Shown: positions 1 through 64,000 of the stretch, in pieces | How the letters are laid out: the number at the start of each line of letters is the position of its first letter | Position numbering within the stretch: position 1 is the first letter of the stretch | Assembly: GCA_011090425.1 (NCBI GenBank) | Contig: PHGD01000007.1 | Location: 1 to 64,000 of the forward strand | DNA from: Nitrospira sp. LK70 | GTDB taxonomy: Bacteria > Nitrospirota > Nitrospiria > Nitrospirales > Nitrospiraceae | Length of the DNA stretch: 64,000 nucleotides | Reading direction: 5' to 3' | The notes under the pieces: model-generated | Seen by the model: the letters and a program-made list of their open reading frames with translations, nothing else | Databases searched by the model: none | Told to the model about the DNA's origin: nothing | Program-made: the position numbers and the translations under genes

Positions 1-1200
1 CCGCAGCAGTTGCTCCCCCGAAAGGCCGTGCAAGGTCAACACAGTCAACGGGGTGAAAAACGAGCCGAGGAAGACCCCCTCGAGCACCATCGGCCAAAAG
101 ATCTGATCGAACGAGTGGGGATCGTCGAAGAGGCCGATCCAATAGAACGTAGCGGCGAAGCCCAGGGCGTTCGCACAGGCCAGCCAGCGGACGTCCAGCC
201 GTTTGGCGACCTCATGCATCAGGGCGATCAGCGGCGCGCCCAGCAGAATCATGGGCAGGAACACCAGCCCGGCCAACTCCGAGGAATAGCCCATCAACAG
301 CTGCAGGTGCACGACGAAGAGAGCGAGCAAGCCTTGGATCGAAAAGAAGCCTAAACAGAGACAGAGAAGGCCGACCGCAACATTCCGATGCGCGAACAAC
401 CGCAGATCCATCGCCGGCCGGCGTTCGCCGAGCTCCCAGACGATCCAAATCGGGACTGCTACGAGGACGACCACCAACAGGCCGCGGAGCAGCGGATCGT
501 CGAACCAATCAAAGTCGTTGCCTCCGTTCAACATCGACTGAAAGCTGCCGAAGATCACGAACAACAGGACATATCCAACGAGATCGACTGGCTCCTGGCG
601 TACCGTATGACGTTTTCCATGGAACAGAGCAGCGGCCAGAGCGGCAATCAGCAGCGCCAGAGGGATGTTGAGGAAGAACAGGGTACGCCAGCCCCAATGC
701 TCAGTCAGCCATCCGCCGGTCACCAGCCCAAACGTAAAGGGCAGCAAGGTGAACAGCCCCCAGATGGCCAGCCCCAACGATTTCAGGTGATCGGGATACT
801 CCTTGAGCAGCAAGGATTGGCTCAGCGGCAAGATGACGCCGCCGACGAGACCGAGCAGGATGCGAGCCGACACGAAGCCGACAATGCCGTCGGATGTCGC
901 GCAGCAGGCCGAGGCCACGGCGTAAGCGAGGAAGGCGCCGCAAAAGACGCGGGGCTCTCCATAACGGTCGGAGAGCCAACGGGCGAGGGGAAAGCCCAGG
1001 GCCAGGGCGGTCAGGAAAGTCGATTGTGCCCACCCTCCGAAACTGACCCTCACGCCGCCCAGGTCTCCTGCCGCGTACGGCTCCATCAGCACGTACGAGC
1101 CGGAGAAGAACACCACGGTGTAGGCGAGGCTCAGCACGAGGTTCAGGAGGAGGAAGTGCCATCCAAGATTTCGGGTCTCTGGATGATCCGCTGTCGTCAT
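1..1200 (-). CDS. MFS drug-exporter-like protein, DHA2 (EmrB/QacA) type, 3' end outside window
   Basis: Reading the - strand from the ATG at 1200 gives an uninterrupted frame to the window edge (400 codons), so the C-terminus is missing. The protein is very hydrophobic with repeated membrane helices. Near residues 65-80 it has a motif-A-like loop (RWLSDRYGEPR), the signature between helices 2 and 3 of the major facilitator superfamily. The helix pattern and length fit 14-TM proton-driven exporters of the EmrB/QacA group, but the substrate cannot be told. No strong ribosome site precedes the ATG. It lies upstream of, and is unrelated to, the flagellar genes. Confidence 0.8.
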   Translation of the reverse strand, partial: MTTADHPETRNLGWHFLLLNLVLSLAYTVVFFSGSYVLMEPYAAGDLGGVRVSFGGWAQSTFLTALALGFPLARWLSDRYGEPRVFCGAFLAYAVASACCATSDGIVGFVSARILLGLVGGVILPLSQSLLLKEYPDHLKSLGLAIWGLFTLLPFTFGLVTGGWLTEHWGWRTLFFLNIPLALLIAALAAALFHGKRHTVRQEPVDLVGYVLLFVIFGSFQSMLNGGNDFDWFDDPLLRGLLVVVLVAVPIWIVWELGERRPAMDLRLFAHRNVAVGLLCLCLGFFSIQGLLALFVVHLQLLMGYSSELAGLVFLPMILLGAPLIALMHEVAKRLDVRWLACANALGFAATFYWIGLFDDPHSFDQIFWPMVLEGVFLGSFFTPLTVLTLHGLSGEQLLR

Positions 1201-1456
1201 ACGTAGGCTCGTTCAACAGAACATGACATCCGGGAGAGGAGTGGGAGTCGTGGCCACTGTAATGTACGTATCGACGACAAGCATTGTGTTAGGCCTTCTC
1301 CATAAGTCGCTATGAATTATGCTTCTTTCACAAAAAGAGCCTCTGGCAGGTCTAATACTTAGCAAAATGCCATTTCAAGAGCCATAAGGCACTTCCCTAG
1401 AGTACAAAAGGAAATTCCACGGGAAGGATCGGAAGGGAATGGAAAAGATTTTGAGG
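1201..1456. other. Intergenic region upstream of the MFS gene
   Basis: 256 bases between the MFS start and the end of the response-regulator gene, both on the - strand. The stretch is AT-richer than its surroundings and must carry the MFS promoter, but I see no clear sigma-70, sigma-54 or sigma-28 box, no open frame of interest and no terminator for the upstream gene. Confidence 0.5.
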
Positions 1457-1768
1457 CTATTCGGATGAGGGGGTGAGGCCGTGAGCCGGGGCGTACTTGG
1501 TCACTTCAGCCGTCGCATGGAGATCCAGCTGTTCCATCAATTTTGACTTATGATACTCGACCGTCTTAGGAGACAGACTCAGCATTGAAGCGATTTCTTC
1601 GAACGTCTGCCCCTCGGCCACCGGTTGCAGAATTTCCCGCTGGCGCATCGGCGAACGATCCTGATCGTCGGTACCGGGTTTTGGTTCAGCGACGGACCCC
1701 ACCACCTGACAGTGTTTTTCAGGTACCAGCGTATCGTCATCCGCCAAGAGGACGCAGGGCTTGCTCAT
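1457..1768 (-). CDS. LuxR-type response regulator with most of its receiver domain deleted
   Basis: A 103-residue protein. Residues 5-13 (CVLLADDDT) are the start of a NarL/FixJ receiver, including the acidic pocket. After a short linker the sequence jumps to a complete GerE/LuxR helix-turn-helix (QREILQPVAEG, then SLSPKTVEYHKSKLMEQL). Family members are about 210 residues, so roughly 100 residues, including the phospho-acceptor aspartate and the switch lysine, are absent with no frameshift. The start is set by the ATG that overlaps the stop of the upstream kinase gene (ATGA, 1765-1768), which implies translational coupling. Either a relic or a DNA-binding domain freed from phosphorylation control. 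Confidence 0.75.
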   Translation of the reverse strand: MSKPCVLLADDDTLVPEKHCQVVGSVAEPKPGTDDQDRSPMRQREILQPVAEGQTFEEIASMLSLSPKTVEYHKSKLMEQLDLHATAEVTKYAPAHGLTPSSE

Positions 1769-2766
1769 ACAGGCTCCTGTTTGAATGGCACCCACGCACA
1801 GACACGTGTCCCCTCGCCCGGTGTCGATTGTATATCCAGGTTTCCGGCAACCAGGGAAACGCGTTCCCTCATGCTCAACAGCCCGAGGCTTCCCCGCCGA
1901 CCATCGGACTGATTCACATCAAATCCCACCCCATCATCGTTTATCGTAAGCTGGAGGCCGTTTCGCAATCGCCGGAGCTCAACGAGGATGTTCTTGGCCT
2001 TGGCATGGCGGGAAATGTTTGCTAAGCCTTCCTGTGCCACACGGTACAAGCAGGTGGCGCTGTCCTTCGCCACGTGTGTGGGGATGTCTTTGCCTAGAAA
2101 CCGGGCCGCGATGCCGGTACGGGCTTGAAAGTCATCGACCAGACGCCGGAGTGCGATAGAGACACCCAAGTCGTCAAGGATGGAGGGATGAAACTGATGG
2201 GCCAAGCGGCGAACATTTTCGGAAAGCTCGGCGATGCGGTCCTGAATCGCGTGCACCCTGCTGACCGTACGGACGGGGACGCCGGAAAGCTGTTGTTCCA
2301 ACATTTCGATGTCGATCGACAAGAGTGCGAGGCGTTGATTGATGTCGTCGTGAAGATCGCGTGAAATCCGCCGTCGCTCATCTTCCTGAAGCCGAAGCAG
2401 CTGCGAGGCAAGCACGCGGAGGTCCCGACGGTTGGCTTCGAGCGATTGTTCCGTATCGATTCGTTTCGACACCTCGCTGACGAGCGCGTTATTGACGGCC
2501 ATCAGCTCTTCGCCGCGTGCATGTAAGCGCGCCGCCCAACCTTCATCGAGCCGCTGGATCTCCTCTGTACGTTCACGACGTTGGAGCAGGTACCAAATGG
2601 GCAGCCCGATCACGGCCACGCTCACGATGCGAATAACTATTTGTGGGGGGAACAACGACAAGAAAGATTTTGCAATCTCCGTAGAGAGCTGGAGAACCAT
2701 CAATCCGACTATCAAGGCGGCGATACTGCCGACCAAAAACCCGATTCTAGTTCGCGATGCGGGCAT
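1765..2766 (-). CDS. NarX/LiaS-type (HisKA_3) sensor histidine kinase
   Basis: 333 residues. Two hydrophobic segments at about residues 8-25 and 40-60 anchor it in the membrane with almost no periplasmic loop. A coiled coil at about 65-120 leads into the HisKA_3 dimerisation helix with the phospho-accepting histidine in SRDLHDDINQRLALL. An HATPase_c domain follows, with N-box NISRHAKA and G-box DDGVGFD plus GLLSMRERV. Such kinases normally phosphorylate a NarL-type regulator; the coupled downstream gene is that type but has lost its receiver. The gene starts 168 bp from an insertion sequence, so its promoter region may be altered. Confidence 0.88.
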   Translation of the reverse strand: MPASRTRIGFLVGSIAALIVGLMVLQLSTEIAKSFLSLFPPQIVIRIVSVAVIGLPIWYLLQRRERTEEIQRLDEGWAARLHARGEELMAVNNALVSEVSKRIDTEQSLEANRRDLRVLASQLLRLQEDERRRISRDLHDDINQRLALLSIDIEMLEQQLSGVPVRTVSRVHAIQDRIAELSENVRRLAHQFHPSILDDLGVSIALRRLVDDFQARTGIAARFLGKDIPTHVAKDSATCLYRVAQEGLANISRHAKAKNILVELRRLRNGLQLTINDDGVGFDVNQSDGRRGSLGLLSMRERVSLVAGNLDIQSTPGEGTRVCAWVPFKQEPV

Positions 2767-2933
2767 GAGTCGACCTCATTCACTCAAATTATCCTTCATC
2801 CGAGTTGCTCAATCAAGCAGGAGGATCATCGTTTCGTTCGAACGGTCCTGCGAGATGTTTTGTCACGCCGGCCACTATCGAGACCTTGCAGCTCCTTGAC
2901 CTCACCGTTCACCCGCCTCCGTGAATTCTTGAA

Positions 2934-2945
2934 CCTAAAAACGTA
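2934..2945 (+). repeat. IS terminal inverted repeat (end nearest the transposase 3' end)
   Basis: CCTAAAAACGTA, identical to the reverse complement of 4544-4555, directly next to the TTGAA duplication. Confidence 0.85.
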
Positions 2946-2947
2946 CA

Positions 2948-4474
2948 TTACCCCACCTCCGCTAGTCGATTCGGCGACGGTTTGAGCCAATTCACGCCGG
3001 TCAGCGTGGTCATCAAGAACTCACACGCCCGCTGCCAGACGGCGGTCGGATTTAATTGCTCCGCAGTGGCCGTGGCCCATTGTTGAAGCATCCGACTGAC
3101 GCGCCTGAGCATCATTTGCGCGAAGTGTGCATAGCGATGGGAATGGCTGATCACAAGCCGCTGTTGTCCAGCGTGGCGGATCTTGCGTGCGACGCCGGAT
3201 AACAGAAACGGTCGGCTGGTAATGGCTTCCAGCCGTGCTTTGGGATTGGCCAGACGCACGAACAGTGACCACCAGTTCTACACCAAGGCTACCGCTATGG
3301 CATTGAAACGGCAGCGTTTGAGGTCTTGTGTGGTGAAGCCGCCCCAGCCCCATTGGTTCTTCAATTCATCAAAGGTGTTCTCGCTGTCGGCGCGATCGCG
3401 ATAGAGCTGCGCCACGGTGCGGATTTCGTGCGGCAGGCTGGTGACGAGCACGAAATACTCGTAGCGGCCTGTGGCGTCATCCGCTTCGAGGAAGCCCCGC
3501 GCGAGCTGCGGCGATTCGTCGCTCAACACCACCTCACCCTTGAGCTGTCGACGCAAGACGATCACGCGCCGCGCCTTCCGCCAGCCGCTTAACGCGAGCT
3601 CGCCCTCGCGTCCTTCAAAGCCGTCCCCGGCCGGCGTCCACCCGTGGCACCAGAACACCTGCTCGACGAAGCGCTTGACGTTCTTGGTCGCGCGCAGCTT
3701 CAACAGATAGGGAATCGTCCGCTCTTCCAAGCCGGTCATGACCGCGTCATTGCCAAAGCCGGCATCGCCGCGCACGCAATACGGACGCTGCTCGACGGGT
3801 ACTCGATCAATGAGCCGCAACAAGCCGGGAAGCGTGGTGTTCGAATGGCTTTGATTGCCGGCTTCGACATCGACGCCCAGCACAAGACGCAGGCCGGCCA
3901 CCTGGTAGGTATGATACGTGTGTGAAGGACGTCCGGGTTTGTGCGGGTTGTACCCCATCACCCCGCCTTCCTGATGGCCGTAGAGCGGCTTCACCGTCAC
4001 ATCGACATCGAGAATCCACGGGGCCGATAACAGCGGTTGTCCACACGCATCGAGGTGGCTCTGCAACCAGTTCCTCCCTGCTGTCTCGTCGATCGCCTTG
4101 AGGAACCGTCGCACCGTGTCTTCGGCCACCACGCGTTGCATGCCGAGCAGTTCCGGCATCACACCATCGAAGCGGATGGCGTTCATGTGGGCATACCGAC
4201 GGTGCCCGGCCAGCAGCGAGAGAACCCACGTGCCCAAGATGTCCTCGCGGCGCGACCCATGCGGACCGGTGTAGGTGAACGGACACGCCCGCTGCCAGCG
4301 TTCATATAACCCCGTGAGGTGTAAGAACTCCAGGAAGAAGGCCATCTGCCCGAACGGGGTCGCCGCCGACGCGCTGTCCCATCGCACCTGCAGTCGACCG
4401 TTGGGGACTTCGACACCGACTGTTTGGGTGAGCGCCGACAGCGCCGTTTGTGCTCGTCTTTTTGCCTCACCCAT
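2948..4474 (-). pseudogene. IS1380-family transposase split by an in-frame amber codon
   Basis: Read from the ATG at 4474, a 398-residue frame runs to a TAG at 3280-3278. The same frame then continues for another 109 codons to a TAA at 2950-2948 without any shift, so a full protein would be about 508 residues. The residues before the amber are AIAVALV and those after it are NWWSLFVRLANP; IS1380-type transposases usually have a tyrosine before NWW, so a TAC/TAT-to-TAG change fits. DDE-type features (ILDVDVTVKPLYG, RGDAGFGNDAVM, RADSENTFDELKNQWG) all lie upstream of the stop. Probably inactive unless the amber is suppressed or the missing tail is dispensable. Confidence 0.82.
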
Positions 4475-4543
4475 TAGGTGAACGCCTCCAGCATGGATTG
4501 TGTTGTGGAGACAAGAGATTACAGTAAGAACGAGGGCTCAATC

Positions 4544-4555
4544 TACGTTTTTAGG
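4544..4555 (-). repeat. IS terminal inverted repeat (end upstream of the transposase start)
   Basis: TACGTTTTTAGG on the + strand, perfect inverted partner of 2934-2945, followed directly by the second TTGAA copy at 4556-4560. Confidence 0.85.
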
Positions 4556-4782
4556 TTGAAAGATGAGATGACGTTTGGTGCGGAATGGTCGGTTCTTCAT
4601 CTCACCAGACATCATCCTCAGCTTGATCTCCCGCTGCCAACGTCACTGCCTTGAAAACAAACGGTCGAAGTGAGAAGTTGAGGTCGAGTAAGTTCGGACC
4701 GGATCTTGAATTGTGCACGACGGAGGCGGCCAGGTATGGGGGAAGCCTTGACCATGTCACGCCGAGAGATTACAGTGCTCGT

Positions 4783-5178
4783 ATGAGACGAGCTTGCACG
4801 ATCGCCTTCTTCGTGATGTATCTAACCGCTCCCGCCTGGGCGACTGAGGCGGAATCGTTCGACACCGATCAACCCTTCGATCAGGCTCTGACCGCCGCTG
4901 CCCTCCGTTCGCTACTGAATCAAGCACTCGATAGACTTGAAGACCACGTAGAAATCTCAGGGAACCTTCATTCCGATGACACGAAGGGTGATCAGGGGAA
5001 ACATCTGCGCTTCAAATTCTATCCAGAGGGCAAGTCAAAGTCCGATCAGCATTTCACGGCCGAAGGATGGTTCGGCTCAGTTCCCGAATCCGGCCAATAT
5101 GATTGGCGTTTTCAATTCAGGCAGCAGGAAGATCGTTCCAAGAAACATCCCTCCCCACAGCTAGAGTCGCCGCTGTAA
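4783..5178 (+). CDS. Small exported protein of unknown function
   Basis: 131 residues from the ATG at 4783. I chose this start because the preceding in-frame codons look non-coding and the residues from here form a clean signal peptide (MRRACTIAFFVMYLTAPAWA, then TEAES). The mature part is hydrophilic and charged, with one stretch suggesting a beta-rich domain (LRFKFYPEGKSKSD, AEGWFGSV). No family is recognised. It sits between an IS element and fliK on the same strand. The Shine-Dalgarno match is weak. It may be a periplasmic protein unrelated to the flagellum. Confidence 0.5.
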   Translation: MRRACTIAFFVMYLTAPAWATEAESFDTDQPFDQALTAAALRSLLNQALDRLEDHVEISGNLHSDDTKGDQGKHLRFKFYPEGKSKSDQHFTAEGWFGSVPESGQYDWRFQFRQQEDRSKKHPSPQLESPL

Positions 5179-5304
5179 CAGGGCTGCCTGCGGTTCAATG
5201 GTTACTTTTGCCTACCATGCTGTAAAGTTTTCCTCTTTCCGGTCAGAGTTGTAAAGATTTCCACCCCAAAGCCTAATTCTCTGCGGTGTTAGAAGCCGCT
5301 CAAT

Positions 5305-5320
5305 TGGCATGGGGTTTGTA
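5305..5320 (+). promoter_or_regulatory. Possible sigma-54 promoter upstream of fliK (variant -12)
   Basis: TGGCATGGGGTTTGTA has the same -24 element (TGGCATG) and spacing as the box before flgF, but the nearly invariant -12 GC reads GT. It lies 37 bp before the preferred fliK start. Candidate only. Confidence 0.35.
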
Positions 5321-5356
5321 TTCGCCTGCCTTGGATCAGAAGTAGGATTGACACCC

Positions 5357-7111
5357 ATGGATTTCATTGCTGCCGACACCTTTGCGCCTCCATCCAGGTC
5401 CTCTAGATCTTCTATGGACGGGAGTTCTCGGTCGGTCCGGACAGCTTCTCCTTCCAACTCCAGTGGTATCGGGAAACATTTCTCGACGGTTCTTCAGAGA
5501 GTTCGTGGAGAGGAGGGGAGGGGTGATCGCCGCGAGACGGCCGCCATTCGATCCTCAAGCCAATCTGATAACAAGCCTCGGGTGAACGAGGCGAAAGGTG
5601 GAGATGATTCCTCGGTTCGAGCGGATCGTGCTGACGCGCCATCATCAAAGCTGTCGGAGAAGGATCGTTCTGATCAGGATGCAAACAGGTCGGTCAAGAC
5701 TTCAAGGGGGGCAAGGGGGGTAACGGGGGATGGTGAATCTTCCCTTGTAAAGGACGATGCCCGTTCCGATTCTCATGGCTCAGAGTCTCAGCCCGGATCT
5801 GCTCCGACTCCACTTCCGGTCGCGACATACAGGATCAACCAAGAACGGATGGCCAGAGAAGAGGACTCTCGATCGTCCGAAGACGATCACCAGGCAACAA
5901 CAGTGTCTTCCATGTCTACCTTGATACCACCCGACTCCCCCATGCCTTCCATGACGGCTCTTGCGACTCACGATGATGCGGCGTCCTTAGACGGAGCGGC
6001 TACGCAATCAAAGGATCATCCAGAACAGCCATCGGCCATGGCGGCGCTTTCTACGAAGGGTGACGCTTCAGCAGGTCCGATCGTGAACGTTGGCCTGCAA
6101 GCCGTTGTCGGCGGTCCCGATACAAAGACCGCTCCTGCTGATGTGAAAATTCATACAGCTTCTTCCGGGGAGGAGACCGGTCGATCTCGTCCACAGTCCG
6201 ACGGTCTTTCTCAAACCGCGTCCAATCTAAGTTCCGGCTCGACGCCGACTGAGGGAAGGATCGACCGTCCGATGAATGATGCTGCTCGGATCGTGGATGG
6301 AGTCGCGCTCGTACGTCCCGCTGCTTTACATTCGGAGGGCCATGCAGCAGCCAACGGTGACAAAGATCATGTGGAATCGAAGACGGCGACCATATTGTCG
6401 TTCGAAGATCCTCCACAATCCGTCAGCGGCGATGGAAACGGTGAATCGAAGGTCAGTGTGCCTTTACTGCGTGGCCATCAATCGAACTTTGATGTGATCA
6501 AATCCTTCGTCGAGTGGAGGACCGGTCAAAGCGGCTCTCCGCATGATCAAGCTGAGATTGAGGTACCGCAGGCGGCGGTTGGTGAGCACCAAGCGACGGG
6601 GGGACAACCTATAGCGGCGATCATCACCGGAGTTCACGGAGGCGTCGGTTCCAGCTCACCTCTGCCGCCTCCTCCCACCACCCCTTTCGTTAGCCATGCG
6701 CAGCCTGCCATGCCCGGCAACGATCCCGCAGATAAATCCGCACAGGTGATGGGCCGGTCAGTCGTGTTTAATGTAGCCCAGCCGGACCTTGGTCAGGTGA
6801 ACATTCGTGTGGCGATCACGAACGATGTGGTGCATACACATTTATCGGCCGACAGGCCTGAAGTGGGGCAATTCCTCATCAACGGACAGGACCGTCTTCA
6901 GGCCGCATTGCAAGCGAACGGATTGGACATGGGACAATTCCGCGTGGATATCGATCGTCAGAGTGCCGGTCGTTCCTTCCACCATGGCCCTTCTCAGGAA
7001 CAAGGACAGACCTGGGATCAGGGCTCGCAAGGGATGAAATGGGGACAGAGTCAGGAGCGACAGGACGAAACGCGCATACCGCTTCATGGCCTATTGAATT
7101 TGGTGGCATAG
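5357..7111 (+). CDS. fliK: Flagellar hook-length control protein FliK
   Basis: 584 residues from the ATG at 5357, preferred over an in-frame ATG 48 bases upstream because AGTAGGA lies a suitable distance before it. FliK is secreted by the flagellar export system, measures the hook and switches export to filament subunits. The first ~450 residues are Ser/Asp/Gly/Pro-rich and probably disordered, as in the ruler part. The last ~130 carry the Flg_hook-type C-terminal domain (VVFNVAQPDLGQVNIRV, LINGQDRLQAALQANGLDMG), which contacts FlhB. A Gln/Gly-rich tail follows. FlgD and FlgE come directly after, the classic hook gene order. Divergent in the N-terminal half, typical for the family. Confidence 0.88.
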   Translation: MDFIAADTFAPPSRSSRSSMDGSSRSVRTASPSNSSGIGKHFSTVLQRVRGEEGRGDRRETAAIRSSSQSDNKPRVNEAKGGDDSSVRADRADAPSSKLSEKDRSDQDANRSVKTSRGARGVTGDGESSLVKDDARSDSHGSESQPGSAPTPLPVATYRINQERMAREEDSRSSEDDHQATTVSSMSTLIPPDSPMPSMTALATHDDAASLDGAATQSKDHPEQPSAMAALSTKGDASAGPIVNVGLQAVVGGPDTKTAPADVKIHTASSGEETGRSRPQSDGLSQTASNLSSGSTPTEGRIDRPMNDAARIVDGVALVRPAALHSEGHAAANGDKDHVESKTATILSFEDPPQSVSGDGNGESKVSVPLLRGHQSNFDVIKSFVEWRTGQSGSPHDQAEIEVPQAAVGEHQATGGQPIAAIITGVHGGVGSSSPLPPPPTTPFVSHAQPAMPGNDPADKSAQVMGRSVVFNVAQPDLGQVNIRVAITNDVVHTHLSADRPEVGQFLINGQDRLQAALQANGLDMGQFRVDIDRQSAGRSFHHGPSQEQGQTWDQGSQGMKWGQSQERQDETRIPLHGLLNLVA

Positions 7112-7132
7112 ACGGCAAAGGAGATAGGGCAA

Positions 7133-7786
7133 ATGATTGATGTATCCCAACTCACCTCGACTGGAACTCCTCCGGCAGCGGAAAAGACGGGACCCCGACA
7201 GTTGGGTCAGGACGATTTTCTTCAATTGCTCATCACGCAATTGAAGAACCAAGACCCGTTGAAGCCCACCGACAATACCGAATTTGTCTCGCAGCTCGCC
7301 CAATTCAGTCAGTTGGAGCAGACCGCGAAACAGGCGCAGCTTCTTCAGAAGAGCCTCGATGCGCAGAACGCCTCGTTGCAGTTCTCGCTGCTGCCCATGA
7401 TCGGCCGCACCATCACCATCGGGCAACCGATGCTACAACTCACCGATGGCCCCGCGCAATTCGGGTACACCTTGGACAAGAATGCCGCGAAAGTTCTGGT
7501 CAGTATTCAGGATCAACAGGGCCAAATCGTGCGGAGTCTGGAATATCGCGATCAACCGGCAGGACCGCATACGGCCGCGTGGGACGGGCAGAACCAGAGT
7601 GGAACCCTCATGCCCAAGGGAATGTACCGCTATCTCATTTCGGCCGTTGATTCGGAAGGAAAGCCTGTGAACGTGGAGGGGCGTGCCTCGCTCGTCGTTT
7701 CCGGGGTGCGTATGGAAGAGGGACAAGCCAAACTCCTTGTCGGTGATTTGGCCGTCGATCCGTCCGAGATCGTTGAGTTGCGATAA
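7133..7786 (+). CDS. flgD: Flagellar hook-capping protein FlgD
   Basis: 217 residues. FlgD caps the growing hook and guides FlgE polymerisation. The conserved N-terminal signature is clear at about residues 25-60 (LGQDDFLQLLITQLKNQDPL, NTEFVSQLAQFSQLEQ). The C-terminal half holds the FLG-Ig/Tudor-like region (QIVRSLEYRDQPAGPHTAAWDG, the FlgD_ig pattern). Good Shine-Dalgarno (GGAGATAG). It lies 21 bases after fliK and 20 bases before flgE in the same operon. Confidence 0.95.
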   Translation: MIDVSQLTSTGTPPAAEKTGPRQLGQDDFLQLLITQLKNQDPLKPTDNTEFVSQLAQFSQLEQTAKQAQLLQKSLDAQNASLQFSLLPMIGRTITIGQPMLQLTDGPAQFGYTLDKNAAKVLVSIQDQQGQIVRSLEYRDQPAGPHTAAWDGQNQSGTLMPKGMYRYLISAVDSEGKPVNVEGRASLVVSGVRMEEGQAKLLVGDLAVDPSEIVELR

Positions 7787-7806
7787 CCAAGAGGAGGGTT
7801 GTACTC

Positions 7807-9165
7807 ATGGGAATTCTGTCGTCGCTTTTCACGGGCGTCAGCGGGCTCAACGCGAACGGGAACGCGTTATCCGTCATTGGGAACAACATCGCCAACCTGA
7901 GTACGGTCGGGTTCAAATCCAGCCGCTCCGTATTTGCCGATCTGATCAGTTCTTCCCTCGGAGGAGCGGGTGGGGCGATTCAGACAGGCCTCGGCGTAGC
8001 CCTGAATGGAGTGCAAGGGAACTTTAGCCAAGGTTCGCTGAGCACCACCAGTAACGGACTGGATTTGGCGATCGACGGCAACGGCTTTTTCCTTCTCCGG
8101 GATGCAAACGGCGGGAGTTTTTATTCCCGAGCGGGACAGTTTCATCTGGATTCCCAAAGTCGCATCGTCGACCCAAGCGGCTTCTTCCTCCAGGGCTACC
8201 AAGTGAACACCAGCGGGCTGATTACGGCCAGCATCGGAGGCGTGACGTTACCTTCGACGACCGCTCCGCCGAATCCAACGACGACCGTCGATATCGGCGC
8301 CAATCTCAATTCACAGTCCTCGACGAGTGTCTTCTCCCTCATGGATCCGAACGGGACATCCCAGTTTTCAACATCGCTCACCGTCTACGATTCTCTTGGG
8401 AACCCTCATCTGCTCACCACGTATTTTTCTAAGACTGCGGCGAACACATGGAACTACAACGTCGTCGGCAGTACCAACGAGGTGGTCACGGCGAATTATC
8501 ATGCGTCCAACATCAATGCGTCCCTTGGTATCGTGCGCTTGGCTTCAGGAAATCTGACCTTTACGACGTCAGGTGCGCTTGATACCGAGAGCGTGGTCAC
8601 GAGCTATGATACCGGCACCGCCGCCGGGGTCGCCGGAACCCTGGTGGGACAGGCGCAAATCGATTTTGTCGGTGCGACAGCCGATCAGTTGTTTGCGTTT
8701 AATTTCGGCAGTAGTGTGACGACCGACGGTGGCGCCGGAGTTGATCTCAGTACGCAATTCGGAGCTGCATCAGGATTGGTTCAGCAGACTCAGGATGGGT
8801 TCGGTGCCGGCGCGCTGCAATCCTTCTCTGTGGAAACCAACGGGCTCATCAACGGACGATTTTCCAACGGGCAGGTTCGTCCGTTGGCTCAGCTGGCTCT
8901 TGCTCGATTCCCTGACCCGCTCGGACTCGTCCGGACCGGTAAGAATACCTTTGCCGAATCAGGCACGTCCGGACAGCCGCTGGTCGGTCCTGCTACGGCT
9001 GCAGGCCTGGGACGAATTCTTTCCAACACGCTTGAACTGTCGAACGTGGATCTCGGGGAAAGCTTTATCGACATGATTGCTGCACAGAGAGGATTTCAGG
9101 CGAATTCGAGAGTCATCACGACTTCCGATGAGGTCCTCCAGGAATTGGTGAATCTGAAACGGTAG
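7807..9165 (+). CDS. flgE: Flagellar hook protein FlgE
   Basis: 452 residues, typical FlgE size. It polymerises outside the cell into the hook. The N-terminal rod-type D0 signature is present (SSLFTGVSGLNANGNALSVI, GNNIANLSTVGFKSSR), then the FlgE/F/G core (DLAIDGNGFFLLRDANGGSF, YSRAGQFHLD), a Ser/Thr-rich surface domain and the C-terminal D0 helix (SLGESFIDMIAAQRGFQANS-type sequence, ITTSDEVLQELVNLKR). Strong ribosome site (GAGGAGG) 11 bases before the ATG. A hairpin follows the stop, so the fliK-flgD-flgE unit probably ends here. Confidence 0.95.
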   Translation: MGILSSLFTGVSGLNANGNALSVIGNNIANLSTVGFKSSRSVFADLISSSLGGAGGAIQTGLGVALNGVQGNFSQGSLSTTSNGLDLAIDGNGFFLLRDANGGSFYSRAGQFHLDSQSRIVDPSGFFLQGYQVNTSGLITASIGGVTLPSTTAPPNPTTTVDIGANLNSQSSTSVFSLMDPNGTSQFSTSLTVYDSLGNPHLLTTYFSKTAANTWNYNVVGSTNEVVTANYHASNINASLGIVRLASGNLTFTTSGALDTESVVTSYDTGTAAGVAGTLVGQAQIDFVGATADQLFAFNFGSSVTTDGGAGVDLSTQFGAASGLVQQTQDGFGAGALQSFSVETNGLINGRFSNGQVRPLAQLALARFPDPLGLVRTGKNTFAESGTSGQPLVGPATAAGLGRILSNTLELSNVDLGESFIDMIAAQRGFQANSRVITTSDEVLQELVNLKR

Positions 9166-9180
9166 TTTCTCGATGTGAAA

Positions 9181-9212
9181 TCGGGCTGGGACTATTGCCC
9201 GACCCAGCCCGA
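9181..9212 (+). terminator. Hairpin after flgE, possible terminator without a T-run
   Basis: Perfect 10-bp stem: TCGGGCTGGG at 9181-9190 pairs with CCCAGCCCGA at 9203-9212 around a 12-nt loop. The following sequence is C/T-mixed rather than a U-tract, so it may act with Rho or as a 3'-end stabiliser. Confidence 0.55.
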
Positions 9213-9409
9213 CCTCTCTCCCTATCCCCGCTCCAACGTCCGCCCATTGTCCGAGTTTACCCATCTCTCACGTCAGATTCTTGACTAGAGCGTCAAGGGG
9301 CCGCCCGACAGCGAGCTATTCTTCCTGCACGTTAGGAAAATTCCAAATAGGATCCTCGCCAAGTGCATTGATTCACGATCTCTTTTGACCAGGGGTTTCA
9401 GCGGCATAG

Positions 9410-9425
9410 TGGCATATCCATTGCA
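9410..9425 (+). promoter_or_regulatory. Sigma-54 promoter of the fliL operon
   Basis: TGGCATATCCATTGCA matches the RpoN consensus with exact -24 GG to -12 GC spacing (TGGCA...TTGCA). It ends 39 bp before the fliL ATG and follows the flgE hairpin, so it is well placed to start the fliL-to-fliA export operon. Confidence 0.75.
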
Positions 9426-9464
9426 GTCTCCCCACCGGGCCACTGAGTCAATCGAGGAGGAGTT

Positions 9465-10016
9465 ATGGCAGATGTAGCCGCGGCCGATGAAAAAACCTCA
9501 GTAGCGGCCTCCGCTCCGGTATTCCCCCTCAAACTGCTCATTATCGTATCGGTTGTTGCCTTGGTCTTCGGTGTCGGCGGAGCGTTTGTGGTGGTCAAGT
9601 TCCTGGGAGGATCAAACAAAGGTGCTGAAAACTCAGAGGAGCAAAAGGCCGACGCTGAGGCAAAGGCAGACTCCAAGAGCGAGGCCGGTGGAAAACATGG
9701 TCAGGCCTCTGCGCCGGGCGTCATGTTCGACTTGGACCCCTTCATCGTCAACCTGGCCGACACGTCCGATGTTCGGTACTTGAAGTTGACCCTCAAACTT
9801 GAGGTGGACAGTGAAGCCGTCGCTGCCGAGCTATCCGCCCGCATCCCTCAGATGCGGGATGCCATCCTCGTCCTGCTCAGCAGCAAGGACGTCAATGCGA
9901 TCAGAACGACCCAGGGGAAATTCCAGCTGCGCGATGAAATTACACAGCGCACCAACGGCCTCCTGAAGAAACCAGGCGTTCGATCCGTCTATTTCACTGA
10001 ATTCGTCGTTCAGTAA
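9465..10016 (+). CDS. fliL: Flagellar basal-body-associated protein FliL
   Basis: 183 residues. FliL is a single-pass inner-membrane protein that surrounds the stator and supports torque. A membrane helix lies at about residues 24-45 (LLIIVSVVALVFGVGGAFVV), followed by a charged Ala/Glu/Lys linker and the periplasmic stomatin-like domain (FIVNLADTSDVRYLKLTLKL, IRTTQGKFQLRDEITQRTN). The ATG follows a strong GAGGAGG site. First gene of the putative sigma-54-driven export operon, 10 bases before fliM. Confidence 0.93.
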   Translation: MADVAAADEKTSVAASAPVFPLKLLIIVSVVALVFGVGGAFVVVKFLGGSNKGAENSEEQKADAEAKADSKSEAGGKHGQASAPGVMFDLDPFIVNLADTSDVRYLKLTLKLEVDSEAVAAELSARIPQMRDAILVLLSSKDVNAIRTTQGKFQLRDEITQRTNGLLKKPGVRSVYFTEFVVQ

Positions 10017-10026
10017 CAGCGGCACG

Positions 10027-11001
10027 ATGGACAAGATTCTCTCACAAGACGAAATCGATGCGCTCTTGAAGGGCGTCGTCTCGGGTGAAGTGGAGACGGC
10101 TCCGAAGGAAGCTGTTCCGGACGCAAGAGGTGTCAAGGGATACGATCTGTTCAACCAGGAACGGATCATCCGCGGGCGGATGCCGACCATGGAGATGATC
10201 AACGACCGATTCATTCGCCGCCAATCAGTCGTCTGGACCGGCATGTTTCGGGAGGCCATCGAGTTCGCCGTCGTTGGGACGCAGGTGATCAAGTTCGGCG
10301 AGTTTCTGAAGAAAGTTCCGATGCCCTCCTCGCTGAACGTGTTCCATATGGCTCCGTTACGAGGGAGCGCGCTTTTCGTGATGGAAGCGTTCCTGGTGTA
10401 CCTGGTCATGGACTATTTTTTTGGTGGGAAAGGTCAGACCCAAGTGAAGCCCGAGGGGCGGGACTTTACGCCGGTCCAACAAAGGATCATCAAGAAGCTG
10501 TTGCTGCACTCGCTTGTCGATCTGGAAAAAGCCTGGCATGCCGTTCTGCCGGTCAAGGTGGAGTATGTGCGTTCTGAGAGCAACCCGCAGTTCGCGATGG
10601 TGGTGACCTCGTCGGAAATTGTCGTCGTGGTCACGTTGCAGGTCATCTTGGGAGAAAGGGACAGCGAACTGTACATCGTCTATCCCTACAGCATGCTTGA
10701 GCCGATCAAAGAGAAACTCTATTCCGGCCTCGTCTCCGATCAGGTCGATCAAAACGGCGAGTGGAATCATCGATTCCGAGAGCGATTACAAGACTGTCCG
10801 CTTCCGATTGCGGTACGGCTGGGAACCGCGACCGTCACGGTAAAGGATGTCATGAATTTTGCCCCCGGAGACGTGATTGTGCTTGACCAGCACCCAGGGG
10901 ACCCTCTCGATTGCTATATCGAGGGGTATCACAAATTTCAAGGTAGCCCGGGAATTTACAAGGGTAATCACGCGTGCCGCGTGGCCAAACTCTTGAACTA
11001 G
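10027..11001 (+). CDS. fliM: Flagellar motor switch protein FliM
   Basis: 324 residues, normal length. FliM forms the middle of the C-ring and binds phospho-CheY. The N-terminal CheY-binding peptide is intact (ILSQDEIDALLKG, residues 4-16). The CheC-like middle domain follows, with the conserved switch region (GRMPTMEMINDRFIRR). The C-terminal SpoA-like domain (PIAVRLGTATVTVKDVMNFAPGD pattern) pairs with FliN. Unlike a typical operon, a 190-bp gap holding a palindromic repeat separates it from fliN. Confidence 0.96.
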   Translation: MDKILSQDEIDALLKGVVSGEVETAPKEAVPDARGVKGYDLFNQERIIRGRMPTMEMINDRFIRRQSVVWTGMFREAIEFAVVGTQVIKFGEFLKKVPMPSSLNVFHMAPLRGSALFVMEAFLVYLVMDYFFGGKGQTQVKPEGRDFTPVQQRIIKKLLLHSLVDLEKAWHAVLPVKVEYVRSESNPQFAMVVTSSEIVVVVTLQVILGERDSELYIVYPYSMLEPIKEKLYSGLVSDQVDQNGEWNHRFRERLQDCPLPIAVRLGTATVTVKDVMNFAPGDVIVLDQHPGDPLDCYIEGYHKFQGSPGIYKGNHACRVAKLLN

Positions 11002-11033
11002 CAGGATGTCGGCAAACCAGGAGATCCAGAAGT

Positions 11034-11166
11034 CCTGCAGGCTGTTCAAAAAGGGTCGTTCGGCAAGGCCGCAGCGAGCGAAGGGGCGAGGCGTGCATTG
11101 GTCGGTACGTTGAGACCCTGAGCGATGCGAGAACGCAGCTGACGGACTTTTTCAACAGCCTGCAAG
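11034..11166. repeat. Palindromic MITE-like repeat between fliM and fliN
   Basis: About 133 bp with imperfect terminal inverted repeats: CCTGCAGGCTGTTCAAAAAG at 11034-11053 pairs with CTTTTTCAACAGCCTGCAA at 11147-11165 with a few mismatches. The interior is GC-rich (GCAAGGCCGCAGCGAGCGA, GAGACCCTGAGCGATGCGAG) and has no frame of interest. From memory, sequences of this type recur in Nitrospira chromosomes; only one copy is visible here. It occupies most of the unusually long fliM-fliN gap and could form a long hairpin in the operon mRNA. Confidence 0.7.
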
Positions 11167-11191
11167 TCGCGACACCACCGAGAGAGTGACC

Positions 11192-11560
11192 ATGGCTGAG
11201 TCAGATTCCGCAATTCGTCCCGAGTCTCAGACGGCCGGTAATCAATCGCCGCAACCGGCCTCATTTCCCCCCGTCCAACAGGCGGAGACGGGAGGGACTC
11301 CGAAGAACATCGACTTTATCCTGGATATTCCAATGAGCATCACTGTGTATGTGGGCTCCACGAAGATGGCCATCCGGGATCTGTTGCAGCTGTCTCAAGG
11401 CTCCGTCATTGAACTGGATAAACTGGCGGGGGAGCCGATGGAAGTGATGGTGAATAACAAACTGGTGGCGCGCGGTGAAGTGGTGGTCGTCAATGAGAAA
11501 TTCGGCATTCGTTTGACCGATGTGGTCAGTGCGGCGGAACGCGTGCAGCAACTTCGCTGA
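11192..11560 (+). CDS. fliN: Flagellar motor switch protein FliN
   Basis: 122 residues from the ATG at 11192; a GTG two codons earlier is possible, but GAGAGAG is better spaced for the ATG. FliN forms the base of the C-ring and helps dock the export ATPase complex. The first ~40 residues are a variable Pro/Gln-rich tail. The SpoA domain follows with the conserved core (FILDIPMSITVYVGSTKMAI, LLQLSQGSVIELDKLAGEP, NNKLVARGEVVVVNEKFGIR). Separated from fliM by the repeat element and followed by fliO after 19 bases. Confidence 0.95.
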   Translation: MAESDSAIRPESQTAGNQSPQPASFPPVQQAETGGTPKNIDFILDIPMSITVYVGSTKMAIRDLLQLSQGSVIELDKLAGEPMEVMVNNKLVARGEVVVVNEKFGIRLTDVVSAAERVQQLR

Positions 11561-11579
11561 ATGATCCGAGGGAGAGGCC

Positions 11580-11987
11580 GTGATTGATTTGTGGGAAAGC
11601 CTGTTACGCACCGTCTCAGCCCTGGCCATCGTACTGGTATTGATGGGGATCGTCACGGTGACGGTCCGTCGATTGATGGGGCAGCGTTTCGGGATCGCCG
11701 GCGGGCGTCCTCTGGTTCGTGTCCTAGCCAGCAGCTACATCGCTCCACGCAAGACGATTGCCCTCGTGTCGGTTGCGGGAGAATATCTGATCGTGGGGAC
11801 GACCCCGACCGATCTTGTCCCCTTGGGACGCATCGGCGATTCCGCTGAATTGCGTGAATTACTCGCTTTCACCGACCAGAAGCTACCTACCGATGCGGCG
11901 CCGGTTCCGCGGGACAGCTTTGCCGCCTGGCTCCGGCGCCTACCGTTCGGCGTCTTTCATTACGACAAGGGACTTCATGACCGATAA
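11580..11987 (+). CDS. fliO: Flagellar export protein FliO
   Basis: 135 residues starting with GTG after a strong GAGGGAGAGG site. FliO helps assemble the FliP pore of the export gate. One membrane helix lies at about residues 10-28 (TVSALAIVLVLMGIVTVTV), followed by a small cytoplasmic domain with the family pattern (VRVLASSYIAPRKTIALVSV, EYLIVGTTPTDLVPLGRI). Family members vary strongly in sequence; position directly before fliP supports the call. The last 11 bases overlap fliP. Confidence 0.85.
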   Translation: MIDLWESLLRTVSALAIVLVLMGIVTVTVRRLMGQRFGIAGGRPLVRVLASSYIAPRKTIALVSVAGEYLIVGTTPTDLVPLGRIGDSAELRELLAFTDQKLPTDAAPVPRDSFAAWLRRLPFGVFHYDKGLHDR

Positions 11988-12744
11988 ATGCGAGCCTCGC
12001 CCCCGCCTATTGGCGGTGATCATTGTCGGAGCGATGGCGCTGCTCGTCCTACCGCCTTCGGAAGCGATGGCGGTCGGCCCCTCGGTGAGCATCGATTTCG
12101 GCGCAGGCGGTCCGAAACAAACCGCCGTGGTGATCCAGATTTTGATCCTCCTCACGGTGCTCTCCTTGGCGCCGGCCTTGTTCATCATGGTGACCTCTTT
12201 TACGAGGATCGTGATCGTGTTGGCCTTTCTCCGGCAAGCTCTGGGAACACAAGCGGTGCCTCCGAATCAAGTCTTACTGTCGTTGGCGCTGTTCTTGACG
12301 ATGTTCATCATGGCTCCCGTGGGCCAAGCCGTCTATCACAATGCGCTGCAACCGCTCATGGCCGAGCAGCTCTCCTATGAAGACGCATGGAAGAAGGGCA
12401 TCGAGCCGGTGCGAAACTTTATGCTGCGCCAGGTGAGAGAGAAGGACCTCGAACTTTTTATCAGGTTGAGCCATGTGCCGAAACCGGACCGTGTTGAGGA
12501 CGTGCCGACCCAGGCGATCATTCCTGCCTTCATTCTGAGCGAACTGCGGATTGCCTTCCAAATCGGGTTCTTAATCTATATTCCGTTTTTGATCGTCGAT
12601 ATGGTCGTCGCCAGCATTCTCATGTCGATGGGTATGATGCTCCTTCCGCCCGTTGTGATCTCTCTGCCGTTCAAGTTGATCTTGTTCGTCTTGGCCGACG
12701 GCTGGTACCTGGTCGTGGGGTCCATGGTGCGGAGTTTTCAGTAG
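11977..12744 (+). CDS. fliP: Flagellar export gate protein FliP
   Basis: 255 residues from the ATG at 11977, which overlaps the fliO end by 11 bases; longer in-frame starts lie inside fliO and would add non-family residues. FliP, with FliQ and FliR, forms the export pore. An N-terminal cleavable signal-like helix (residues ~12-34) is followed by the conserved core (LSLAPALFIMVTSFTRIVIV, FLRQALGTQAVPPNQVL, IPAFILSELRIAFQIGFLIY, PFKLILFVLADGWYLVVGS). Typical length. Confidence 0.96.
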   Translation: MTDKCEPRPRLLAVIIVGAMALLVLPPSEAMAVGPSVSIDFGAGGPKQTAVVIQILILLTVLSLAPALFIMVTSFTRIVIVLAFLRQALGTQAVPPNQVLLSLALFLTMFIMAPVGQAVYHNALQPLMAEQLSYEDAWKKGIEPVRNFMLRQVREKDLELFIRLSHVPKPDRVEDVPTQAIIPAFILSELRIAFQIGFLIYIPFLIVDMVVASILMSMGMMLLPPVVISLPFKLILFVLADGWYLVVGSMVRSFQ

Positions 12745-12799
12745 CGGTGAGTCCTCTGCAGACAGCCGATCGCTGGGTGTCGATTGTGAGGATGACCGA

Positions 12800-13069
12800 A
12801 TGACACCGGAAATGGTGACAGAACTTGGCAGACAAGCGCTGGAAACGACGCTGTTGGTGTCTTCGCCGATTTTGGGACTGAGTTTGTTCATCGGTCTGGC
12901 GGTCAGTGCGCTCCAGGCCATGACCCAACTGAACGAAGCGACGCTCACATTTGTCCCGAAAGTGGTGGCTCTTTTTGTGGCGCTGTTGCTCTTTCTTCCC
13001 TGGATGCTGAACGTCATGACCACCTACATGGCAAACCTTTTGATGAATATTCCCAACTACATCCACTAG
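12800..13069 (+). CDS. fliQ: Flagellar export gate protein FliQ
   Basis: 89 residues, exact family size, two membrane helices. Conserved features include MTPEMVTELGRQALETTLLV near the start, and GLAVSALQAMTQLNEATLTF with FVPKV at the turn between helices. FliQ subunits clamp the FliP/FliR pore. It lies between fliP (55-base gap) and fliR (9-base gap). Confidence 0.95.
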   Translation: MTPEMVTELGRQALETTLLVSSPILGLSLFIGLAVSALQAMTQLNEATLTFVPKVVALFVALLLFLPWMLNVMTTYMANLLMNIPNYIH

Positions 13070-13078
13070 TACGAGACG

Positions 13079-13867
13079 ATGGCGTTGACGCAGACCATCC
13101 AGATTGTCCTCCCGGAATTCCAAGGGTTCTTGGTCCTTATTTCCCGTATCGGGGGGTTGCTGGCTGCGTTGCCGGTCTTGAGCGGCCGAGTTGTTCCTTT
13201 GAAAGTCAAAGTGGCTCTCGTCCTGGCGTTGGGTGTCCTGTTGGCTCCCTTGGTCCCGCTTCCCGCCATGCCCTATGATCCTGTCGCTTTGGCAGCAGGA
13301 CTCGTCAATGAGATGACCATTGGTTTAACGATCGGACTGACCGTTCGATTATTTTTCAGCGCGCTGGAGGTTGCCGGGGAGATGATCGGCGTGCAGATGG
13401 GGTTCGGCGTGGTTCAACTCTTCGATCCGGCGACGGCCGATCACACCTCCATCATCGGCCAATACTTCACGCTCTTGGCCACCCTCATCTTTCTTTCGTT
13501 GAACGGCCATCTGCTTCTGGTGGCCACGATTCTCTCCAGCTATGAGTCTATCCCTGCATTCGGTGCGTCCCTTCCCGGAGGAATGGGAGACGATATCATT
13601 CGCCTCTTTCAGCACATGTTCATGGTGGGGTTGAAATTGGCGGCGCCCGTGCTGGTCGTCATTCTCCTGATCAATATTCTTCTCGCGCTTCTTGGCCGTG
13701 CCGTCAGTCAGATCAACGTGTTTGTCCTGAGTTTTCCCGTCACCATCGCCGGAGGCTTGGCAGTGCTGGGATTGTCCATCCCGTTTGTGGTGGAGCTTCT
13801 TATTCGGGAAATCGAACGGCTGCAATTCACGATCGATGGGATCATGAAAGCGCTGGGACATGGCTGA
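13079..13867 (+). CDS. fliR: Flagellar export gate protein FliR
   Basis: 262 residues with six predicted membrane helices. FliR completes the FliPQR pore. Family landmarks: an early RIGGLLAALPVLSGRVVPLK, then AGEMIGVQMGFGVVQLFDPA, and a C-terminal QINVFVLSFPVTIAGGLAVL. Its last 8 bases overlap the flhB start, which suggests coupled translation; natural FliR-FlhB fusions exist in other bacteria. Confidence 0.95.
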   Translation: MALTQTIQIVLPEFQGFLVLISRIGGLLAALPVLSGRVVPLKVKVALVLALGVLLAPLVPLPAMPYDPVALAAGLVNEMTIGLTIGLTVRLFFSALEVAGEMIGVQMGFGVVQLFDPATADHTSIIGQYFTLLATLIFLSLNGHLLLVATILSSYESIPAFGASLPGGMGDDIIRLFQHMFMVGLKLAAPVLVVILLINILLALLGRAVSQINVFVLSFPVTIAGGLAVLGLSIPFVVELLIREIERLQFTIDGIMKALGHG

Positions 13868-14948
13868 GGACCGAAGCAATAAGACAGAACCAGCGACGCC
13901 GAAACGCAAGGAGGAGGCGCGCAAGAAAGGGCAGATCGCCGTCAGTCGCGATCTGTCTACCGCAGTCATCCTCTTGAGCGGCATCGGACTGCTGGCGGCC
14001 ATGCTGCCGCTCGGCGTTCAGAAAATGACCGAGATGACCCGTCAAGGACTCGCGCTCTCGTTCCCCCTAGGTTTCCGCGAAGGAATGTCGATCGAGCAGG
14101 TGTCCTCCGTCGTCATCCATGCCGGCCTCGCAGTGGTGACGCTGAGTCTCCCCGTCGTGGTGGGCATTCTGGTGATGGGCAGCGCTGCGTCGCTGTTGCA
14201 AACCGGCTTGTTGTGGCGTGCCAATGCCGTTCAACCGGATGTCGAGCGCATCAGCCCGATCAAGGGGCTTTCCCGCTTGTTCTCGCTTCGTTGCGTGATG
14301 GAGCTTCTGAAGGGGCTGCTCAAGATCGCGATCGTGACGGGAATCGGCCTTTGGGTGGCACGGTATGACCTGCTCCAAATTCCGGGGTTGATCGAGTTCG
14401 ATCTCGGTACCGTCCTCCAAGTAACCGGGCGACTCTCGTTGAAAGTCGGATTGACAGTCGCCGGGGCGATCGCGATTCTGGCAGGGCTCGACTATTTCTA
14501 CCAACGTTATGAGTGGGAACGAAGTCTACGGATGTCGAAGGAGGAGGTCAAGGAGGAACACAAGGCCACGGAAGGCGATCCGCTGATCAAGAGTCGAGTG
14601 CGGACCATCCAGCGGGAGATGACGAAGAAACGCATGATGGCCGCCGTGAAGACGGCGGACGTGGTGATTACCAACCCGACACACCTGGCCGTTGCGCTGA
14701 AATATGACACCGCTACGATGGGGGCTCCCGTTGTAGTCGCCAAAGGAGCCGGCTTGGTCGCTGAACGTATTCGTGAGCTGGCTCGACATCACGGAGTACC
14801 GGTCGTCGAACATAAGTTCGTGGCCAGAACGCTGTTCAAACTCGTCGATATCGGCAAAGAGATTCCAAACGAGCTGTACCGCGCGGTCGCGGAGATTCTG
14901 GCGTTTGTGTATCGCGCCAGAGGCATCACCCCATACGGGAATTCATAG
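13860..14948 (+). CDS. flhB: Flagellar export switch protein FlhB
   Basis: 362 residues. FlhB sets substrate specificity of the export gate and self-cleaves. The N-terminal EPATPKRKEEARKKGQIAVS motif is intact, four membrane helices follow, and the cytoplasmic domain carries the autocleavage tetrapeptide NPTH at residues 272-275 (VVITNPTHLAVAL). FliK, whose C-terminus triggers the switch, is encoded in the same cluster. Overlaps fliR by 8 bases; flhA follows after 12. Confidence 0.97.
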   Translation: MAEDRSNKTEPATPKRKEEARKKGQIAVSRDLSTAVILLSGIGLLAAMLPLGVQKMTEMTRQGLALSFPLGFREGMSIEQVSSVVIHAGLAVVTLSLPVVVGILVMGSAASLLQTGLLWRANAVQPDVERISPIKGLSRLFSLRCVMELLKGLLKIAIVTGIGLWVARYDLLQIPGLIEFDLGTVLQVTGRLSLKVGLTVAGAIAILAGLDYFYQRYEWERSLRMSKEEVKEEHKATEGDPLIKSRVRTIQREMTKKRMMAAVKTADVVITNPTHLAVALKYDTATMGAPVVVAKGAGLVAERIRELARHHGVPVVEHKFVARTLFKLVDIGKEIPNELYRAVAEILAFVYRARGITPYGNS

Positions 14949-14960
14949 GATCAGACGGCG

Positions 14961-17057
14961 ATGGCAACAGCAATAGAACCGGTCGAACGAAACCAGCTGA
15001 TCAAGCATCCGGACGTGGTCATATCCGTCGGAGTGGTGGCGATTCTCATGGTGATGCTGCTGCCGTTGCCTCGATTCCTGCTCGATTTGTTGCTGAGTTT
15101 CGACATCACCCTGTCGGTCGTGATTCTGCTCGTTGGACTCCAAGTACGGCGTCCGATCGACTTCTCGGTGTTCCCGTCGGTCCTCTTAATGATCACCTTG
15201 TTCAGGTTGTCCCTCAACATTGCCTCCACCCGTCTCATTTTGCTGCATGGGAACGAAGGGGCAGGGGCTGCAGGGGAAGTCATTCGGGCATTCGGGAATT
15301 TTATCGTCGGGGGCAATTACACGGTCGGCTTGGTGGTGTTCTCCATTCTCGTCATCATCAACTTTGTCGTGGTGACGAAGGGCGCCGGACGCGTGGCGGA
15401 AGTTGCCGCTCGCTTCACCTTGGATGCCATGCCAGGAAAGCAGATGAGCATCGACGCGGATCTGAATGCCGGGCTGATCAATGAAGCGGACGCACGTCGC
15501 CGACGGCGTGAAATTGCGGAAGAGGCGGACTTTTACGGGGCGATGGACGGCGCCAGCAAGTTCGTTCGAGGGGACGCCATCGCCGCCGTCATCATCATAC
15601 TCGTCAACATCGTCGGTGGATTGGCGATCGGTATTCTGCAACAGGGCATGAGCCCGGCACTCGCGGCTCAAACCTATACCATTCTGACGGTCGGTGAGGG
15701 GTTGGTGGCGCAGATTCCCGCCCTGATCGTGTCGACTGCCGCCGGTATTGTTGTGACTCGCGCCGCTTCGGAAACGGATTTGGGAGGCGAGATGACTCGA
15801 CAGCTGTTGATGTCTCCCAAACCGGTGGGCATTGCTGCTGGTATTCTTCTCGCGCTTGGATTGGTACCAGGGCTTCCGCATGTGGCGTTCTTAGCATTAG
15901 GGAGCGCCATCGCCTGGATCGCCTACCACCTCCATCAGCAGGAACAGGTCCAAGCAGCTCCGATTCCCGCTGCTGTCGCTCCGAAGGCCGAGGAAGGCCT
16001 GACCCGAGTGACTCCACTCGACCTCATGGAAGTCCAGGTGGGGTACGGCTTGATAGGACTCGTTGAGGGAACGCAAGGCACAGCGCTTCTCGATCGGATT
16101 AAAGCGCTCCGGCGACAATTTGCGGAATCGATGGGCTTTGTCGTGCCCCCTATCCACATACGTGACAATCTTCAGCTGCGCCCGAACGAATACGCCATCA
16201 TGTTGAAGGGGGTGGAAGTGGCCAAGGCCGACGTTTTACCGGGGAATCTGTTGGCGATTGATCCAGGGACCGGTCAACGGGGTTTGGTGCAGGGCATCCC
16301 GACGAAGGAGCCTGCATTCGGGTTACCGGCGCTCTGGGTACCGGAAGCTGCCAGAGAGCAGGCTCAAATGGCCGGCTATACCGTGGTCGATACGAGTTCG
16401 GCGATCGCCACACATCTGTCTGAATTGATCAAGCGGCATGGCCATGAATTGTTGGGACGGCAGGAAGCTCAAGCCCTGTTGGACGAAATCGGCAAGGCGC
16501 ATCCGAAGCTGGTAGAAGAGCTTATTCCTACGCTGTTGCCGCTCGGAACGGTCGTCAGGGTTCTCGGGAATCTCCTCAAGGAGGGCATTCCCATTCGTGA
16601 CCTACGGTCGATCCTCGAGGCCATTTCTGATCAGGCCGCCAACACCAAGGACGCGGAAGTCCTCACGGAATATGCGAGACAGGCGTTGGCACGAACCATC
16701 ACCAAACAGTATCAAGCGCCTGACGGCAGTTTACAGGTTATCACCTTGGATCCACGACTGGATCGGTCGTTGGCGGAGCAGGCGGCAGCATTGCCGCCCG
16801 GGGCCACGTTGAACCTTGATCCCACCCTCTCGCATAAGCTGTTAACCGGGCTCAAACAAGCAGCTGAACGGGTTGCAGCTCGAGGGCAGCAGCCGATCGT
16901 GCTGTGTTCTCAGGTTGTGCGCCGCCACCTCCGTCGACACAGCGATCGTCTGTTACATAGCGTTCCCGTGATGGGACTCAATGAAGTGGATTCCTTCGTC
17001 CGTCTGCAGTCGCTGGATACGGTGCGGATCGACCTGGAGTTGGCGCAGCCGACATAG
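14961..17057 (+). CDS. flhA: Flagellar export apparatus protein FlhA
   Basis: 698 residues, usual size. The N-terminal half has about eight membrane helices and the conserved FHIPEP-type region between them (LDAMPGKQMSIDADLNAGLI, DARRRRREIAEEADFYGAMD, GASKFVRGDAIA). The C-terminal cytoplasmic half (after residue ~340) forms the nonameric ring that binds chaperone-substrate complexes. FlhA also conducts protons for export. It precedes flhF by only 7 bases. Confidence 0.97.
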   Translation: MATAIEPVERNQLIKHPDVVISVGVVAILMVMLLPLPRFLLDLLLSFDITLSVVILLVGLQVRRPIDFSVFPSVLLMITLFRLSLNIASTRLILLHGNEGAGAAGEVIRAFGNFIVGGNYTVGLVVFSILVIINFVVVTKGAGRVAEVAARFTLDAMPGKQMSIDADLNAGLINEADARRRRREIAEEADFYGAMDGASKFVRGDAIAAVIIILVNIVGGLAIGILQQGMSPALAAQTYTILTVGEGLVAQIPALIVSTAAGIVVTRAASETDLGGEMTRQLLMSPKPVGIAAGILLALGLVPGLPHVAFLALGSAIAWIAYHLHQQEQVQAAPIPAAVAPKAEEGLTRVTPLDLMEVQVGYGLIGLVEGTQGTALLDRIKALRRQFAESMGFVVPPIHIRDNLQLRPNEYAIMLKGVEVAKADVLPGNLLAIDPGTGQRGLVQGIPTKEPAFGLPALWVPEAAREQAQMAGYTVVDTSSAIATHLSELIKRHGHELLGRQEAQALLDEIGKAHPKLVEELIPTLLPLGTVVRVLGNLLKEGIPIRDLRSILEAISDQAANTKDAEVLTEYARQALARTITKQYQAPDGSLQVITLDPRLDRSLAEQAAALPPGATLNLDPTLSHKLLTGLKQAAERVAARGQQPIVLCSQVVRRHLRRHSDRLLHSVPVMGLNEVDSFVRLQSLDTVRIDLELAQPT

Positions 17058-17064
17058 ATAAACC

Positions 17065-18411
17065 ATGAAAGTTAAGACATTTCACGCGCTTACCATGCAG
17101 GATGCCATGCGCGACATCAAGGAAGAACTGGGGCCGGACGCCATCATCTTGTCGGCGAAAGAAGTGCGTGAGGGAGGGCGCATCATACGGGCATTCGATC
17201 GATCGGTTCTGGAAGTGATGGCCGCCTCAGATCATGACGTGCAACGGTTGGCTCAGGGCGGAAAAACAGAGCAGCAATGTCCTCCGCCTGTGCCACTGTC
17301 TGATACCAGGCCGAATTCCGCGCTGTCCCTGCAGAGCTTTCAACAGACACTGCAGGGGGTGTTGAAGCCTGATTGTGAGACGACGACAGAGCCTGTCGGT
17401 GAGCAGTCTGCCTCGTTGAAGCCATCTACGGTACATCTGAAGCCGAATCGCCGGCGGCATCTGCATACCGTGATGAATGAATTGGGCCGTTTGTTGGAAG
17501 ATCTCTCGCGCGCGGACAGCGGAATAATCGGAAGTCAGCCGTCGCCCATGCCGCGGTGGCTGCGCCGCTCGCTCATCGAGCAGGGGATGAATCCCTCCAC
17601 TGCGGACCTACTCTTGTACGAGGCGGGCATGACCGAACAGGCCGTCGGTTCATGGGACGATGAGTCGATGCGGCGTGCGTTACAGCGTGAAATCGCAAAG
17701 CGCGTGCGAACGAGCGAGCCGCTTCTGAAAGGAGAGAGCTCTCCTTCTATCGGTCTCCTGATCGGGCCCAGTGGATCCGGGAAGACCGCTGCCGTAGCCA
17801 AGCTGGCGTCACATTATCGTCTCGAGCAGCGGAGATCCGTCGCCCTCATCACTTTTAATACCTGTCGGGAAACCGCGGTTGAACAGTTGCGTCGGTATGC
17901 CAAGGTCGTGGGTGTACCGTTCGCCTGTGCCCTGTCGGCTCGGCAAGTCCATGAAGGGCTCCGTCGCCATACCCAGGTAGACCTTGCGCTGATCGACATG
18001 CCTGGGATCGGGCCGCGTGACTTGGCATTGGTCCATGAACTACAAAAGCTTCTGCCAAAAAAGGTCGTCACGACGCACTTGGTTCTTCAGGCTTCGACAA
18101 GACAGCAGGACCTCTGCGGGATCACGAGGCGCCTGGGTGATCTGCCGCAGCTGCGTCTTCTGTTTACCAAGCTCGACGAGACGGAATCGTTCGGCACCAT
18201 CTTCGAAGTGATGTATCAAACCGGAGTGCCTCTTTCCTACTGGAGCGTCGGACGGCGAGTCCCGGGAGATATCGAGGTGGCCTCATCGGATCGGTTGGCG
18301 GCGCTGCTCACTGCGGAATGCTCCACCCGTTCTCAGGTGTTCGTCAATCGGTCGGTTCAATCTTCAGAAGCAACTCCTGCTGTAATGGAAGCAAGAATTC
18401 ACCGTGGATAA
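17065..18411 (+). CDS. flhF: Flagellar placement GTPase FlhF (SRP-like)
   Basis: 448 residues. FlhF is an SRP-type GTPase that sets polar flagellar position together with FlhG. The N-terminal B-domain start is typical (MKVKTFHALTMQDAMRDIKE, LGPDAIILSAKEV). The NG domain begins near residue 220, with a P-loop GPSGSGKTAAVAKL at ~233. Several G motifs deviate from the textbook forms: NTCRETAVEQL where DTYRxxAVEQL is usual, and DMPGIGPRD where DTAGR is usual; TKLDET is intact. GTP hydrolysis may therefore be altered. The last 8 bases overlap a GTG that could also start flhG. Confidence 0.92.
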   Translation: MKVKTFHALTMQDAMRDIKEELGPDAIILSAKEVREGGRIIRAFDRSVLEVMAASDHDVQRLAQGGKTEQQCPPPVPLSDTRPNSALSLQSFQQTLQGVLKPDCETTTEPVGEQSASLKPSTVHLKPNRRRHLHTVMNELGRLLEDLSRADSGIIGSQPSPMPRWLRRSLIEQGMNPSTADLLLYEAGMTEQAVGSWDDESMRRALQREIAKRVRTSEPLLKGESSPSIGLLIGPSGSGKTAAVAKLASHYRLEQRRSVALITFNTCRETAVEQLRRYAKVVGVPFACALSARQVHEGLRRHTQVDLALIDMPGIGPRDLALVHELQKLLPKKVVTTHLVLQASTRQQDLCGITRRLGDLPQLRLLFTKLDETESFGTIFEVMYQTGVPLSYWSVGRRVPGDIEVASSDRLAALLTAECSTRSQVFVNRSVQSSEATPAVMEARIHRG

Positions 18412-18430
18412 CCTGGCTGGAGGTCGTCAT

Positions 18431-19300
18431 ATGCAGTTCGGAACAAGAAGGTCTGTCCTGATGTCGGAGGATTTGAGTCGGGAAGGTGGCTCGTCCACTC
18501 ACGTCATAGCGGTCTCCAGCGGCAAGGGGGGAGTGGGGAAGTCCAATGTGGTCGCGAATCTTGCCGTCGCACTCACGAGGGTTGGAAAGCGCGTGTTGAT
18601 TTTGGATGCCGACCTCGGTTTGGGGAATCTCGATGTCCTCCTGGGGCTGGTTCCACGGCATACCATCGAAGATGTATTGGTGGGCACCCATACGCTCGAC
18701 GAGATCGTGCTCAAAGGTCCGGGGGGCATCCATGTCCTTCCAGCCAGTTCCGGTGTGCCGCGCCTCACGTCGCTGACGGAAGCCCAACAGTTGATGATCC
18801 AGGAGCAACTGGTCCAGCTGACCTCAGAGATGGACGTGCTGTTGATCGATACCGGTGCGGGCATCTCGCCGAACGTCACCTTCTTTGCCTCCGCGGCAGA
18901 TGAGACGATGATCGTCGTCTCGCCGGAGCCGACATCGCTCACGGATGCCTACGCACTGATCAAAGTCTTGGCTCGCCAATATCGGGAACGCCGTTTCAAA
19001 GTGCTGGTGAATCAGGCCAAGAGTCCCCGTGAAGCCGCCGAGGTGTTCGGTAAGTTGGATGTGGCGGTGGATCATTTTCTTCATGTGACCGTCGAATTGG
19101 TCGGAGCGATCCCCTATGACGATTATGTGCATTTGGCGGTCATGCAACAGAGGGCGCTATCTGAGTTATTCCCCGATGCACCGGCAGCCCAAGCCTTCAA
19201 GCGGTTAGCGCAACAGATACTCCAGTGGCCGAGGCCTGCTCTCCCCAAAAGTTCCGTTCAGCTCGTCTGGCAACGAGCGACAACGCCGACGGGCAACTGA
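18431..19300 (+). CDS. flhG: Flagellar number regulator FlhG (MinD-like ATPase, FleN/YlxH)
   Basis: 289 residues from the ATG at 18431, preferred to an upstream GTG because GGAGG lies 7 bases before it. The deviant Walker A of the MinD/ParA class is intact (SSGKGGVGKSNVVANLAVAL), as are DADLGLGNLDVLLGL (Walker A' region) and DTGAGISPNV (Walker B region). FlhG limits flagellar number and stimulates FlhF. The trio flhF-flhG-fliA is standard in polarly flagellated bacteria. A second, distinct MinD-like ATPase is encoded at 51757-52656. Confidence 0.93.
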   Translation: MQFGTRRSVLMSEDLSREGGSSTHVIAVSSGKGGVGKSNVVANLAVALTRVGKRVLILDADLGLGNLDVLLGLVPRHTIEDVLVGTHTLDEIVLKGPGGIHVLPASSGVPRLTSLTEAQQLMIQEQLVQLTSEMDVLLIDTGAGISPNVTFFASAADETMIVVSPEPTSLTDAYALIKVLARQYRERRFKVLVNQAKSPREAAEVFGKLDVAVDHFLHVTVELVGAIPYDDYVHLAVMQQRALSELFPDAPAAQAFKRLAQQILQWPRPALPKSSVQLVWQRATTPTGN

Positions 19301-19324
19301 AACTCGATCGGACAAGGGAAGATC

Positions 19325-20074
19325 ATGAGTAAGACAGCCTCGCCAGGGGAGCGGCAATCCTTTTCGGCCCAGGGAGTCAGACGCGAACAACTCATCAAGG
19401 AGTTCGCCCATGTCATTCGCGCGATGGCCCACCGGCTGGCCTTCCGGCTTCCTGCGTACTTGGACGCGGAGGATCTGATTTCGGTCGGCACCATCGGACT
19501 CATGGATGCCATGGACAGGTATGATCCGACCAGAGAAGCCAAGTTCAAGACCTATGCGGAGTTCAGAATCCGTGGAGCCATGTTGGATGAGATTCGTTCG
19601 ATGGATTGGATCCCACGATCGGTTCATGAACGAATCGGACTGCTCCAAAAGACTCACACAGCGCTCATCAGCCGACTGGGTCGACCACCGCAGGATGAGG
19701 AGGTGGCGGCAGAACTGAAGATGTCCCTGGAAGAGCTGGATGATTTCATTACGCGCGCTAGGGGGGCAGTGATGATCAGCGTGGACGATTTAAATCTTCA
19801 TGAGCCGGACGGGCACAAAGTGGTCAAGATGTTGGTCGATACGCACACGCCTGATCCTCTTTCCTCATTGGTCAACGAGCGTGAACGAGCATCGCTCGCC
19901 GGGGCCATCCAATCGTTGCCGGAAAAAGAACGGCTCGTTCTGACGTTGTATTACTACGAGGAGCTCACGATGAAGGAAATCGGCGAGCTGCTGAAAGTCA
20001 CTGAGTCACGGGTCTGTCAAATCCACACCAAAGCCATCATCAGGCTCAAGGCGCACTTGCAAAAACCGAATTGA
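19325..20074 (+). CDS. fliA: RNA polymerase sigma-28 factor FliA
   Basis: 249 residues. FliA directs transcription of late flagellar and chemotaxis genes and is held by FlgM until hook completion. Region 2 is clear (DLISVGTIGLMDAMDRYDPT, FKTYAEFRIRGAMLDEIRSM, DWIPRSVHER). Region 4 ends the protein (LPEKERLVLTLYYYEELTMK, EIGELLKVTESRVCQIHTKA). Good ribosome site AAGGGA. The stop TGA overlaps a possible TTG start of a decayed downstream gene. Several matching promoter boxes occur later in the window. Confidence 0.97.
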   Translation: MSKTASPGERQSFSAQGVRREQLIKEFAHVIRAMAHRLAFRLPAYLDAEDLISVGTIGLMDAMDRYDPTREAKFKTYAEFRIRGAMLDEIRSMDWIPRSVHERIGLLQKTHTALISRLGRPPQDEEVAAELKMSLEELDDFITRARGAVMISVDDLNLHEPDGHKVVKMLVDTHTPDPLSSLVNERERASLAGAIQSLPEKERLVLTLYYYEELTMKEIGELLKVTESRVCQIHTKAIIRLKAHLQKPN

Positions 20075-21139
20075 TCGAATCGGCCGACCGACTGAGTCGG
20101 CTGTTCGTTAGTCTTTCTTGTGGTGCCGTTGCACTGTTCTGCGATCGCCACCTTCAGTTCTGACTTGGAGAAACCGATACCTTACTGGTCGAGATTTCGA
20201 CAAGATCCTGGCCTGTTGAGAGGGAATTCACCGCATCGGGCCAGAAGGTTGATCGGGTCTTCGGTTTATTCCCAATTCAAGTCAGGTCCTCCATCAGCTA
20301 TCACGACGATGCACTGGAAGGTATCACACCCTGGGTCCTCACGATCGCGATCGCGCTCTCTAGCATGGTGGTGTGCCTCAGCAACAGTTTGCGGCGTCAG
20401 CATCGCGTGGATGCAGACAACACCAGCCGGTTCAGCGAGCGTGCCAGAAGTCCTCTCCTTACAGCTTATCATCGGATGGATGGGTCTTTTTATCGCTGCC
20501 GGATTTGGGGTGGCGGGACTCTTGCGTTGGTCATATAGTCAGGACCTTGCGCGGCGCAAGCAGGATGGTGCGCTATCGGCGTACGATGGTCTGACCGGTC
20601 TTCCAACTCAACGGCTTTTCCTTGTACTTCTCAAACAGGCGATGAGCAGGGCTGAGACGACTAAGCGGCACGTTGCTGTCTTGGTATGTACCCTGGAACA
20701 GTTCCGCCCTCTGCCCACCTCAACCGCACCAAGTATGACGCTGGTCGTGCGAGTGCAAGCCGCCCGCATCAAGAGCGCGCTGCGACCACACGACGTGGTG
20801 GCACGCTTAGACCAGTACACCTTCGCCGTGATCGTCGATAACATCGAATCACCGAATGAGGCTCAATTGGTCGCTGAGAAAATCCAGAAGACCATGGCAC
20901 TCCCACTGTTGATCGAGGGGCAGGAGTTGCTGATCTCCTGTCGAATTGGAGGAATCGTGGGGCCGCAACCTGGGGCTAAAGCAGAGTCACTCCTTGATGC
21001 CGCATCACAAGCACTTTCGGATAGTCAAAGAGCCGACACTTCGATTGCCTTTGTGTCGGATCCCGCTATAACTACTTCTTCGTTGTTGAGCCTGACCTAT
21101 GCAGATCGGCAGCCGCGAGCCATGATTTCGATGAAGTAA
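20071..21139 (+). pseudogene. Decayed membrane-anchored GGDEF-like signalling gene
   Basis: A frame starting with the TTG that overlaps the fliA stop reads a signal-anchor-like stretch, meets an in-frame TGA at 20161-20163, and continues as a protein-like sequence (REFTASGQKVDRVFGLFPIQ) into a membrane helix (VLTIAIALSSMVVCLSN) until about 20400. From about 20411 the protein-like signal moves to the next frame: another membrane helix (LIIGWMGLFIAAGFGVAGLL), then a GGDEF-like domain beginning DGLTGLPTQRLFLVLLKQAM. At the catalytic site the usual RxGGDEF reads RLDQYTF, so no diguanylate cyclase activity is expected. The pattern suggests one nonsense change plus one frameshift. Alternatively, 20411-21139 (ATG start, 242 residues) is expressed alone. 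Confidence 0.55.
20083..20101 (+). terminator. Short hairpin just after fliA
   Basis: GCCGAC (20083-20088) pairs with GTCGGC (20096-20101) around a 7-nt loop; the next 20 bases are T-rich but not a run. Weak terminator candidate. Confidence 0.3.
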
Positions 21140-21376
21140 TCCCTGTCGCAACCCTGTTCTGCTTTTCTTGCCTACTCCGGGCAAGTTGCTTTGTGACCCA
21201 ACTAGGAATATTTTTCTCTGAGCCTGGTAGGAATGGCCTAGCGCGATTCTGTCAGAGGATGATGACGTTTCTCATGCCCTCTTCTATCGGCATTCAGTTC
21301 CCGTAATCTCATAAGAAATTGGCTCATTTCCAATCGTCCCTTGATACTTATCCGATCAATACCTCGTCGGCGAACC

Positions 21377-21392
21377 TGGCATGAGGGTTGCT
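21377..21392 (+). promoter_or_regulatory. Sigma-54 promoter of the flgF operon
   Basis: TGGCATGAGGGTTGCT matches RpoN consensus at both elements with exact spacing. It ends 34 bp before the flgF ATG and starts the rod/ring operon. It lies in a 286-base gap with no gene. Confidence 0.75.
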
Positions 21393-21425
21393 GATCCTCC
21401 TTCGAAAGCAAAAGGAGTCGTCAGT

Positions 21426-22196
21426 ATGAACCGAGGTATCTATCCTATCTTGTCCGGGGCACTGGCCCATGAGCGGCGGATGCAAGTCTTTGCCAATAAC
21501 ATGGCCAACGCGAATACCGCCGGCTTCAAGCAGGACGAGCAGGCCTTCAAAACCATCTTTCCTCGATACCATGCAGTGATTCCGGTCGGTAGTCCAACTG
21601 GAGGATTGGCCCAACAGATCATGGCCAGACCCTTGGGGGTTACGGAACGTGCGTTTGTGGCTCCACACACGATGAAGACGACGTTTGAAGTGGGTCGGAT
21701 CAGACTCACAGGCAATGCCTTGGATATTGCCATTCAAGGCTCCGGGTTTTTCGAGGTGAAGACTCCACAAGGAACTCGCTACAGTCGCAACGGTATGTTT
21801 TCGCTCGATCGTGAGCGTCGGCTCGTGAACGGACTCGGCTATCCGGTGATGGGAACAAAGGGTGAGATCAAGGTTCCTCCAGGTAAATTGGAGATCACGG
21901 CACAGGGAGACATCAAAGTCGATGACAAACCTGTGGGGGCGATCAAAGTCATGGAATTTCACGAAGATGAAATGCCGCAAAAATCATCGGACGGTCTATT
22001 TTCCTCCGACAAAGGCAAGCTCGCCAAAACTCCGCAGCTTCAGGTCGGACATATCGAAGAGTCCAACGTCAATTCCATCGGCGAGATGGTGAAAATGATT
22101 CAAGGCATGCGCAACTATGAATCGACGCAAAAGCTGATTCAGACGCTTGATCGGATGGCTGAGGTCGCGATTCAAGACGTAGGGCGGGTGTTATGA
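21426..22196 (+). CDS. flgF: Flagellar proximal rod protein FlgF
   Basis: 256 residues from the ATG at 21426, placed by AAAGGAG 8 bases upstream; a longer frame upstream overlaps the promoter. The N-terminal rod signature (NRGIYPILSGALAHERRMQV, NNMANANTAGFKQDEQAF), the core (DIAIQGSGFFEVKTPQGTRY) and the C-terminal helix (MVKMIQGMRNYESTQKLIQT) place it among rod proteins. Being first and followed by a clear FlgG favours FlgF; it could also be called FlgG1. Part of the proximal rod in the periplasm. Confidence 0.88.
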   Translation: MNRGIYPILSGALAHERRMQVFANNMANANTAGFKQDEQAFKTIFPRYHAVIPVGSPTGGLAQQIMARPLGVTERAFVAPHTMKTTFEVGRIRLTGNALDIAIQGSGFFEVKTPQGTRYSRNGMFSLDRERRLVNGLGYPVMGTKGEIKVPPGKLEITAQGDIKVDDKPVGAIKVMEFHEDEMPQKSSDGLFSSDKGKLAKTPQLQVGHIEESNVNSIGEMVKMIQGMRNYESTQKLIQTLDRMAEVAIQDVGRVL

Positions 22197-22311
22197 GACG
22201 GAATGTGTATCGCCGACGGCCACCAGCCGAAGGCAGGGCCTGGATATCAGCTGATGTGAAATCTCTTGCCCTCAGCTATCTGCGATCAGTGCTTCAGCTC
22301 TGGAGGATTCT

Positions 22312-23103
22312 ATGATTCGTGCCATGTGGACAGCGGCGACCGGCATGACGGCTCAGCAGATCAACGTCGACACCATTGCTCATAATCTTGCCAACGTCAA
22401 TACCAATTCCTTCAAACGCAGCCGTGCTGAGTTTGCGGACCTGCTCTATCAGATTCAGCGACTTCCGGGCACGAGTGCGTCGAACGTCGGTGTCTTTCCC
22501 GTCGGCATCCAGGTGGGGGCCGGGGTGCGTCCAACGACGGTGGCGAAAGAATGGCTGCAAGGCAATATGCGCCAAACGAACAACGAACTGGACTTGGCGA
22601 TCGACGGCAACGGATTTTTCCAAGTGACTCGTCCCGACGGAACGATCATGTACACCAGAAATGGTTCCTTCAAACGGGACAACCTGGGCAACCTTGTGAC
22701 CGGTGACGGCGATCTGCTGAATCCCGTCATCACGATTCCGTCCGGCGCGCTCAAGGTGGATATCGGCCAGGACGGGACGGTCTCGGCCTTGCTCCCCGGC
22801 GTGACACAAGCCTCACAGATCGGCCAGATTCAACTTACACGATTCGACAATCCTTCTGGCTTGGTCGCCATGGGGAACAATCTCTTCATCGACAGTTTTG
22901 CTTCAGGACCTCCGACGCAGGGGACAGGCGGCTTCACCACCGGATTCGGCACGATCCAGCAGGGATTCCTGGAGAGCTCGAATGTCAACCTGGCCGAAGA
23001 AATGGTCAGCATGATCATCGCCCAACGAAGTTACGAGATTAACTCCAAAACGATTCAGGCTTCCGACGAAATGATGGCTATTGCCAATAATCTCAGACGA
23101 TAA
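22312..23103 (+). CDS. flgG: Flagellar distal rod protein FlgG
   Basis: 263 residues, the exact family length. MIRAMWTAATGMTAQQINVD and IAHNLANVNTNSFKRSRAEF are the conserved FlgG N-terminus; DLAIDGNGFFQVTRPDGTIM and the C-terminal SNVNLAEEMVSMIIAQRSYE are equally typical. FlgG builds the distal rod across the periplasm. Good GGAGGA ribosome site. A 115-base gap with no obvious feature separates it from flgF. Confidence 0.96.
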   Translation: MIRAMWTAATGMTAQQINVDTIAHNLANVNTNSFKRSRAEFADLLYQIQRLPGTSASNVGVFPVGIQVGAGVRPTTVAKEWLQGNMRQTNNELDLAIDGNGFFQVTRPDGTIMYTRNGSFKRDNLGNLVTGDGDLLNPVITIPSGALKVDIGQDGTVSALLPGVTQASQIGQIQLTRFDNPSGLVAMGNNLFIDSFASGPPTQGTGGFTTGFGTIQQGFLESSNVNLAEEMVSMIIAQRSYEINSKTIQASDEMMAIANNLRR

Positions 23104-23113
23104 GGAGCACCTC

Positions 23114-23914
23114 ATGCCTGGATTCTTACTGATCCTGATTATGCTCCTTTCATCCGGAGTTTTCGACGTGACGGCGGCAGTTGCTGGGCCTAGTGGCGAG
23201 TCTCGTGCGACCTCGCCGGGATCTCGAAGTGCGATTCTTCGGGCGGCCAACAACGTTGTAGACCGAGCGTCTGTCAGCGAGGTCAGTCCCGATCTGATTA
23301 GGAAAGCCATTCAAGAGCATCTGGAGAGCGAGTGGGGACGCAAGGTCAAGACCGTGCATGTGACGGTCCTGGAACCAGCTGATCCTGTGACAATTCCCGG
23401 TGGGACCGTGGAACTACATATTCTTCCAAGCCCTACGGAAGAAGGCTTAGGCCGGCGCGTGTTTCATGTAGAGGCGGTGGCGAACGGAAAACCTCGGAAG
23501 ACGATCCCAGTCGTGGCCGATGTTGCGGCGATGATCGATGCGGTCGTGGCGACCCGCTTTCTGAAGGCCGACGAAGTGATCGAGAGCGGAGATCTCAAGA
23601 CTGTCGAAGTGAAGGTTCATCAGATAAACCATCCGTTCATTACAGATCAAGATGAAGTCATAGGAAAGAGCGCTTCGCGGCCTCTGCCGCCTGATATTCC
23701 ACTCCGCCCCGCATTCGTGAAGCTTCCAGTGGTGATCAAAAAGGGTGATCGAGTTCTCATCGAGGCGCGACGCGGAGGACTGTCGATTCGAGCCTATGGT
23801 GTGACGAAATCGAGCGGACAGATCGGGCAGACCGTCATGGTCGCCAATCTGGATTCCGGCAGAGAGCTGAGAGCCAGGGTCATTGCTCCCAATTTGGTGC
23901 AGGTGGAGTTCTAG
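23114..23914 (+). CDS. flgA: Flagellar P-ring assembly chaperone FlgA
   Basis: 266 residues from the ATG at 23114 after AAGGAG. A signal peptide (MPGFLLILIMLLSSGVFDVT) sends it to the periplasm. The C-terminal half has the SAF/ChapFlgA fold (DAVVATRFLKADEVIESGDL, KKGDRVLIEARRGGLSIRAY, VANLDSGRELRARVIAPNLV). FlgA assists FlgI in forming the P-ring, and flgI is encoded two genes downstream. An upstream in-frame start inside flgG is less likely. Confidence 0.92.
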   Translation: MPGFLLILIMLLSSGVFDVTAAVAGPSGESRATSPGSRSAILRAANNVVDRASVSEVSPDLIRKAIQEHLESEWGRKVKTVHVTVLEPADPVTIPGGTVELHILPSPTEEGLGRRVFHVEAVANGKPRKTIPVVADVAAMIDAVVATRFLKADEVIESGDLKTVEVKVHQINHPFITDQDEVIGKSASRPLPPDIPLRPAFVKLPVVIKKGDRVLIEARRGGLSIRAYGVTKSSGQIGQTVMVANLDSGRELRARVIAPNLVQVEF

Positions 23915-23921
23915 AAGAATC

Positions 23922-24638
23922 ATGGAGTATATCGTTCTATCCCACAACCTAAGCCTGTTTCGTCGATCCACGGGTCTCGGTGTCCTGGTCATGCTTCTCT
24001 TCCAAGCATGTTCGAGTCCGCCGAATGTCTCAAGTAAAGTCGTCGTGGCTCCATTGCCGCCGCCGAAGACGATCGGTTCGCTGTGGCAGGAAGAGAACGG
24101 GCGAGCCTATCTCTACGAGGACCTGCGCGCAATGCGCATCGGCGATATTCTTACCGTCAAGATCGTCGAACAGCACAAAGGCTCGAAGTCCGCGGATACG
24201 GAAGCCCAACGAGAGTCGACGATCAAAAATAGCCTTGTCGGCAGTGCGATGGGTTATATCGGAATACCAGGCATACGATTGAGCGATGAGACGCGACGAG
24301 GGATGGGAATTGACGCCAGCGCCAGCAATAAATTCGGCGGAAAAGGTGCGACGAGTCGTGAAGGGACTCTGACCGGGACCATCTCTGCCATCGTAACCGA
24401 GGTGCTTCCCAACGGCGATCTTCGTGTCGAGGGGCGTCGTGAAGTGACCGTCAACAGCGAAAAACAGTTGATGAGCCTCGGCGGCATCGTGCGTCGAGTC
24501 GACGTCGATACCAAGAATACGGTGCTATCATCCGCCATAGCCGACGCCAGAATCGAGTATTCAGGTCTCGGTGTCCTTGACGATGTGCAGCGACCAGGCT
24601 GGTTTATCCGCATTCTCGATTGGGTCTATCCGTTCTGA
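23922..24638 (+). CDS. flgH: Flagellar L-ring lipoprotein FlgH
   Basis: 238 residues from the ATG at 23922. The N-terminus has a basic region, a hydrophobic stretch and a lipobox ending in LFQACSS, so the mature protein begins with a lipidated cysteine in the outer membrane. The body matches FlgH (LYEDLRAMRIGDILTVKIVE, GTLTGTISAIVTEVLPNGDL, VEGRREVTVNSEKQLMSLGG, VLSSAIADARIEYSG). The presence of L-ring and P-ring genes implies a Gram-negative envelope with outer membrane. Confidence 0.95.
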   Translation: MEYIVLSHNLSLFRRSTGLGVLVMLLFQACSSPPNVSSKVVVAPLPPPKTIGSLWQEENGRAYLYEDLRAMRIGDILTVKIVEQHKGSKSADTEAQRESTIKNSLVGSAMGYIGIPGIRLSDETRRGMGIDASASNKFGGKGATSREGTLTGTISAIVTEVLPNGDLRVEGRREVTVNSEKQLMSLGGIVRRVDVDTKNTVLSSAIADARIEYSGLGVLDDVQRPGWFIRILDWVYPF

Positions 24639-24652
24639 GGAGGGAGTGTGCC

Positions 24653-24919
24653 GTGGCGGCTTCGTTGAGGCGCACGACAACGAGGAGGGGCATTCCCAAG
24701 CGGCATCCCTTCAATCCTCACACTCTACAGATGATGGTGCAGAGCGGAGTTGTACGGCGGGCTGACTTTGATCCCCCTTCTATTGAGAGCAGGACGCGAT
24801 TCCATGTACTGGAAGATGTTGATCGTGACTCGGTGAAAGAAGAGGTCTCTGAGCAGGGATGGCTGGCGCGCTTTCTACTTGGCCGTCGGTCAGAGTCGTC
24901 CCTTTCCAAACGTTTGTAG
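24653..24919 (+). CDS. Small basic protein of unknown function between flgH and flgI
   Basis: 88 residues from a GTG at 24653, which has a strong GAGGAGGGAG site; longer frames overlap flgH. The N-terminus is Arg/Thr-rich (SLRRTTTRRGIPKRHPFNPH), the middle hydrophilic, and there is no signal peptide or membrane helix. No family is recognised. Tight spacing on both sides (14 and 21 bases) within the ring operon suggests a real gene with a role tied to ring or rod assembly, but nothing in the sequence shows what it does. Confidence 0.5.
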   Translation: MAASLRRTTTRRGIPKRHPFNPHTLQMMVQSGVVRRADFDPPSIESRTRFHVLEDVDRDSVKEEVSEQGWLARFLLGRRSESSLSKRL

Positions 24920-24940
24920 CAAGGAGAGGTACTACCACGC

Positions 24941-26080
24941 ATGTTCACACGACTTCTCCCGATCCTCAGTGCGCTGATAGTGATCTGTTGTCTCTTGGCT
25001 CCTTCCGGAGCCGATGCGGTGAGGATTAAGGATATCGGCGTGATTGAAGGGGTGCGCGAAAACCAACTGATCGGCTACGGTTTGGTGGTTGGCCTGGACA
25101 GCACCGGCGACCGAGTGATCGGTGGACAGTTCACGATTCAGGCGATGATGTCTATGTTGAACAAGATGGGCGTGAATCTGATGATCAATCCCATCCAGCT
25201 ACTCACCAGAAATATCGCCTCGGTGATGGTGACGGCCAAGCTTCCTCCATTCTCGAAACCGGGGATGACGCTGGATGCAGTCGTGTCGTCGATGGCGAAC
25301 GCCAAAAGTCTGCAAGGCGGGACACTCTTGCTCACACCGTTGAAGGCTGCAAACCAACAGGTGTTTGCCGTCGCACAGGGACCGATCTCAATCGGCGGCT
25401 TTCTCGGAGGGACCGGCGGCCCGGGAGGGGCTACAGTCGCCAAGAATCATCAGGCAGCCGGCTTAGTTCCCGGGGGAGCCATCATCGAGAAAGAGCTGCT
25501 GGTCAACATCGACTCGTGGGAAACGGTTTCCGTACTCCTACGGCAACCTGATTTCACGACTGCCATCAGGACTGCCGAAGCCATCGAGAGTACCTTCGGG
25601 AAAGGCAGTGCATCGGCCGTGAATGCTGGATCCATCAAAGCGACGATTCCTCAATCGTTCCAGGGCCGCGTCGTCGAGTATATAGCCTCCATCGAGGGGC
25701 TTGATGTGACCGTCGATGCTGTGGCCAAAGTCGTCGTCAATGAGCGGACCGGAACAGTGGTGTTGGGAGAACATGTACGGATTTCCACATGCGCGATCTC
25801 TCACGGTAATCTCACGATCTCGGTGAAAAACACGTTGAACGTGTCGCAGCCCCTGGCGCCGCTTATCGGCTCCTCGGCGGGACAGACCACTGTCACACCG
25901 GATGTGCAAACGGAGGTAAAGGAGCAGGAATCGCGGCTTATGGTGGTAGATGAGACCGTGACATTGGGAGAGGTCGTGCGGGCTCTCAATGCAGTGGGAG
26001 TGACGCCGCGCGACCTTGTTGCAATACTCTCAGCCCTCAAGTCATCCGGGGCACTTCAGGCTAACCTTGAGATAATTTAA
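24941..26080 (+). CDS. flgI: Flagellar P-ring protein FlgI
   Basis: 379 residues, family length. A signal peptide (LLPILSALIVICCLLAPSGA) precedes the conserved mature start (VRIKDIGVIEGVRENQLIGY, GLVVGLDSTGD). Further landmarks are NPIQLLTRNIASVMVTAKLP and the C-terminal PRDLVAILSALKSSGALQAN. FlgI forms the bushing around the rod in the peptidoglycan layer, aided by FlgA. Confidence 0.97.
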   Translation: MFTRLLPILSALIVICCLLAPSGADAVRIKDIGVIEGVRENQLIGYGLVVGLDSTGDRVIGGQFTIQAMMSMLNKMGVNLMINPIQLLTRNIASVMVTAKLPPFSKPGMTLDAVVSSMANAKSLQGGTLLLTPLKAANQQVFAVAQGPISIGGFLGGTGGPGGATVAKNHQAAGLVPGGAIIEKELLVNIDSWETVSVLLRQPDFTTAIRTAEAIESTFGKGSASAVNAGSIKATIPQSFQGRVVEYIASIEGLDVTVDAVAKVVVNERTGTVVLGEHVRISTCAISHGNLTISVKNTLNVSQPLAPLIGSSAGQTTVTPDVQTEVKEQESRLMVVDETVTLGEVVRALNAVGVTPRDLVAILSALKSSGALQANLEII

Positions 26081-26097
26081 GCATAGCATGGATATAT

Positions 26098-26481
26098 ATG
26101 AATAATATAGAACCATACAGAAGCCATTTCATGGGGGATGCGACGTTGTATATGGACCATGTGGTCTCACGTTCTAGTCCTGCCCCTCGTGCGGATCATT
26201 TAAGGTCTCAAGACGCTGTTGAGGCAAGTCAACAAATGGTCCGGGCCGGGCAGCAATTCGAAGCCTATTTTATCTCGTATTTGTTGAAGGTGATGAGGGA
26301 AACGGTTCCGGAAGGAACCGTCGCCAACAAGCAGGGGGCATATTTTTACTCATTTTATGATGAGGAAATCGGGAGGCGAGCGGCCGAATCCGGGGGAATA
26401 GGTATTGCGAGGATGGTCCAGGATTATGCGCAACAACATTTTGTCTCATCTTCGCTGGAACACTCAAGTTCTTTAGGGTAG
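26098..26481 (+). CDS. flgJ: FlgJ rod-binding protein without muramidase domain
   Basis: 127 residues. Only the N-terminal rod-cap domain of FlgJ is present (RAGQQFEAYFISYLLKVMRE, FYDEEIGRRAAESGGIGIAR, MVQDYAQQ); the C-terminal glucosaminidase of enterobacterial FlgJ (about 313 residues in total) is absent, as in many non-enteric bacteria, so a separate enzyme must open the wall. The start is uncertain: a later ATG at 26131 is possible, since neither has a strong ribosome site. A sigma-28 box for flgM lies in its last codons. Confidence 0.85.
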   Translation: MNNIEPYRSHFMGDATLYMDHVVSRSSPAPRADHLRSQDAVEASQQMVRAGQQFEAYFISYLLKVMRETVPEGTVANKQGAYFYSFYDEEIGRRAAESGGIGIARMVQDYAQQHFVSSSLEHSSSLG

Positions 26482-26491
26482 AAACCGATAA
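26464..26491 (+). promoter_or_regulatory. Sigma-28 (FliA) promoter before flgM
   Basis: TCAAGTTC (26464-26471), 12 bp, ACCGATAA (26484-26491). It overlaps the end of flgJ and lies about 75 bp before the flgM ATG, as expected for the autoregulatory late promoter of flgM-flgN-flgK-flgL. Confidence 0.65.
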
Positions 26492-26567
26492 GAAGCTCGA
26501 CCGGGATACATTCATATTTCTCTCAGAACGGTAGTTGGGAGAAGCGGGCCGAGGAAGGAGCGGCAAT

Positions 26568-26873
26568 ATGCAGATTTCAGGTCATGGGAAGGTAGATCAT
26601 CTTGCAAAGCTGTTGCTTGGGGTTCAGGACAGCGAGAGTTCAGGGGTGCGACAAGCGGCTGTCAGCACCCAGGTGCGTAAAGATGAGGTTCAAATCTCCG
26701 CCCAGGCGAAGGAGCTTCAACGGATTCGGGAGCTGGCCAATCAGCCTGATCCTGAACGGGCTGAGCATGTGGAACGCATCAAGCGCGCTCTTGACAGCGG
26801 CACCTACGATGTCAGTGGCCGTGCGGTTGGAGATGCTCTCATTAAGCAGGTTCTGACCGACGCCATACTGTGA
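26568..26873 (+). CDS. flgM: Anti-sigma-28 factor FlgM
   Basis: 101 residues from the ATG at 26568, set by AAGGAG 8 bases upstream. FlgM holds FliA inactive and is exported when the hook is finished. The family core fills the C-terminal half (DEVQISAQAKELQRIRELAN, ERAEHVERIKRALDSGTYDV, GRAVGDALIKQVL). It is followed by flgN, flgK and flgL, the usual late order, and preceded by a sigma-28 box, so it is probably under control of its own target. Confidence 0.92.
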   Translation: MQISGHGKVDHLAKLLLGVQDSESSGVRQAAVSTQVRKDEVQISAQAKELQRIRELANQPDPERAEHVERIKRALDSGTYDVSGRAVGDALIKQVLTDAIL

Positions 26874-26931
26874 GTCTCTTCGACCTGCGGAGGTTCGATA
26901 GCAACAAACGGGTCTGCGTGCTGGCCCATGG

Positions 26932-27456
26932 ATGGGCAGGTTGCCGATTGTGAATGAGTCAATCTCTCTCGATGAGTTGAGTAATATCCTCACCCGCGAA
27001 TCCGTTCAGTGTGATCTTCTCGCGCAAAACATCGTTCAAGAGCGAGAAGCCATCAAGCGGTTGGCATTTCCAGAATTCGTCTCAATCAATCACTCAAGGA
27101 TCGCGATCCTTGAGTGTCTTCGCATTCTCAAGGAAGAGCTGGATGTGGTCCTGGATCGCCTGGCAAGCGCTTATCACGGGCCGGAAACCGGACGAACGCT
27201 GACAGAAATTCTGCGCCAGGCCCACAGTCCGCAGGCGGAGGGAATCATGCAGCAGTATGAGCGGCTTGCGGATAAGGTCCGGGCGGTGAAGCAGGACATC
27301 GCGGTCAATCAGATACTGATTAAGAATATTCAATCGTTTCTCATTCGGGCAATGGACGCTCACCGCCAACCATCTCCGGGGGAAGACCTCTATACAGTGT
27401 CCGGCTCTCGAAGCAATAGCGGAATGCCTGCTGCGTTGATCAGACGGGAGGGGTGA
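26932..27456 (+). CDS. flgN: FlgK/FlgL export chaperone FlgN
   Basis: 174 residues, mostly alpha-helical with heptad-like spacing (DELSNILTRESVQCDLLAQN, RIAILECLRILKEELDVVLD, QQYERLADKVRAVKQDIAVN). FlgN keeps FlgK and FlgL export-competent and docks on FlhA. Sequence conservation in the family is low; the call rests on helix pattern, size and position between flgM and flgK. The ATG start has a poor ribosome site, and a GTG at 26950 is an alternative. A perfect 26-bp palindrome lies in its coding sequence. Confidence 0.8.
   Translation: MGRLPIVNESISLDELSNILTRESVQCDLLAQNIVQEREAIKRLAFPEFVSINHSRIAILECLRILKEELDVVLDRLASAYHGPETGRTLTEILRQAHSPQAEGIMQQYERLADKVRAVKQDIAVNQILIKNIQSFLIRAMDAHRQPSPGEDLYTVSGSRSNSGMPAALIRREG
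27091..27116. repeat. Perfect 26-bp palindrome inside flgN
   Basis: 27091-27116 equals its own reverse complement: arm CACTCAAGGATCG followed by its complement CGATCCTTGAGTG. In mRNA it would fold into a 10-12 bp hairpin with a minimal loop; in DNA it could bind a dimeric protein. The encoded residues are HSRIAILEC. Confidence 0.85.
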
Positions 27457-27462
27457 CGATCG

Positions 27463-29487
27463 ATGGGACTGAACGGCTTAATCGATGTCGCGAAGTCCGC
27501 TCTTTTCACTGCTCAACAGGCGTTGACCGTTACAGGCCACAACATCAGCAACGTCAACACGCCGGGTTTTTCCCGACAGGAAGTCGTCCTAACAGAAGAA
27601 CGGCCTGCTGACGGCAACCCTGGGCAAGTCGGGACCGGCGTCAAAATTGAGCAAATACGACGGGCGGTGGACGTATTTTTGAATCGGGAACTGACGAACT
27701 CTCAAGAAGGTTTGGGCCAATTCACCGTGGCGAGAGACGAACTACAGAGATTGGAGAGTCTTTTTGGTGATACTCGCGGGCAGGGGTTGGCTGGACAACT
27801 GAATGAGTTTTTTGAAGCTCTGCAGGACGCAACTACCACGCCTTCTCAGGTCACCCCGCGTTCGGTTGTGGTGGCAAAGGCCTCGACGCTGGCAGGTACC
27901 TTCCATCAAATCAATGCAGATTTAACCGAGAGTCGCCGTGCCGTCGACACGCAAATCGGTGTCAACATTCGAGAGATCAACGGGCTGACGAGAAAGATCG
28001 CCGAGTTTAATACTCAGATTAAGTCCGCTGAGGTCAGCGGTCAGAACGCCAATGATCTCAGAGATCAGCGGGACTTGGCTATCAATGAATTAGCCATGAG
28101 GATCGACGTGGCGACTCTCGAACAACCTGACGGCACTGTTTCGGTGTTCATGGCCCGCGGACTGGTCTTGGTCGATCATGAAACGACGCGGAATCTGGTC
28201 GGGGTGGAATCCTCGGACAACCAGGGTCTTTTGGATATCGGGTACGACATCGGAGGAACTCAGCCGAGCATCGTTAACCATTTGATCGCCGGCGGGAGGC
28301 TTCGTGGACTCTTGGACGTACGCGACAGCACGATTCCTTCAGTTCAGCAGGGGATCGATGCGTTGGCGGGATCTCTCTTGAATGAGGTCAATCAAATTCA
28401 CCGCGTGGGGTATGGCCTCGACGGTTCTACCGGGCTGGACTTCTTCTCGGGGTTGTCAGTCACGACCCAAGCGCCCACGACGAATGTTGGAACCGGTTCA
28501 GTCGGCAATGGAGTCGTGACCGCGCCGAGTCTCTTGACCTTCCATGACTATGAGCTCAGGTTCACTGGGGCCAACAGTTACGCGCTTGTCGATGCAACAA
28601 CAGGGACCGGTATCAAGGGCAATTACACAGGCACCGCCATCGTTTCTCCAACGGTCGATGTGCCGTTGAACATCGCCACAGGAGCGAATGATACGTTGGT
28701 GGTGACGGTAGATGGCACGACGTCGGGAAGCATCACACTGAACGGTGCTGCATCACCAGGATGGCCGTATACCTCCGGCGCAGCGTTAGCGACTGAACTC
28801 GAGAGCAAAATCAACGCGGACTCGGCGCTTGCTGCGGCCGGCCGACGGGTGACAGTGCTGTTCGACAGCACGACGAACCGATTGGTGTTGCAGTCGAGTT
28901 CCGTCGGAGGCACGAGTTCCGTGGATGTGATCGGTGGAACGGCCAGGGCGACTCTGGGCTTATCTGCCGGGACCAGCACGGCCGCATCCGGAACATATAG
29001 CGGGCCTCAAACATTTCATGTCGATGGGATTGCGGTGTCTGTTAACGGGGCGCTAGCCGCCAACGACGTTCTGAGCTTTAACTCACGCGAGAATGCCGCC
29101 CGTGATGTGACCGTTGCGCTATCAGACCCGTCCAAAATCGCGCTCTCCTCGACGCGCGCTGGTGTTCCTGGGAACAATCAGAACGGATTGGCACTGATTG
29201 CGCTCCAGTCGAAAACTCTCACCGGCCTCGACAATGCCACGCTTCTCGACGCCTACCGTAAAACCGCGACCGACGTTGGAGTGGCTTCACAGGTGGCGAG
29301 TCAGCGCCTTGATGCGGAGGAAATTCGTCATGAGCAATTACAGAACTTCCGCGCGCAAGTATCGGGTGTCTCGCTCGATGAAGAACTGGTCAATCTTCTC
29401 AAGTATCAACGGGCATTTGAGGCCGCGTCACGCATGATCGTTGCTGCCGATGAAATGATGTCGACCTTGATCTCGCTTAAACGATAG
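27463..29487 (+). CDS. flgK: Flagellar hook-filament junction protein FlgK (HAP1), enlarged
   Basis: 674 residues, longer than the ~550 of enterobacteria. The N-terminal D0 is canonical (LFTAQQALTVTGHNISNVNT, PGFSRQEVVLTEERP), then the HAP1 body (LDVRDSTIPSVQQGIDALAG, LLNEVNQIH). The extra length comes from surface modules at about residues 355-520, including a Flagellin_IN-like repeat (NDTLVVTVDGTTSGSITLNG, then SKINADSALAAAGRR) that is also found in FlgL. The C-terminal helix is typical (SLDEELVNLLKYQRAFEAAS, RMIVAADEMMSTLISLKR). Starts 6 bases after flgN. Confidence 0.95.
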   Translation: MGLNGLIDVAKSALFTAQQALTVTGHNISNVNTPGFSRQEVVLTEERPADGNPGQVGTGVKIEQIRRAVDVFLNRELTNSQEGLGQFTVARDELQRLESLFGDTRGQGLAGQLNEFFEALQDATTTPSQVTPRSVVVAKASTLAGTFHQINADLTESRRAVDTQIGVNIREINGLTRKIAEFNTQIKSAEVSGQNANDLRDQRDLAINELAMRIDVATLEQPDGTVSVFMARGLVLVDHETTRNLVGVESSDNQGLLDIGYDIGGTQPSIVNHLIAGGRLRGLLDVRDSTIPSVQQGIDALAGSLLNEVNQIHRVGYGLDGSTGLDFFSGLSVTTQAPTTNVGTGSVGNGVVTAPSLLTFHDYELRFTGANSYALVDATTGTGIKGNYTGTAIVSPTVDVPLNIATGANDTLVVTVDGTTSGSITLNGAASPGWPYTSGAALATELESKINADSALAAAGRRVTVLFDSTTNRLVLQSSSVGGTSSVDVIGGTARATLGLSAGTSTAASGTYSGPQTFHVDGIAVSVNGALAANDVLSFNSRENAARDVTVALSDPSKIALSSTRAGVPGNNQNGLALIALQSKTLTGLDNATLLDAYRKTATDVGVASQVASQRLDAEEIRHEQLQNFRAQVSGVSLDEELVNLLKYQRAFEAASRMIVAADEMMSTLISLKR

Positions 29488-29503
29488 GGAGAGTCACAGG
29501 GCT

Positions 29504-31273
29504 ATGCGAGTAACCGAGCAACAGGTTTTCGGGTTTCTGGTCAACAGCTATCAACAAGCTCGATCCAGAGCGTTGCGACTACAGGAGCATCTCGCTACCG
29601 GAAAGCAGGTATTGCAACCCTCCGACGATCCCAGCCGTTTCCATCAAATCGTCGGAGAAAAAGCGACATTGGTAAAACTTGAACAGCGACTTCGCAATGT
29701 CTCGACCGCCACCACGAGAGTCGAACTGGCTGATGCTTCTCTCCAAGGTACGACCGCGACGCTCGCTCGTATCAGACAGCTGGCGGTTCAGTATGCGTCC
29801 GATACCAACGGTGCGACAGAGCGAGCCGCCGGCACACATGAAATCAAAGAGTTGCTCCAACATCTGCTCCAGCTTGGAAACGCTGAGTCTGACGAAAACC
29901 AACCGGTCTTCGGTGGGACAAGCCGGCATGGGTTCGCCGCTGGGTTGACATTGTCGACACCTGTGACGCTGACGAACAGCATTGCAGATACCTTGACGGT
30001 GAAGATTGACGGCGTGACATCGGGTACGATCGATTTGACCGGCGGCACCGAGACGCTGAGTGGAATCGAATTGGCGGCCCGGGTGCAGAGCCGCATCAAT
30101 GCCGATTCTACTTTGATCGCAGCGGGAAAAAGCGCTTCAGTCACGTATACCGACGGAAGACTGGTCATTGCTTCCAATTCTGACGGTCCAACGTCGAACC
30201 TAGAAGTATTGGGCGGCTCGGCTCGCGCGTTGCTCGGATTCAACGGAGGGAGTGCTGGTTCCGGCGGTTCGACGTTTGCTGCGACAGTGACGACGAATGC
30301 GGCCGCTGGAAACAGCGGCGGAGCATTAGTCTCGCAAGGGCAGATCGTCAATACGAGTACGACGTCCTTTGATAACTATGTTGTGAGGTTTAGTGGGTCT
30401 GGGGCTTTTGACGTCGTCAATGTTTCAGCACCGGTCACGGTCGCTCCAAATTCCGCCAATGCAGGTCGTGTTGGGGCAACTGATGCCGGAATCGTCGACC
30501 CTCAGCGAGTGACTCTCGACACGTATGAAATACAGTTTACTTCCGGATCCCAGTATTCCGTCCTGAACACGACCACGGGATCGACGATTTCGACCGGGAA
30601 CTCCTACGTGTCGAGCGGCGCCATCGAATTCGATGGCCTCCGGGTGGTGCTTTCAAATGGGCAACAGGGAGGGCCCTCGACCGGAGATCGATTCGTTGTC
30701 GCAATTGCTCCGAAAACGGTGCTCGCCAATCAGACGTACACGTCCGGAGCTCCTATGGAGTTTGACGGAATCCGGTTTCGCATAACCAACGGCGTATCGG
30801 CGCCGGCTGCGGGGGACTTGTTTCATGTCGTGACTCATACTCAGTACGCTGGCGACTCCGGTAGTCAAGAGATTGAAGTGGCGGATGGAGAGGTCGTTCC
30901 CACCAACGTGCCGGGCAATGAGGTGTTCAGCGGTTCTGATGTCAACCTGTTTGATACCGTGCAACAACTCCTCGCGGCACTCCGGGGAAATTTCAAAGCT
31001 GGAATCGCGGAGAGTTTGGGCGGCCTCGACCGAGCCCTCAGCCAGGTGTCTGCAGCGCAGGGCACCGTTGGTGCATTGGCAAACCGATTGGACTCTACGT
31101 CTTCAGCATTGTCGGAATCAAAAGACTTAGCCACTAACCAGTTGTCGTCATTCGAAGATATCGACTTGGCGCGAACCATCTCAGATCTCACTCTGCAAGA
31201 GTATGCCATTCAAGCAGCGGGCGAAACGCTCGGTCGCCTGTTCGATAACTCCCTTCTGAAACATCTGCGTTGA
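29504..31273 (+). CDS. flgL: Flagellar hook-filament junction protein FlgL (HAP3), enlarged
   Basis: 589 residues, almost twice the ~317 of enterobacteria. The terminal flagellin-like helices are intact (SRALRLQEHLATGKQVLQPS at the start, ISDLTLQEYAIQAAGETLGR at the end). The insert contains a Flagellin_IN-like module at about residues 150-255 (ADTLTVKIDGVTSGTIDLTG, RVQSRINADSTLIAAGKSA) and a tandem duplication of ~33 residues at 30605-30703 and 30736-30831 (YVSSGAIEFDGLRVVLSNG versus YTSGAPMEFDGIRFRITNG). These domains should be surface-exposed at the junction. Third member of the FlgN-K-L block. Confidence 0.93.
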   Translation: MRVTEQQVFGFLVNSYQQARSRALRLQEHLATGKQVLQPSDDPSRFHQIVGEKATLVKLEQRLRNVSTATTRVELADASLQGTTATLARIRQLAVQYASDTNGATERAAGTHEIKELLQHLLQLGNAESDENQPVFGGTSRHGFAAGLTLSTPVTLTNSIADTLTVKIDGVTSGTIDLTGGTETLSGIELAARVQSRINADSTLIAAGKSASVTYTDGRLVIASNSDGPTSNLEVLGGSARALLGFNGGSAGSGGSTFAATVTTNAAAGNSGGALVSQGQIVNTSTTSFDNYVVRFSGSGAFDVVNVSAPVTVAPNSANAGRVGATDAGIVDPQRVTLDTYEIQFTSGSQYSVLNTTTGSTISTGNSYVSSGAIEFDGLRVVLSNGQQGGPSTGDRFVVAIAPKTVLANQTYTSGAPMEFDGIRFRITNGVSAPAAGDLFHVVTHTQYAGDSGSQEIEVADGEVVPTNVPGNEVFSGSDVNLFDTVQQLLAALRGNFKAGIAESLGGLDRALSQVSAAQGTVGALANRLDSTSSALSESKDLATNQLSSFEDIDLARTISDLTLQEYAIQAAGETLGRLFDNSLLKHLR

Positions 31274-31345
31274 AGTCGCATCTCAAGTTTGCTGGGTTGA
31301 TGGCCGATAGTTCTGTGCGACCTCGTTTGGTCAAGGAAGGCCGGT

Positions 31346-31591
31346 ATGCTGGTGCTCAGCCGTCGATGTGGAGAGAGCGTCACGATCGGTCCCGACATCC
31401 GTGTGGTCGTTCTCGGAGTGAAAAGCGGCCAAGTCCGCCTGGGGATCGAAGCGCCGCCTGCGGTTGCGGTCCATCGGGAAGAAGTCTATGTGAGGATTCA
31501 AGAGGAGAACCGGTTGGCTGCAAAGACTCACGTGGTACCCATTGATGCATTGCGCCGCTTGATCCCTGCGAAAACCAGGATTGTTTCGTGA
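31346..31591 (+). CDS. csrA: Carbon storage / flagellin translation regulator CsrA
   Basis: 81 residues. CsrA is an RNA-binding dimer that blocks translation at GGA-containing leaders. The conserved strand 1 ([15 protein letters not shown]) and the RNA-binding part ([19 protein letters not shown]) are intact; a ~20-residue extension follows the usual C-terminus. A strong AAGGAAGG site precedes the ATG. Placement directly before fliW, with flagellin and a GGA-rich fliC leader in the same cluster, matches the CsrA-FliW-flagellin partner switch known from Bacillus and Campylobacter. Confidence 0.96.
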
Positions 31592-31601
31592 GGGCACGAT
31601 C

Positions 31602-32087
31602 GTGAAGTGCACATCGACTCGTTTTGGATCATTCGAGGTCCGCGCCGAAAGCATCTTGACGTTCCCTTCGGGACTGCTCGGTTTCCCGGAGCAGCAACGG
31701 TATGTCATTCTGGATCATGATACCGAAGCGCCCTTCAAGTGGCTTCAATCGGTTGATGAACCGGCGTTGGCATTTGTGATCCTGGATCCAACAACGTTTC
31801 ACTCCGACTATCAAGTCGATGTTCCTTCCGATGCCTGGGCCGAAATCAGGTGCGTGGAGGGAGAAGATATTGCACTGGTTGTGATTTTGACCATACCGTC
31901 CGACGATCCGGGTCGGATCACCGCCAATTTGCGAGGACCGTTGGTCATCAGCCACAAGACCAAACTGGGAAAGCAGTTGGTGCTCTCGGAAGATGTTCCC
32001 ACCCGGCATCCCTTGTTTCCCGTCTCCGGACCGCCATCGTCCGAGATGGCACAGGACGACTCTCACCCGGCAGAATGTCGGGTCTAG
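31602..32087 (+). CDS. fliW: Flagellar assembly factor FliW
   Basis: 161 residues from a GTG at 31602 with GAGGG upstream; an in-frame TTG overlapping csrA is less likely. FliW binds CsrA allosterically and releases flagellin mRNA; flagellin in turn sequesters FliW. The family core is clear (TRFGSFEVRAESILTFPSGL, LGFPEQQRYVILDHD, FKWLQSVDEPALAFVI, RITANLRGPLVISHKTKLGK). The gene starts 10 bases after csrA, and the ~25 C-terminal residues are Pro/Ser-rich and variable. Confidence 0.95.
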   Translation: MKCTSTRFGSFEVRAESILTFPSGLLGFPEQQRYVILDHDTEAPFKWLQSVDEPALAFVILDPTTFHSDYQVDVPSDAWAEIRCVEGEDIALVVILTIPSDDPGRITANLRGPLVISHKTKLGKQLVLSEDVPTRHPLFPVSGPPSSEMAQDDSHPAECRV

Positions 32088-32357
32088 ACGACACACGGCC
32101 TGACAATTCTGATACTCCTGTCGCTCACGAACCTCCCGCGATCGAATATCTAACCTGATTTGGCAGATCTGGTTTCGGAATGATTGCTTTCTCGGAAGAA
32201 AAGCGGTAAGCACTTTCGATGGGTCTAGACCGATCAATTGGTTTCGGAAAACCTTTGGACATACACACTCTCATCCACGACAGATACTTCGTGTAAAATT
32301 CACCTCGCTGCCGTTATTGCTAGGTCGTTTGTAGATACGATGAGGACGAAATCGGAA
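32088..32357. other. Intergenic region fliW to DUF2130 gene
   Basis: 270 bases with a 10-bp palindrome GGTCTAGACC at 32222-32231 and no clear promoter box or terminator. Probably the boundary of the flagellar operon. Confidence 0.4.
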
Positions 32358-33647
32358 ATGAGTGAGCCAACCATCATTTGTCCAAGCTGCAAGACGGAGA
32401 TCAAGCTGACCGAGTCGCTTGCTGCTCCGTTGATTGAATCTACTCGGCGTGAATATGAGAAGCGCCTCGCTCAGAAAGATGCCGATGTGGCGAAACGGGA
32501 CACAGAGATTCGCGGGCGTGAGGCAGCCGTCGCCAAGGCAAAAGAACAGCTTGATGAACAGGTGGCCGAAAAGCTCCGATTGGAAGGCGGAAAAATCGAG
32601 GTAGAGGAAGCGAAGAAAGCCAGGCTTGCGTTACAGAATGACTTAGACCAAAAGGCCAAAGAAGTCGCCGATCTAAATGAGGTTCTTAGACAACGAGACA
32701 TGAAGTTGGCCGAGGCACAAAAAGCACAGGCTGATCTCCTCCGAAAGCAGAGAGAATTGGACGATGCCAAGCGCGAACTGGAGCTGACCGTCGAGAAGCG
32801 CGTCCAGGAAGGGCTCGCTGTGACGAGAGAGCAGGCTAAGAAAGAAGCCGAGGAAGGGCTGAAGCTGAAAGTCCTGGAAAAAGAGCAAACGATCGCCTCG
32901 ATGCAGAAGCAGATTGAAGAATTGAAACGAAAAGCTGAGCAAGGATCACAGCAGCTTCAAGGCGAGGTGCAGGAATTGGAGCTGGAAGCGCTCCTTCGCG
33001 CAAAATTCCCAAGAGACATGATCGAGCCTGTTCCCAAAGGGGAACATGGCGGCGATGCGCTTCAGCAAGTCGTTGGCCCAAGTGGGCAACCTTGCGGCAC
33101 GATCATCTGGGAATCCAAGCGCACTAAGAACTGGAGCGACGGCTGGCTCGCAAAACTCCGCGAGGATCAGCGGGCTGCCAAAGCCGAGATTGCCGTCATC
33201 GTGAGCCAGTCACTTCCCAAAGAAGTGGAAACCTTTGGCTTGGTCGAAAACGTGTGGGTCACCCACACGAAGACCGTGCTGCCGCTCGCCCTGGCGCTCC
33301 GCCAGACGCTGATTGAAGTCGCCTCTGCTCGCCAGGCCTCCGAAGGCCAGCAAACAAAAACGGAAATGATCTACCAGTATCTGACCGGTCCTCGCTTCCG
33401 TCATCGAGTCGAAGCGATCGTCGAGGCCTTCTCCACCATGCAGGAGGATCTTGATAAGGAGAAGAAGGCCATCATCAAACAGTGTGCGAAACGTGAAGAA
33501 CAGATTGATCGAGTGATGCAGGCAACGGCTGGAATGTACGGAGATCTGCAAGGGATTGCAGGAAAGACGATTCAAGAGATCGAAGGCTTAGAGCTAAGGG
33601 CCTTAAATCCACCAACAACCGAAGATGAAGGCACGATAGAAAAGTAG
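32358..33647 (+). CDS. DUF2130 coiled-coil protein
   Basis: 429 residues from the ATG at 32358; longer frames add residues without family character. A CxxC-type zinc-ribbon-like start (IICPSCKTEIKLTES) is followed by a long charged coiled coil (about residues 25-210; Glu/Lys/Ala/Gln-rich heptads). The DUF2130 domain comes next (FPRDMIEPVPKGEHGGDALQ, GTIIWESKRTKNWSDGWLAK, REDQRAAKAEIAVIVSQ), whose strand pattern recalls restriction-endonuclease-like folds. Function is unknown in the family. It ends 5 bases from the convergent kinase gene and is probably not flagellar. Confidence 0.85.
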   Translation: MSEPTIICPSCKTEIKLTESLAAPLIESTRREYEKRLAQKDADVAKRDTEIRGREAAVAKAKEQLDEQVAEKLRLEGGKIEVEEAKKARLALQNDLDQKAKEVADLNEVLRQRDMKLAEAQKAQADLLRKQRELDDAKRELELTVEKRVQEGLAVTREQAKKEAEEGLKLKVLEKEQTIASMQKQIEELKRKAEQGSQQLQGEVQELELEALLRAKFPRDMIEPVPKGEHGGDALQQVVGPSGQPCGTIIWESKRTKNWSDGWLAKLREDQRAAKAEIAVIVSQSLPKEVETFGLVENVWVTHTKTVLPLALALRQTLIEVASARQASEGQQTKTEMIYQYLTGPRFRHRVEAIVEAFSTMQEDLDKEKKAIIKQCAKREEQIDRVMQATAGMYGDLQGIAGKTIQEIEGLELRALNPPTTEDEGTIEK

Positions 33648-33652
33648 TTTCG

Positions 33653-36544
33653 TTACGCGGCTGCCTGAGTGATAGGCTGATAGCCCTGCCGGTAGGATTC
33701 GAGGACACGGACGAGTCGTGCGACTTCGAGTTCAAGCTGTGCGTAGACGGGCGGGGCATCGTGGAGCGCGTTGAGGCGGCCGACTGCTTCGAGACGACCG
33801 GCGGTGAGCGCCACCTCAGAGGCGCAAAGATTTCCGGCTGTGCCTTTGAAGCTGTGTGCCATGCGTTCGACGGTGATGGAGTCGGCATCCGCCAGCGCCG
33901 TTCTGATGTCAGCCAGCATAGTTTGGTGACGATCGAGAAACAGGCGGACGAGTTGAGCGAACAACTCACTGTCGCCCCCGATGTTCTGGTACATTCTTGC
34001 AGGATCAAAAATTCCTCTGGTTGGGTCAGAGATGGTGGGGATTGGCTGTTGTTTCCCGGGAACTACCACATTGGGTGGTGCGAGTGCCCAACGTGCCAGT
34101 GTGCTCCGTAGTTCCTCCAGTTTAATTGGCTTGGCGAGATAATCGTCCATCCCGATTGCCAAACAACGCTCGCGATCGCCCTGCATCGCATTGGCGGTGA
34201 CCGCAATGATCGGCAGGTGTCGAGTCGAGTGTGGAACCTTGTCTGAACGATTCGCGCTTCCATCGATCGAGTCACGCGAGGCCACCGACGCTTCACGTTC
34301 CCGAATGCACCGGGTTGCTTCAAATCCATCCATGACGGGCATCTGACAATCCATTAGGATGGCGGCATAGTCTCCCTTGGTGAGCGCAGCCAGCGCCTCT
34401 TTGCCGTTTTCGACGACGTCCGGTTTGTAGCCCAGTTTTTCGACCATCCGCACGGCGAGCTTCTGGTTGATCATGTTGTCTTCCACGACCAAAATGCGCC
34501 GATGTTGCACATGCTCCGCGACCATATGCCTGGTGACGAGTTGAGGTACGACGGGGCATGTCTGAGCGTCCTTCGACGCTTGGCCATCGGGCAAGCCGAG
34601 TACGGTTCGTAGGCAATCGCGTAATTCATCGTGGCGGACTGGTTTCGGCAGGTAGCCCATCGCGCCGGCTTGACGGGCTTGTTCCGCATGACCACGTTGT
34701 AGCATCGAGGTCATCACGACGAGGCGAATCCCTGACCCAGCCGGGTGGCTTTGCAGCTCTCGTGCAAGCTGCAACCCGTCCTTTCCCGGCATGATGACAT
34801 CCAAGATCGCAAGATCGTACGACAGTCCACGCTGCGTTGCCTCGGCGATGCGGTGTAAAGCTGATTCGGCATCCTCCGCGAGCTCGTCGATCATCCCCCA
34901 ACCTGAAACCAGATGGTGGAGGATCAAACGATTCGATTCGTTGTCGTCGACGATCAAGACACGCTTTCCGGTGAGATCCCCGGTCGGAAGAATCGCGCGC
35001 AGAGAATCCGCCTGTTTCTGGAAACGCACGGTGCACCAAAAGGTGCTGCCCTGTCCCTCGGTGCTGCGCACTCCGATCTGTCCACCCATTAATTCCACCA
35101 GTTGCTTGGAAATGGAAAGACCAAGACCGGTCCCCCCGTACTTTCTCGTCGTGGAGCTGTCGGCCTGCACAAACGGACGGAACAGTTTGGCTTGGGTATC
35201 CGGATTGATTCCGATACCGCTGTCCGTGACTTCGAAACGGATGACGGCGGTGTCGGGGAGGTCTTCTTCAAGATAGGCCTGCAGGGTCACCTCGCCCTTC
35301 TCGGTGAACTTCACCGCGTTGGCGACCAGATTGGTGAGGATCTGACGGAGGCGGCCTGGGTCGCCTTTGAGTCCCATCGGAACCGCTGCATGTACCAGTC
35401 CGGTCAGTTCCAGTCCTTTCGTCTCCGCCCGCTTGGCGAATTGTGCCAACACCTGCTCCACCGTGGTTCTTAGATTGAAGTTGAGGCACTCTAGCTCCAG
35501 CTTACCGGCTTCGATCTTGCTGCATTCGAGCACGTCGTTTATCAGCTGCAGGAGCGCTTCACCGCACTGCCGAATGGTCTCCGCGTAGGACTGTTGTTCC
35601 GGCGTCAAGGGCGTCTCCATCAACAGGCTCGTCATACCGATGACCCCATTCATGGGAGTGCGGAGCTCATGACTGACGGTCGCCAGAAATGCCGTCTTGA
35701 CGCGTGCCGATTCCTTGGCCTCGTCCAGAGCTTGGTCCAAACGGTGGTTACTCTGGCGAAGTTGGTCGGCGGATTGTTGGAGCGCTTGCTGTGTCCTGTG
35801 GACGCTCGTCATATCAGTGGCATAGCCTCGCACGAGCCCATGCGTGAGAACCGGGCAGAAGGTCCATGAAAAGCTGGCTTCTTGAAGCACAACTGTCTCA
35901 TCATGAAATACATGGCCTGTTGCTAGACAACCCCGCACGATGTTCGGAAGGGTAGGTGGGGCGACGTTGGGAAATCCTTCGAGGCTGTACCCGAATCGAG
36001 TGAGCAGAGAGAGCATCGCGGGATTGGCATACAGCAGACTCATCTGCTCGTCCAGTTCGATCATCGGTAAGGGACTTTCCTCCGCGATTGCGACCAGCCG
36101 ATCGCGATCTTGTTTCAATTCCAGTTCATGGGACAAGTCCCGAATACTGACAATCAGCACGGTCTTTCCATTGAACATACTGGGCGCGCAAGTCCATTCC
36201 ACTGGAACAGGGCGGGTGGCCTTCCGTAAGAGTAGATGTTGTGTCACAGAAGTCGGGCGGCGGTTATTCAGCACTTCGTTCAGCTGCGCGGTCATGGTGG
36301 TTGTGTCCGACTGGGTGAGCGTCGACCACAGGGATGGAAAGGATCGGATCGTGGAGGAAGAAAACCGTGGTCCAAGCAACCGATGGCCCTCACGGTTAAC
36401 GGCCAATACGGTGAAATCACTGGCGAGGATGACGGTGGCCAGCGGAAGCCCTTCGAGAAGATCCAGGCCGGTGAAGGTCGTCTGAAGCGAGGCTGCAGGC
36501 CGGTGTCGGTTGCGGTTGCGTTTCCGTCCAGCTGGCTTCATCAT
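33653..36544 (-). CDS. Hybrid sensor histidine kinase: PAS-PAS-HisKA-HATPase-REC-REC-Hpt
   Basis: 963 residues and no clear membrane helix, so probably cytoplasmic. Two PAS-like regions (about 25-145 and 150-255) and a coiled coil lead to HisKA (ATVSHELRTPMNGVIGMTSL, near residue 290), then HATPase_c (NLVANAVKFTEKGEV, DSGIGI, GGTGLGLSISKQLVELMGG). Two receivers follow, with LIVDDNES / AILDVIMPGKDGL and LVVEDNMINQKLA / ILMDCQMPVMDG. A C-terminal Hpt domain has its histidine in MAHSFKGTAGNL. This is a full BarA-type phosphorelay in one protein. Its ATG overlaps the stop of the HD-GYP gene (ATGA), so the two are coupled. Confidence 0.93.
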   Translation of the reverse strand: MMKPAGRKRNRNRHRPAASLQTTFTGLDLLEGLPLATVILASDFTVLAVNREGHRLLGPRFSSSTIRSFPSLWSTLTQSDTTTMTAQLNEVLNNRRPTSVTQHLLLRKATRPVPVEWTCAPSMFNGKTVLIVSIRDLSHELELKQDRDRLVAIAEESPLPMIELDEQMSLLYANPAMLSLLTRFGYSLEGFPNVAPPTLPNIVRGCLATGHVFHDETVVLQEASFSWTFCPVLTHGLVRGYATDMTSVHRTQQALQQSADQLRQSNHRLDQALDEAKESARVKTAFLATVSHELRTPMNGVIGMTSLLMETPLTPEQQSYAETIRQCGEALLQLINDVLECSKIEAGKLELECLNFNLRTTVEQVLAQFAKRAETKGLELTGLVHAAVPMGLKGDPGRLRQILTNLVANAVKFTEKGEVTLQAYLEEDLPDTAVIRFEVTDSGIGINPDTQAKLFRPFVQADSSTTRKYGGTGLGLSISKQLVELMGGQIGVRSTEGQGSTFWCTVRFQKQADSLRAILPTGDLTGKRVLIVDDNESNRLILHHLVSGWGMIDELAEDAESALHRIAEATQRGLSYDLAILDVIMPGKDGLQLARELQSHPAGSGIRLVVMTSMLQRGHAEQARQAGAMGYLPKPVRHDELRDCLRTVLGLPDGQASKDAQTCPVVPQLVTRHMVAEHVQHRRILVVEDNMINQKLAVRMVEKLGYKPDVVENGKEALAALTKGDYAAILMDCQMPVMDGFEATRCIREREASVASRDSIDGSANRSDKVPHSTRHLPIIAVTANAMQGDRERCLAIGMDDYLAKPIKLEELRSTLARWALAPPNVVVPGKQQPIPTISDPTRGIFDPARMYQNIGGDSELFAQLVRLFLDRHQTMLADIRTALADADSITVERMAHSFKGTAGNLCASEVALTAGRLEAVGRLNALHDAPPVYAQLELEVARLVRVLESYRQGYQPITQAAA

Positions 36545-37803
36545 GCGGCCCGTGAGAGGGTTTGATCCAGGTGTATCCCAATGTTGACACGTTCTTGGGC
36601 CGGGTCCAAGACACGCAGCACGGTTCGGACCTTGCGGTCGGGAGATGGTGTAGCCAGGTCCACCTCGATAGGCGTGGCATAAGAACCTCCATGTGAGTCG
36701 GTCGTGATTTTTATCAGAGGTTTGAGTCGTTGTTGAGAGTTAACTCCGATGACGACCGCCTGTTCGCCGGTATTGAGCTGGATGAGGCTCCCGACCGGAT
36801 AGACGCCGATGCTTCGAATCATGAGCTCCACAAGAGATTTTGCGAACTGTCCTCGTTCTGCGATCAAGAAGAGCTGCCGAACGGCGTCGTGTGGGATCAT
36901 AGCCGGGCGTGTGCCGCGCCGACTGACCATGCCGTCATAGACATCGACGATGCCGACGATCTGGGCGAGGCGTGAAATCTGGTCGTTGCCTAGACCGGCT
37001 GGAAACCCGCTTCCATCAGCCCGCTCATGATGCTCCCTGACGATACGTAGGACATCTTCATGCATGCCGGGCTGTTCGGAGAGAAGTGCGACGCCCAGCT
37101 TGCAATGCTGTTCGAGAAGGGTCTTATCTTGTCCGCTGCACTCATCCCGTTTACGAACGAGATTGCGCGGGAGCCGGACATATCCGACGTCATGGAGCAG
37201 TGCGCCCATGCCGACCTGTTCTTGAGTCGGTTGATCCAACCCGCTCTCAATGGCCACTACAAGGGACAAGATGCAGGTGTCCAATGCATGAGCCGTCAGG
37301 GAGCGGTCGAAGTGCTTAATCTTCTGGATGGCGACCTGTGTGACCATGACGGCGCGATCGCTGAGAACTTGCCCCAACACGTTCGACACGATGGCTTTGG
37401 TCGCTTCGGGAGAAGGAGGAATTCCCCGTTCAAGCTCCTCGAAGATGTGCTCAACCGCTTCTTGAGCTTGTGCGTAGATTACGGTAACGGAATGATCTTT
37501 GGATTTCACCTCAGCTGTACCTTCGGTTTGTGTTTGGTCCGGAGGAGTTGGAGCATCAGGGCTGGTAGAGTGGTGGCTTGCAGCATGCTGTGTATTCGTC
37601 GAGGATTCCGACGGGAGATCGGACCCTTTGCTGGTATCAATGGTCACCATCTTGATCCCATGCTGTTTCATGAGTTGGATGGTCTGCAGATCCTTGATCA
37701 GCCGTTTATGGGAAAGGAATGGGGTTTGGTACCACGGGACATCCATCTCGATGATGAACATGCCTGGTATGAGCTGCTCGATAGGGATACGTTTTGTCGC
37801 CAT
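36541..37803 (-). CDS. HD-GYP c-di-GMP phosphodiesterase-like protein with DUF3391 N-terminus
   Basis: 420 residues. The N-terminal DUF3391-type part (IPIEQLIPGMFIIEMDVPWY) is followed by an HD-GYP domain: ALLHDVGYVRLPRNLV for the HD site, then IVREHHERADGSGFPAGL for the second signature, then IVDVYDGMVSRRGTRPA. The canonical HDxGK reads HDVGY and GYP reads GFP, so catalysis may be weaker or changed; the metal-binding histidines and aspartates appear kept. Expected reaction: hydrolysis of c-di-GMP. It is first in a two-gene operon with a hybrid kinase, preceded by an excellent sigma-28 box and divergent from a PilZ effector gene. Confidence 0.9.
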   Translation of the reverse strand: MATKRIPIEQLIPGMFIIEMDVPWYQTPFLSHKRLIKDLQTIQLMKQHGIKMVTIDTSKGSDLPSESSTNTQHAASHHSTSPDAPTPPDQTQTEGTAEVKSKDHSVTVIYAQAQEAVEHIFEELERGIPPSPEATKAIVSNVLGQVLSDRAVMVTQVAIQKIKHFDRSLTAHALDTCILSLVVAIESGLDQPTQEQVGMGALLHDVGYVRLPRNLVRKRDECSGQDKTLLEQHCKLGVALLSEQPGMHEDVLRIVREHHERADGSGFPAGLGNDQISRLAQIVGIVDVYDGMVSRRGTRPAMIPHDAVRQLFLIAERGQFAKSLVELMIRSIGVYPVGSLIQLNTGEQAVVIGVNSQQRLKPLIKITTDSHGGSYATPIEVDLATPSPDRKVRTVLRVLDPAQERVNIGIHLDQTLSRAA

Positions 37804-37872
37804 ACGTCTTTGGACTCCAGGTCAGAAGGGTTTCCAGTCGGACGTGCCGACAGAAGGGAGGCTCTATGCCCG

Positions 37873-37900
37873 TTATCGGCGAAGCATGCGCCGAACTTGA
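37873..37900 (-). promoter_or_regulatory. Sigma-28 (FliA) promoter of the HD-GYP/kinase operon
   Basis: On the - strand: TCAAGTTC (37900-37893), 12 bp, GCCGATAA (37880-37873), identical to the FliA consensus at -10. It ends 70 bp before the HD-GYP ATG at 37803. Confidence 0.72.
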
Positions 37901-37970
37901 TCATTCTCCGTGAATCGTGATGCGCTTGAATCAGTTCTGAGCCGATACTCTCCATCGTGTCTGTTCCCCA

Positions 37971-37998
37971 TCAAGATCTGTCTGTGACATTCCGATAG
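37971..37998 (+). promoter_or_regulatory. Possible sigma-28 promoter before the YcgR-like PilZ gene
   Basis: TCAAGATC (37971-37978), 12 bp, TCCGATAG (37991-37998), 48 bp before the PilZ ATG. The -10 differs from the consensus at two positions, but layout and spacing match the flgM box. Divergent from the promoter at 37873-37900. Confidence 0.5.
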
Positions 37999-38046
37999 GG
38001 CTCATCAGGGTTGGTCCATATCAGCCGACTATCCTGGAGGAAGGGC

Positions 38047-38772
38047 ATGAACGAGATTGTCGTGACTGTTCCGCCCGCGGCATCATTCTTATCGGTCGGA
38101 CTTCCTCTCAAAATATCCCTTACGCTTGATCAGCAGAAGGTCACGCACGGCTCGACGCTGCTCGGCTGGAAGGATCACGCATGGCTTGTCTGCGAATGGC
38201 CGATTCAACTCGGCCATGATCAGCCGGTCGCAGCAGGTACTCCGTGCATTGTTAGTTATCTTCTTGACGGTAAGCTGGTCGGTTATCGCAGCGAAATACG
38301 CGATCTGATTACCTCGCCGATCCCCCTGCTGTTCGTTGCGTTTCCAAAGGCGGTGGAAGAAATGCATCTGCGAAAACATCTCCGTGTATCGACCAATGAG
38401 CCGGTCTTGCTGATACGAGCGGATTCCTGCAACGCGTCCGAGTCCGCATTGCCCACCAGCAACTATTTCGGCGGCTTGCTGAAAGACCTCAGCCAGGAGG
38501 GATGCAGTGTGGCGCTGGTGCGAAGACCAGCCTGGCTGTGCCCAGGAGCAACGGTCCGACTCGAATTCGAACTCCCTGGTCTCGGACATATTACGAACCT
38601 CACGAGTGTCGTGAAGAATGCCGACATGCGGGAGGGCTGTGAGATGATCGGCATCGAGTTTCGATTCAATGAACTCGAGTACATCGAATATCGCGGGTGG
38701 GGCGGATCCGTCAGGCAGGCAGTCGAACATTGTGTCTTCCAGAAGGCCGGCGCCTCTTTTGTTGTCCCGTAA
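38047..38772 (+). CDS. YcgR-like PilZ c-di-GMP effector (flagellar brake type)
   Basis: 241 residues from the ATG at 38047 after GGAGGAAGGG. An N-terminal YcgR-type beta domain (about 1-110) precedes a PilZ domain that has both c-di-GMP-binding elements: RKHLRV (RxxxR-type) at the interdomain link and DLSQEGCSVAL (DxSxxG). YcgR proteins bind c-di-GMP and slow the motor at the MotA/FliG interface. The nearby HD-GYP gene and a candidate FliA promoter support a motility role, which is an inference from context. Confidence 0.85.
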   Translation: MNEIVVTVPPAASFLSVGLPLKISLTLDQQKVTHGSTLLGWKDHAWLVCEWPIQLGHDQPVAAGTPCIVSYLLDGKLVGYRSEIRDLITSPIPLLFVAFPKAVEEMHLRKHLRVSTNEPVLLIRADSCNASESALPTSNYFGGLLKDLSQEGCSVALVRRPAWLCPGATVRLEFELPGLGHITNLTSVVKNADMREGCEMIGIEFRFNELEYIEYRGWGGSVRQAVEHCVFQKAGASFVVP

Positions 38773-38845
38773 CCCTGCACTCCATAGCCTCGCCGGATGA
38801 GCGTTCTTTCCTCTACACCGGGCAAATATTACCTCGTATGAAAGG

Positions 38846-38888
38846 TGCGGTGAATGTCCCACCCTCGAATAGGGCGATTTTCACCGCA
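38846..38888 (+). terminator. Hairpin downstream of the PilZ gene
   Basis: 9-bp outer stem TGCGGTGAA (38846-38854) with TTCACCGCA (38880-38888), and a possible inner CCC/GGG pairing. No T-run follows. It may be a Rho-assisted terminator or an operator in the 268-base gap. Confidence 0.4.
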
Positions 38889-38904
38889 TCACAGCAATAA
38901 CAGC

Positions 38905-38920
38905 TGGCACAGGACTTGGA
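38905..38920 (+). promoter_or_regulatory. Possible sigma-54 promoter of the glycosylation cluster
   Basis: TGGCACAGGACTTGGA has a perfect -24 (TGGCAC) and correct spacing, but -12 TTGG in place of TTGC. It lies 121 bp before the first glycosyltransferase gene. Candidate only. Confidence 0.35.
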
Positions 38921-39040
38921 ATGCACTCTGAGCGCATCAACTCGACAGCTGGTGCAGCAGCCGGTGCTGAGTCAATCAGCTGCGGAGCGGGCTGCGCGAT
39001 GTCATGAGGCGACAACACTGCGCCGGTCTGTGAGGAATCG

Positions 39041-42000
39041 ATGGACAGCGATAATTTCTATATCAATCTGTTCGTGAAGGCACCGCACTGGTCCACGCCT
39101 GAGCCCAACTCGGATGAAGCCGCGCGCTGGAGCAAGATCGCAGCTTTCTTGGAGTATATCTTGCGCCGTGTTCGGCAGCAGGAGCCGAACAAGCAGCTCA
39201 GGATGTTGGACATCGGATGTGGCCGCGGATGGCTCACCAATCTCGCTGCAGGCTATGGTTTCTGTGAGGGCATTGAGCCGGTCGCAGGCGTCGTCGAGTA
39301 TGCGAGCAAGTTGTTTCCCCATCTTCGGTTCGATGGAGGGACGGCGGAGAGCGTCTTGAGGCGGACAGACTTTGAGCCGTACGACGTCGTACTCACATCG
39401 GAGGTCATTGAGCATGTTCCCCATGGGCAAAAAGAAGAGTTTCTCGCGCAACTGGCCAAACTGCTTAAGCCGGACGGCTATCTGGTCCTTACGACGCCGA
39501 GGGGTGAAGTGTGGGAACAGTGGAAGACCATCGCGCCGCCCAATCAACCGGTAGAAGACTGGGTGACCGAAGAGCAACTGCGGAGCCTATTCACTGCGCA
39601 GGGCTTCGTCGAAATGGGACTGGACCGTATTCATGTCGAGGTTCCTGACTTGCGTTATGTGCCGGCGCCCACGCCGGCCGATCTCCGCTCCATGAACTTA
39701 CTCCCAATCTATCAAGTGTGGTGCTGTCGCCGACCCACCGGCCAACGTCCCATTCCCTTTACCCTGCCACCGAAGGTGTCCGTCATTGTCCCGACATACA
39801 ATCGCCCCGATCGTCTGCAGATGGCGCTCGCGAGCCTGGCTGCGCAGACGTATCAGGACTTCGAGGTCATCGTCGTCAATGATGCTGGCTGTGACGTGGC
39901 GTCCGTCGTGGCGGCCTGTGTCGATCGGCACCGCATCACGACCATTACCCACGATAGAAACCGCGGCTTGGCTGCAGCCCGCAACAGCGGACTCCGTGCG
40001 GCGAAGGGTGACTACATCGCCTATCTTGATGACGATGATCGTTATTTTCCTCATCATCTTGAGACTCTTGTCGACTATCTGGATTGTCGTGAATGCCGTG
40101 TCGCGTACACTGACGCCTGGCGAGTGCAGGAAGAACAGAACGACGGCGAGTATGTCGAGACCGGGCGCGATGTTCCGTACTCCTTTGAATTCAGACCGGC
40201 GGATTTGCTGGTGTCCAACTACTTTCCGGTTCTCTGCGTGATGCACGACCGTGCCTGTCTCGATGAGGTGGGCTTATTTGATGAATCTCTCTTCGCTCAC
40301 GAAGATTGGGATCTCTGGATCCGCATGGCGACTCGATTCCCGTTTAAACACCTGCCGGTCAGGACTGCCGAGTTCACCTGGCGGAATGACGGTACATCCA
40401 TGACGAGCGGGACCAAGGCGACCTATCGTCGCACCACTGAAATCATTTATCGAAAATATGCACCTTACGCAGAACGGATTGCCGGCGTCCGGGAAGCCCA
40501 GCAGCGACATCTTGAAAATCTCCAAGCGTCGATGCCGGTGAAGTCTTACGTCTGTTCCATCATCATCCCGGTATGGAACAAGGTGGAACTGACCAGGCAA
40601 TGCCTGACCGCGCTCGCCTCCAATACGACCGATATCTTGTTCGAAGTGATCGTCGTCGACAATGGATCCACGGATGGGACTGGGGAATTCTTAGGGGAGC
40701 TCAAGGGCGATGTGCAAATCCTCCGGAACGATCAGAACCTCGGGTTTGCCAAGGCGTGTAATCAAGGAGCTCGGGCGGCCCGCGGTAAGTACCTGGTGTT
40801 CTTGAACAACGACACGATCCCTCAACCGCACTGGCTCAAGCCGTTGGTCAGCGAAGTGGATGAGCATCAGGAAGTTGGGGTTGTGGGCAGCAAACTGCTC
40901 TTCGCGGATGGATCTGTCCAGCATGCGGGGGTGGTGTTCATGCGGTCACATCGGAGTGCCTATCATATCTATCGGACCGTTGCTAGTAACGCTTCTGCGG
41001 TGAATCAGCGGCGCGAGTTCCAGGCGGTTACTGCGGCTTGTCTGCTCGTTCGTCATGAGATCTTTGATGGGGTACAGGGGTTCGACGAAGGTTTCATTAA
41101 TGGTTTCGAAGATGTGGATCTCTGTCTGAAGATTCGGGAAAAGGGGCACCATGTGATCTACCAACCCCGCAGCCTGTTGTATCACTTGGAAAGCCAAACT
41201 CCTGGTCGAAAAGAGCACGAGGTGCATAACAGCCGTCGGCTCCAAGAACGGTGGGGCGATCATTGGTGGCTGGGGGATGAGGATCTCCACTATCACAGGG
41301 ACGGGTTTAAACTGGTCGGCGGTTCTCAAGACGCAGAGTTTGCCACACAATTAAAACCGATGGGAGATATATGCGATCGTGCTGCTTGGGCTCATGTCGC
41401 AGCCGCGCAAGCAGCTGCGCTGAAACAGGATTGGTCGGCTGTCAAACGTGAGCTCCGATTGGTGGACCACTGGCCGGGTGACCGATTCGTGCTGTCCTGG
41501 GGCGCCATGGTGGCTGAGCGGATGAAAGAGCCCGTCCTACGGGTCCGGTTCCTCTCGCGCTATTTGGAATTGGTTGATGCGCCTAGCGAGCGACTCGCGC
41601 TGATCCGTACGTTGCTCGAACAGAAGAACTTGGTGGATGCAGAGGAACACCTCCGGATGCTGCTTGTGTCTTCCCCGGATCATGCGGAAGGACTGTTGAT
41701 AAAAGGCATTCTGTGCATGCAGCGGGAACAATATGAGCAAGCCGAGCGCTCGTTCGCTTCGGCGATGCGGGAGGGAGCGGAGCGCAGGAAATGTCTGATG
41801 GGGGTGGGAATGGCGGCAATGGGAAGGGCTTACACACAAGGAGCCTGGGAGCGGTTTCTTGAGGTGCTGGACGAAAACCCCGACGATGCCGAGGCGATCC
41901 ACTGGCTGCTCCGTGCAGGCACGGCACAAAACCGTTGGCCAGAGTTGGGTGAACAATTGCATCGATATGTGACGAGAAATCCTGGTGACGTAGCCGTGCG

Positions 42001-42163
42001 ATTTGCCTTCGCCGGGGTCCTATTGCGTGACGAACGGGTCGAAGCGGCCCGACGTGAATATGATGCGCTTCAGACGCTTGCACCAGGTTACGACGGGTTG
42101 GACCAGCTGGGCCGGGCGATTGCAGGAAAACAAGCCGTGATCCTGACGGAAGCAGCTCATTGA
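39041..42163 (+). CDS. Multidomain methyltransferase / double GT2 glycosyltransferase / TPR protein
   Basis: 1,040 residues. Domains in order: a SAM methyltransferase (motif I LDIGCGRGWLT at residues 56-66, VVLTSEVIEHVPHGQKEEFL); a first GT2 domain from ~246 (VSVIVPTYNRPDRLQMALAS, VNDAG, acidic YLDDDD near 330); a second GT2 domain from ~505 (CSIIIPVWNKVELTRQCLTA, VVDNGSTDGTGEFLG, FLNNDTIPQPHWL); and from ~780 a helical TPR-like tail. It probably elongates and methylates a glycan in the cytoplasm. Position between motility regulators and fliC suggests flagellin as acceptor. Head gene of a tight cluster. Three activities in one chain is unusual. Confidence 0.85.
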   Translation: MDSDNFYINLFVKAPHWSTPEPNSDEAARWSKIAAFLEYILRRVRQQEPNKQLRMLDIGCGRGWLTNLAAGYGFCEGIEPVAGVVEYASKLFPHLRFDGGTAESVLRRTDFEPYDVVLTSEVIEHVPHGQKEEFLAQLAKLLKPDGYLVLTTPRGEVWEQWKTIAPPNQPVEDWVTEEQLRSLFTAQGFVEMGLDRIHVEVPDLRYVPAPTPADLRSMNLLPIYQVWCCRRPTGQRPIPFTLPPKVSVIVPTYNRPDRLQMALASLAAQTYQDFEVIVVNDAGCDVASVVAACVDRHRITTITHDRNRGLAAARNSGLRAAKGDYIAYLDDDDRYFPHHLETLVDYLDCRECRVAYTDAWRVQEEQNDGEYVETGRDVPYSFEFRPADLLVSNYFPVLCVMHDRACLDEVGLFDESLFAHEDWDLWIRMATRFPFKHLPVRTAEFTWRNDGTSMTSGTKATYRRTTEIIYRKYAPYAERIAGVREAQQRHLENLQASMPVKSYVCSIIIPVWNKVELTRQCLTALASNTTDILFEVIVVDNGSTDGTGEFLGELKGDVQILRNDQNLGFAKACNQGARAARGKYLVFLNNDTIPQPHWLKPLVSEVDEHQEVGVVGSKLLFADGSVQHAGVVFMRSHRSAYHIYRTVASNASAVNQRREFQAVTAACLLVRHEIFDGVQGFDEGFINGFEDVDLCLKIREKGHHVIYQPRSLLYHLESQTPGRKEHEVHNSRRLQERWGDHWWLGDEDLHYHRDGFKLVGGSQDAEFATQLKPMGDICDRAAWAHVAAAQAAALKQDWSAVKRELRLVDHWPGDRFVLSWGAMVAERMKEPVLRVRFLSRYLELVDAPSERLALIRTLLEQKNLVDAEEHLRMLLVSSPDHAEGLLIKGILCMQREQYEQAERSFASAMREGAERRKCLMGVGMAAMGRAYTQGAWERFLEVLDENPDDAEAIHWLLRAGTAQNRWPELGEQLHRYVTRNPGDVAVRFAFAGVLLRDERVEAARREYDALQTLAPGYDGLDQLGRAIAGKQAVILTEAAH

Positions 42164-42245
42164 TTCGCCATCTCGTTCCGGCTGAGGGGTGTCAAAGCTA
42201 GGACCTGAAAAAACCCCCTCAATCGGTCTAGATCACGCAAGTGAC

Positions 42246-43406
42246 ATGGGAAGGATGCCACGCACGCTAATCATACAATTAGCGAGACTGGGAGATCTCC
42301 TGCAATCGCTGCCGGCGATCGCGCAGCTCCACGCGCGTCAACCCGAGACGCAATTCGATCTGCTCTGTCCGTCTCATCTTACCGATGTGGGACGTCTGCT
42401 GCCGGGCATCGAGAAAGTCCGCCCGTGGGATGGAGCGGCCTGGCAGCGACGTGCGATGGACGCCCAGCAGAATTTGCGAGCAGAGCATCTTGTGGAGGTC
42501 GATACAACATTGATGGCATTGGCGCCGGACCGGTACGACTATGCCTATGTTCTCAATCAACATCCTCGGGCCCTTTTGGCGGCTTCTTTGCTCGCTCGAG
42601 AAGTGAAAGGACCATTTCTCTACGGGCCGCTTAGCGAGGTGCTGACACCGTGGGCAAGCTACATTCGCGATGTGGCGCAGCGGCGTCTGGGACGGCGCGT
42701 GCATCTGGCTGATGCTTTCTGCGGGCTCTGTGGAGTCTCTCCGCCAGGGTCTGTCGTCATGCTCGATCCTCCGACCGTCCGATTGCCTGAGGATTTGGAA
42801 CCTATTGGTAAACACGCTGCTCCGTGGATTGCGCTCATCGTGGGAGCGGGGGAGACCGAGCGGTTTGTGCCCACGGGGGTGTGGCGTCGATTGATGACCT
42901 TATTGCTTTCATGCATGCCGCAAAGCCGTATCGTACTTGTCGGAACCGAACGCGAACGAGCCGCAGAGATTCAAGCGCCGTTGCCTTCGTCGGCTCTGGG
43001 TCGGATTTGGGACACGACAGGTCGCACCTCGCTGTCGCAGCTTGCCGCCGTTCTTGCTCGCTGCCATCGAGTCGTCGGTTCGGACACTGGTCCCCTGCAT
43101 CTCGCTGCGGCGCTCGGCAGGCCGGTTATCGGTTGGTATTTTGCGCGGGCACGGGTCCATGAAACGGGACCCTACGGTTTCCATCATGTCGTGTGGCAGG
43201 CCGAAGACATGATGGGTGAGATCTGGCCGGTCGACGAAACTATCGCCGCGATGTGTGAGCAAGGGCACCATGCACCGGTCGGCTGGAGTGTATGGACGAG
43301 CCACTGCGATGCATGGGGCGCCTATTATGCGCTGGCCGGCCAATCAGCCGTTCCGCCGCCCGAACGTGAAGCGCTCTGGCATGAACTGGAGACGGCCCTC
43401 TCATGA
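42246..43406 (+). CDS. GT9 (heptosyltransferase-like) glycosyltransferase
   Basis: 386 residues from the ATG at 42246; an upstream GTG at 42189 and an ATG at 42255 are alternatives, since none has a strong ribosome site. The ADP-heptose:LPS heptosyltransferase signature opens the protein (RTLIIQLARLGDLLQSLPAI), and the C-terminal domain has the nucleotide-sugar site with SDTGPLHLAAALGRPVIGWY. In this cluster it more likely adds a sugar to flagellin than to LPS, by context only. It ends in an ATGA overlap with the next gene. Confidence 0.82.
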   Translation: MGRMPRTLIIQLARLGDLLQSLPAIAQLHARQPETQFDLLCPSHLTDVGRLLPGIEKVRPWDGAAWQRRAMDAQQNLRAEHLVEVDTTLMALAPDRYDYAYVLNQHPRALLAASLLAREVKGPFLYGPLSEVLTPWASYIRDVAQRRLGRRVHLADAFCGLCGVSPPGSVVMLDPPTVRLPEDLEPIGKHAAPWIALIVGAGETERFVPTGVWRRLMTLLLSCMPQSRIVLVGTERERAAEIQAPLPSSALGRIWDTTGRTSLSQLAAVLARCHRVVGSDTGPLHLAAALGRPVIGWYFARARVHETGPYGFHHVVWQAEDMMGEIWPVDETIAAMCEQGHHAPVGWSVWTSHCDAWGAYYALAGQSAVPPPEREALWHELETALS

Positions 43407-45220
43407 ACTATCTGGCGCAGAATCTTGAAGCCCTTCGCAAGCGGTATCCAGCGCTTGCCGAAAATACGCAGGAGAACTCTGGTGGTCTGCTGACGATTGT
43501 GCCGTCTCGTGAGGGGAGTCCATCGGCCGCGCATGAAGGACGATGGGTTCACAGCGGATACGATCCGCGTCAAGAAGCTCAAGGATGGGCCAAAGCTCAA
43601 TTGCGTGAATGGAAAGCCAGCGAACTCGGGGTCGTCCTTGGTGTCGGCTTGCTGTATCACGTCGAAGCGTTGGTCGCTCTCAAGCCGCAAGGGGTGATGC
43701 TGGCGGTTGTCGTGCCCAATGTGGCAGAGCTCAAAGACGCCGTCTCGACGAGGCCTATGGCGGCCTGGATCCACCGAGTCGAATGGCTGTGGGGAACGCC
43801 TGCGGCGATGGCGGAGGAGTTGGCCGCAAGGTCGGAGCCGCTCCGGTTCATGACGTATGGACCGGCTGCTCGTCTGCAGGCCGACGCTCATCGGGATTTG
43901 GAAGCGGGGCTCCGACGGATGGTCTCGGCCAAGCAGACGGGCCGACTCCATGTTGCCGTCGTGGGGCCGATCTACGGCGGCTCGCTCCCGATCGCTCACC
44001 ACACGGTCGCAGCACTGGAATCCCTGGGCCATCGGGTCAGCTGGCTGGATCAAAGTCCCCATCGGATAAGCTACGAAACATTCGGGGTTTATCACGAGCC
44101 GCGCCACCGCCTCACCATGCAAAGCCGGTTTGCCGACGTGCTGAGCTTAGGCGTTGTGACGCATCTTGCCGAAGATCCGCCGGATCTTGTGTTGGCGCTT
44201 GCCCAGGCACCGATGAATCTTGCGGTGCTCGAGCATCTGCGCAAGAAGAAATTTCTCACCGCGATGTGGTTCGTTGAAAACCACCGGCATCTGACCTACT
44301 GGCAGCAGTTGGCCGGCGGGTATGACTATTGGTTTGTCATCCAGGAAGGCTCCTGCTTCGAATCGCTGAAGCGGGCGGGAGCTCGCCATGTCAGCTATCT
44401 GCCGATGGCGGCCGAGCCAAACCTGCATCGGCCGATTGTGTTGACTGCAGCCGACCAGGACGAGTATGGGGCCGACGTGTCCTTCGTAGGGGCGGGGTAT
44501 GCCAACCGGCGCACCGTTCTTCCGCGATGGTTATCGAATGATTGGTCGTTCAAGCTCTGGGGCAATGAATGGGAAGGCGCAGAGGGCTTCACCTCGGTGC
44601 TGCAGCGCGGCGGTGACCGTATCGATACAGAGACCTGCATCAAAGTGTTCAATGCCACCTCCATCAACCTGAATCTTCACTCCTATGCCGGCGACGGACT
44701 CGATCCGGAGGCTGACTTCGTCAACCCTCGGACATTCGAATTGGCTGCTTGCGGTGCATTTCAGCTGGTCGACGAGCGATCACTCATGCCGGATCTTTTT
44801 GCCGCCGATGAGCTGGTCCGGTTCACTGCGGTGGCTGAAGTGCCGTTGCTTATCCGTGCCTGGCTCGATGATGTGCCCGGACGACGCGCGATTGCTGAGG
44901 CCGCGCGTCGTCGTGTGTTCGCGCAGCACACGTACCAACATCGCATGAAGGAACTCTTGACTACCATCGGTGTGCATCAACCTGATCGAATCGGAGCCAT
45001 TATGCGCGGGGACCGCAACGCCGGCGCGTTGACGCAGCGTGAGAATACACCACCCGAGCTTGCAGCGCTCCTTCGCCGATTTCCGTCGGATCAACGAGTG
45101 GAGCTCAAGGAGGTAGCGGCTCAGATCAAGACGAAAGGTGCCGACCGAGAATTGGCGCGAGAGGAGCTGCTGGTTCTGATGCTGGATAGTTATCGAGTAG
45201 AAACGAGAGATCTCGTATGA
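43403..45220 (+). CDS. CgeB-like glycosyltransferase with DUF3880-type N-terminus
   Basis: 605 residues; the ATG overlaps the previous stop (ATGA). The N-terminal ~185 residues resemble no family I know well. The centre has VAVVGPIYGGSLPIAHHTVA and a DUF3880-like stretch (TAMWFVENHRHLTYWQQLAG, YDYWFVIQEGSCFESLKRAG). The C-terminal Glyco_trans_1_2-like part follows (DVSFVGAGYANRRTVLPRWL, NLNLHSYAGDGLDPEADFVN, PRTFELAACGAFQLVDERSL). This is the GT-B CgeB/maturation type found in flagellin glycosylation islands. Translationally coupled on both sides. Confidence 0.8.
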   Translation: MNYLAQNLEALRKRYPALAENTQENSGGLLTIVPSREGSPSAAHEGRWVHSGYDPRQEAQGWAKAQLREWKASELGVVLGVGLLYHVEALVALKPQGVMLAVVVPNVAELKDAVSTRPMAAWIHRVEWLWGTPAAMAEELAARSEPLRFMTYGPAARLQADAHRDLEAGLRRMVSAKQTGRLHVAVVGPIYGGSLPIAHHTVAALESLGHRVSWLDQSPHRISYETFGVYHEPRHRLTMQSRFADVLSLGVVTHLAEDPPDLVLALAQAPMNLAVLEHLRKKKFLTAMWFVENHRHLTYWQQLAGGYDYWFVIQEGSCFESLKRAGARHVSYLPMAAEPNLHRPIVLTAADQDEYGADVSFVGAGYANRRTVLPRWLSNDWSFKLWGNEWEGAEGFTSVLQRGGDRIDTETCIKVFNATSINLNLHSYAGDGLDPEADFVNPRTFELAACGAFQLVDERSLMPDLFAADELVRFTAVAEVPLLIRAWLDDVPGRRAIAEAARRRVFAQHTYQHRMKELLTTIGVHQPDRIGAIMRGDRNAGALTQRENTPPELAALLRRFPSDQRVELKEVAAQIKTKGADRELAREELLVLMLDSYRVETRDLV

Positions 45221-46884
45221 TGCGGCAAGTCCTGATCATCAACATCACCCGGATGGGCGATCTCGTCCAGATGGGCACTCTACTGTCACGTCTCCGAGAC
45301 GAATGGCCCGGCGTGGCGGTAGATCTTGTGGTCGATCGACAATTCGCGCCGGTGGCTTCCATGCTGAGCGGCTTGCGTGACATCATCGCGTATGATTTCC
45401 ACGCGTTGATTGATGAGAGCCGGGTCTGCGCCAAAGATACCGTTGCACTCTATCGAGAGGTCGCATCGTGGGCCGACGAATTGCACAAGTGCCGCTACGA
45501 TCGCATCATCAACCTCACATTCAACCGATCCAGTGCGCTCCTGACTGAATATGTCGGCGCGCACGATATCCGTGGCGCGCGGAGCGCTTGGGACGGCGGT
45601 ACGGTCATCAACAATCCCTGGATGGTGTATTTTACCGATATTCATCAGATCCGCCGGATTAATCGATTCAACCTCGTCGACGTCTATGCAATGGCTGGGA
45701 GCAGGCCAGGCTCGTTTGCACCATTGTGTGTGACGACGCCGGCCGAAAATACAGACTGGGGGAGGCGCTTTCTGTCGAGTCCGGGAGGGCCGGATGGCAA
45801 ATGGATCGCGGTGCAGGCAGGGGCGAGCGACGTAATGAAGGCCTGGCGGCCAGAGCATTTCGGCGTGGCACTGGCCCGCTTCAGCAAGCATTGGGATGGC
45901 GGCATTCTGTTCATCGGATCGCCATCGGAACGGGACGCGATCGCTCATGTCATCCGGACGTATCGAGAGACGGGTGGGCGCAGCACAATCAAGAATGCCG
46001 CTGGGCAAACGACGTTGCCGCAGCTTGTCGCTCTCCTGGCGGACTGTCGGGTATTGCTCACAAACGATACAGGACCGATGCATTTGGCCGTTGGGGTGCA
46101 GACTCCGGTCATTGATCTGTCCGTCGGCCATGTGGATTTCCAGGAGACCGGTCCACACGGGCCAGGACATTGGGTTCTGCAGCCGGATCTCGAGTGTGCG
46201 CCCTGCGGTTTTGACCAGGTGTGTTCGCACCACGCTTGTAAGGATCGGCTGCCGATCGACGTGGTTGCCGCTGTCATGCAGCATGTGGTGGGGCAGGGAC
46301 CGTTGCCCGTGACTGTACCGGGCTATCGTTTGTACCGATCAGGCGTCGATGCGGATCAATTGGGCACTTTTGAACTCGTCTCCGGCCGTGAAGATGCAAT
46401 AGAGACCTGGTATGCGGCATTCTGGCGCCGCCGCTGGTATGAGTCGTTCACCGGTCGGACGAGCCGGCTGCCGGCACTCAACAGTGTTGCACCGGACACC
46501 GGCGAGGGATTGGCCTGTATGAGGACGATGATGCCGTTGCTCGACAGCCTCTGCCGACGGGCCGACCATATCGTCCGGCTCACCGGGCAAATGCCGCTTC
46601 CTGTCCAAGCCATTCAAGCGTTACAGCTGACACAAGCGGAGGAACGTCAGAAGGTGGCTCAGGCCGGAAGAGCGACGTGGGCCACAAGACCGCTGATCAC
46701 GGCCGCGCTCCGCCTGTTGCATCAGGACAATGTGCAAGGGCTGGAGCGAATGGCGAGGCATCACGCGGCGGCGTATCATCGCTGGCGCCACGAGACGAAG
46801 GTCGTGGCGTCCTACCTCACATCCGCGCGAGGGGCGCCCGCTTCGAGTGCAAACGCACCTGTGTCCTACGTCGGTATCAAATGA
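45217..46884 (+). CDS. Second GT9 (heptosyltransferase-like) glycosyltransferase
   Basis: 555 residues, about 200 longer than a standard GT9 enzyme. The start overlaps the previous stop (ATGATG). The N-terminal signature is present (VLIINITRMGDLVQMGTLLS), as is the C-terminal donor site (LTNDTGPMHLAVGVQTPVID). After residue ~345 comes a Cys-containing segment (PDLECAPCGFDQVCSHHACK), frequent in GT9 enzymes, then a ~170-residue helical extension of unknown role. It is the last recognisable transferase of the cluster. Confidence 0.82.
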   Translation: MMRQVLIINITRMGDLVQMGTLLSRLRDEWPGVAVDLVVDRQFAPVASMLSGLRDIIAYDFHALIDESRVCAKDTVALYREVASWADELHKCRYDRIINLTFNRSSALLTEYVGAHDIRGARSAWDGGTVINNPWMVYFTDIHQIRRINRFNLVDVYAMAGSRPGSFAPLCVTTPAENTDWGRRFLSSPGGPDGKWIAVQAGASDVMKAWRPEHFGVALARFSKHWDGGILFIGSPSERDAIAHVIRTYRETGGRSTIKNAAGQTTLPQLVALLADCRVLLTNDTGPMHLAVGVQTPVIDLSVGHVDFQETGPHGPGHWVLQPDLECAPCGFDQVCSHHACKDRLPIDVVAAVMQHVVGQGPLPVTVPGYRLYRSGVDADQLGTFELVSGREDAIETWYAAFWRRRWYESFTGRTSRLPALNSVAPDTGEGLACMRTMMPLLDSLCRRADHIVRLTGQMPLPVQAIQALQLTQAEERQKVAQAGRATWATRPLITAALRLLHQDNVQGLERMARHHAAAYHRWRHETKVVASYLTSARGAPASSANAPVSYVGIK

Positions 46885-46898
46885 GAGGAGACTGGCCC

Positions 46899-47429
46899 AT
46901 GCAGATTACGCTCGATCAAGACCACTGGGAAGTCGACGCGCCGCTGACGATGGAACATGTGCTGACGGAGCTTAGTGAACGCGCTCATGCTCGAGCTCGT
47001 ATCGTCACCAAGTTGCAGCTCGACCATCGTACGATTACAGACCGTGACTTGGACCCTGTATTTCTCGCTGAATCGGTCGGGCGCTTTCGGCAGCTGACGG
47101 CCGTGTCGCAGCCGATGCCGGATCTCATACGGGCCGCCGAAGGGTCCATCAGGAAATACGCAGAGGCTCTGCGCAGCGAGGGGGCGTCCTTGCTCTCGCC
47201 GTTGCGATTCGGACCATTGCCGCTTTCGGCGCTCGACGCCTGGCTGGGACAGCTGGCAGACTATCTCGAGTTCGTAGATGGGACTTCGGTCACTATGCAG
47301 GTAGGGACCGGAGCCTCCGACGTCGCGCCTTGGGTCCAACAGCTTGTGGAGGCGCGGGCAGCTCAAGACGTGGTTCGTTTGGCGGATCTCTTGGAGTATG
47401 AAATTTTGCCTCGGTTGGATATCCGATGA
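46899..47429 (+). CDS. Protein of unknown function between glycosylation genes and fliC
   Basis: 176 residues from the ATG at 46899 after AGAGGAG; a longer frame overlapping the transferase is a shadow. It is mostly helical and acidic, with no membrane helix, signal or motif I know (MEHVLTELSERAHARARIVT, LGQLADYLEFVDGTSVTMQV). Spacing of 14 bases to the transferase gene shows co-transcription. Size and composition could fit a flagellin-specific adaptor or chaperone, but this is speculation from position only. Confidence 0.6.
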   Translation: MQITLDQDHWEVDAPLTMEHVLTELSERAHARARIVTKLQLDHRTITDRDLDPVFLAESVGRFRQLTAVSQPMPDLIRAAEGSIRKYAEALRSEGASLLSPLRFGPLPLSALDAWLGQLADYLEFVDGTSVTMQVGTGASDVAPWVQQLVEARAAQDVVRLADLLEYEILPRLDIR

Positions 47430-47491
47430 TGACGGCAGATTGGAGTCCATTGTCATCGGCTCAGCCACCTCGCGCTTGATTGATGAACCAC

Positions 47492-47518
47492 TCAAGTCCC
47501 ACTTGATTCAGCCGATAA
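47492..47518 (+). promoter_or_regulatory. Sigma-28 (FliA) promoter of fliC
   Basis: TCAAGTCC (47492-47499), 11 bp, GCCGATAA (47511-47518). The -10 is a perfect match to the FliA consensus. It implies a transcript start near 47525 and a leader of about 93 nt. Confidence 0.8.
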
Positions 47519-47524
47519 GACACC

Positions 47525-47617
47525 AGACCCGCTCACGGAGATGAGCAGGACGCGCTTCTGCACGGATGCTGGAGGCGAAGGGGCTGATCAGGTTTTTGAC
47601 TCAAGGAGGAAGGGGCT
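47525..47617 (+). promoter_or_regulatory. fliC 5' leader with six GGA motifs, candidate CsrA target
   Basis: GGA triplets occur at 47537, 47548, 47564, 47571, 47605 and 47608. The one at 47564 lies in GCACGGATGCT, close to the CsrA SELEX core, and the last two sit within the Shine-Dalgarno (AAGGAGGA). CsrA binding there would block ribosome access; csrA-fliW are encoded at 31346-32087. Confidence 0.5.
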
Positions 47618-48445
47618 ATGTCACTTATTGTCAACAACAATCCTGCATCCATCTCGGCCCAGCGCAATCTGGGTGTGAGTTCGGCAAGCTTGAGCCGCTC
47701 GGTAGAGCGTCTGTCGTCCGGGCTCCGCATCACTCGCGCCGCCGACGATGCGGCCGGTCTCGGCCTATCCGAAACCTTACGGGCGCACATTCGCAGCATC
47801 AACCAGGCCGTTCGGAACTCTTCGGACGGGATTAGCTTAACGCAGATCGCCGACGGAGCGGCTGCCACTATCGGCAATCTTATGGCTCGCCTGCGCGAGT
47901 TAGCCTCACAATCATCCAGCGGCACGGTGGGCGCTACCGAACGATCGTATATCGATCAGGAGTTCGTGGCGCTGCGTTCGGAAATCGACCGCATTGCGCA
48001 GGTGACGGAGTTCAATGGGCAAGCGTTGACCAGCGGCAGCACGATCAGTTTCACGATGCAGGTGGGTTTCAAGAGCGGTACCGGTAACACGTTGACGATG
48101 GATCTGAACCAACTGACGATTTCCGCGTTGGGTATCAGTAGCGTGAACGTGTCCACAGCGGCTAATGCACAGAGCGCGCTGAGCAACATCGACAGCGCCA
48201 TCAGCGCCGTGGCAACCGCACGCGCCGAGTATGGGTCGCTCCAGAATCGATTCGAAGCTACGATCGCAAATCTGGAGGTTTCGAGTGAAAATCTTACGGC
48301 AGCCGAATCGCGGATCCGCGATGCGGATATTGCCTATGAAACCTCACAATTCACAAAGAACCAGGTTCTGGTGCAGACAGGTATTGCCGTGCTTGCGCAG
48401 GCGAATACGTTGCCGCAGCAGGCGCTGGCCTTACTCCGAGGGTAA
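47618..48445 (+). CDS. fliC: Flagellin FliC
   Basis: 275 residues, a short flagellin with terminal D0/D1 domains and almost no variable centre. N-terminal signature SLIVNNNPASISAQRNLGVS and SVERLSSGLRITRAADDAAG; C-terminal SRIRDADIAYETSQFTKNQV and LAQANTLPQQALALLRG. The middle is Ser/Thr-rich and could carry O-glycans, in line with the transferase cluster directly upstream. Very strong ribosome site AAGGAGGAAGGGG. Single flagellin gene in the window; a hairpin follows the stop. Confidence 0.97.
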   Translation: MSLIVNNNPASISAQRNLGVSSASLSRSVERLSSGLRITRAADDAAGLGLSETLRAHIRSINQAVRNSSDGISLTQIADGAAATIGNLMARLRELASQSSSGTVGATERSYIDQEFVALRSEIDRIAQVTEFNGQALTSGSTISFTMQVGFKSGTGNTLTMDLNQLTISALGISSVNVSTAANAQSALSNIDSAISAVATARAEYGSLQNRFEATIANLEVSSENLTAAESRIRDADIAYETSQFTKNQVLVQTGIAVLAQANTLPQQALALLRG

Positions 48446-48451
48446 TAGATT

Positions 48452-48494
48452 ATCGAGGCCGCGCCCGCGTTTCCTGAGTGGGCGCGACCTCGAT
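48452..48494 (+). terminator. Strong hairpin after fliC
   Basis: Stem of 17 positions, 15 of them Watson-Crick: 48452-48468 (ATCGAGGCCGCGCCCGC) with 48478-48494 (GTGGGCGCGACCTCGAT), 9-nt loop. No T-run follows, so it may protect the abundant fliC mRNA or attenuate read-through into flaG-fliD. Confidence 0.65.
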
Positions 48495-48514
48495 AGTTCA
48501 GTAGGGAGGCTGCC

Positions 48515-48871
48515 ATGATACAGGGCATTACACCAAAGGCAGATCCTCGGGTGGACCGCGTTGGGGAAGCGGACCTATCTGGTTCGGTCGGGCAGAAGCT
48601 GCGCGCGAAGAAAGGCGACTCGGATGGTCAGTCGACTTTCCAGAATGACCGTGCCAGGATCGATCGGGCCGCAACGAAGGTCAAGGAAGTCCTGAGCCTG
48701 GCGGACCTGCGGCTCAAGATCGAAGTGGACGATGAAACGAAACGGGTGGTTGTGAAGGTGATCGAGCAGAAATCCGGTGAGGTGATTCGCCAGATTCCAG
48801 CTAAAGAGTTGCTGGAGTTGGAACAGTACCTGTCCAGCCAGAAGGGGATCCTACTGAGCGAACAGGCGTAG
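48515..48871 (+). CDS. flaG: FlaG-family flagellar protein
   Basis: 118 residues. The C-terminal half has the FlaG domain (DLRLKIEVDDETKRVVVKVI, EQKSGEVIRQIPAKELLELE). FlaG affects filament length in some polar-flagellated bacteria, and its mechanism is poorly known. The N-terminal ~45 residues are charged and low in conservation. Placed between fliC and fliD, as in Vibrio and Pseudomonas. Ribosome site TAGGGAGG. Confidence 0.9.
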   Translation: MIQGITPKADPRVDRVGEADLSGSVGQKLRAKKGDSDGQSTFQNDRARIDRAATKVKEVLSLADLRLKIEVDDETKRVVVKVIEQKSGEVIRQIPAKELLELEQYLSSQKGILLSEQA

Positions 48872-48891
48872 GATAATCGCGAGGAGCCTGC

Positions 48892-50295
48892 ATGGCCACG
48901 ATAAGTTTTGGCGGTCTGGGAAACGGACTGGACTTCGGCCAGGTCGTCGATCAATTGGTCAAGGCGTCGCGCATCCCCGTCGATCGGCTCAACGCCAAAA
49001 AGGACGACCTGAATTCGAAATCGACCGACTATGCCACACTGAACACGAAGTTGATCGGCCTTCAGAGCGCGGCCGACAAGATGCGTTTGCCCTCCACCTT
49101 CGACCGCACCAGTGTGTCGGTCAGCGACACAACCGTGCTCACGGCAACGGGGTCGTCGTCGGCAGTTCCGGGAAGCTATACGGTCAAGGTCACGCAACTG
49201 GCGCAATCCCACCAGATCACGAGCAGGGCGGCGAAGGCGGTTGCGTCCACGACGACCGATATCGTGAGCGGCGGCTCGGGGACGTTCACCTTCCGCGTGG
49301 GCAGCGGCACGAATCAAACCGTCAGTCTGGACGCCACCGCGACAATCGAAGATTTCAAATCCGCCATCAATGATCTTGGTGCCGGCGTCACCGCATCAGT
49401 CGTGAACACGGGGAGTGAGGGTTCTCCCGCCTACCGGCTGGTGCTGACCGCCACTAGTACCGGTGCCACCAACGAGGTCACCATTGTTGCGGACAACACC
49501 GACCTCGATTTTCTAAACGGCACCGGAACCGGAGGAACTGATACTCTTCAAGCGGCTCAGGACGCCGTGATCGTTGTGGGCGATCCCACCCTGAATCCGC
49601 TGACATTCCAACGAAGCACCAACAATATTACCGATGCTATTACCGATGTGACGTTGACGCTGACTAAGATGACCGGCTTAAGTACGATCTCGGTCAATGT
49701 CGCACGGGATATGTCGGCCGTCCAAACCAACATCAAAGCTCTGGCGACGGCGTACAATGAGGTGGTCAAGTTCATCAACGAGCGGACTACCTACGACATC
49801 ACGACCAAGAAGGGCGGAATCTTCTTCAACGAGCCGACGGTGCGGACAGTGCTCGGCCAGGTAAGGACGGCACTCTCCTCCGTCGTGCCTGGATCGACCG
49901 CCTATGTTTCGGTGGGTGACGTCGGGTTCAAGACGGAGCGCGACGGATCGGTGACGGTCGATGATGCCAAGCTGAATGCGGCGCTCAGTTCTAATTACAC
50001 GGGCGTCAAAAATCTGTTCGTGAATCAAACCGGCAGCGTCGGAGTCGCCCAGCTCCTCAATGCAGCGGTGGATACCCTCGATGATATTGAATCCGGAGCG
50101 CTCACGCTCCGAAAACGAGGCCTCACCGACCAGATTTCGGATGTGACGGACGAGATTGCCCGGAAAGAAGACCTCATCTCGCAGTATGAAGAACGGCTCC
50201 GCCGCCAGTACGCGGCGCTCGATGGGCTCCTGAGGCAAATGCAAAGCCAGATCGGCTTCCTTCAGTCCAACTCCTCACTAACTGGGAAAAATTAG
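48892..50295 (+). CDS. fliD: Flagellar filament cap protein FliD (HAP2)
   Basis: 467 residues. FliD caps the filament tip and directs flagellin folding. The N-terminus is typical (ISFGGLGNGLDFGQVVDQLV, RIPVDRLNAKKDDLNSKST). A Flagellin_IN-like module lies at about residues 125-210 (SGTFTFRVGSGTNQTVSLDA). The C-terminal helices follow (EDLISQYEERLRRQYAALDG, LLRQMQSQIGFLQ). It lies 20 bases after flaG and 21 bases before fliS. Confidence 0.95.
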   Translation: MATISFGGLGNGLDFGQVVDQLVKASRIPVDRLNAKKDDLNSKSTDYATLNTKLIGLQSAADKMRLPSTFDRTSVSVSDTTVLTATGSSSAVPGSYTVKVTQLAQSHQITSRAAKAVASTTTDIVSGGSGTFTFRVGSGTNQTVSLDATATIEDFKSAINDLGAGVTASVVNTGSEGSPAYRLVLTATSTGATNEVTIVADNTDLDFLNGTGTGGTDTLQAAQDAVIVVGDPTLNPLTFQRSTNNITDAITDVTLTLTKMTGLSTISVNVARDMSAVQTNIKALATAYNEVVKFINERTTYDITTKKGGIFFNEPTVRTVLGQVRTALSSVVPGSTAYVSVGDVGFKTERDGSVTVDDAKLNAALSSNYTGVKNLFVNQTGSVGVAQLLNAAVDTLDDIESGALTLRKRGLTDQISDVTDEIARKEDLISQYEERLRRQYAALDGLLRQMQSQIGFLQSNSSLTGKN

Positions 50296-50316
50296 GATCG
50301 TCCAGGGAAGGGATCT

Positions 50317-50709
50317 ATGCTCACTCAATACACGAACCAGTATCAGCAGACACAGGTGATGACCTCCTCCAGAGTCCAGGTCGTCGTGCTGCTCTACGAC
50401 GCGGCCATCCAATCGATCGAACTGGCTCGGGTCGGGATTGAGTCGGGCAATCTAAGAGAAAAAGGCCGATTCCTCGGACGAGCCATTTCCATCATCGGGG
50501 AGCTCAATAGTGTACTCGATTTCGAACAAGGCGGTGAGATCGCGCATTCGCTGCACCGCCTCTACGAGTACATGCTCAGCGAACTGGTCACGGCCAATGC
50601 CCGCAACGATGCGCGCCGCCTTGATGGCCCGCTGCGTTGCCTGACGACACTTCGTGAGGGGTGGCTTGAGATTGCGGTACAGCAGACTCGTATGGCAGGT
50701 GTACGATGA
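50317..50709 (+). CDS. fliS: Flagellin export chaperone FliS
   Basis: 130 residues, family length, all helical. Conserved features: YQQTQVMTSSRVQVVVLLYD, AIQSIELARVGIESGNLREK, LDFEQGGEIAHSLHRLYEYM. FliS binds the flagellin C-terminus in the cytoplasm and delivers it to FlhA; in CsrA/FliW systems it can also influence feedback. Its stop overlaps the next gene's ATG (ATGA). Confidence 0.95.
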   Translation: MLTQYTNQYQQTQVMTSSRVQVVVLLYDAAIQSIELARVGIESGNLREKGRFLGRAISIIGELNSVLDFEQGGEIAHSLHRLYEYMLSELVTANARNDARRLDGPLRCLTTLREGWLEIAVQQTRMAGVR

Positions 50710-51032
50710 ACTCCACGGGGGAGAATAGTCACGTCGTCGTTGCCCGTCTCACAAAGGCTGCTGCAGAGGCGGCTGAGCTCGGACAATGGGACGCCGTTGC
50801 TCAATGTTATCGTGATCGCGCTGCTCACTTGTCGGCCGTACAGGCGCCGATTCGAGAGGCGAGCGATCTGCTGAAGCTCGATGAACAGATCCGCGATCGT
50901 GTGCGTACCGCCCAAGCCGTGTTGGTGTCTCTGTTGGGTGAGGCGGCGGTGACCAGGCAGCGACTTCAGGGTCTACATCAGCGGCTTGAGGTGCAGCCCT
51001 CAGCTCCTGCGACCGTATCCATGAAGGTGTAG
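50706..51032 (+). CDS. fliT: FliT-like flagellar chaperone
   Basis: 108 residues, helical, beginning in an ATGA overlap with fliS. No strong motif, but size, composition and the position directly after fliS match FliT-type chaperones of FliD (LTKAAAEAAELGQWDAVAQC, LDEQIRDRVRTAQAVLVSLL). Sequence similarity within this family is low, so the symbol rests largely on context. Confidence 0.65.
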   Translation: MNSTGENSHVVVARLTKAAAEAAELGQWDAVAQCYRDRAAHLSAVQAPIREASDLLKLDEQIRDRVRTAQAVLVSLLGEAAVTRQRLQGLHQRLEVQPSAPATVSMKV

Positions 51033-51124
51033 CGTTTCCGCTGGAACTGAGTCGTCCTTCATGGCCGAGAGCCAGCGCGCGCCCCTATGCGAGATAAGCG
51101 CATAGCATAGAAAGTTACACGACC

Positions 51125-51730
51125 ATGGCCTCTCCAGTCACCGCACCTTCCGTACCATCCAAGCATTCCGCAGATGAACGGCGAGAATGGATCAGAATCG
51201 ACGACCGAGTGCTGATGGAATATCGTTTGCTGGCCGATACAGGAACCGCCAATTCTGTCGAGACAAGCAGCACCACTCCAGAGATGATTTCAGCAGCCGT
51301 CACGAAGCCGACAGCGGATCTGCTCGCGCGCACTGGAGAGTCATTGATCGGCTCATCGGTGCTTGCATGGATCATGAAAGTCGATTACCTGCTCGAAGTC
51401 ATTCTCAATTCCCTCGCGACGATCGCGCCGTCAAGTGTCGTCATGGCGAAGCTGACGGATGTCAATTTGAGCGGAGGGGGTGTGGGTTTCGCGTCCTCCC
51501 ACGAATTCTCGGTTGGCGACCGAATATCGGTCAAGATGATCCTGCCTCCGTTTACCCCCATCCACGCCGTGGCGGAGGTGATTCGATCGACATCGGACCC
51601 CCAGAGACAGGGCTGGATCCTTGCCACGGAATTCGTCGAAATCAGTGCAAACGATCAGGAGCATCTCATCCGACACATTCTTCATACACAAGCCGAACGA
51701 TTGAGAGCCCGCCGGACTTCCGTCTTGTAG
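51125..51730 (+). CDS. PilZ-domain protein with an insertion between the two ligand motifs
   Basis: 201 residues. The c-di-GMP-binding arginine motif is near the start (ERREWIRIDDRVLMEYR) and the second element is DVNLSGGGVGF at about residue 117. In ordinary PilZ domains these are ~25-40 residues apart; here about 90, because of a helical insert (ARTGESLIGSSVLAWIMKVD, YLLEVILNSLATIAP). This resembles helical-insert PilZ variants. The remaining strands are normal (EFSVGDRISVKMILPP). Likely a c-di-GMP effector at the end of the filament operon; the target is unknown. Confidence 0.8.
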   Translation: MASPVTAPSVPSKHSADERREWIRIDDRVLMEYRLLADTGTANSVETSSTTPEMISAAVTKPTADLLARTGESLIGSSVLAWIMKVDYLLEVILNSLATIAPSSVVMAKLTDVNLSGGGVGFASSHEFSVGDRISVKMILPPFTPIHAVAEVIRSTSDPQRQGWILATEFVEISANDQEHLIRHILHTQAERLRARRTSVL

Positions 51731-51756
51731 AAACCGATCGTTCCTCAAGATACCGG

Positions 51757-52656
51757 TTATGCCGCTTGGGTAGGGGGGGGCTTGAGGAGCTGTAGCAGCG
51801 TCTCTCCCATCCTCTCCAGCGCAGCGGCGGCAGGGGAAGAAGGGGCATACTGAACCACCGGCACGTAAGCTCGTACCGCTTGTTCCATCGCAGGGTCTTC
51901 AGGAATTTCACCCAATAAGGTTAAGTCACCCCCGACATATTCTTTGAGCAACTTCCTAAGCTGCAACACATTGACGCGAGCTCGCCCTGTGACTCGATTG
52001 AGGATGAGGGTTGGCTGAAAAGCTCGCAGAGTGTTTTCAGCAGACGCTCGGCCCGATTCATCGGTCTTGCCCACCAACTCTAACACCTCTTCCACACTGC
52101 TGTAGTCTCGATTAGTAAACCTCTCCGGCATGACATCCCGCATCACGAACATCGATAAGACACGACGAATCGCTGCCAGCTTGATGAACCTGTAGAGATC
52201 CAGAACAGAGGTCGGGTCCGGGGTTGCGACTGCGAGGTAATGATCGGCCATCAGAAAAAAATCGAGTGCAAGATAACCCGTTCCTGCTCCGATATCGACG
52301 ATGATCACGTCCGCGCGGATATCCTGAAAATCCCGGATCAGACGCATCTTCCGTGAATAGGCCATGTTGGCCGTCGCCAATGTGTCGCCGGTGCCGGGAA
52401 TAATCCGCAAGTTCGGGTGAAGGGAGAGACGTTGAGCCAGATCATCCAGGTGCTCGATTCGATGGTTGAGAAAATCGGTCAGGGTGAACGGTGGATTTAG
52501 GAGACCCACCAGCACATGTGCGTCGGCACCGCCGACATCGAGGTCTGCGAGGACTACCTGTTTCCCCTTCCGTGCCAAGACGAGAGCCAGGTTGACCGAA
52601 ACCACACTTTTCCCCACTCCGCCTTTTCCCGAAGCGACCGATATCACACAAGCCAT
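51757..52656 (-). CDS. MinD/ParA-like ATPase, paralogue of FlhG
   Basis: 299 residues. The deviant Walker A is intact (SVASGKGGVGKSVVSVNLAL), as are the signature aspartates (VLADLDVGGADAHVLVGLL) and the Walker B region (DVIIVDIGAGTGYLALDFFL). Compared with FlhG it has a ~50-residue variable helical section (RFTNRDYSSVEEVLELVGKT) and a longer C-terminus. Such ATPases position protein complexes. It lies between flagellar genes but on the opposite strand, head-to-head with a small HTH gene. Function unproven; possibly placement of the chemoreceptor or motor apparatus. Confidence 0.83.
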   Translation of the reverse strand: MACVISVASGKGGVGKSVVSVNLALVLARKGKQVVLADLDVGGADAHVLVGLLNPPFTLTDFLNHRIEHLDDLAQRLSLHPNLRIIPGTGDTLATANMAYSRKMRLIRDFQDIRADVIIVDIGAGTGYLALDFFLMADHYLAVATPDPTSVLDLYRFIKLAAIRRVLSMFVMRDVMPERFTNRDYSSVEEVLELVGKTDESGRASAENTLRAFQPTLILNRVTGRARVNVLQLRKLLKEYVGGDLTLLGEIPEDPAMEQAVRAYVPVVQYAPSSPAAAALERMGETLLQLLKPPPTQAA

Positions 52657-52798
52657 TGAGTTCAGTTTCTATTGGTTTGAGCCTGGTAGCACAGACTGTG
52701 TCGGTCAGGCGTGGAGAAACATGAATGCACATCATCCATCCGAGTGGAATGGGTAAGAAAAAAAGAGTCGTTGGTCGACATCCGCTTCTACTAGGCGC

Positions 52799-52826
52799 TC
52801 AAGTTTTGAAACCGCTACGCCGATAC
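52799..52826 (+). promoter_or_regulatory. Sigma-28 (FliA) promoter of the small HTH gene
   Basis: TCAAGTTT (52799-52806), 12 bp, GCCGATAC (52819-52826). Only 10 bp separate it from the ATG at 52837, so the transcript would have almost no leader. Confidence 0.65.
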
Positions 52827-52836
52827 CTCAGTCGTC

Positions 52837-53067
52837 ATGAATAATCAAGGCTCTACAGCAGCAGCGATCCAGGCCGTGGAGGCGACAGCACGGGAGGGGG
52901 AAATTCTGACCGTAATGGAGGTGGCTCAGTTCCTTCGGGTACCGAAGTCTACCGTCTATAAACTCGCCCGAGTTGGTGAACTGCCGGCATCAAAAATTGG
53001 AAAGCATTGGCGCTTCCTTCGCCGTGATATCCATGAATGGATGCATGGTCGGTCTCGGCAAGCCTAG
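52837..53067 (+). CDS. Excisionase-family helix-turn-helix DNA-binding protein
   Basis: 76 residues. The C-terminal 55 form a MerR/excisionase-type winged helix-turn-helix (TVMEVAQFLRVPKSTVYKLA, RVGELPASKIGKHWRFLRRD, IHEWMHG). Such small proteins act as transcription factors or recombination directionality factors; no integrase or phage gene is near, so a regulator of late motility genes is more likely. A FliA box directly upstream links it to the flagellar cascade. No strong Shine-Dalgarno, in keeping with a very short leader. Confidence 0.8.
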   Translation: MNNQGSTAAAIQAVEATAREGEILTVMEVAQFLRVPKSTVYKLARVGELPASKIGKHWRFLRRDIHEWMHGRSRQA

Positions 53068-53386
53068 TGAGCCGGGAGTGGCTGTTTGGTTCATCGGCAG
53101 AATGATTCGACTGCCGCCCTCAGCCGACAAGGCCCCAGGTCTTGAACGGAAGCCTGATCCTATCGGCGATGGCCTCCCGGGACAAGCGTTTTCCAAGCAC
53201 CTCGATCATTCCTCACCCATGCAGCGAAGTCGGCAACGCATCGAGCCTTTCCGGCTCAGGTCGATCGGCGAATGTGCCGATATCCGACGGAGCGCCGAGA
53301 GTCTGCGGAAAGGTCCGACCGTCCTATCATGGACAAGGCCGTGGGTCATCGTGGCTGTGACGGTAGGTTGAGAAAAAGGAGGGGTT
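53068..53386. other. Intergenic region before cheY
   Basis: 319 bases with no convincing gene. It contains a candidate FliA box at 53256-53283 and the cheY ribosome site (AAAAGGAGGGG, ending a few bases before 53387). Short open frames here overlap the HTH gene end and lack coding character. Confidence 0.6.
53256..53283 (+). promoter_or_regulatory. Possible sigma-28 promoter of the chemotaxis operon
   Basis: TCAGGTCG (53256-53263), 12 bp, GCCGATAT (53276-53283), about 103 bp before cheY. One or two mismatches in each element relative to the fliC and HD-GYP boxes. Confidence 0.45.
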
Positions 53387-53767
53387 ATGCCGGTCGATCC
53401 AAACATGAAAATCCTCGTGGTTGACGACATGGTGACGATGAGAAGAATCGTTAAGAATATTCTGAAGCAGTTGGGATTCGCCAATGTAGATGAGGCGGAA
53501 AACGGACAAGAGGCGCTGCAAAAGTTACGAACAGACACCTTTGGCTTCGTGGTGTCCGACTGGAACATGCCGGTCATGACAGGCATCGATATGCTCCGTG
53601 CGATTCGAGCGGACGAGAAGATCAAGGCAACGCCCGTCTTGATGGTGACCGCCGAGGCGCAACAAAGTAACTTGGTCGAGGCAGTGCAAGTGGGTGTCAA
53701 CAACTATGTCGTCAAGCCATTCACAGCCGAGACTTTGCAGGAAAAGATTACGAAGATTTTCAAGTAA
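53387..53767 (+). CDS. cheY: Chemotaxis response regulator CheY
   Basis: 126 residues. All active-site residues are visible: Asp13/Asp14 ([15 protein letters not shown]), the phospho-acceptor Asp58 ([16 protein letters not shown]), Thr in VLMVTAEA and Lys in YVVKPFTAE. Close to enterobacterial CheY in length and motifs. Phospho-CheY binds FliM (motif present in the FliM here) and is dephosphorylated by CheZ, encoded next. Strong GGAGGGG ribosome site. Confidence 0.96.
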
Positions 53768-53815
53768 CCCGTGATCAAACAGATCTGTGTTTGCACTGGG
53801 ATAGGGGGCAAGGTT

Positions 53816-54403
53816 GTGCACAATCAAGAATCTAAATTATTCGAAGAACTCGGAGCCTTGACTCGTTTTGTGGACAACGCGATGAAAGCCATCTCGGCCG
53901 CCACCCCCCAGATCATTTCCAGCAGTACCCAGCTGCCGACCGCCGTCTCCCATTTGAGCGATCTGAACAAGATGGCGGAGGATGGCACACTTGAAGTAAT
54001 GCGTTTGACGGAGATGATTCAGGATCATCACGGGCAGATCGCCAAAGACCTTTCCTCGGTCGTCGAGGTGTTGCAGGCGATGGATTGTGCGACCCTTGCA
54101 GGACGTCTCGAGAGCGTGACCTCTGTGCTCGCTCGGGACGGCAAGTGTCTGACGGAGATCATGACCGCCCTATCCTTTCAAGATCTGGTGGCTCAACGGG
54201 TGAGGAAACTTGTTGCCATTCTCGACGAAGTGCAAGGAAGGCTGATGGAGCTCGTGGTCGTGTTCGGATTTCAGGAAAGTTGCGAGGCGGCACGTGATAT
54301 CGGCACAGCCGGACAGTTACTCAAACAACTTGAGGAATCGAAAACAACGGGCATGAAGCAGAAAGTTGCCGACGACATCCTGGCTCAGTTCGGATTCAAA
54401 TGA
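53816..54403 (+). CDS. cheZ: CheY-phosphate phosphatase CheZ
   Basis: 195 residues from a GTG at 53816 (AGGGGGCAAGG upstream); a GTG at 53771 is the longer option but adds a Cys-rich stretch not seen in the family. The long helical hairpin contains the catalytic segment ALSFQDLVAQRVRKLVAIL with the Asp/Gln pair of the QDLxxQ type. The C-terminus VADDILAQFGFK is the CheY-binding tail. It speeds CheY-P decay. The gap to cheY depends on the start chosen; motA follows after 12 bases. Confidence 0.9.
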   Translation: MHNQESKLFEELGALTRFVDNAMKAISAATPQIISSSTQLPTAVSHLSDLNKMAEDGTLEVMRLTEMIQDHHGQIAKDLSSVVEVLQAMDCATLAGRLESVTSVLARDGKCLTEIMTALSFQDLVAQRVRKLVAILDEVQGRLMELVVVFGFQESCEAARDIGTAGQLLKQLEESKTTGMKQKVADDILAQFGFK

Positions 54404-54415
54404 GGCGTCCGCACA

Positions 54416-55186
54416 ATGGATATTGCAACAGTGCTCGGGATCGTGATCGCGTTGGGTTCCATCGTTGGGGGGCAAGTACTGGAAGGCGGCCACGTGAGTT
54501 CGATCCTACAGCTGACCGCCTTTATCATCGTAATCGGTGGGACGGCCGGAGCGATCTGTATCCAGAATCCGTTGCCGGTCGTCATTAAGGCGGTCGGTGC
54601 TCTGTCTCTGGTGCTTTTCGGTCATCACATCGACAATAAGGGCACGATCAAGTTGATCTTGGATCTCGCAAACCTCTCGCGCAAGCAGGGGTTGTTGGCG
54701 CTCGAGGGAAAACTGAAAGACATCAAAGATCCCTTCATAAAGAAAGGAATTCAGCTCATCGTTGACGGCACCGAACCGAAAGCTGTGCATGAGATTCTCG
54801 AGATTGAAGTGGAACATCATGAGGAACAAGGTATGGTTGCGGCCAAGGTCTGGGAAGCAGCCGGAGGATACGCACCGACCGTCGGCATCCTCGGCGCGGT
54901 GCTGGGGTTGATTCATGTGATGGAAAACCTCGCTGATCCTTCGAAACTTGGCAGCGGGATCGCGGTCGCGTTCGTCGCCACGATCTACGGCGTGGGGGCG
55001 GCGAACCTCTTCTTCCTCCCCGTTGCCAACAAGATCAAGCTGAAGCTGAAAGAGGAAGCGGGGGCCCGCAACCTGATCATCATGGGGCTCGTCGGACTCG
55101 CCCATGGTGAAAATCCTCGGTTGTTGCAAGAAAAGTTGGAGAGTGTCCTTCCGCACAGCGAACGTACGAAGGAGACAAAGAAGTGA
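54416..55186 (+). CDS. motA: Flagellar stator subunit MotA
   Basis: 256 residues, four membrane helices. Two helices near the start (TVLGIVIALGSIVGGQVLEG, ILQLTAFIIVIGGTAGAICI), a cytoplasmic domain with charged residues for FliG contact, then the helices with the conserved prolines (GGYAPTVGILGAVLGLIHVM, ANLFFLPVANKIKLK). MotA and MotB form the ion channel that drives rotation. Coupling ion cannot be assigned with confidence. A-rich 84-base gap follows before motB. Confidence 0.95.
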   Translation: MDIATVLGIVIALGSIVGGQVLEGGHVSSILQLTAFIIVIGGTAGAICIQNPLPVVIKAVGALSLVLFGHHIDNKGTIKLILDLANLSRKQGLLALEGKLKDIKDPFIKKGIQLIVDGTEPKAVHEILEIEVEHHEEQGMVAAKVWEAAGGYAPTVGILGAVLGLIHVMENLADPSKLGSGIAVAFVATIYGVGAANLFFLPVANKIKLKLKEEAGARNLIIMGLVGLAHGENPRLLQEKLESVLPHSERTKETKK

Positions 55187-55270
55187 AACATGAAATATGA
55201 AAAATGAAGCGTCATATCTCAAGTGTAAGCTGCACGTCTCACTCTTTCACCTCTAACGGTTTACGCGCTT

Positions 55271-56119
55271 ATGGCCAAGCATAAACACGAAGAACACGAG
55301 AATCACGAGCGCTGGTTGGTCTCGTATGCCGATTTCATTACCTTACTGTTTGCGTTCTTCGTCGTGATGTACTCGATCTCGTCGGTCAACATCGGAAAGT
55401 ATCGAACCGTCAGCGAATCGATCAAGGCGGCGCTGAATCCGCTCGTTAACCACTCGGGTGCGAATCAGGTAATCAGTGTCGGCGAAGCAAAACCAGCGCT
55501 GCAAGGCCGGAATCCAACCGACGCCAAGGAAGTCATGATTCGCCGTATCCGCCAACTAGCCCAAGTCATTAAAGATAAGCAACTGAGAGACTTGGTGGCG
55601 TTCGTTACCGTCGTGCAGACGATCAATGGAGACATCGTAATCACCATCCCTGATCGACTGCTGTTTAACAGCGGAGAAGCGACTGTCAGAGCGGAAGCCC
55701 TTCCGTTTCTCGAAGGATTAGGCGGAGCTATCCTGGAAATGAACCGGCATGCCCGCGTCGAAGGACATACGGATAATGTTCCAATTCGGACGGCACAGTT
55801 TCCTTCTAATTGGGAACTGTCGGCCGCTCGGGCAGTGATGGTTGTGCGGGTATTGTCGGAGCTCTACGGAGTACCGCCGGATCACCTGACGGCCGTGGGG
55901 CATGCCGATACCAGACCCATGACGGCCAACTCGGATGCGGAACAGAGGGCCAAGAATCGTCGAGTCGAAGTCGTCATTCTTGAGCAAGCGCCTCCGGCTC
56001 CCGTTCTCCAGTCTGCGGATGAGACTGACATATCCAAGCAATCGACTGAAGAAGTGTCGTCGAGCGCATCGCAGCCTGGTCCTGAGTTGCTCGGCGACGG
56101 CCGACTCCGGACGCCGTAG
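55271..56119 (+). CDS. motB: Flagellar stator subunit MotB
   Basis: 282 residues. One membrane helix at about 17-38 holds the ion-binding aspartate (SYADFITLLFAFFVVMYSI, Asp21). The periplasmic OmpA/PAL domain anchors to peptidoglycan (RHARVEGHTDNVPIRTAQFP, NWELSAARAVMVVRVL, AVGHADTRPM, AKNRRVEVVIL). About 35 Ser/Pro/Glu-rich residues extend past the domain. Pairs with MotA upstream. Confidence 0.95.
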   Translation: MAKHKHEEHENHERWLVSYADFITLLFAFFVVMYSISSVNIGKYRTVSESIKAALNPLVNHSGANQVISVGEAKPALQGRNPTDAKEVMIRRIRQLAQVIKDKQLRDLVAFVTVVQTINGDIVITIPDRLLFNSGEATVRAEALPFLEGLGGAILEMNRHARVEGHTDNVPIRTAQFPSNWELSAARAVMVVRVLSELYGVPPDHLTAVGHADTRPMTANSDAEQRAKNRRVEVVILEQAPPAPVLQSADETDISKQSTEEVSSSASQPGPELLGDGRLRTP

Positions 56120-56218
56120 GCCTATCGTAGGTTCCCACAGGCAGCCTGACTTTCAAGTCTCGTTCACATGCAACCGACAGTATGTGCCAGTGATCTCAGC
56201 GAAGAGGTTTCACGATCG

Positions 56219-56521
56219 ATGACAACGAAAACGGCTGCATCTCAGACGCAACGGGCTGAAGATCAGAATCCCAAACACCTCGCGCTCAAGGGCGATCTCA
56301 CCATCTTTGAGGTGACGGAGATCAAGGCATCTCTGATGAAGCTGTTTGCAAATGATGGGTTGGTGTCATTGGATCTCAGCGGCGTTGCACGAGTGGACGC
56401 GGCGGCGATTCAGCTGATGCTGGCCGCGCGTAAACAAGGACGCATGATCGTGATGGGTATCTCCGATGATCTTCAGACGAAATTGAATCAGTTGGGATTG
56501 GCCGATCCTCTGAGCGAGTGA
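56219..56521 (+). CDS. STAS-domain protein of the chemotaxis operon
   Basis: 100 residues from the ATG at 56219. A single STAS fold (KHLALKGDLTIFEVTEIKAS, LVSLDLSGVARVDAAAIQLM, LAARKQGRMIVMGIS). In anti-anti-sigma factors the residue after the conserved Asp is a phosphorylatable Ser; here it reads VDAAAIQ, so Ser-type phosphorylation is not expected. STAS proteins are regularly found before cheA in such operons, with unknown partner. A longer frame starting at 56168 is possible but has a weaker ribosome site. Confidence 0.78.
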   Translation: MTTKTAASQTQRAEDQNPKHLALKGDLTIFEVTEIKASLMKLFANDGLVSLDLSGVARVDAAAIQLMLAARKQGRMIVMGISDDLQTKLNQLGLADPLSE

Positions 56522-56698
56522 GAAGCCTACCGTTGAGGCCGAGACGGTACCAGACACAGATTCGAAGCGCAATCGAGAGGTGCGAGGGGAGCCGGGATTG
56601 CGGGCTATGAATTCTCGCGAGAACCACAGCAGAAGGTTCGTGCATCCTTAGCCCGTCGTTGAAGCGGCACTCAGTGCGCTTCGCGGAAATTGAACGCG

Positions 56699-56848
56699 TT
56701 CAGATTCACACCGATCCTCATGCTCACGATCGAGTCGGTGGCTGACAAGAGACAAACAGGAAAAGAGGCCGGTGCAACGGGCTGGATCATCAAACCGTTC
56801 AACCCGGATATCCTGCTGAAAACAATCGCCAAAGTATTGTCGGCATAG
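56699..56848 (+). pseudogene. 3' remnant of a second cheY-like receiver gene
   Basis: The frame reads FRFTPILMLTIESVADKRQT, then GKEAGATGWIIKPFNPDILL and KTIAKVLSA to a TAG at 56846. This is the last ~45 residues of a CheY/PilH-type receiver: beta-4 with its Thr (MLT), and beta-5 with the switch Lys (IIKPF). The upstream two thirds, including the phospho-acceptor Asp and acidic pocket, are missing; the frame is closed by a TGA at 56660. In related operons a complete receiver gene sits exactly here, between STAS and cheA, so this is most likely a deletion scar. The in-frame ATG at 56720 could start a 42-residue peptide. Confidence 0.8.
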
Positions 56849-56891
56849 CGGCGCGAACGTGTCTTGCGAGGAGCGTTCGCTTCGGAGTTTT

Positions 56892-56915
56892 AAGTTGCAA
56901 GTTCCAAGTTGCAAG
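56892..56915. repeat. Short direct repeat upstream of cheA
   Basis: AAGTTGCAAG at 56892-56901 and again at 56906-56915, 4 bases apart, followed by related GAAACC / GAGACTTGAAA text up to 56950. Function unknown. Confidence 0.6.
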
Positions 56916-57021
56916 CTGAAACCAGAAACCTGAGACTTGAAATCCGAAGCTTGGACCCTACCAACGAAACGACGCACGCCCCGCTGAGCCAAAGCGGGCA
57001 TCAGGGAGAACGAAGTAGAAG

Positions 57022-59190
57022 ATGAGCAATGAGTTCGCACAATTTCAGGACGCGTTCTTTGAGGAGGCGGCTGAGCATCTCGCGGTCGTCGAAGCAGGGC
57101 TCCTGGAGTTGGAACAGCATCCGGAGGATCTCGACCTTCTCAATAAGGTCTTTCGCTCGGCCCATTCGATCAAAGGCACAGCCGGCATGTTCGGCTTTCA
57201 CGCGATTGGGGAATTTACCCACAAGATGGAGACGTTGCTTGATTTGCTGCGGAATAGGCGTAAGGCGGTTTCTCCATCCATCGCGGATCTCCTCTTAGAG
57301 GCAACCGATTGCTTGAAGATGGTGATCCAATCAACGAAGTCAGGTGCGGCGATTGACGACAAAACTGTCCAGAGACTCGCTGGAGAGTTGACCTCATCGA
57401 GCGCGTCGGACTCGCGGGCGTCGGCAGTGAATGTGAGCAGGGAAAATGCAGAACCTGGTTCGGGCGAGAACTGTGGTGGAGATCAGACTTTTGTGATCAA
57501 GTGGACCCCTCCGGATTGGTTATTTCAACGAGGGCTCGACCCGCTTCAAACGTTCAAGGAACTAAAAAGCCTTGGCGTCCTGACCGGAGTCGCGCTTGAT
57601 ATGTCTCGACTACCGGATCTTGGCTGCATCGATCCGGAGACCTGCTACTTGTCATGGACCATGCAACTGACAACGAGGAAAGATCAGAAGGTAATCGAGT
57701 CCGTCTTCGAATTCGTCAGAGAAGACAGTGCGTTATTAATCCAACCGATTGAAGGCGCAGGAGAGCGATCGCAGAATCTTGTAACGGAGACAGATTCCTC
57801 TGCCGAACCAGAAGCCCCTAAACTGCTCGGGCAAATTCTCGTGGAAGGCGGCTGGGTTTCTCCCGACGAGCTTGATCGCGCGCTGAGAGAACAAGAGCGG
57901 GTAGGCGAAATTCTTGTCAAGCAGAAGGTGGTCACCCACCAGCAAGTGGAGCAGGCGCTGCAAAAACAACGTCAGCAAGAATCCTTCGCGCAGGCGAAAA
58001 GAACCGATGCCACCTCCATCCGCGTTGATACGGCAAAGATCGACAAGCTTATCAACTTGGTGGGTGAGCTGGTGATCACCCAGTCTATGCTGACCGATTT
58101 GGGGTCTCGATTCGAGATGCGGCAGCTGCCGGTGCTATTGGAGCGCATGGTGGACCTGCAGCGGAACGCTCGAGAAATTCAAGAACGTGTCATGAGCATT
58201 CGCATGTTGCCCATCGGTACCGCATTTGCCAGGTTCCCTCGATTCGTGCGAGATCTTTCGGCCAAAACAGGCAAGAAAATCCAACTCATCCTGTCCGGAG
58301 GAGAGACGGAATTGGACAAGACGGTCATCGAGTCCATCGGAGATCCGCTCATACACCTGGTAAGGAATTCGGCCGATCACGGATTGGAGCTTCCGGAAGA
58401 GCGATTGGACAATGATAAACAGGAGGTCGGGACGATCCGGCTCAATTCGTTCCATGAAAGCGGAACCATCTGCATCACCGTGGAGGACGATGGCCGTGGA
58501 TTGGACCGCGACAAGATTGTGGCAAAGGCAAACAAGCAAGGCTTGATCAGCGACAGCGATAAACTGACCGATGATCAAATTTGGCCGTTGATCTTCAAGC
58601 CAGGGTTTTCCACCGCGGAGAAAATAACGGACGTGTCTGGTCGTGGTGTGGGTATGGATGTGGTGAAGCGAAACATCGAAAGCCTGGGAGGGACGGTCAG
58701 TGTCAAGACGACCAAGGGCAAGGGCACCACATTCATACTCAGGCTGCCGCTCACATTGGCGATCATTGACGGCATGACGGTGCGGGTCGGCAAGGAAACC
58801 TACATCGTGCCGCTCCTGTCCATACTTGAGTCGATCCAACCTAAAGTCGAATTGATCAAAACCGTGGTCGGCAAGGGTCAACTCGTTAATGTTCGAAGCA
58901 TCTACATCCCGATAGTGCGATTGTACGAAGTCTTCGCGAGCGAGCCTCAGTATACGGATCCCACGGATGCCATTCTGCTCATTCTGGAGGCGGAAGGGGA
59001 ACGGGTGGCGCTTATGGTGGATGAAATTGTTGGACAACAGCAGGTTGTCATCAAGAGCATGGAGCAGAATTTTCGCAAGGTCAAAGGCATCGCCGGCGCA
59101 ACGATTCTTGGAGACGGCAGGATCGGGTTCATTGTCGATGTACGTGGCCTGCTCGAAATCGCTCGTCACGGTCATCCGGTTGCAGCTTGA
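57022..59190 (+). CDS. cheA: Chemotaxis histidine kinase CheA with an extra MshEN-like insert
   Basis: 722 residues. P1/Hpt with His48 (RSAHSIKGTAGMFGF); a P2-like segment at ~150-245; an unusual insert at 266-320 with two short repeats (LLGQILVEGGWVSPDELDRA, VGEILVKQKVVTHQQVEQAL) resembling the MshEN/GspE-N motif; P3 dimerisation (VDTAKIDKLINLVGELVITQ); P4 kinase (HLVRNSADHGLE, DDGRGLD, GRGVGMDVVKRNIESLGG, GKGTTFILRLPLTLAI); and a C-terminal CheW-like P5. It phosphorylates CheY (and CheB, not seen in the window). The insert is not part of enterobacterial CheA. Confidence 0.95.
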   Translation: MSNEFAQFQDAFFEEAAEHLAVVEAGLLELEQHPEDLDLLNKVFRSAHSIKGTAGMFGFHAIGEFTHKMETLLDLLRNRRKAVSPSIADLLLEATDCLKMVIQSTKSGAAIDDKTVQRLAGELTSSSASDSRASAVNVSRENAEPGSGENCGGDQTFVIKWTPPDWLFQRGLDPLQTFKELKSLGVLTGVALDMSRLPDLGCIDPETCYLSWTMQLTTRKDQKVIESVFEFVREDSALLIQPIEGAGERSQNLVTETDSSAEPEAPKLLGQILVEGGWVSPDELDRALREQERVGEILVKQKVVTHQQVEQALQKQRQQESFAQAKRTDATSIRVDTAKIDKLINLVGELVITQSMLTDLGSRFEMRQLPVLLERMVDLQRNAREIQERVMSIRMLPIGTAFARFPRFVRDLSAKTGKKIQLILSGGETELDKTVIESIGDPLIHLVRNSADHGLELPEERLDNDKQEVGTIRLNSFHESGTICITVEDDGRGLDRDKIVAKANKQGLISDSDKLTDDQIWPLIFKPGFSTAEKITDVSGRGVGMDVVKRNIESLGGTVSVKTTKGKGTTFILRLPLTLAIIDGMTVRVGKETYIVPLLSILESIQPKVELIKTVVGKGQLVNVRSIYIPIVRLYEVFASEPQYTDPTDAILLILEAEGERVALMVDEIVGQQQVVIKSMEQNFRKVKGIAGATILGDGRIGFIVDVRGLLEIARHGHPVAA

Positions 59191-59249
59191 GCATCCATCA
59201 CGCTGAATCGGCGAAACAGCAAGAAGGGAGCTTCTATGGAGGGGCAGCT

Positions 59250-59768
59250 ATGGACAAGGAAACCAAAGACCTCAATCCTCAGCAAACAGGATTGAGCACA
59301 GACGGGAGCCAGTTTTTGACATTCAGTCTAGGAGAAGAGCTGTATGGTGTCGATATTCTCCGTGTGCAGGAGATCAAGGGCTATGCGGCCGTGACCAAAA
59401 TTCCGAATACACCGCCTCATATCAAGGGAGTTTTGAATCTGCGCGGAACCATCGTGCCCATCGTCGAGCTACGGACCAAATTCGGTATGCCGACCATCGA
59501 CTACACGGCGTTTACCGTCATCATCGTGGTGATGGTGCAGGCCAAAGTGACGGGGTTGGTGGTTGATGCGGTGTCCGACGTGCTTGACATCGAGAAAAAG
59601 GATATTCAGTCAGCGCCGGATTTCGGGAATAAGGTCGACGTGACGTTCTTGAACGGGATTGGAAAGTCCGGCGACAAACTGGTGTCGCTGTTGGACATCG
59701 ATCGGTTGTTACTGGATTCAGTAACGAAAGAGTTCTCAAAGGATCTACCGGTGGCGGCCGCAGCGTAA
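59250..59768 (+). CDS. cheW: Chemotaxis coupling protein CheW
   Basis: 172 residues from the ATG at 59250 with GGAGGGG upstream. The CheW/SH3-like fold is complete (FLTFSLGEELYGVDILRVQE, IPNTPPHIKGVLNLRGTIVP, IVELRTKFGMP, GLVVDAVSDVLDIEKKDI, LVSLLDIDRLL). It links CheA to receptors in the array. A short Val/Ala-rich tail ends the protein. Confidence 0.96.
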   Translation: MDKETKDLNPQQTGLSTDGSQFLTFSLGEELYGVDILRVQEIKGYAAVTKIPNTPPHIKGVLNLRGTIVPIVELRTKFGMPTIDYTAFTVIIVVMVQAKVTGLVVDAVSDVLDIEKKDIQSAPDFGNKVDVTFLNGIGKSGDKLVSLLDIDRLLLDSVTKEFSKDLPVAAAA

Positions 59769-60468
59769 GGAGCCGGGCCAAGCACCGTGTCCGGTTACTA
59801 AGCCGGCGACCATGCCATAGCGGAAAGTGATCCTTTATGGCGAAACGTGAACGAAGATCCGTCAGCCACCGGTCTCGAAACAGTTTGATCATTGCTGGCG
59901 CTGGTCCGACGTCGCTCGCGAAGGGCGGTCGCTTCTCACTCATGCAAGGATTGCATCGGCGGTGTTTTGTGCTGTACCGATGGAGTTCTCAATCATCCCT
60001 TCTCGAAGCACTCCTTCCCATGGCTCTCCGTTTTTCTGACCGCGAGATTGTCTTCCGTCGCCGCTTAAGGTTTTCCATCCCAAAGCCGATAGAGCGTCAG
60101 TGAAGCCATAGGATGCCAGTCACGCGAACGGCTTAAACCATTTGGGCTGGGCAGGGAAGAGGCCTGTCGGTTGAAGGTGCAGCCAAGAGACACTCGAGAC
60201 AAAGCGTCCAGTGGATGCGCTTTTCTCACTGGTGAACCGCACCGCAGTTGCGAGCTCGTTGGACGAAAAGAGCGCGACGTAAACAAGTATTTCAATTTGC
60301 GGAGCAAGTTCAAATTGATTGCCACATTTCGACCGATAAGAATGCTCTTGGTGTGTCTTGTTGCGACGGCCATGTTTGGTGGGGCTCAGTTGAGCGTACG
60401 CAATGAATGGGGTCTAGCAGACGCGAAGTTCCAAGAAGGTCTGGCTAGCGGCACTTGAGGGAGGTCCT
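59769..60468. other. 700-base region between cheW and the receptor gene
   Basis: No gene is supported. Two short + frames exist: 59837-60103 (basic, no motif, no good ribosome site) and 60171-60458, whose end contains a hydrophobic stretch (MLLVCLVATAMFGGAQLSV) and an upstream part (KYFNLRSKFKLIATF) reminiscent of a receptor N-terminus; it may be a truncated receptor gene. An ACCGATAA at 60332-60339 resembles a FliA -10, but the TCAAA upstream is 14 bp away, too far. Confidence 0.45.
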
Positions 60469-63243
60469 ATGATCGAGAGGTTCGGCAATTTCAAGATCAG
60501 ATCGAAACTGCTGTGCGGGTTCGGGGTCATAGGACTACTGCTCGTCATCATCGGCGGCTTGTCCATCGTAGGCATGAATCGGCTGAATGGGAACACGGAG
60601 TTTATCTATAAGACGAACTTGATCGGGGTCACGGTCATGGGTGATCTGCGTGCGCAGATGCTGCGCAGGAGCAACTTCGTCGTCTGGCACATGCTGGCGA
60701 ACGACTCGGCCACGATGGCTGCGCGGGAAAAGAGCATCGCGGAACTCGACAAGGAAATAGAGGATCTCTTGGCGAAGTATGTCCCGCTCATCGTCACCGA
60801 ACCTGAAAAACAGGTATTTGAAAAATTAACAGCCGGAATCCCCGAGTATATGGAAGTCCGCAAGAAGGTGTTGCAACTCAGCAAGAACTTCAGCAAGGAC
60901 GCGGCAGCAGAGGTTCAGAAGACCGAGCTGGCAGGGAAAATCGGCGTGCTCTATGACGCAGTCGACTGGTTGGTCGAAGAAAACAAGAGACAAGCGGAGG
61001 AGAGCTATCGATCCGGCCACGATCTCAGTACGAACCTGAATTGGGGCATGGGGATATTGAACATCAGCGCGATCCTCATCGGCGCATTCACCGTATGGTT
61101 CGTCTCCAAGCTGATCAGCAAGAACTTGCTGAACGTGCTTGACGCGGCACATAAACTCCAAGACGGTCAATTGACCCATCGCTCGACGGTCACGGCACAG
61201 GATGAAATCGGAGAGTTGGCGCAGGCGTTCAATCAAATGGCCGAGGCGTTGGCTCAGGCGGCGGGCAAACAACAGGAGATGATGGAGGAGATGCAGGCAC
61301 GCATCGACATCATGGACACCACGAGCATCGTTTCGGAAGCAGACCTCAAGGGCGATATCCTCACGGCCAACGAGAAATATCGTGAAATCTCCAAGTACTC
61401 AGAGAAAGAATTGATCGGTAGTCCGCACAGCATCACGCGCCATCCCGACATGCCGAAAGAGACCTTCAGGACCATGTGGAAAGCAATCGGCCGGGGAGAG
61501 ATCTTTCGGGGTGTCATCAAGAACCGCGCAAAAGATGGTACACCCTATTATGTCGATGCTGTGATCAAGCCGATCACGGGTCCGAACGGCAAACCCCGGA
61601 AATACTTGGGTGTGCGTTACGAAATCACGCAGTACGAGCTCGCGCGTCAGAATATGAAGGGTATCGTCGATGCGATCGATGCATCCTACGCCACCATCGA
61701 GTTCGATCTCAAAGGCAACGTCCTCACGGCCAACAATGTGTTCTTGCAGACGATGGGCTACAGCCTGGACGAAATCAAGGGTAAGCACCACAGTCAGTTC
61801 GTCGATTCGTCGCATAGCGGATCGCCGGAGTATCGCGCGTTCTGGGAGAAGCTCGGGCGCGGCGAACGAGAGGCCGGTCAGTACAAATACATCACGAAGA
61901 GCGGCAAGGAGGTTTGGGTTCAGTCCAGTTACAACCCGGTCATGGACGAGATGGGGCGGCCGTTCAAAGTGCTGCAATTAGCCGATGATATCACGGGACA
62001 GAAGCAGGCGCAGGTCGAGGTGGAAAAACTGATTGTCGCCGCCGCAGCCGGCCAGCTGTCGGAGCGCATCAAGACCGATCGGTTCGAGGGTACAGCCAAG
62101 GTGCTCACCCAGAGTTTCAACCAGCTTCTTGATTCCGTCGCCATGCCTTTGAACGAAGCCCAAGCCGTGCTCACTGCGCTGGCGAGCAACGATCTCACCA
62201 AGATGCTGACGGGCGTTTATCAGGGCGAATTCGAGCAGATGAAGACCAGCGTGAATGACGCGCTGACGAATCTAGCCACGACGATCGCCGCCGTGCGTGA
62301 GTCAGTGGAGGCAGTGGCGACGTGTGCCGAAGAGATCACGAAAGGGAACGAAGACCTGTCGCAACGGACCAGCGAACAGGCCTCGGCACTGGAAGAGACC
62401 AGTGCCTCGATGGAAGAGATGACGAGCACGGTCAAGCAGAACGCGGACAATGCCAAGCAGGCTAATCAACTGGCGGTGGCCGCGCGGGACACGGCGGACA
62501 AGGGTGGGGTGGTTACGAAGCAGGCCGTTGACGCGATGGCGGAGATCAACAAAAGCAGCAAGAAGATTGCCGACATCATCACGGTGATCGACGAGATTGC
62601 GTTCCAAACAAACCTGTTGGCCTTGAACGCGGCCGTGGAAGCGGCACGGGCGGGAGAACATGGACGCGGGTTTGCCGTGGTGGCGGCGGAGGTGCGGAAC
62701 CTGGCGCAGCGCTCGGCGACAGCGGCCAAGGAAATCAAGGGCTTGATCAACGAGTCGATTCAACGGGTGAACGACGGCAGTGAGCTGGTCAATCAGTCGG
62801 GGAAGACATTGGAAGAAATCGTGAGTGCTGTGAAGCGGGTGGGTGACATTATTGCTGAGATCACGGCGGCGTCGCAGGAGCAGGCGAGCGGGATCGATCA
62901 GGTGAACAAGGCGATCATGGCGATGGACGAAACGACACAGCAGAATGCGGCCCTGGTGGAGGAGACCACGAGCACCAGTCAGTCGATGAGGAGTCAAGCG
63001 GCGGAACTCCTGCGCCGAATGGCGTTGTTCAAGATCCAGAAGATGTCTGAGGCAGAGAAAGCGGAGAACGTGGCAATCGCCAGTGTGAGGGAACATGCTG
63101 CCCGCTCAATCGACCGCGCGTATAACTCTTGGGAACGGAAAGCGGCAAAGTCACGATCGCCTCACACGAATATGTCAAAGAATGCCATGGTCGTTACCGG
63201 AGGGAATGCCTTCCAGGGGTCGGAGGAGTTCGAAGAGTTTTAA
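60469..63243 (+). CDS. Methyl-accepting chemotaxis protein with two PAS domains
   Basis: 924 residues. TM1 at ~17-38 ([18 protein letters not shown]), a four-helix periplasmic sensor (~39-185), TM2 (~192-212), HAMP, then two cytoplasmic PAS domains at about 290-390 and 405-510. The first PAS has an Aer-like stretch ([20 protein letters not shown]), so redox sensing with FAD is possible. Further HAMP-like helices lead to the signalling hairpin ([40 protein letters not shown]). The C-terminus EFEEF fits the x-[FWYH]-x-x-[FWYH] tether pentapeptide for CheR/CheB, and cheR follows. Ribosome site GAGGGAGG. Confidence 0.93.
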
Positions 63244-63499
63244 CGACGGACCGCTCGGTCAAAACTGTTCTCGACAGAAGATTCCCCTTCATGACATCAC
63301 GTAGTTCTGCCTTGGCCTCAACCAACCATCCGAAGGGTTGTACAAAGCCGAGTGCCACATAGCACTCTCCACCGTGCTCCATCAGCCCGTGTCCATCCGC
63401 TCCGTTTAAGATTGGCTCTCGACAGACCGATAGAACTCTATGCATGGGTGCGTCGCGTCAGCCGACGGCGCGCCTTGTTCGTCCCAGGCTTTGACCGCC
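63244..63499. other. Intergenic region receptor-cheR
   Basis: 256 bases. It holds a candidate FliA box (63406-63433). An 83-residue - strand frame (63194-63445) crosses it but overlaps the receptor end and matches no family I know. Confidence 0.45.
63406..63433 (+). promoter_or_regulatory. Possible sigma-28 promoter of cheR
   Basis: TTAAGATT (63406-63413), 12 bp, ACCGATAG (63426-63433), 66 bp before the cheR ATG. Spacing matches the flgM box; each element has one or two deviations. Confidence 0.4.
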
Positions 63500-64000
63500 A
63501 TGGAATACGCCATCTCGACAGAGGAGTATCAACGCTTTCGGAGGCTCATCCACGACAAGAGTGGAATTGCGCTTGGGGATCGAAAACAATCGTTGGTGAG
63601 GTCCCGCCTGTCCAAGCGACTGCGCGACCTCCGGTTGTCAACCTTTTCAGAGTACTACGATCTCGTCCTGAACGATCCGAAGGAGGAAGAATTCACCCGT
63701 CTGCTGGATCTGATCTCGACCAATAAAACCGACTTCTTTCGCGAGCCGAAACATTTCGATTTCCTCCGTGACAGGATTCTTCCGGAATTGGCGGAAGAAA
63801 AGCGTATCCGCATCTGGTCCTCCGCCTGCTCGACCGGTGAAGAGCCCTATACGATCGCCATGACGCTCTTCGAACATGCGCAGAATCCCACCCAGTGGGA
63901 TTTCAAGATACTCGCTTCGGATCTTTCCACCCGAGTACTGCATAAAGCGGCAGCCGGTACATACAACGAAGACCGCTTTCGTGAGGTGCCGCCGGAGATG
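63500..64000 (+). CDS. cheR: Chemotaxis receptor methyltransferase CheR, 3' end outside window
   Basis: The first 167 residues of CheR from the ATG at 63500, open to the window edge. CheR transfers methyl groups from SAM to receptor glutamates. The N-terminal helical domain (YQRFRRLIHDKSGIALGDRK, RSRLSKRLRDLRLSTFSEYY) is followed by the start of the SAM domain (TNKTDFFREPKHFDFLRDRI, IRIWSSACSTGEEPYTIAM). It follows the receptor gene, which carries a tether-like C-terminus. cheB and cheD may lie beyond the window. Confidence 0.95.
   Translation, partial: MEYAISTEEYQRFRRLIHDKSGIALGDRKQSLVRSRLSKRLRDLRLSTFSEYYDLVLNDPKEEEFTRLLDLISTNKTDFFREPKHFDFLRDRILPELAEEKRIRIWSSACSTGEEPYTIAMTLFEHAQNPTQWDFKILASDLSTRVLHKAAAGTYNEDRFREVPPEM

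Follow-up and report, generated by a model that had tools for sequence, protein, structure and literature searches.

A Conserved Transferase Cassette Upstream of fliC in Nitrospira, Predicted to Glycosylate a Short Flagellin

Five consecutive genes that run into the flagellin gene fliC of Nitrospira sp. LK70 very probably encode a cytoplasmic system dedicated to O-glycosylation of the adjacent flagellin, a short protein with D0/D1 domains only. The genes, denoted G1 to G5, lie in a window of 64,000 nucleotides (contig PHGD01000007.1; Table 1). Nitrospira are dominant nitrite oxidizers and comammox bacteria, and no description of flagellin modification in this genus was found in the literature searched. 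Within that literature, mostly outside subscription journals, there was also no prior description of the cassette, of a GT9 enzyme acting on flagellin, or of CgeB combined with Maf.

In the proposed mechanism, flagellin would be bound while still unfolded, ahead of export, by the G1 TPR tail and the Maf-type N-terminal domain of G3. GT2b, G2, G3, and G4, the invariant set, would build a short inner glycan on serine or threonine, which may be capped or lengthened, lineage by lineage, by the variable modules at the G1 N-terminus (methyltransferase and extra GT2 or GT-B). G5 is a candidate non-enzymatic adaptor or chaperone. The sugar donors would come out of shared pools; for G2 and G4 the most likely one is ADP-heptose, which is made for LPS. 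On the filament surface, the glycan would substitute for the outer domains that this flagellin lacks.

Table 1. Features of the cassette and of the flagellin gene it adjoins, numbered along the window.
Feature	Position	Strand	Basis
G1, methyltransferase-GT2a-GT2b-TPR fusion, 1040 aa	39041..42163	+	Pfam; architecture in relatives
G1 methyltransferase module, about aa 1–232	39041..39736	+	Methyltransf_23
G1 GT2a module, about aa 240–500, LDDDD motif present	39758..40540	+	variable in relatives
G1 invariant core: GT2b (about aa 501–770, NND motif) and TPR tail (about aa 847–1030)	40541..42130	+	
G2, GT9-family transferase, 405 aa, GTG start	42189..43406	+	Glyco_transf_9 PF01075; SDTGPxH motif
G3, Maf-type N-terminal domain and CgeB-like GT-B transferase, 605 aa	43403..45220	+	DUF3880, Glyco_trans_1_2 (PF12996, PF13524); hhalign to Maf
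G4, GT9 transferase with C-terminal domain, 555 aa	45217..46884	+	PF01075; AlphaFold model; structure alignment
G5, small conserved protein, 176 aa	46899..47429	+	homologs; ribosome-binding site; model
Sigma-28-type promoter, TCAA-N15-GCCGATAA, in the G5-fliC gap	47492..47518	+	conserved motif
fliC, short flagellin without D2/D3, 275 aa, presumed substrate	47618..48445	+	Flagellin_N, Flagellin_C

Organization of the Locus

A preliminary description of this DNA had read the locus as a five-gene run into fliC, composed of four transferase genes and one unknown gene, and the open reading frames and Pfam matches agree. The methyltransferase-GT2-GT2-TPR fusion recognized there is likewise borne out by Pfam, which matched Methyltransf_23, two Glycos_transf_2, and TPR_19 in G1. 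From G1 to fliC, the junctions are in order 25 bp, ATGA, ATGA, 14 bp, and 188 bp; the three genes said to be joined by ATGA are G2, G3, and G4, which share two such overlaps (G2/G3 and G3/G4). The longest open reading frame of G5 begins at an upstream GTG (46677), but homologs and a GAGGAG ribosome-binding site set the real start at 46899. None of the cassette proteins has a hydrophobic stretch of the membrane-anchor type (highest 19-residue mean 2.0).

Flagellin_N covers residues 5–141 and Flagellin_C residues 188–273 of the FliC chain, which leaves no room for D2/D3. The conserved serine and threonine residues of FliC singled out no acceptor sites. A sigma-28-type fliC promoter with at most 2 mismatches in 12 positions is found in 69 of 71 upstream regions versus 17 of 600 control windows. 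A search upstream of G1 gave neither a sigma-54 nor a sigma-28 site. Because fliC has its own promoter, its transcription can be independent of that of the cassette, and the transferases may be made ahead of flagellin.

Modules of G1 and the Role of the TPR Tail

The GT2b-TPR part is kept throughout about 90 homologs of G1. The methyltransferase module, GT2a, and additional GT-B modules vary in presence among them, and chains reach about 2160 residues. The methyltransferase module, for instance, is missing in relatives L037, L038, L040, L041, L048–L050, and L052. GT2b aligns to GmaR of Listeria (E 1.6e-7), a GT2-TPR protein that transfers GlcNAc to flagellin and is also an antirepressor (PMC9638930). 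G1 has the same order of a GT2 domain followed by TPR, and it differs from GmaR in carrying up to several extra transferase or methyltransferase modules per chain and in having partner transferases next door. Caulobacter FlmG likewise joins TPR to a transferase, and its TPR domain is sufficient on its own to bind flagellins (PMC7591256). The TPR of FlmG is N-terminal and its transferase a GT-B domain, with pseudaminic acid as the sugar used, whereas G1 has a C-terminal TPR with GT2 (GT-A) domains. Flagellin recognition by TPR is proposed for G1 as well, and recruitment of flagellin by its tail would fit both the FlmG and GmaR precedents.

The likeness of GT2b and TPR to GmaR, both transferase and antirepressor, and the position of G5, a small helical protein encoded next to fliC, could also suit a chiefly regulatory role of G1 and/or G5, tying flagellin expression to assembly, with glycosylation secondary. 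This is improbable, since the G1 chain is too short to hold GmaR's linker and antirepressor domains: about 270 residues follow GT2b in G1 versus about 460 in GmaR, a comparison of lengths only (PMC9638930). A regulatory role would also leave four transferase genes with conserved motifs unexplained, and fliC has its own sigma-28-type promoter. The catalytic motifs conserved in the cassette are GT2 DxD-like and GT9 NDTGPMH.

GT9 Enzymes and Sugar Supply

The SDTGPxH motif of G2 is conserved across 76 sequences, and the NDTGxxH motif of G4 (N283–H289) is invariant in 43. In the AlphaFold model of G4, a GT9 part (residues 1–360) is followed by a conserved beta-hairpin/helical C-terminal domain (residues about 365–539). 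The GT9 fold is evident from VIA-align Z scores of 25–27 to 3tov, 1psw, and 2gt1, the matches being a Veillonella GT9, WaaF, and WaaC. The score to the protein heptosyltransferase TibC is 14.7, so the fold is closer to LPS heptosyltransferases (Z 25) than to TibC. Like the autotransporter heptosyltransferases TibC and AAH, which act on protein, G4 has a GT9-like fold, and four cysteines lie in its C-lobe. These cysteines (327, 330, 336, and 341) are invariant and may correspond, with a different spacing, to the iron-finger cysteines of TibC, C339, C342, C358, and C370 (PMC4358343). G4 also lacks the N-terminal beta-barrel, as its model opens directly with the GT-B lobe and TibC aligns only from residue 95, and its neighbor is fliC rather than an autotransporter.

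Synthesis of surface polysaccharides is the typical setting of GT9 and GT2 enzymes, and GT9 enzymes normally act on LPS. The best NCBIfam matches of both G2 and G4 are LPS heptosyltransferase models, although both fall below the curated cut-offs (82.6 versus 185.3 bits for G2 and 76.5 versus 134.6 bits for G4). The transferases might then build LPS core, O-antigen, or exopolysaccharide, with fliC merely a neighbor. That reading is highly unlikely given what else the genome holds. Five GT9 genes lie outside the cassette, four of them on one contig, and three of the five sit within about 5 kb, behind waaA. One of the waaA-linked genes encodes heptosyltransferase II fused to GmhB, above both curated cut-offs, with a heptosyltransferase II score of 201. 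Furthermore, loss or exchange of the cassette goes along with that of fliC, and its linkage to short flagellin genes persists in distant classes, as detailed below.

These findings favor flagellin as the target of the cassette and fit the separation of roles that the preliminary description had proposed to check by searching for LPS GT9 and sugar-nucleotide genes elsewhere; both were found. The HldE kinase domain is encoded on a separate contig from the LPS GT9 genes, and with heptose genes in the genome, ADP-heptose should be available. A genome search found neither NeuB nor Maf, the sole NeuB-family match being a DAHP synthase.

The Maf-Type Domain of G3 and the Small Protein G5

Residues 1–195 of G3 are homologous to the N-terminal part of Maf from the rival long-flagellin system (hhalign probability 97.5–98.8). 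A distant G3 homolog, L158, matches the curated Maf_flag10_N family (PF20157, E 2.9e-9), which the Pfam scan did not match in G3 of the window itself. The catalytic MptE-like domain of Maf (PF01973) is absent from G3 by Pfam and from the whole genome. Matches of the G3 N-domain profile to HIV capsid are attributed to chance (E 0.2–0.8).

G5 has no Pfam or NCBIfam match. Its model, a confident one (pLDDT 88.7), consists of a ubiquitin-like beta-grasp (residues 1–72) and a four-helix bundle (residues 73–173). Fold searches returned generic ubiquitin-like and helical-bundle matches only and gave no basis for assigning a function. Homology of G5 to the C-terminal domain of G4 was rejected despite a similar helix pattern (hhalign probability 0.1).

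Comparison with Known Flagellin Glycosylation Systems

The cassette resembles the Maf/nonulosonate systems of Campylobacter, Aeromonas, and Geobacillus in lying directly upstream of fliC and in the Maf N-terminal domain of G3. In relatives, the Maf system occupies the place of the cassette and also bears a TPR tail. Unlike Maf systems, the cassette has no MptE-like domain, NeuB, NeuC, or PseB, and comprises GT9, GT2, and CgeB-like GT-B transferases with a short flagellin partner. Flagellin transferase genes upstream of fliC are also a feature of Pseudomonas syringae, where Fgt1 puts rhamnose on serine (PMC3927599). Fgt1/Fgt2, however, are two transferases with a separate viosamine island, and GT9, a Maf-N-CgeB protein, and G5 are not described there. 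Judged from sequence, the cassette most likely works like known flagellin glycosylation loci while standing outside the Maf, FlmG, and autotransporter-heptosyltransferase families by their defining features.

Conservation in the Family and Beyond

The order and strand of G1-G2-G3-G4-G5-fliC-flaG-fliD-fliS are kept in the whole genomes of 20 of 20 Nitrospiraceae relatives, in most of which the genes upstream of G1 differ from those of the window. Searched with the G3 alignment, named genomes gave 362 related stretches, and the best 80 of the 362 were used. These 80 are all Nitrospira/Nitrospiraceae-type records (two labeled Nitrosospira), among them N. moscoviensis (NZ_CP011801.1) and Ca. N. 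defluvii (FP929003.1), and the cassette order is unchanged in every one as far as the DNA reaches. Transferase genes are therefore both adjacent to and conserved with the flagellin gene, and the fixed order and place of the five genes in relatives reflect more than chance. Sister family f2 retains the order G3-G4-G5-fliC, and some of its loci have additional transferases alongside. G1 was not seen in two of four f2 loci within the stretches fetched, which indicates that not every part is obligatory.

In other Nitrospirota classes, the G5 profile weakly matches small proteins over their C-terminal part only. Full-length homology of these proteins is unsupported, as only about 75 C-terminal residues align, and they are called related on the basis of those residues and their context in a trio. 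Among examined loci that reach far enough, the distant G5-like genes mostly lie directly behind a G4-like GT9 gene and a G3-like gene, the exceptions being L166 and L167. Several loci have motA/motB or fliM nearby. In all nine distant Nitrospirota genomes with both genes on one contig, the G5-like gene is 12–29 kb from a main flagellin gene. The flagellins of these genomes are mostly 280–306 residues long, and a G3-G4-G5 core linked to short flagellin seems to be old in the phylum.

Alternative Systems for Short and Long Flagellins

Flagellin type was compared across 147 family genomes, with short flagellins defined by an open frame under about 350 residues (about 275–300 in practice) and long flagellins of about 620–650. 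The marker G5 occurs in 88 of 88 short-flagellin genomes and in none of 13 long-flagellin genomes; co-occurrence with fliC was a check suggested by the preliminary description. Fisher's test gives p about 1e-16 if genomes are independent, which they are not, being phylogenetically related. Many of the genomes are metagenome-assembled. Only one of the 46 genomes without a full flagellin match has G5, and that G5 is cut by a contig end. True G3 relatives follow the same split. Conversely, strong genome-wide matches to the Maf domain PF01973 occur in 13 of 13 long-flagellin genomes and 0 of 88 short-flagellin genomes. The long-flagellin loci have transferase and sugar genes upstream of fliC; L053, for example, encodes NeuB, NeuC, a LegB-like dehydratase, PseB, and Maf with a TPR tail. 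The division of G5 and Maf by flagellin type indicates that the cassette and the Maf/nonulosonate systems are alternatives. This strict either/or of short flagellin with the cassette versus long flagellin with Maf/nonulosonates provides a natural test of glycans replacing outer flagellin domains. The proposed function would also carry protein-directed GT9 chemistry past the autotransporters, and the uncharacterized small protein family of G5 would gain its first role.

The preliminary description had named the locus a flagellin glycosylation island. Flagellin glycosylation is strongly supported, if only by circumstantial evidence, namely this co-occurrence, the block swap described below, and the Maf-type N-domain of G3. 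The term island is not: G5 is present in every short-flagellin family genome rather than patchily among close relatives, and the five genes include no sugar-nucleotide synthesis gene (Pfam and NCBIfam scans), as had been stated from the outset. The cassette is instead a conserved core flagellar module, with variation only in the N-terminal modules of G1.

A more ambitious proposal is possible but doubtful as a whole. It envisions a phylum-wide Nitrospirota pathway unlike Maf/nonulosonate and Fgt, in which heptosyl-type GT9 enzymes would modify protein, G5 as a ubiquitin-like and helical adaptor would present flagellin to the transferases, and the glycan would replace D2/D3, with whole-block exchange between the two arrangements, outer protein domains plus nonulosonates on one side and the glycan on the other.

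The compared genomes are related, and short flagellin is found in most of the genus of the window and, where a full flagellin match exists, in every genome sampled from genus g18. The association with the cassette might then stem from shared ancestry only, with no functional meaning. Such an origin has very little probability because both flagellin states occur inside genus g9 and inside the genus of the window, and because one genome exchanged flagellin and glycosylation genes as one block between conserved flanks. This genome, G050, belongs to the genus of the window yet carries the long-flagellin system. Either side of the exchanged block is colinear with the window, most flank genes there being 70–95% identical. 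The middle block, from just past the PilZ gene to a new fliS, is 67–99% identical to G028 of another genus, and beyond it a remnant of the old fliS is left, matching residues 35–130. The foreign block and the fliS remnant show that flagellin and glycosylation genes changed hands as a single unit.

As a separate observation, flgK and flgL in the flank of G050 are unusually diverged (56% and 51%).

Conservation and replacement around the cassette

The genes immediately 5′ of the proposed glycosylation cassette encode a hybrid histidine kinase, an HD c-di-GMP phosphodiesterase, and a PilZ (YcgR-like) protein. All three are retained in the closest relatives and in G050, the genome of the same genus that carries a long-flagellin/Maf/nonulosonate block (locus L053) in place of the cassette. 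Past this swapped block, G050 keeps a remnant of the ancestral fliS (residues 35–130), which follows an excisionase-like HTH fragment in the same reading frame. No FliC match was found in G041, another genome of the genus (99% complete, 8 contigs), and the cassette is absent; its one weak Flagellin_N match (E 6e-16) is FlgL-like.

Coordinates of features in the window and in compared loci
Feature	Location	Length
Histidine kinase, HD phosphodiesterase, and PilZ genes	window 33653-38772	
fliD	window 48892-50295	467 aa
fliD, long-flagellin locus	L053:13330-15657	775 aa
BNR-repeat protein	L053:9595-10761	
Methyltransferase-Maf-TPR fusion	L055:4944-8504	
fliS remnant	L177 (G050:C20), contig ~117.8-118.1 kb	
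Heptosyltransferase II-GmhB fusion	L171:6668-8428 (G000:C123)	586 aa

Associated proteins

FliD length tracks flagellin length, being ~450–470 aa beside short FliC and ~770–790 aa beside long FliC; the length of FlgL is likewise highly variable. The L053 block, which encodes nonulosonate synthesis, holds genes for a B12-binding radical SAM protein and for a sialidase-like protein with BNR repeats (PF13088), the latter gene being placed between those for Maf and the long flagellin. ORFs comparable in size and position to this sialidase-like gene occur in other long-flagellin loci (L054, L058, L059, L060, and L061).

The methyltransferase–Maf–TPR layout of a fusion in L055 parallels that of the methyltransferase–GT2–GT2–TPR protein of the window, and the Maf of L056 is close to this fusion in length. 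Elsewhere in the window's own genome, LPS heptosyltransferase II and the heptose bisphosphatase GmhB form a single protein, with each part scoring above its curated cut-off.
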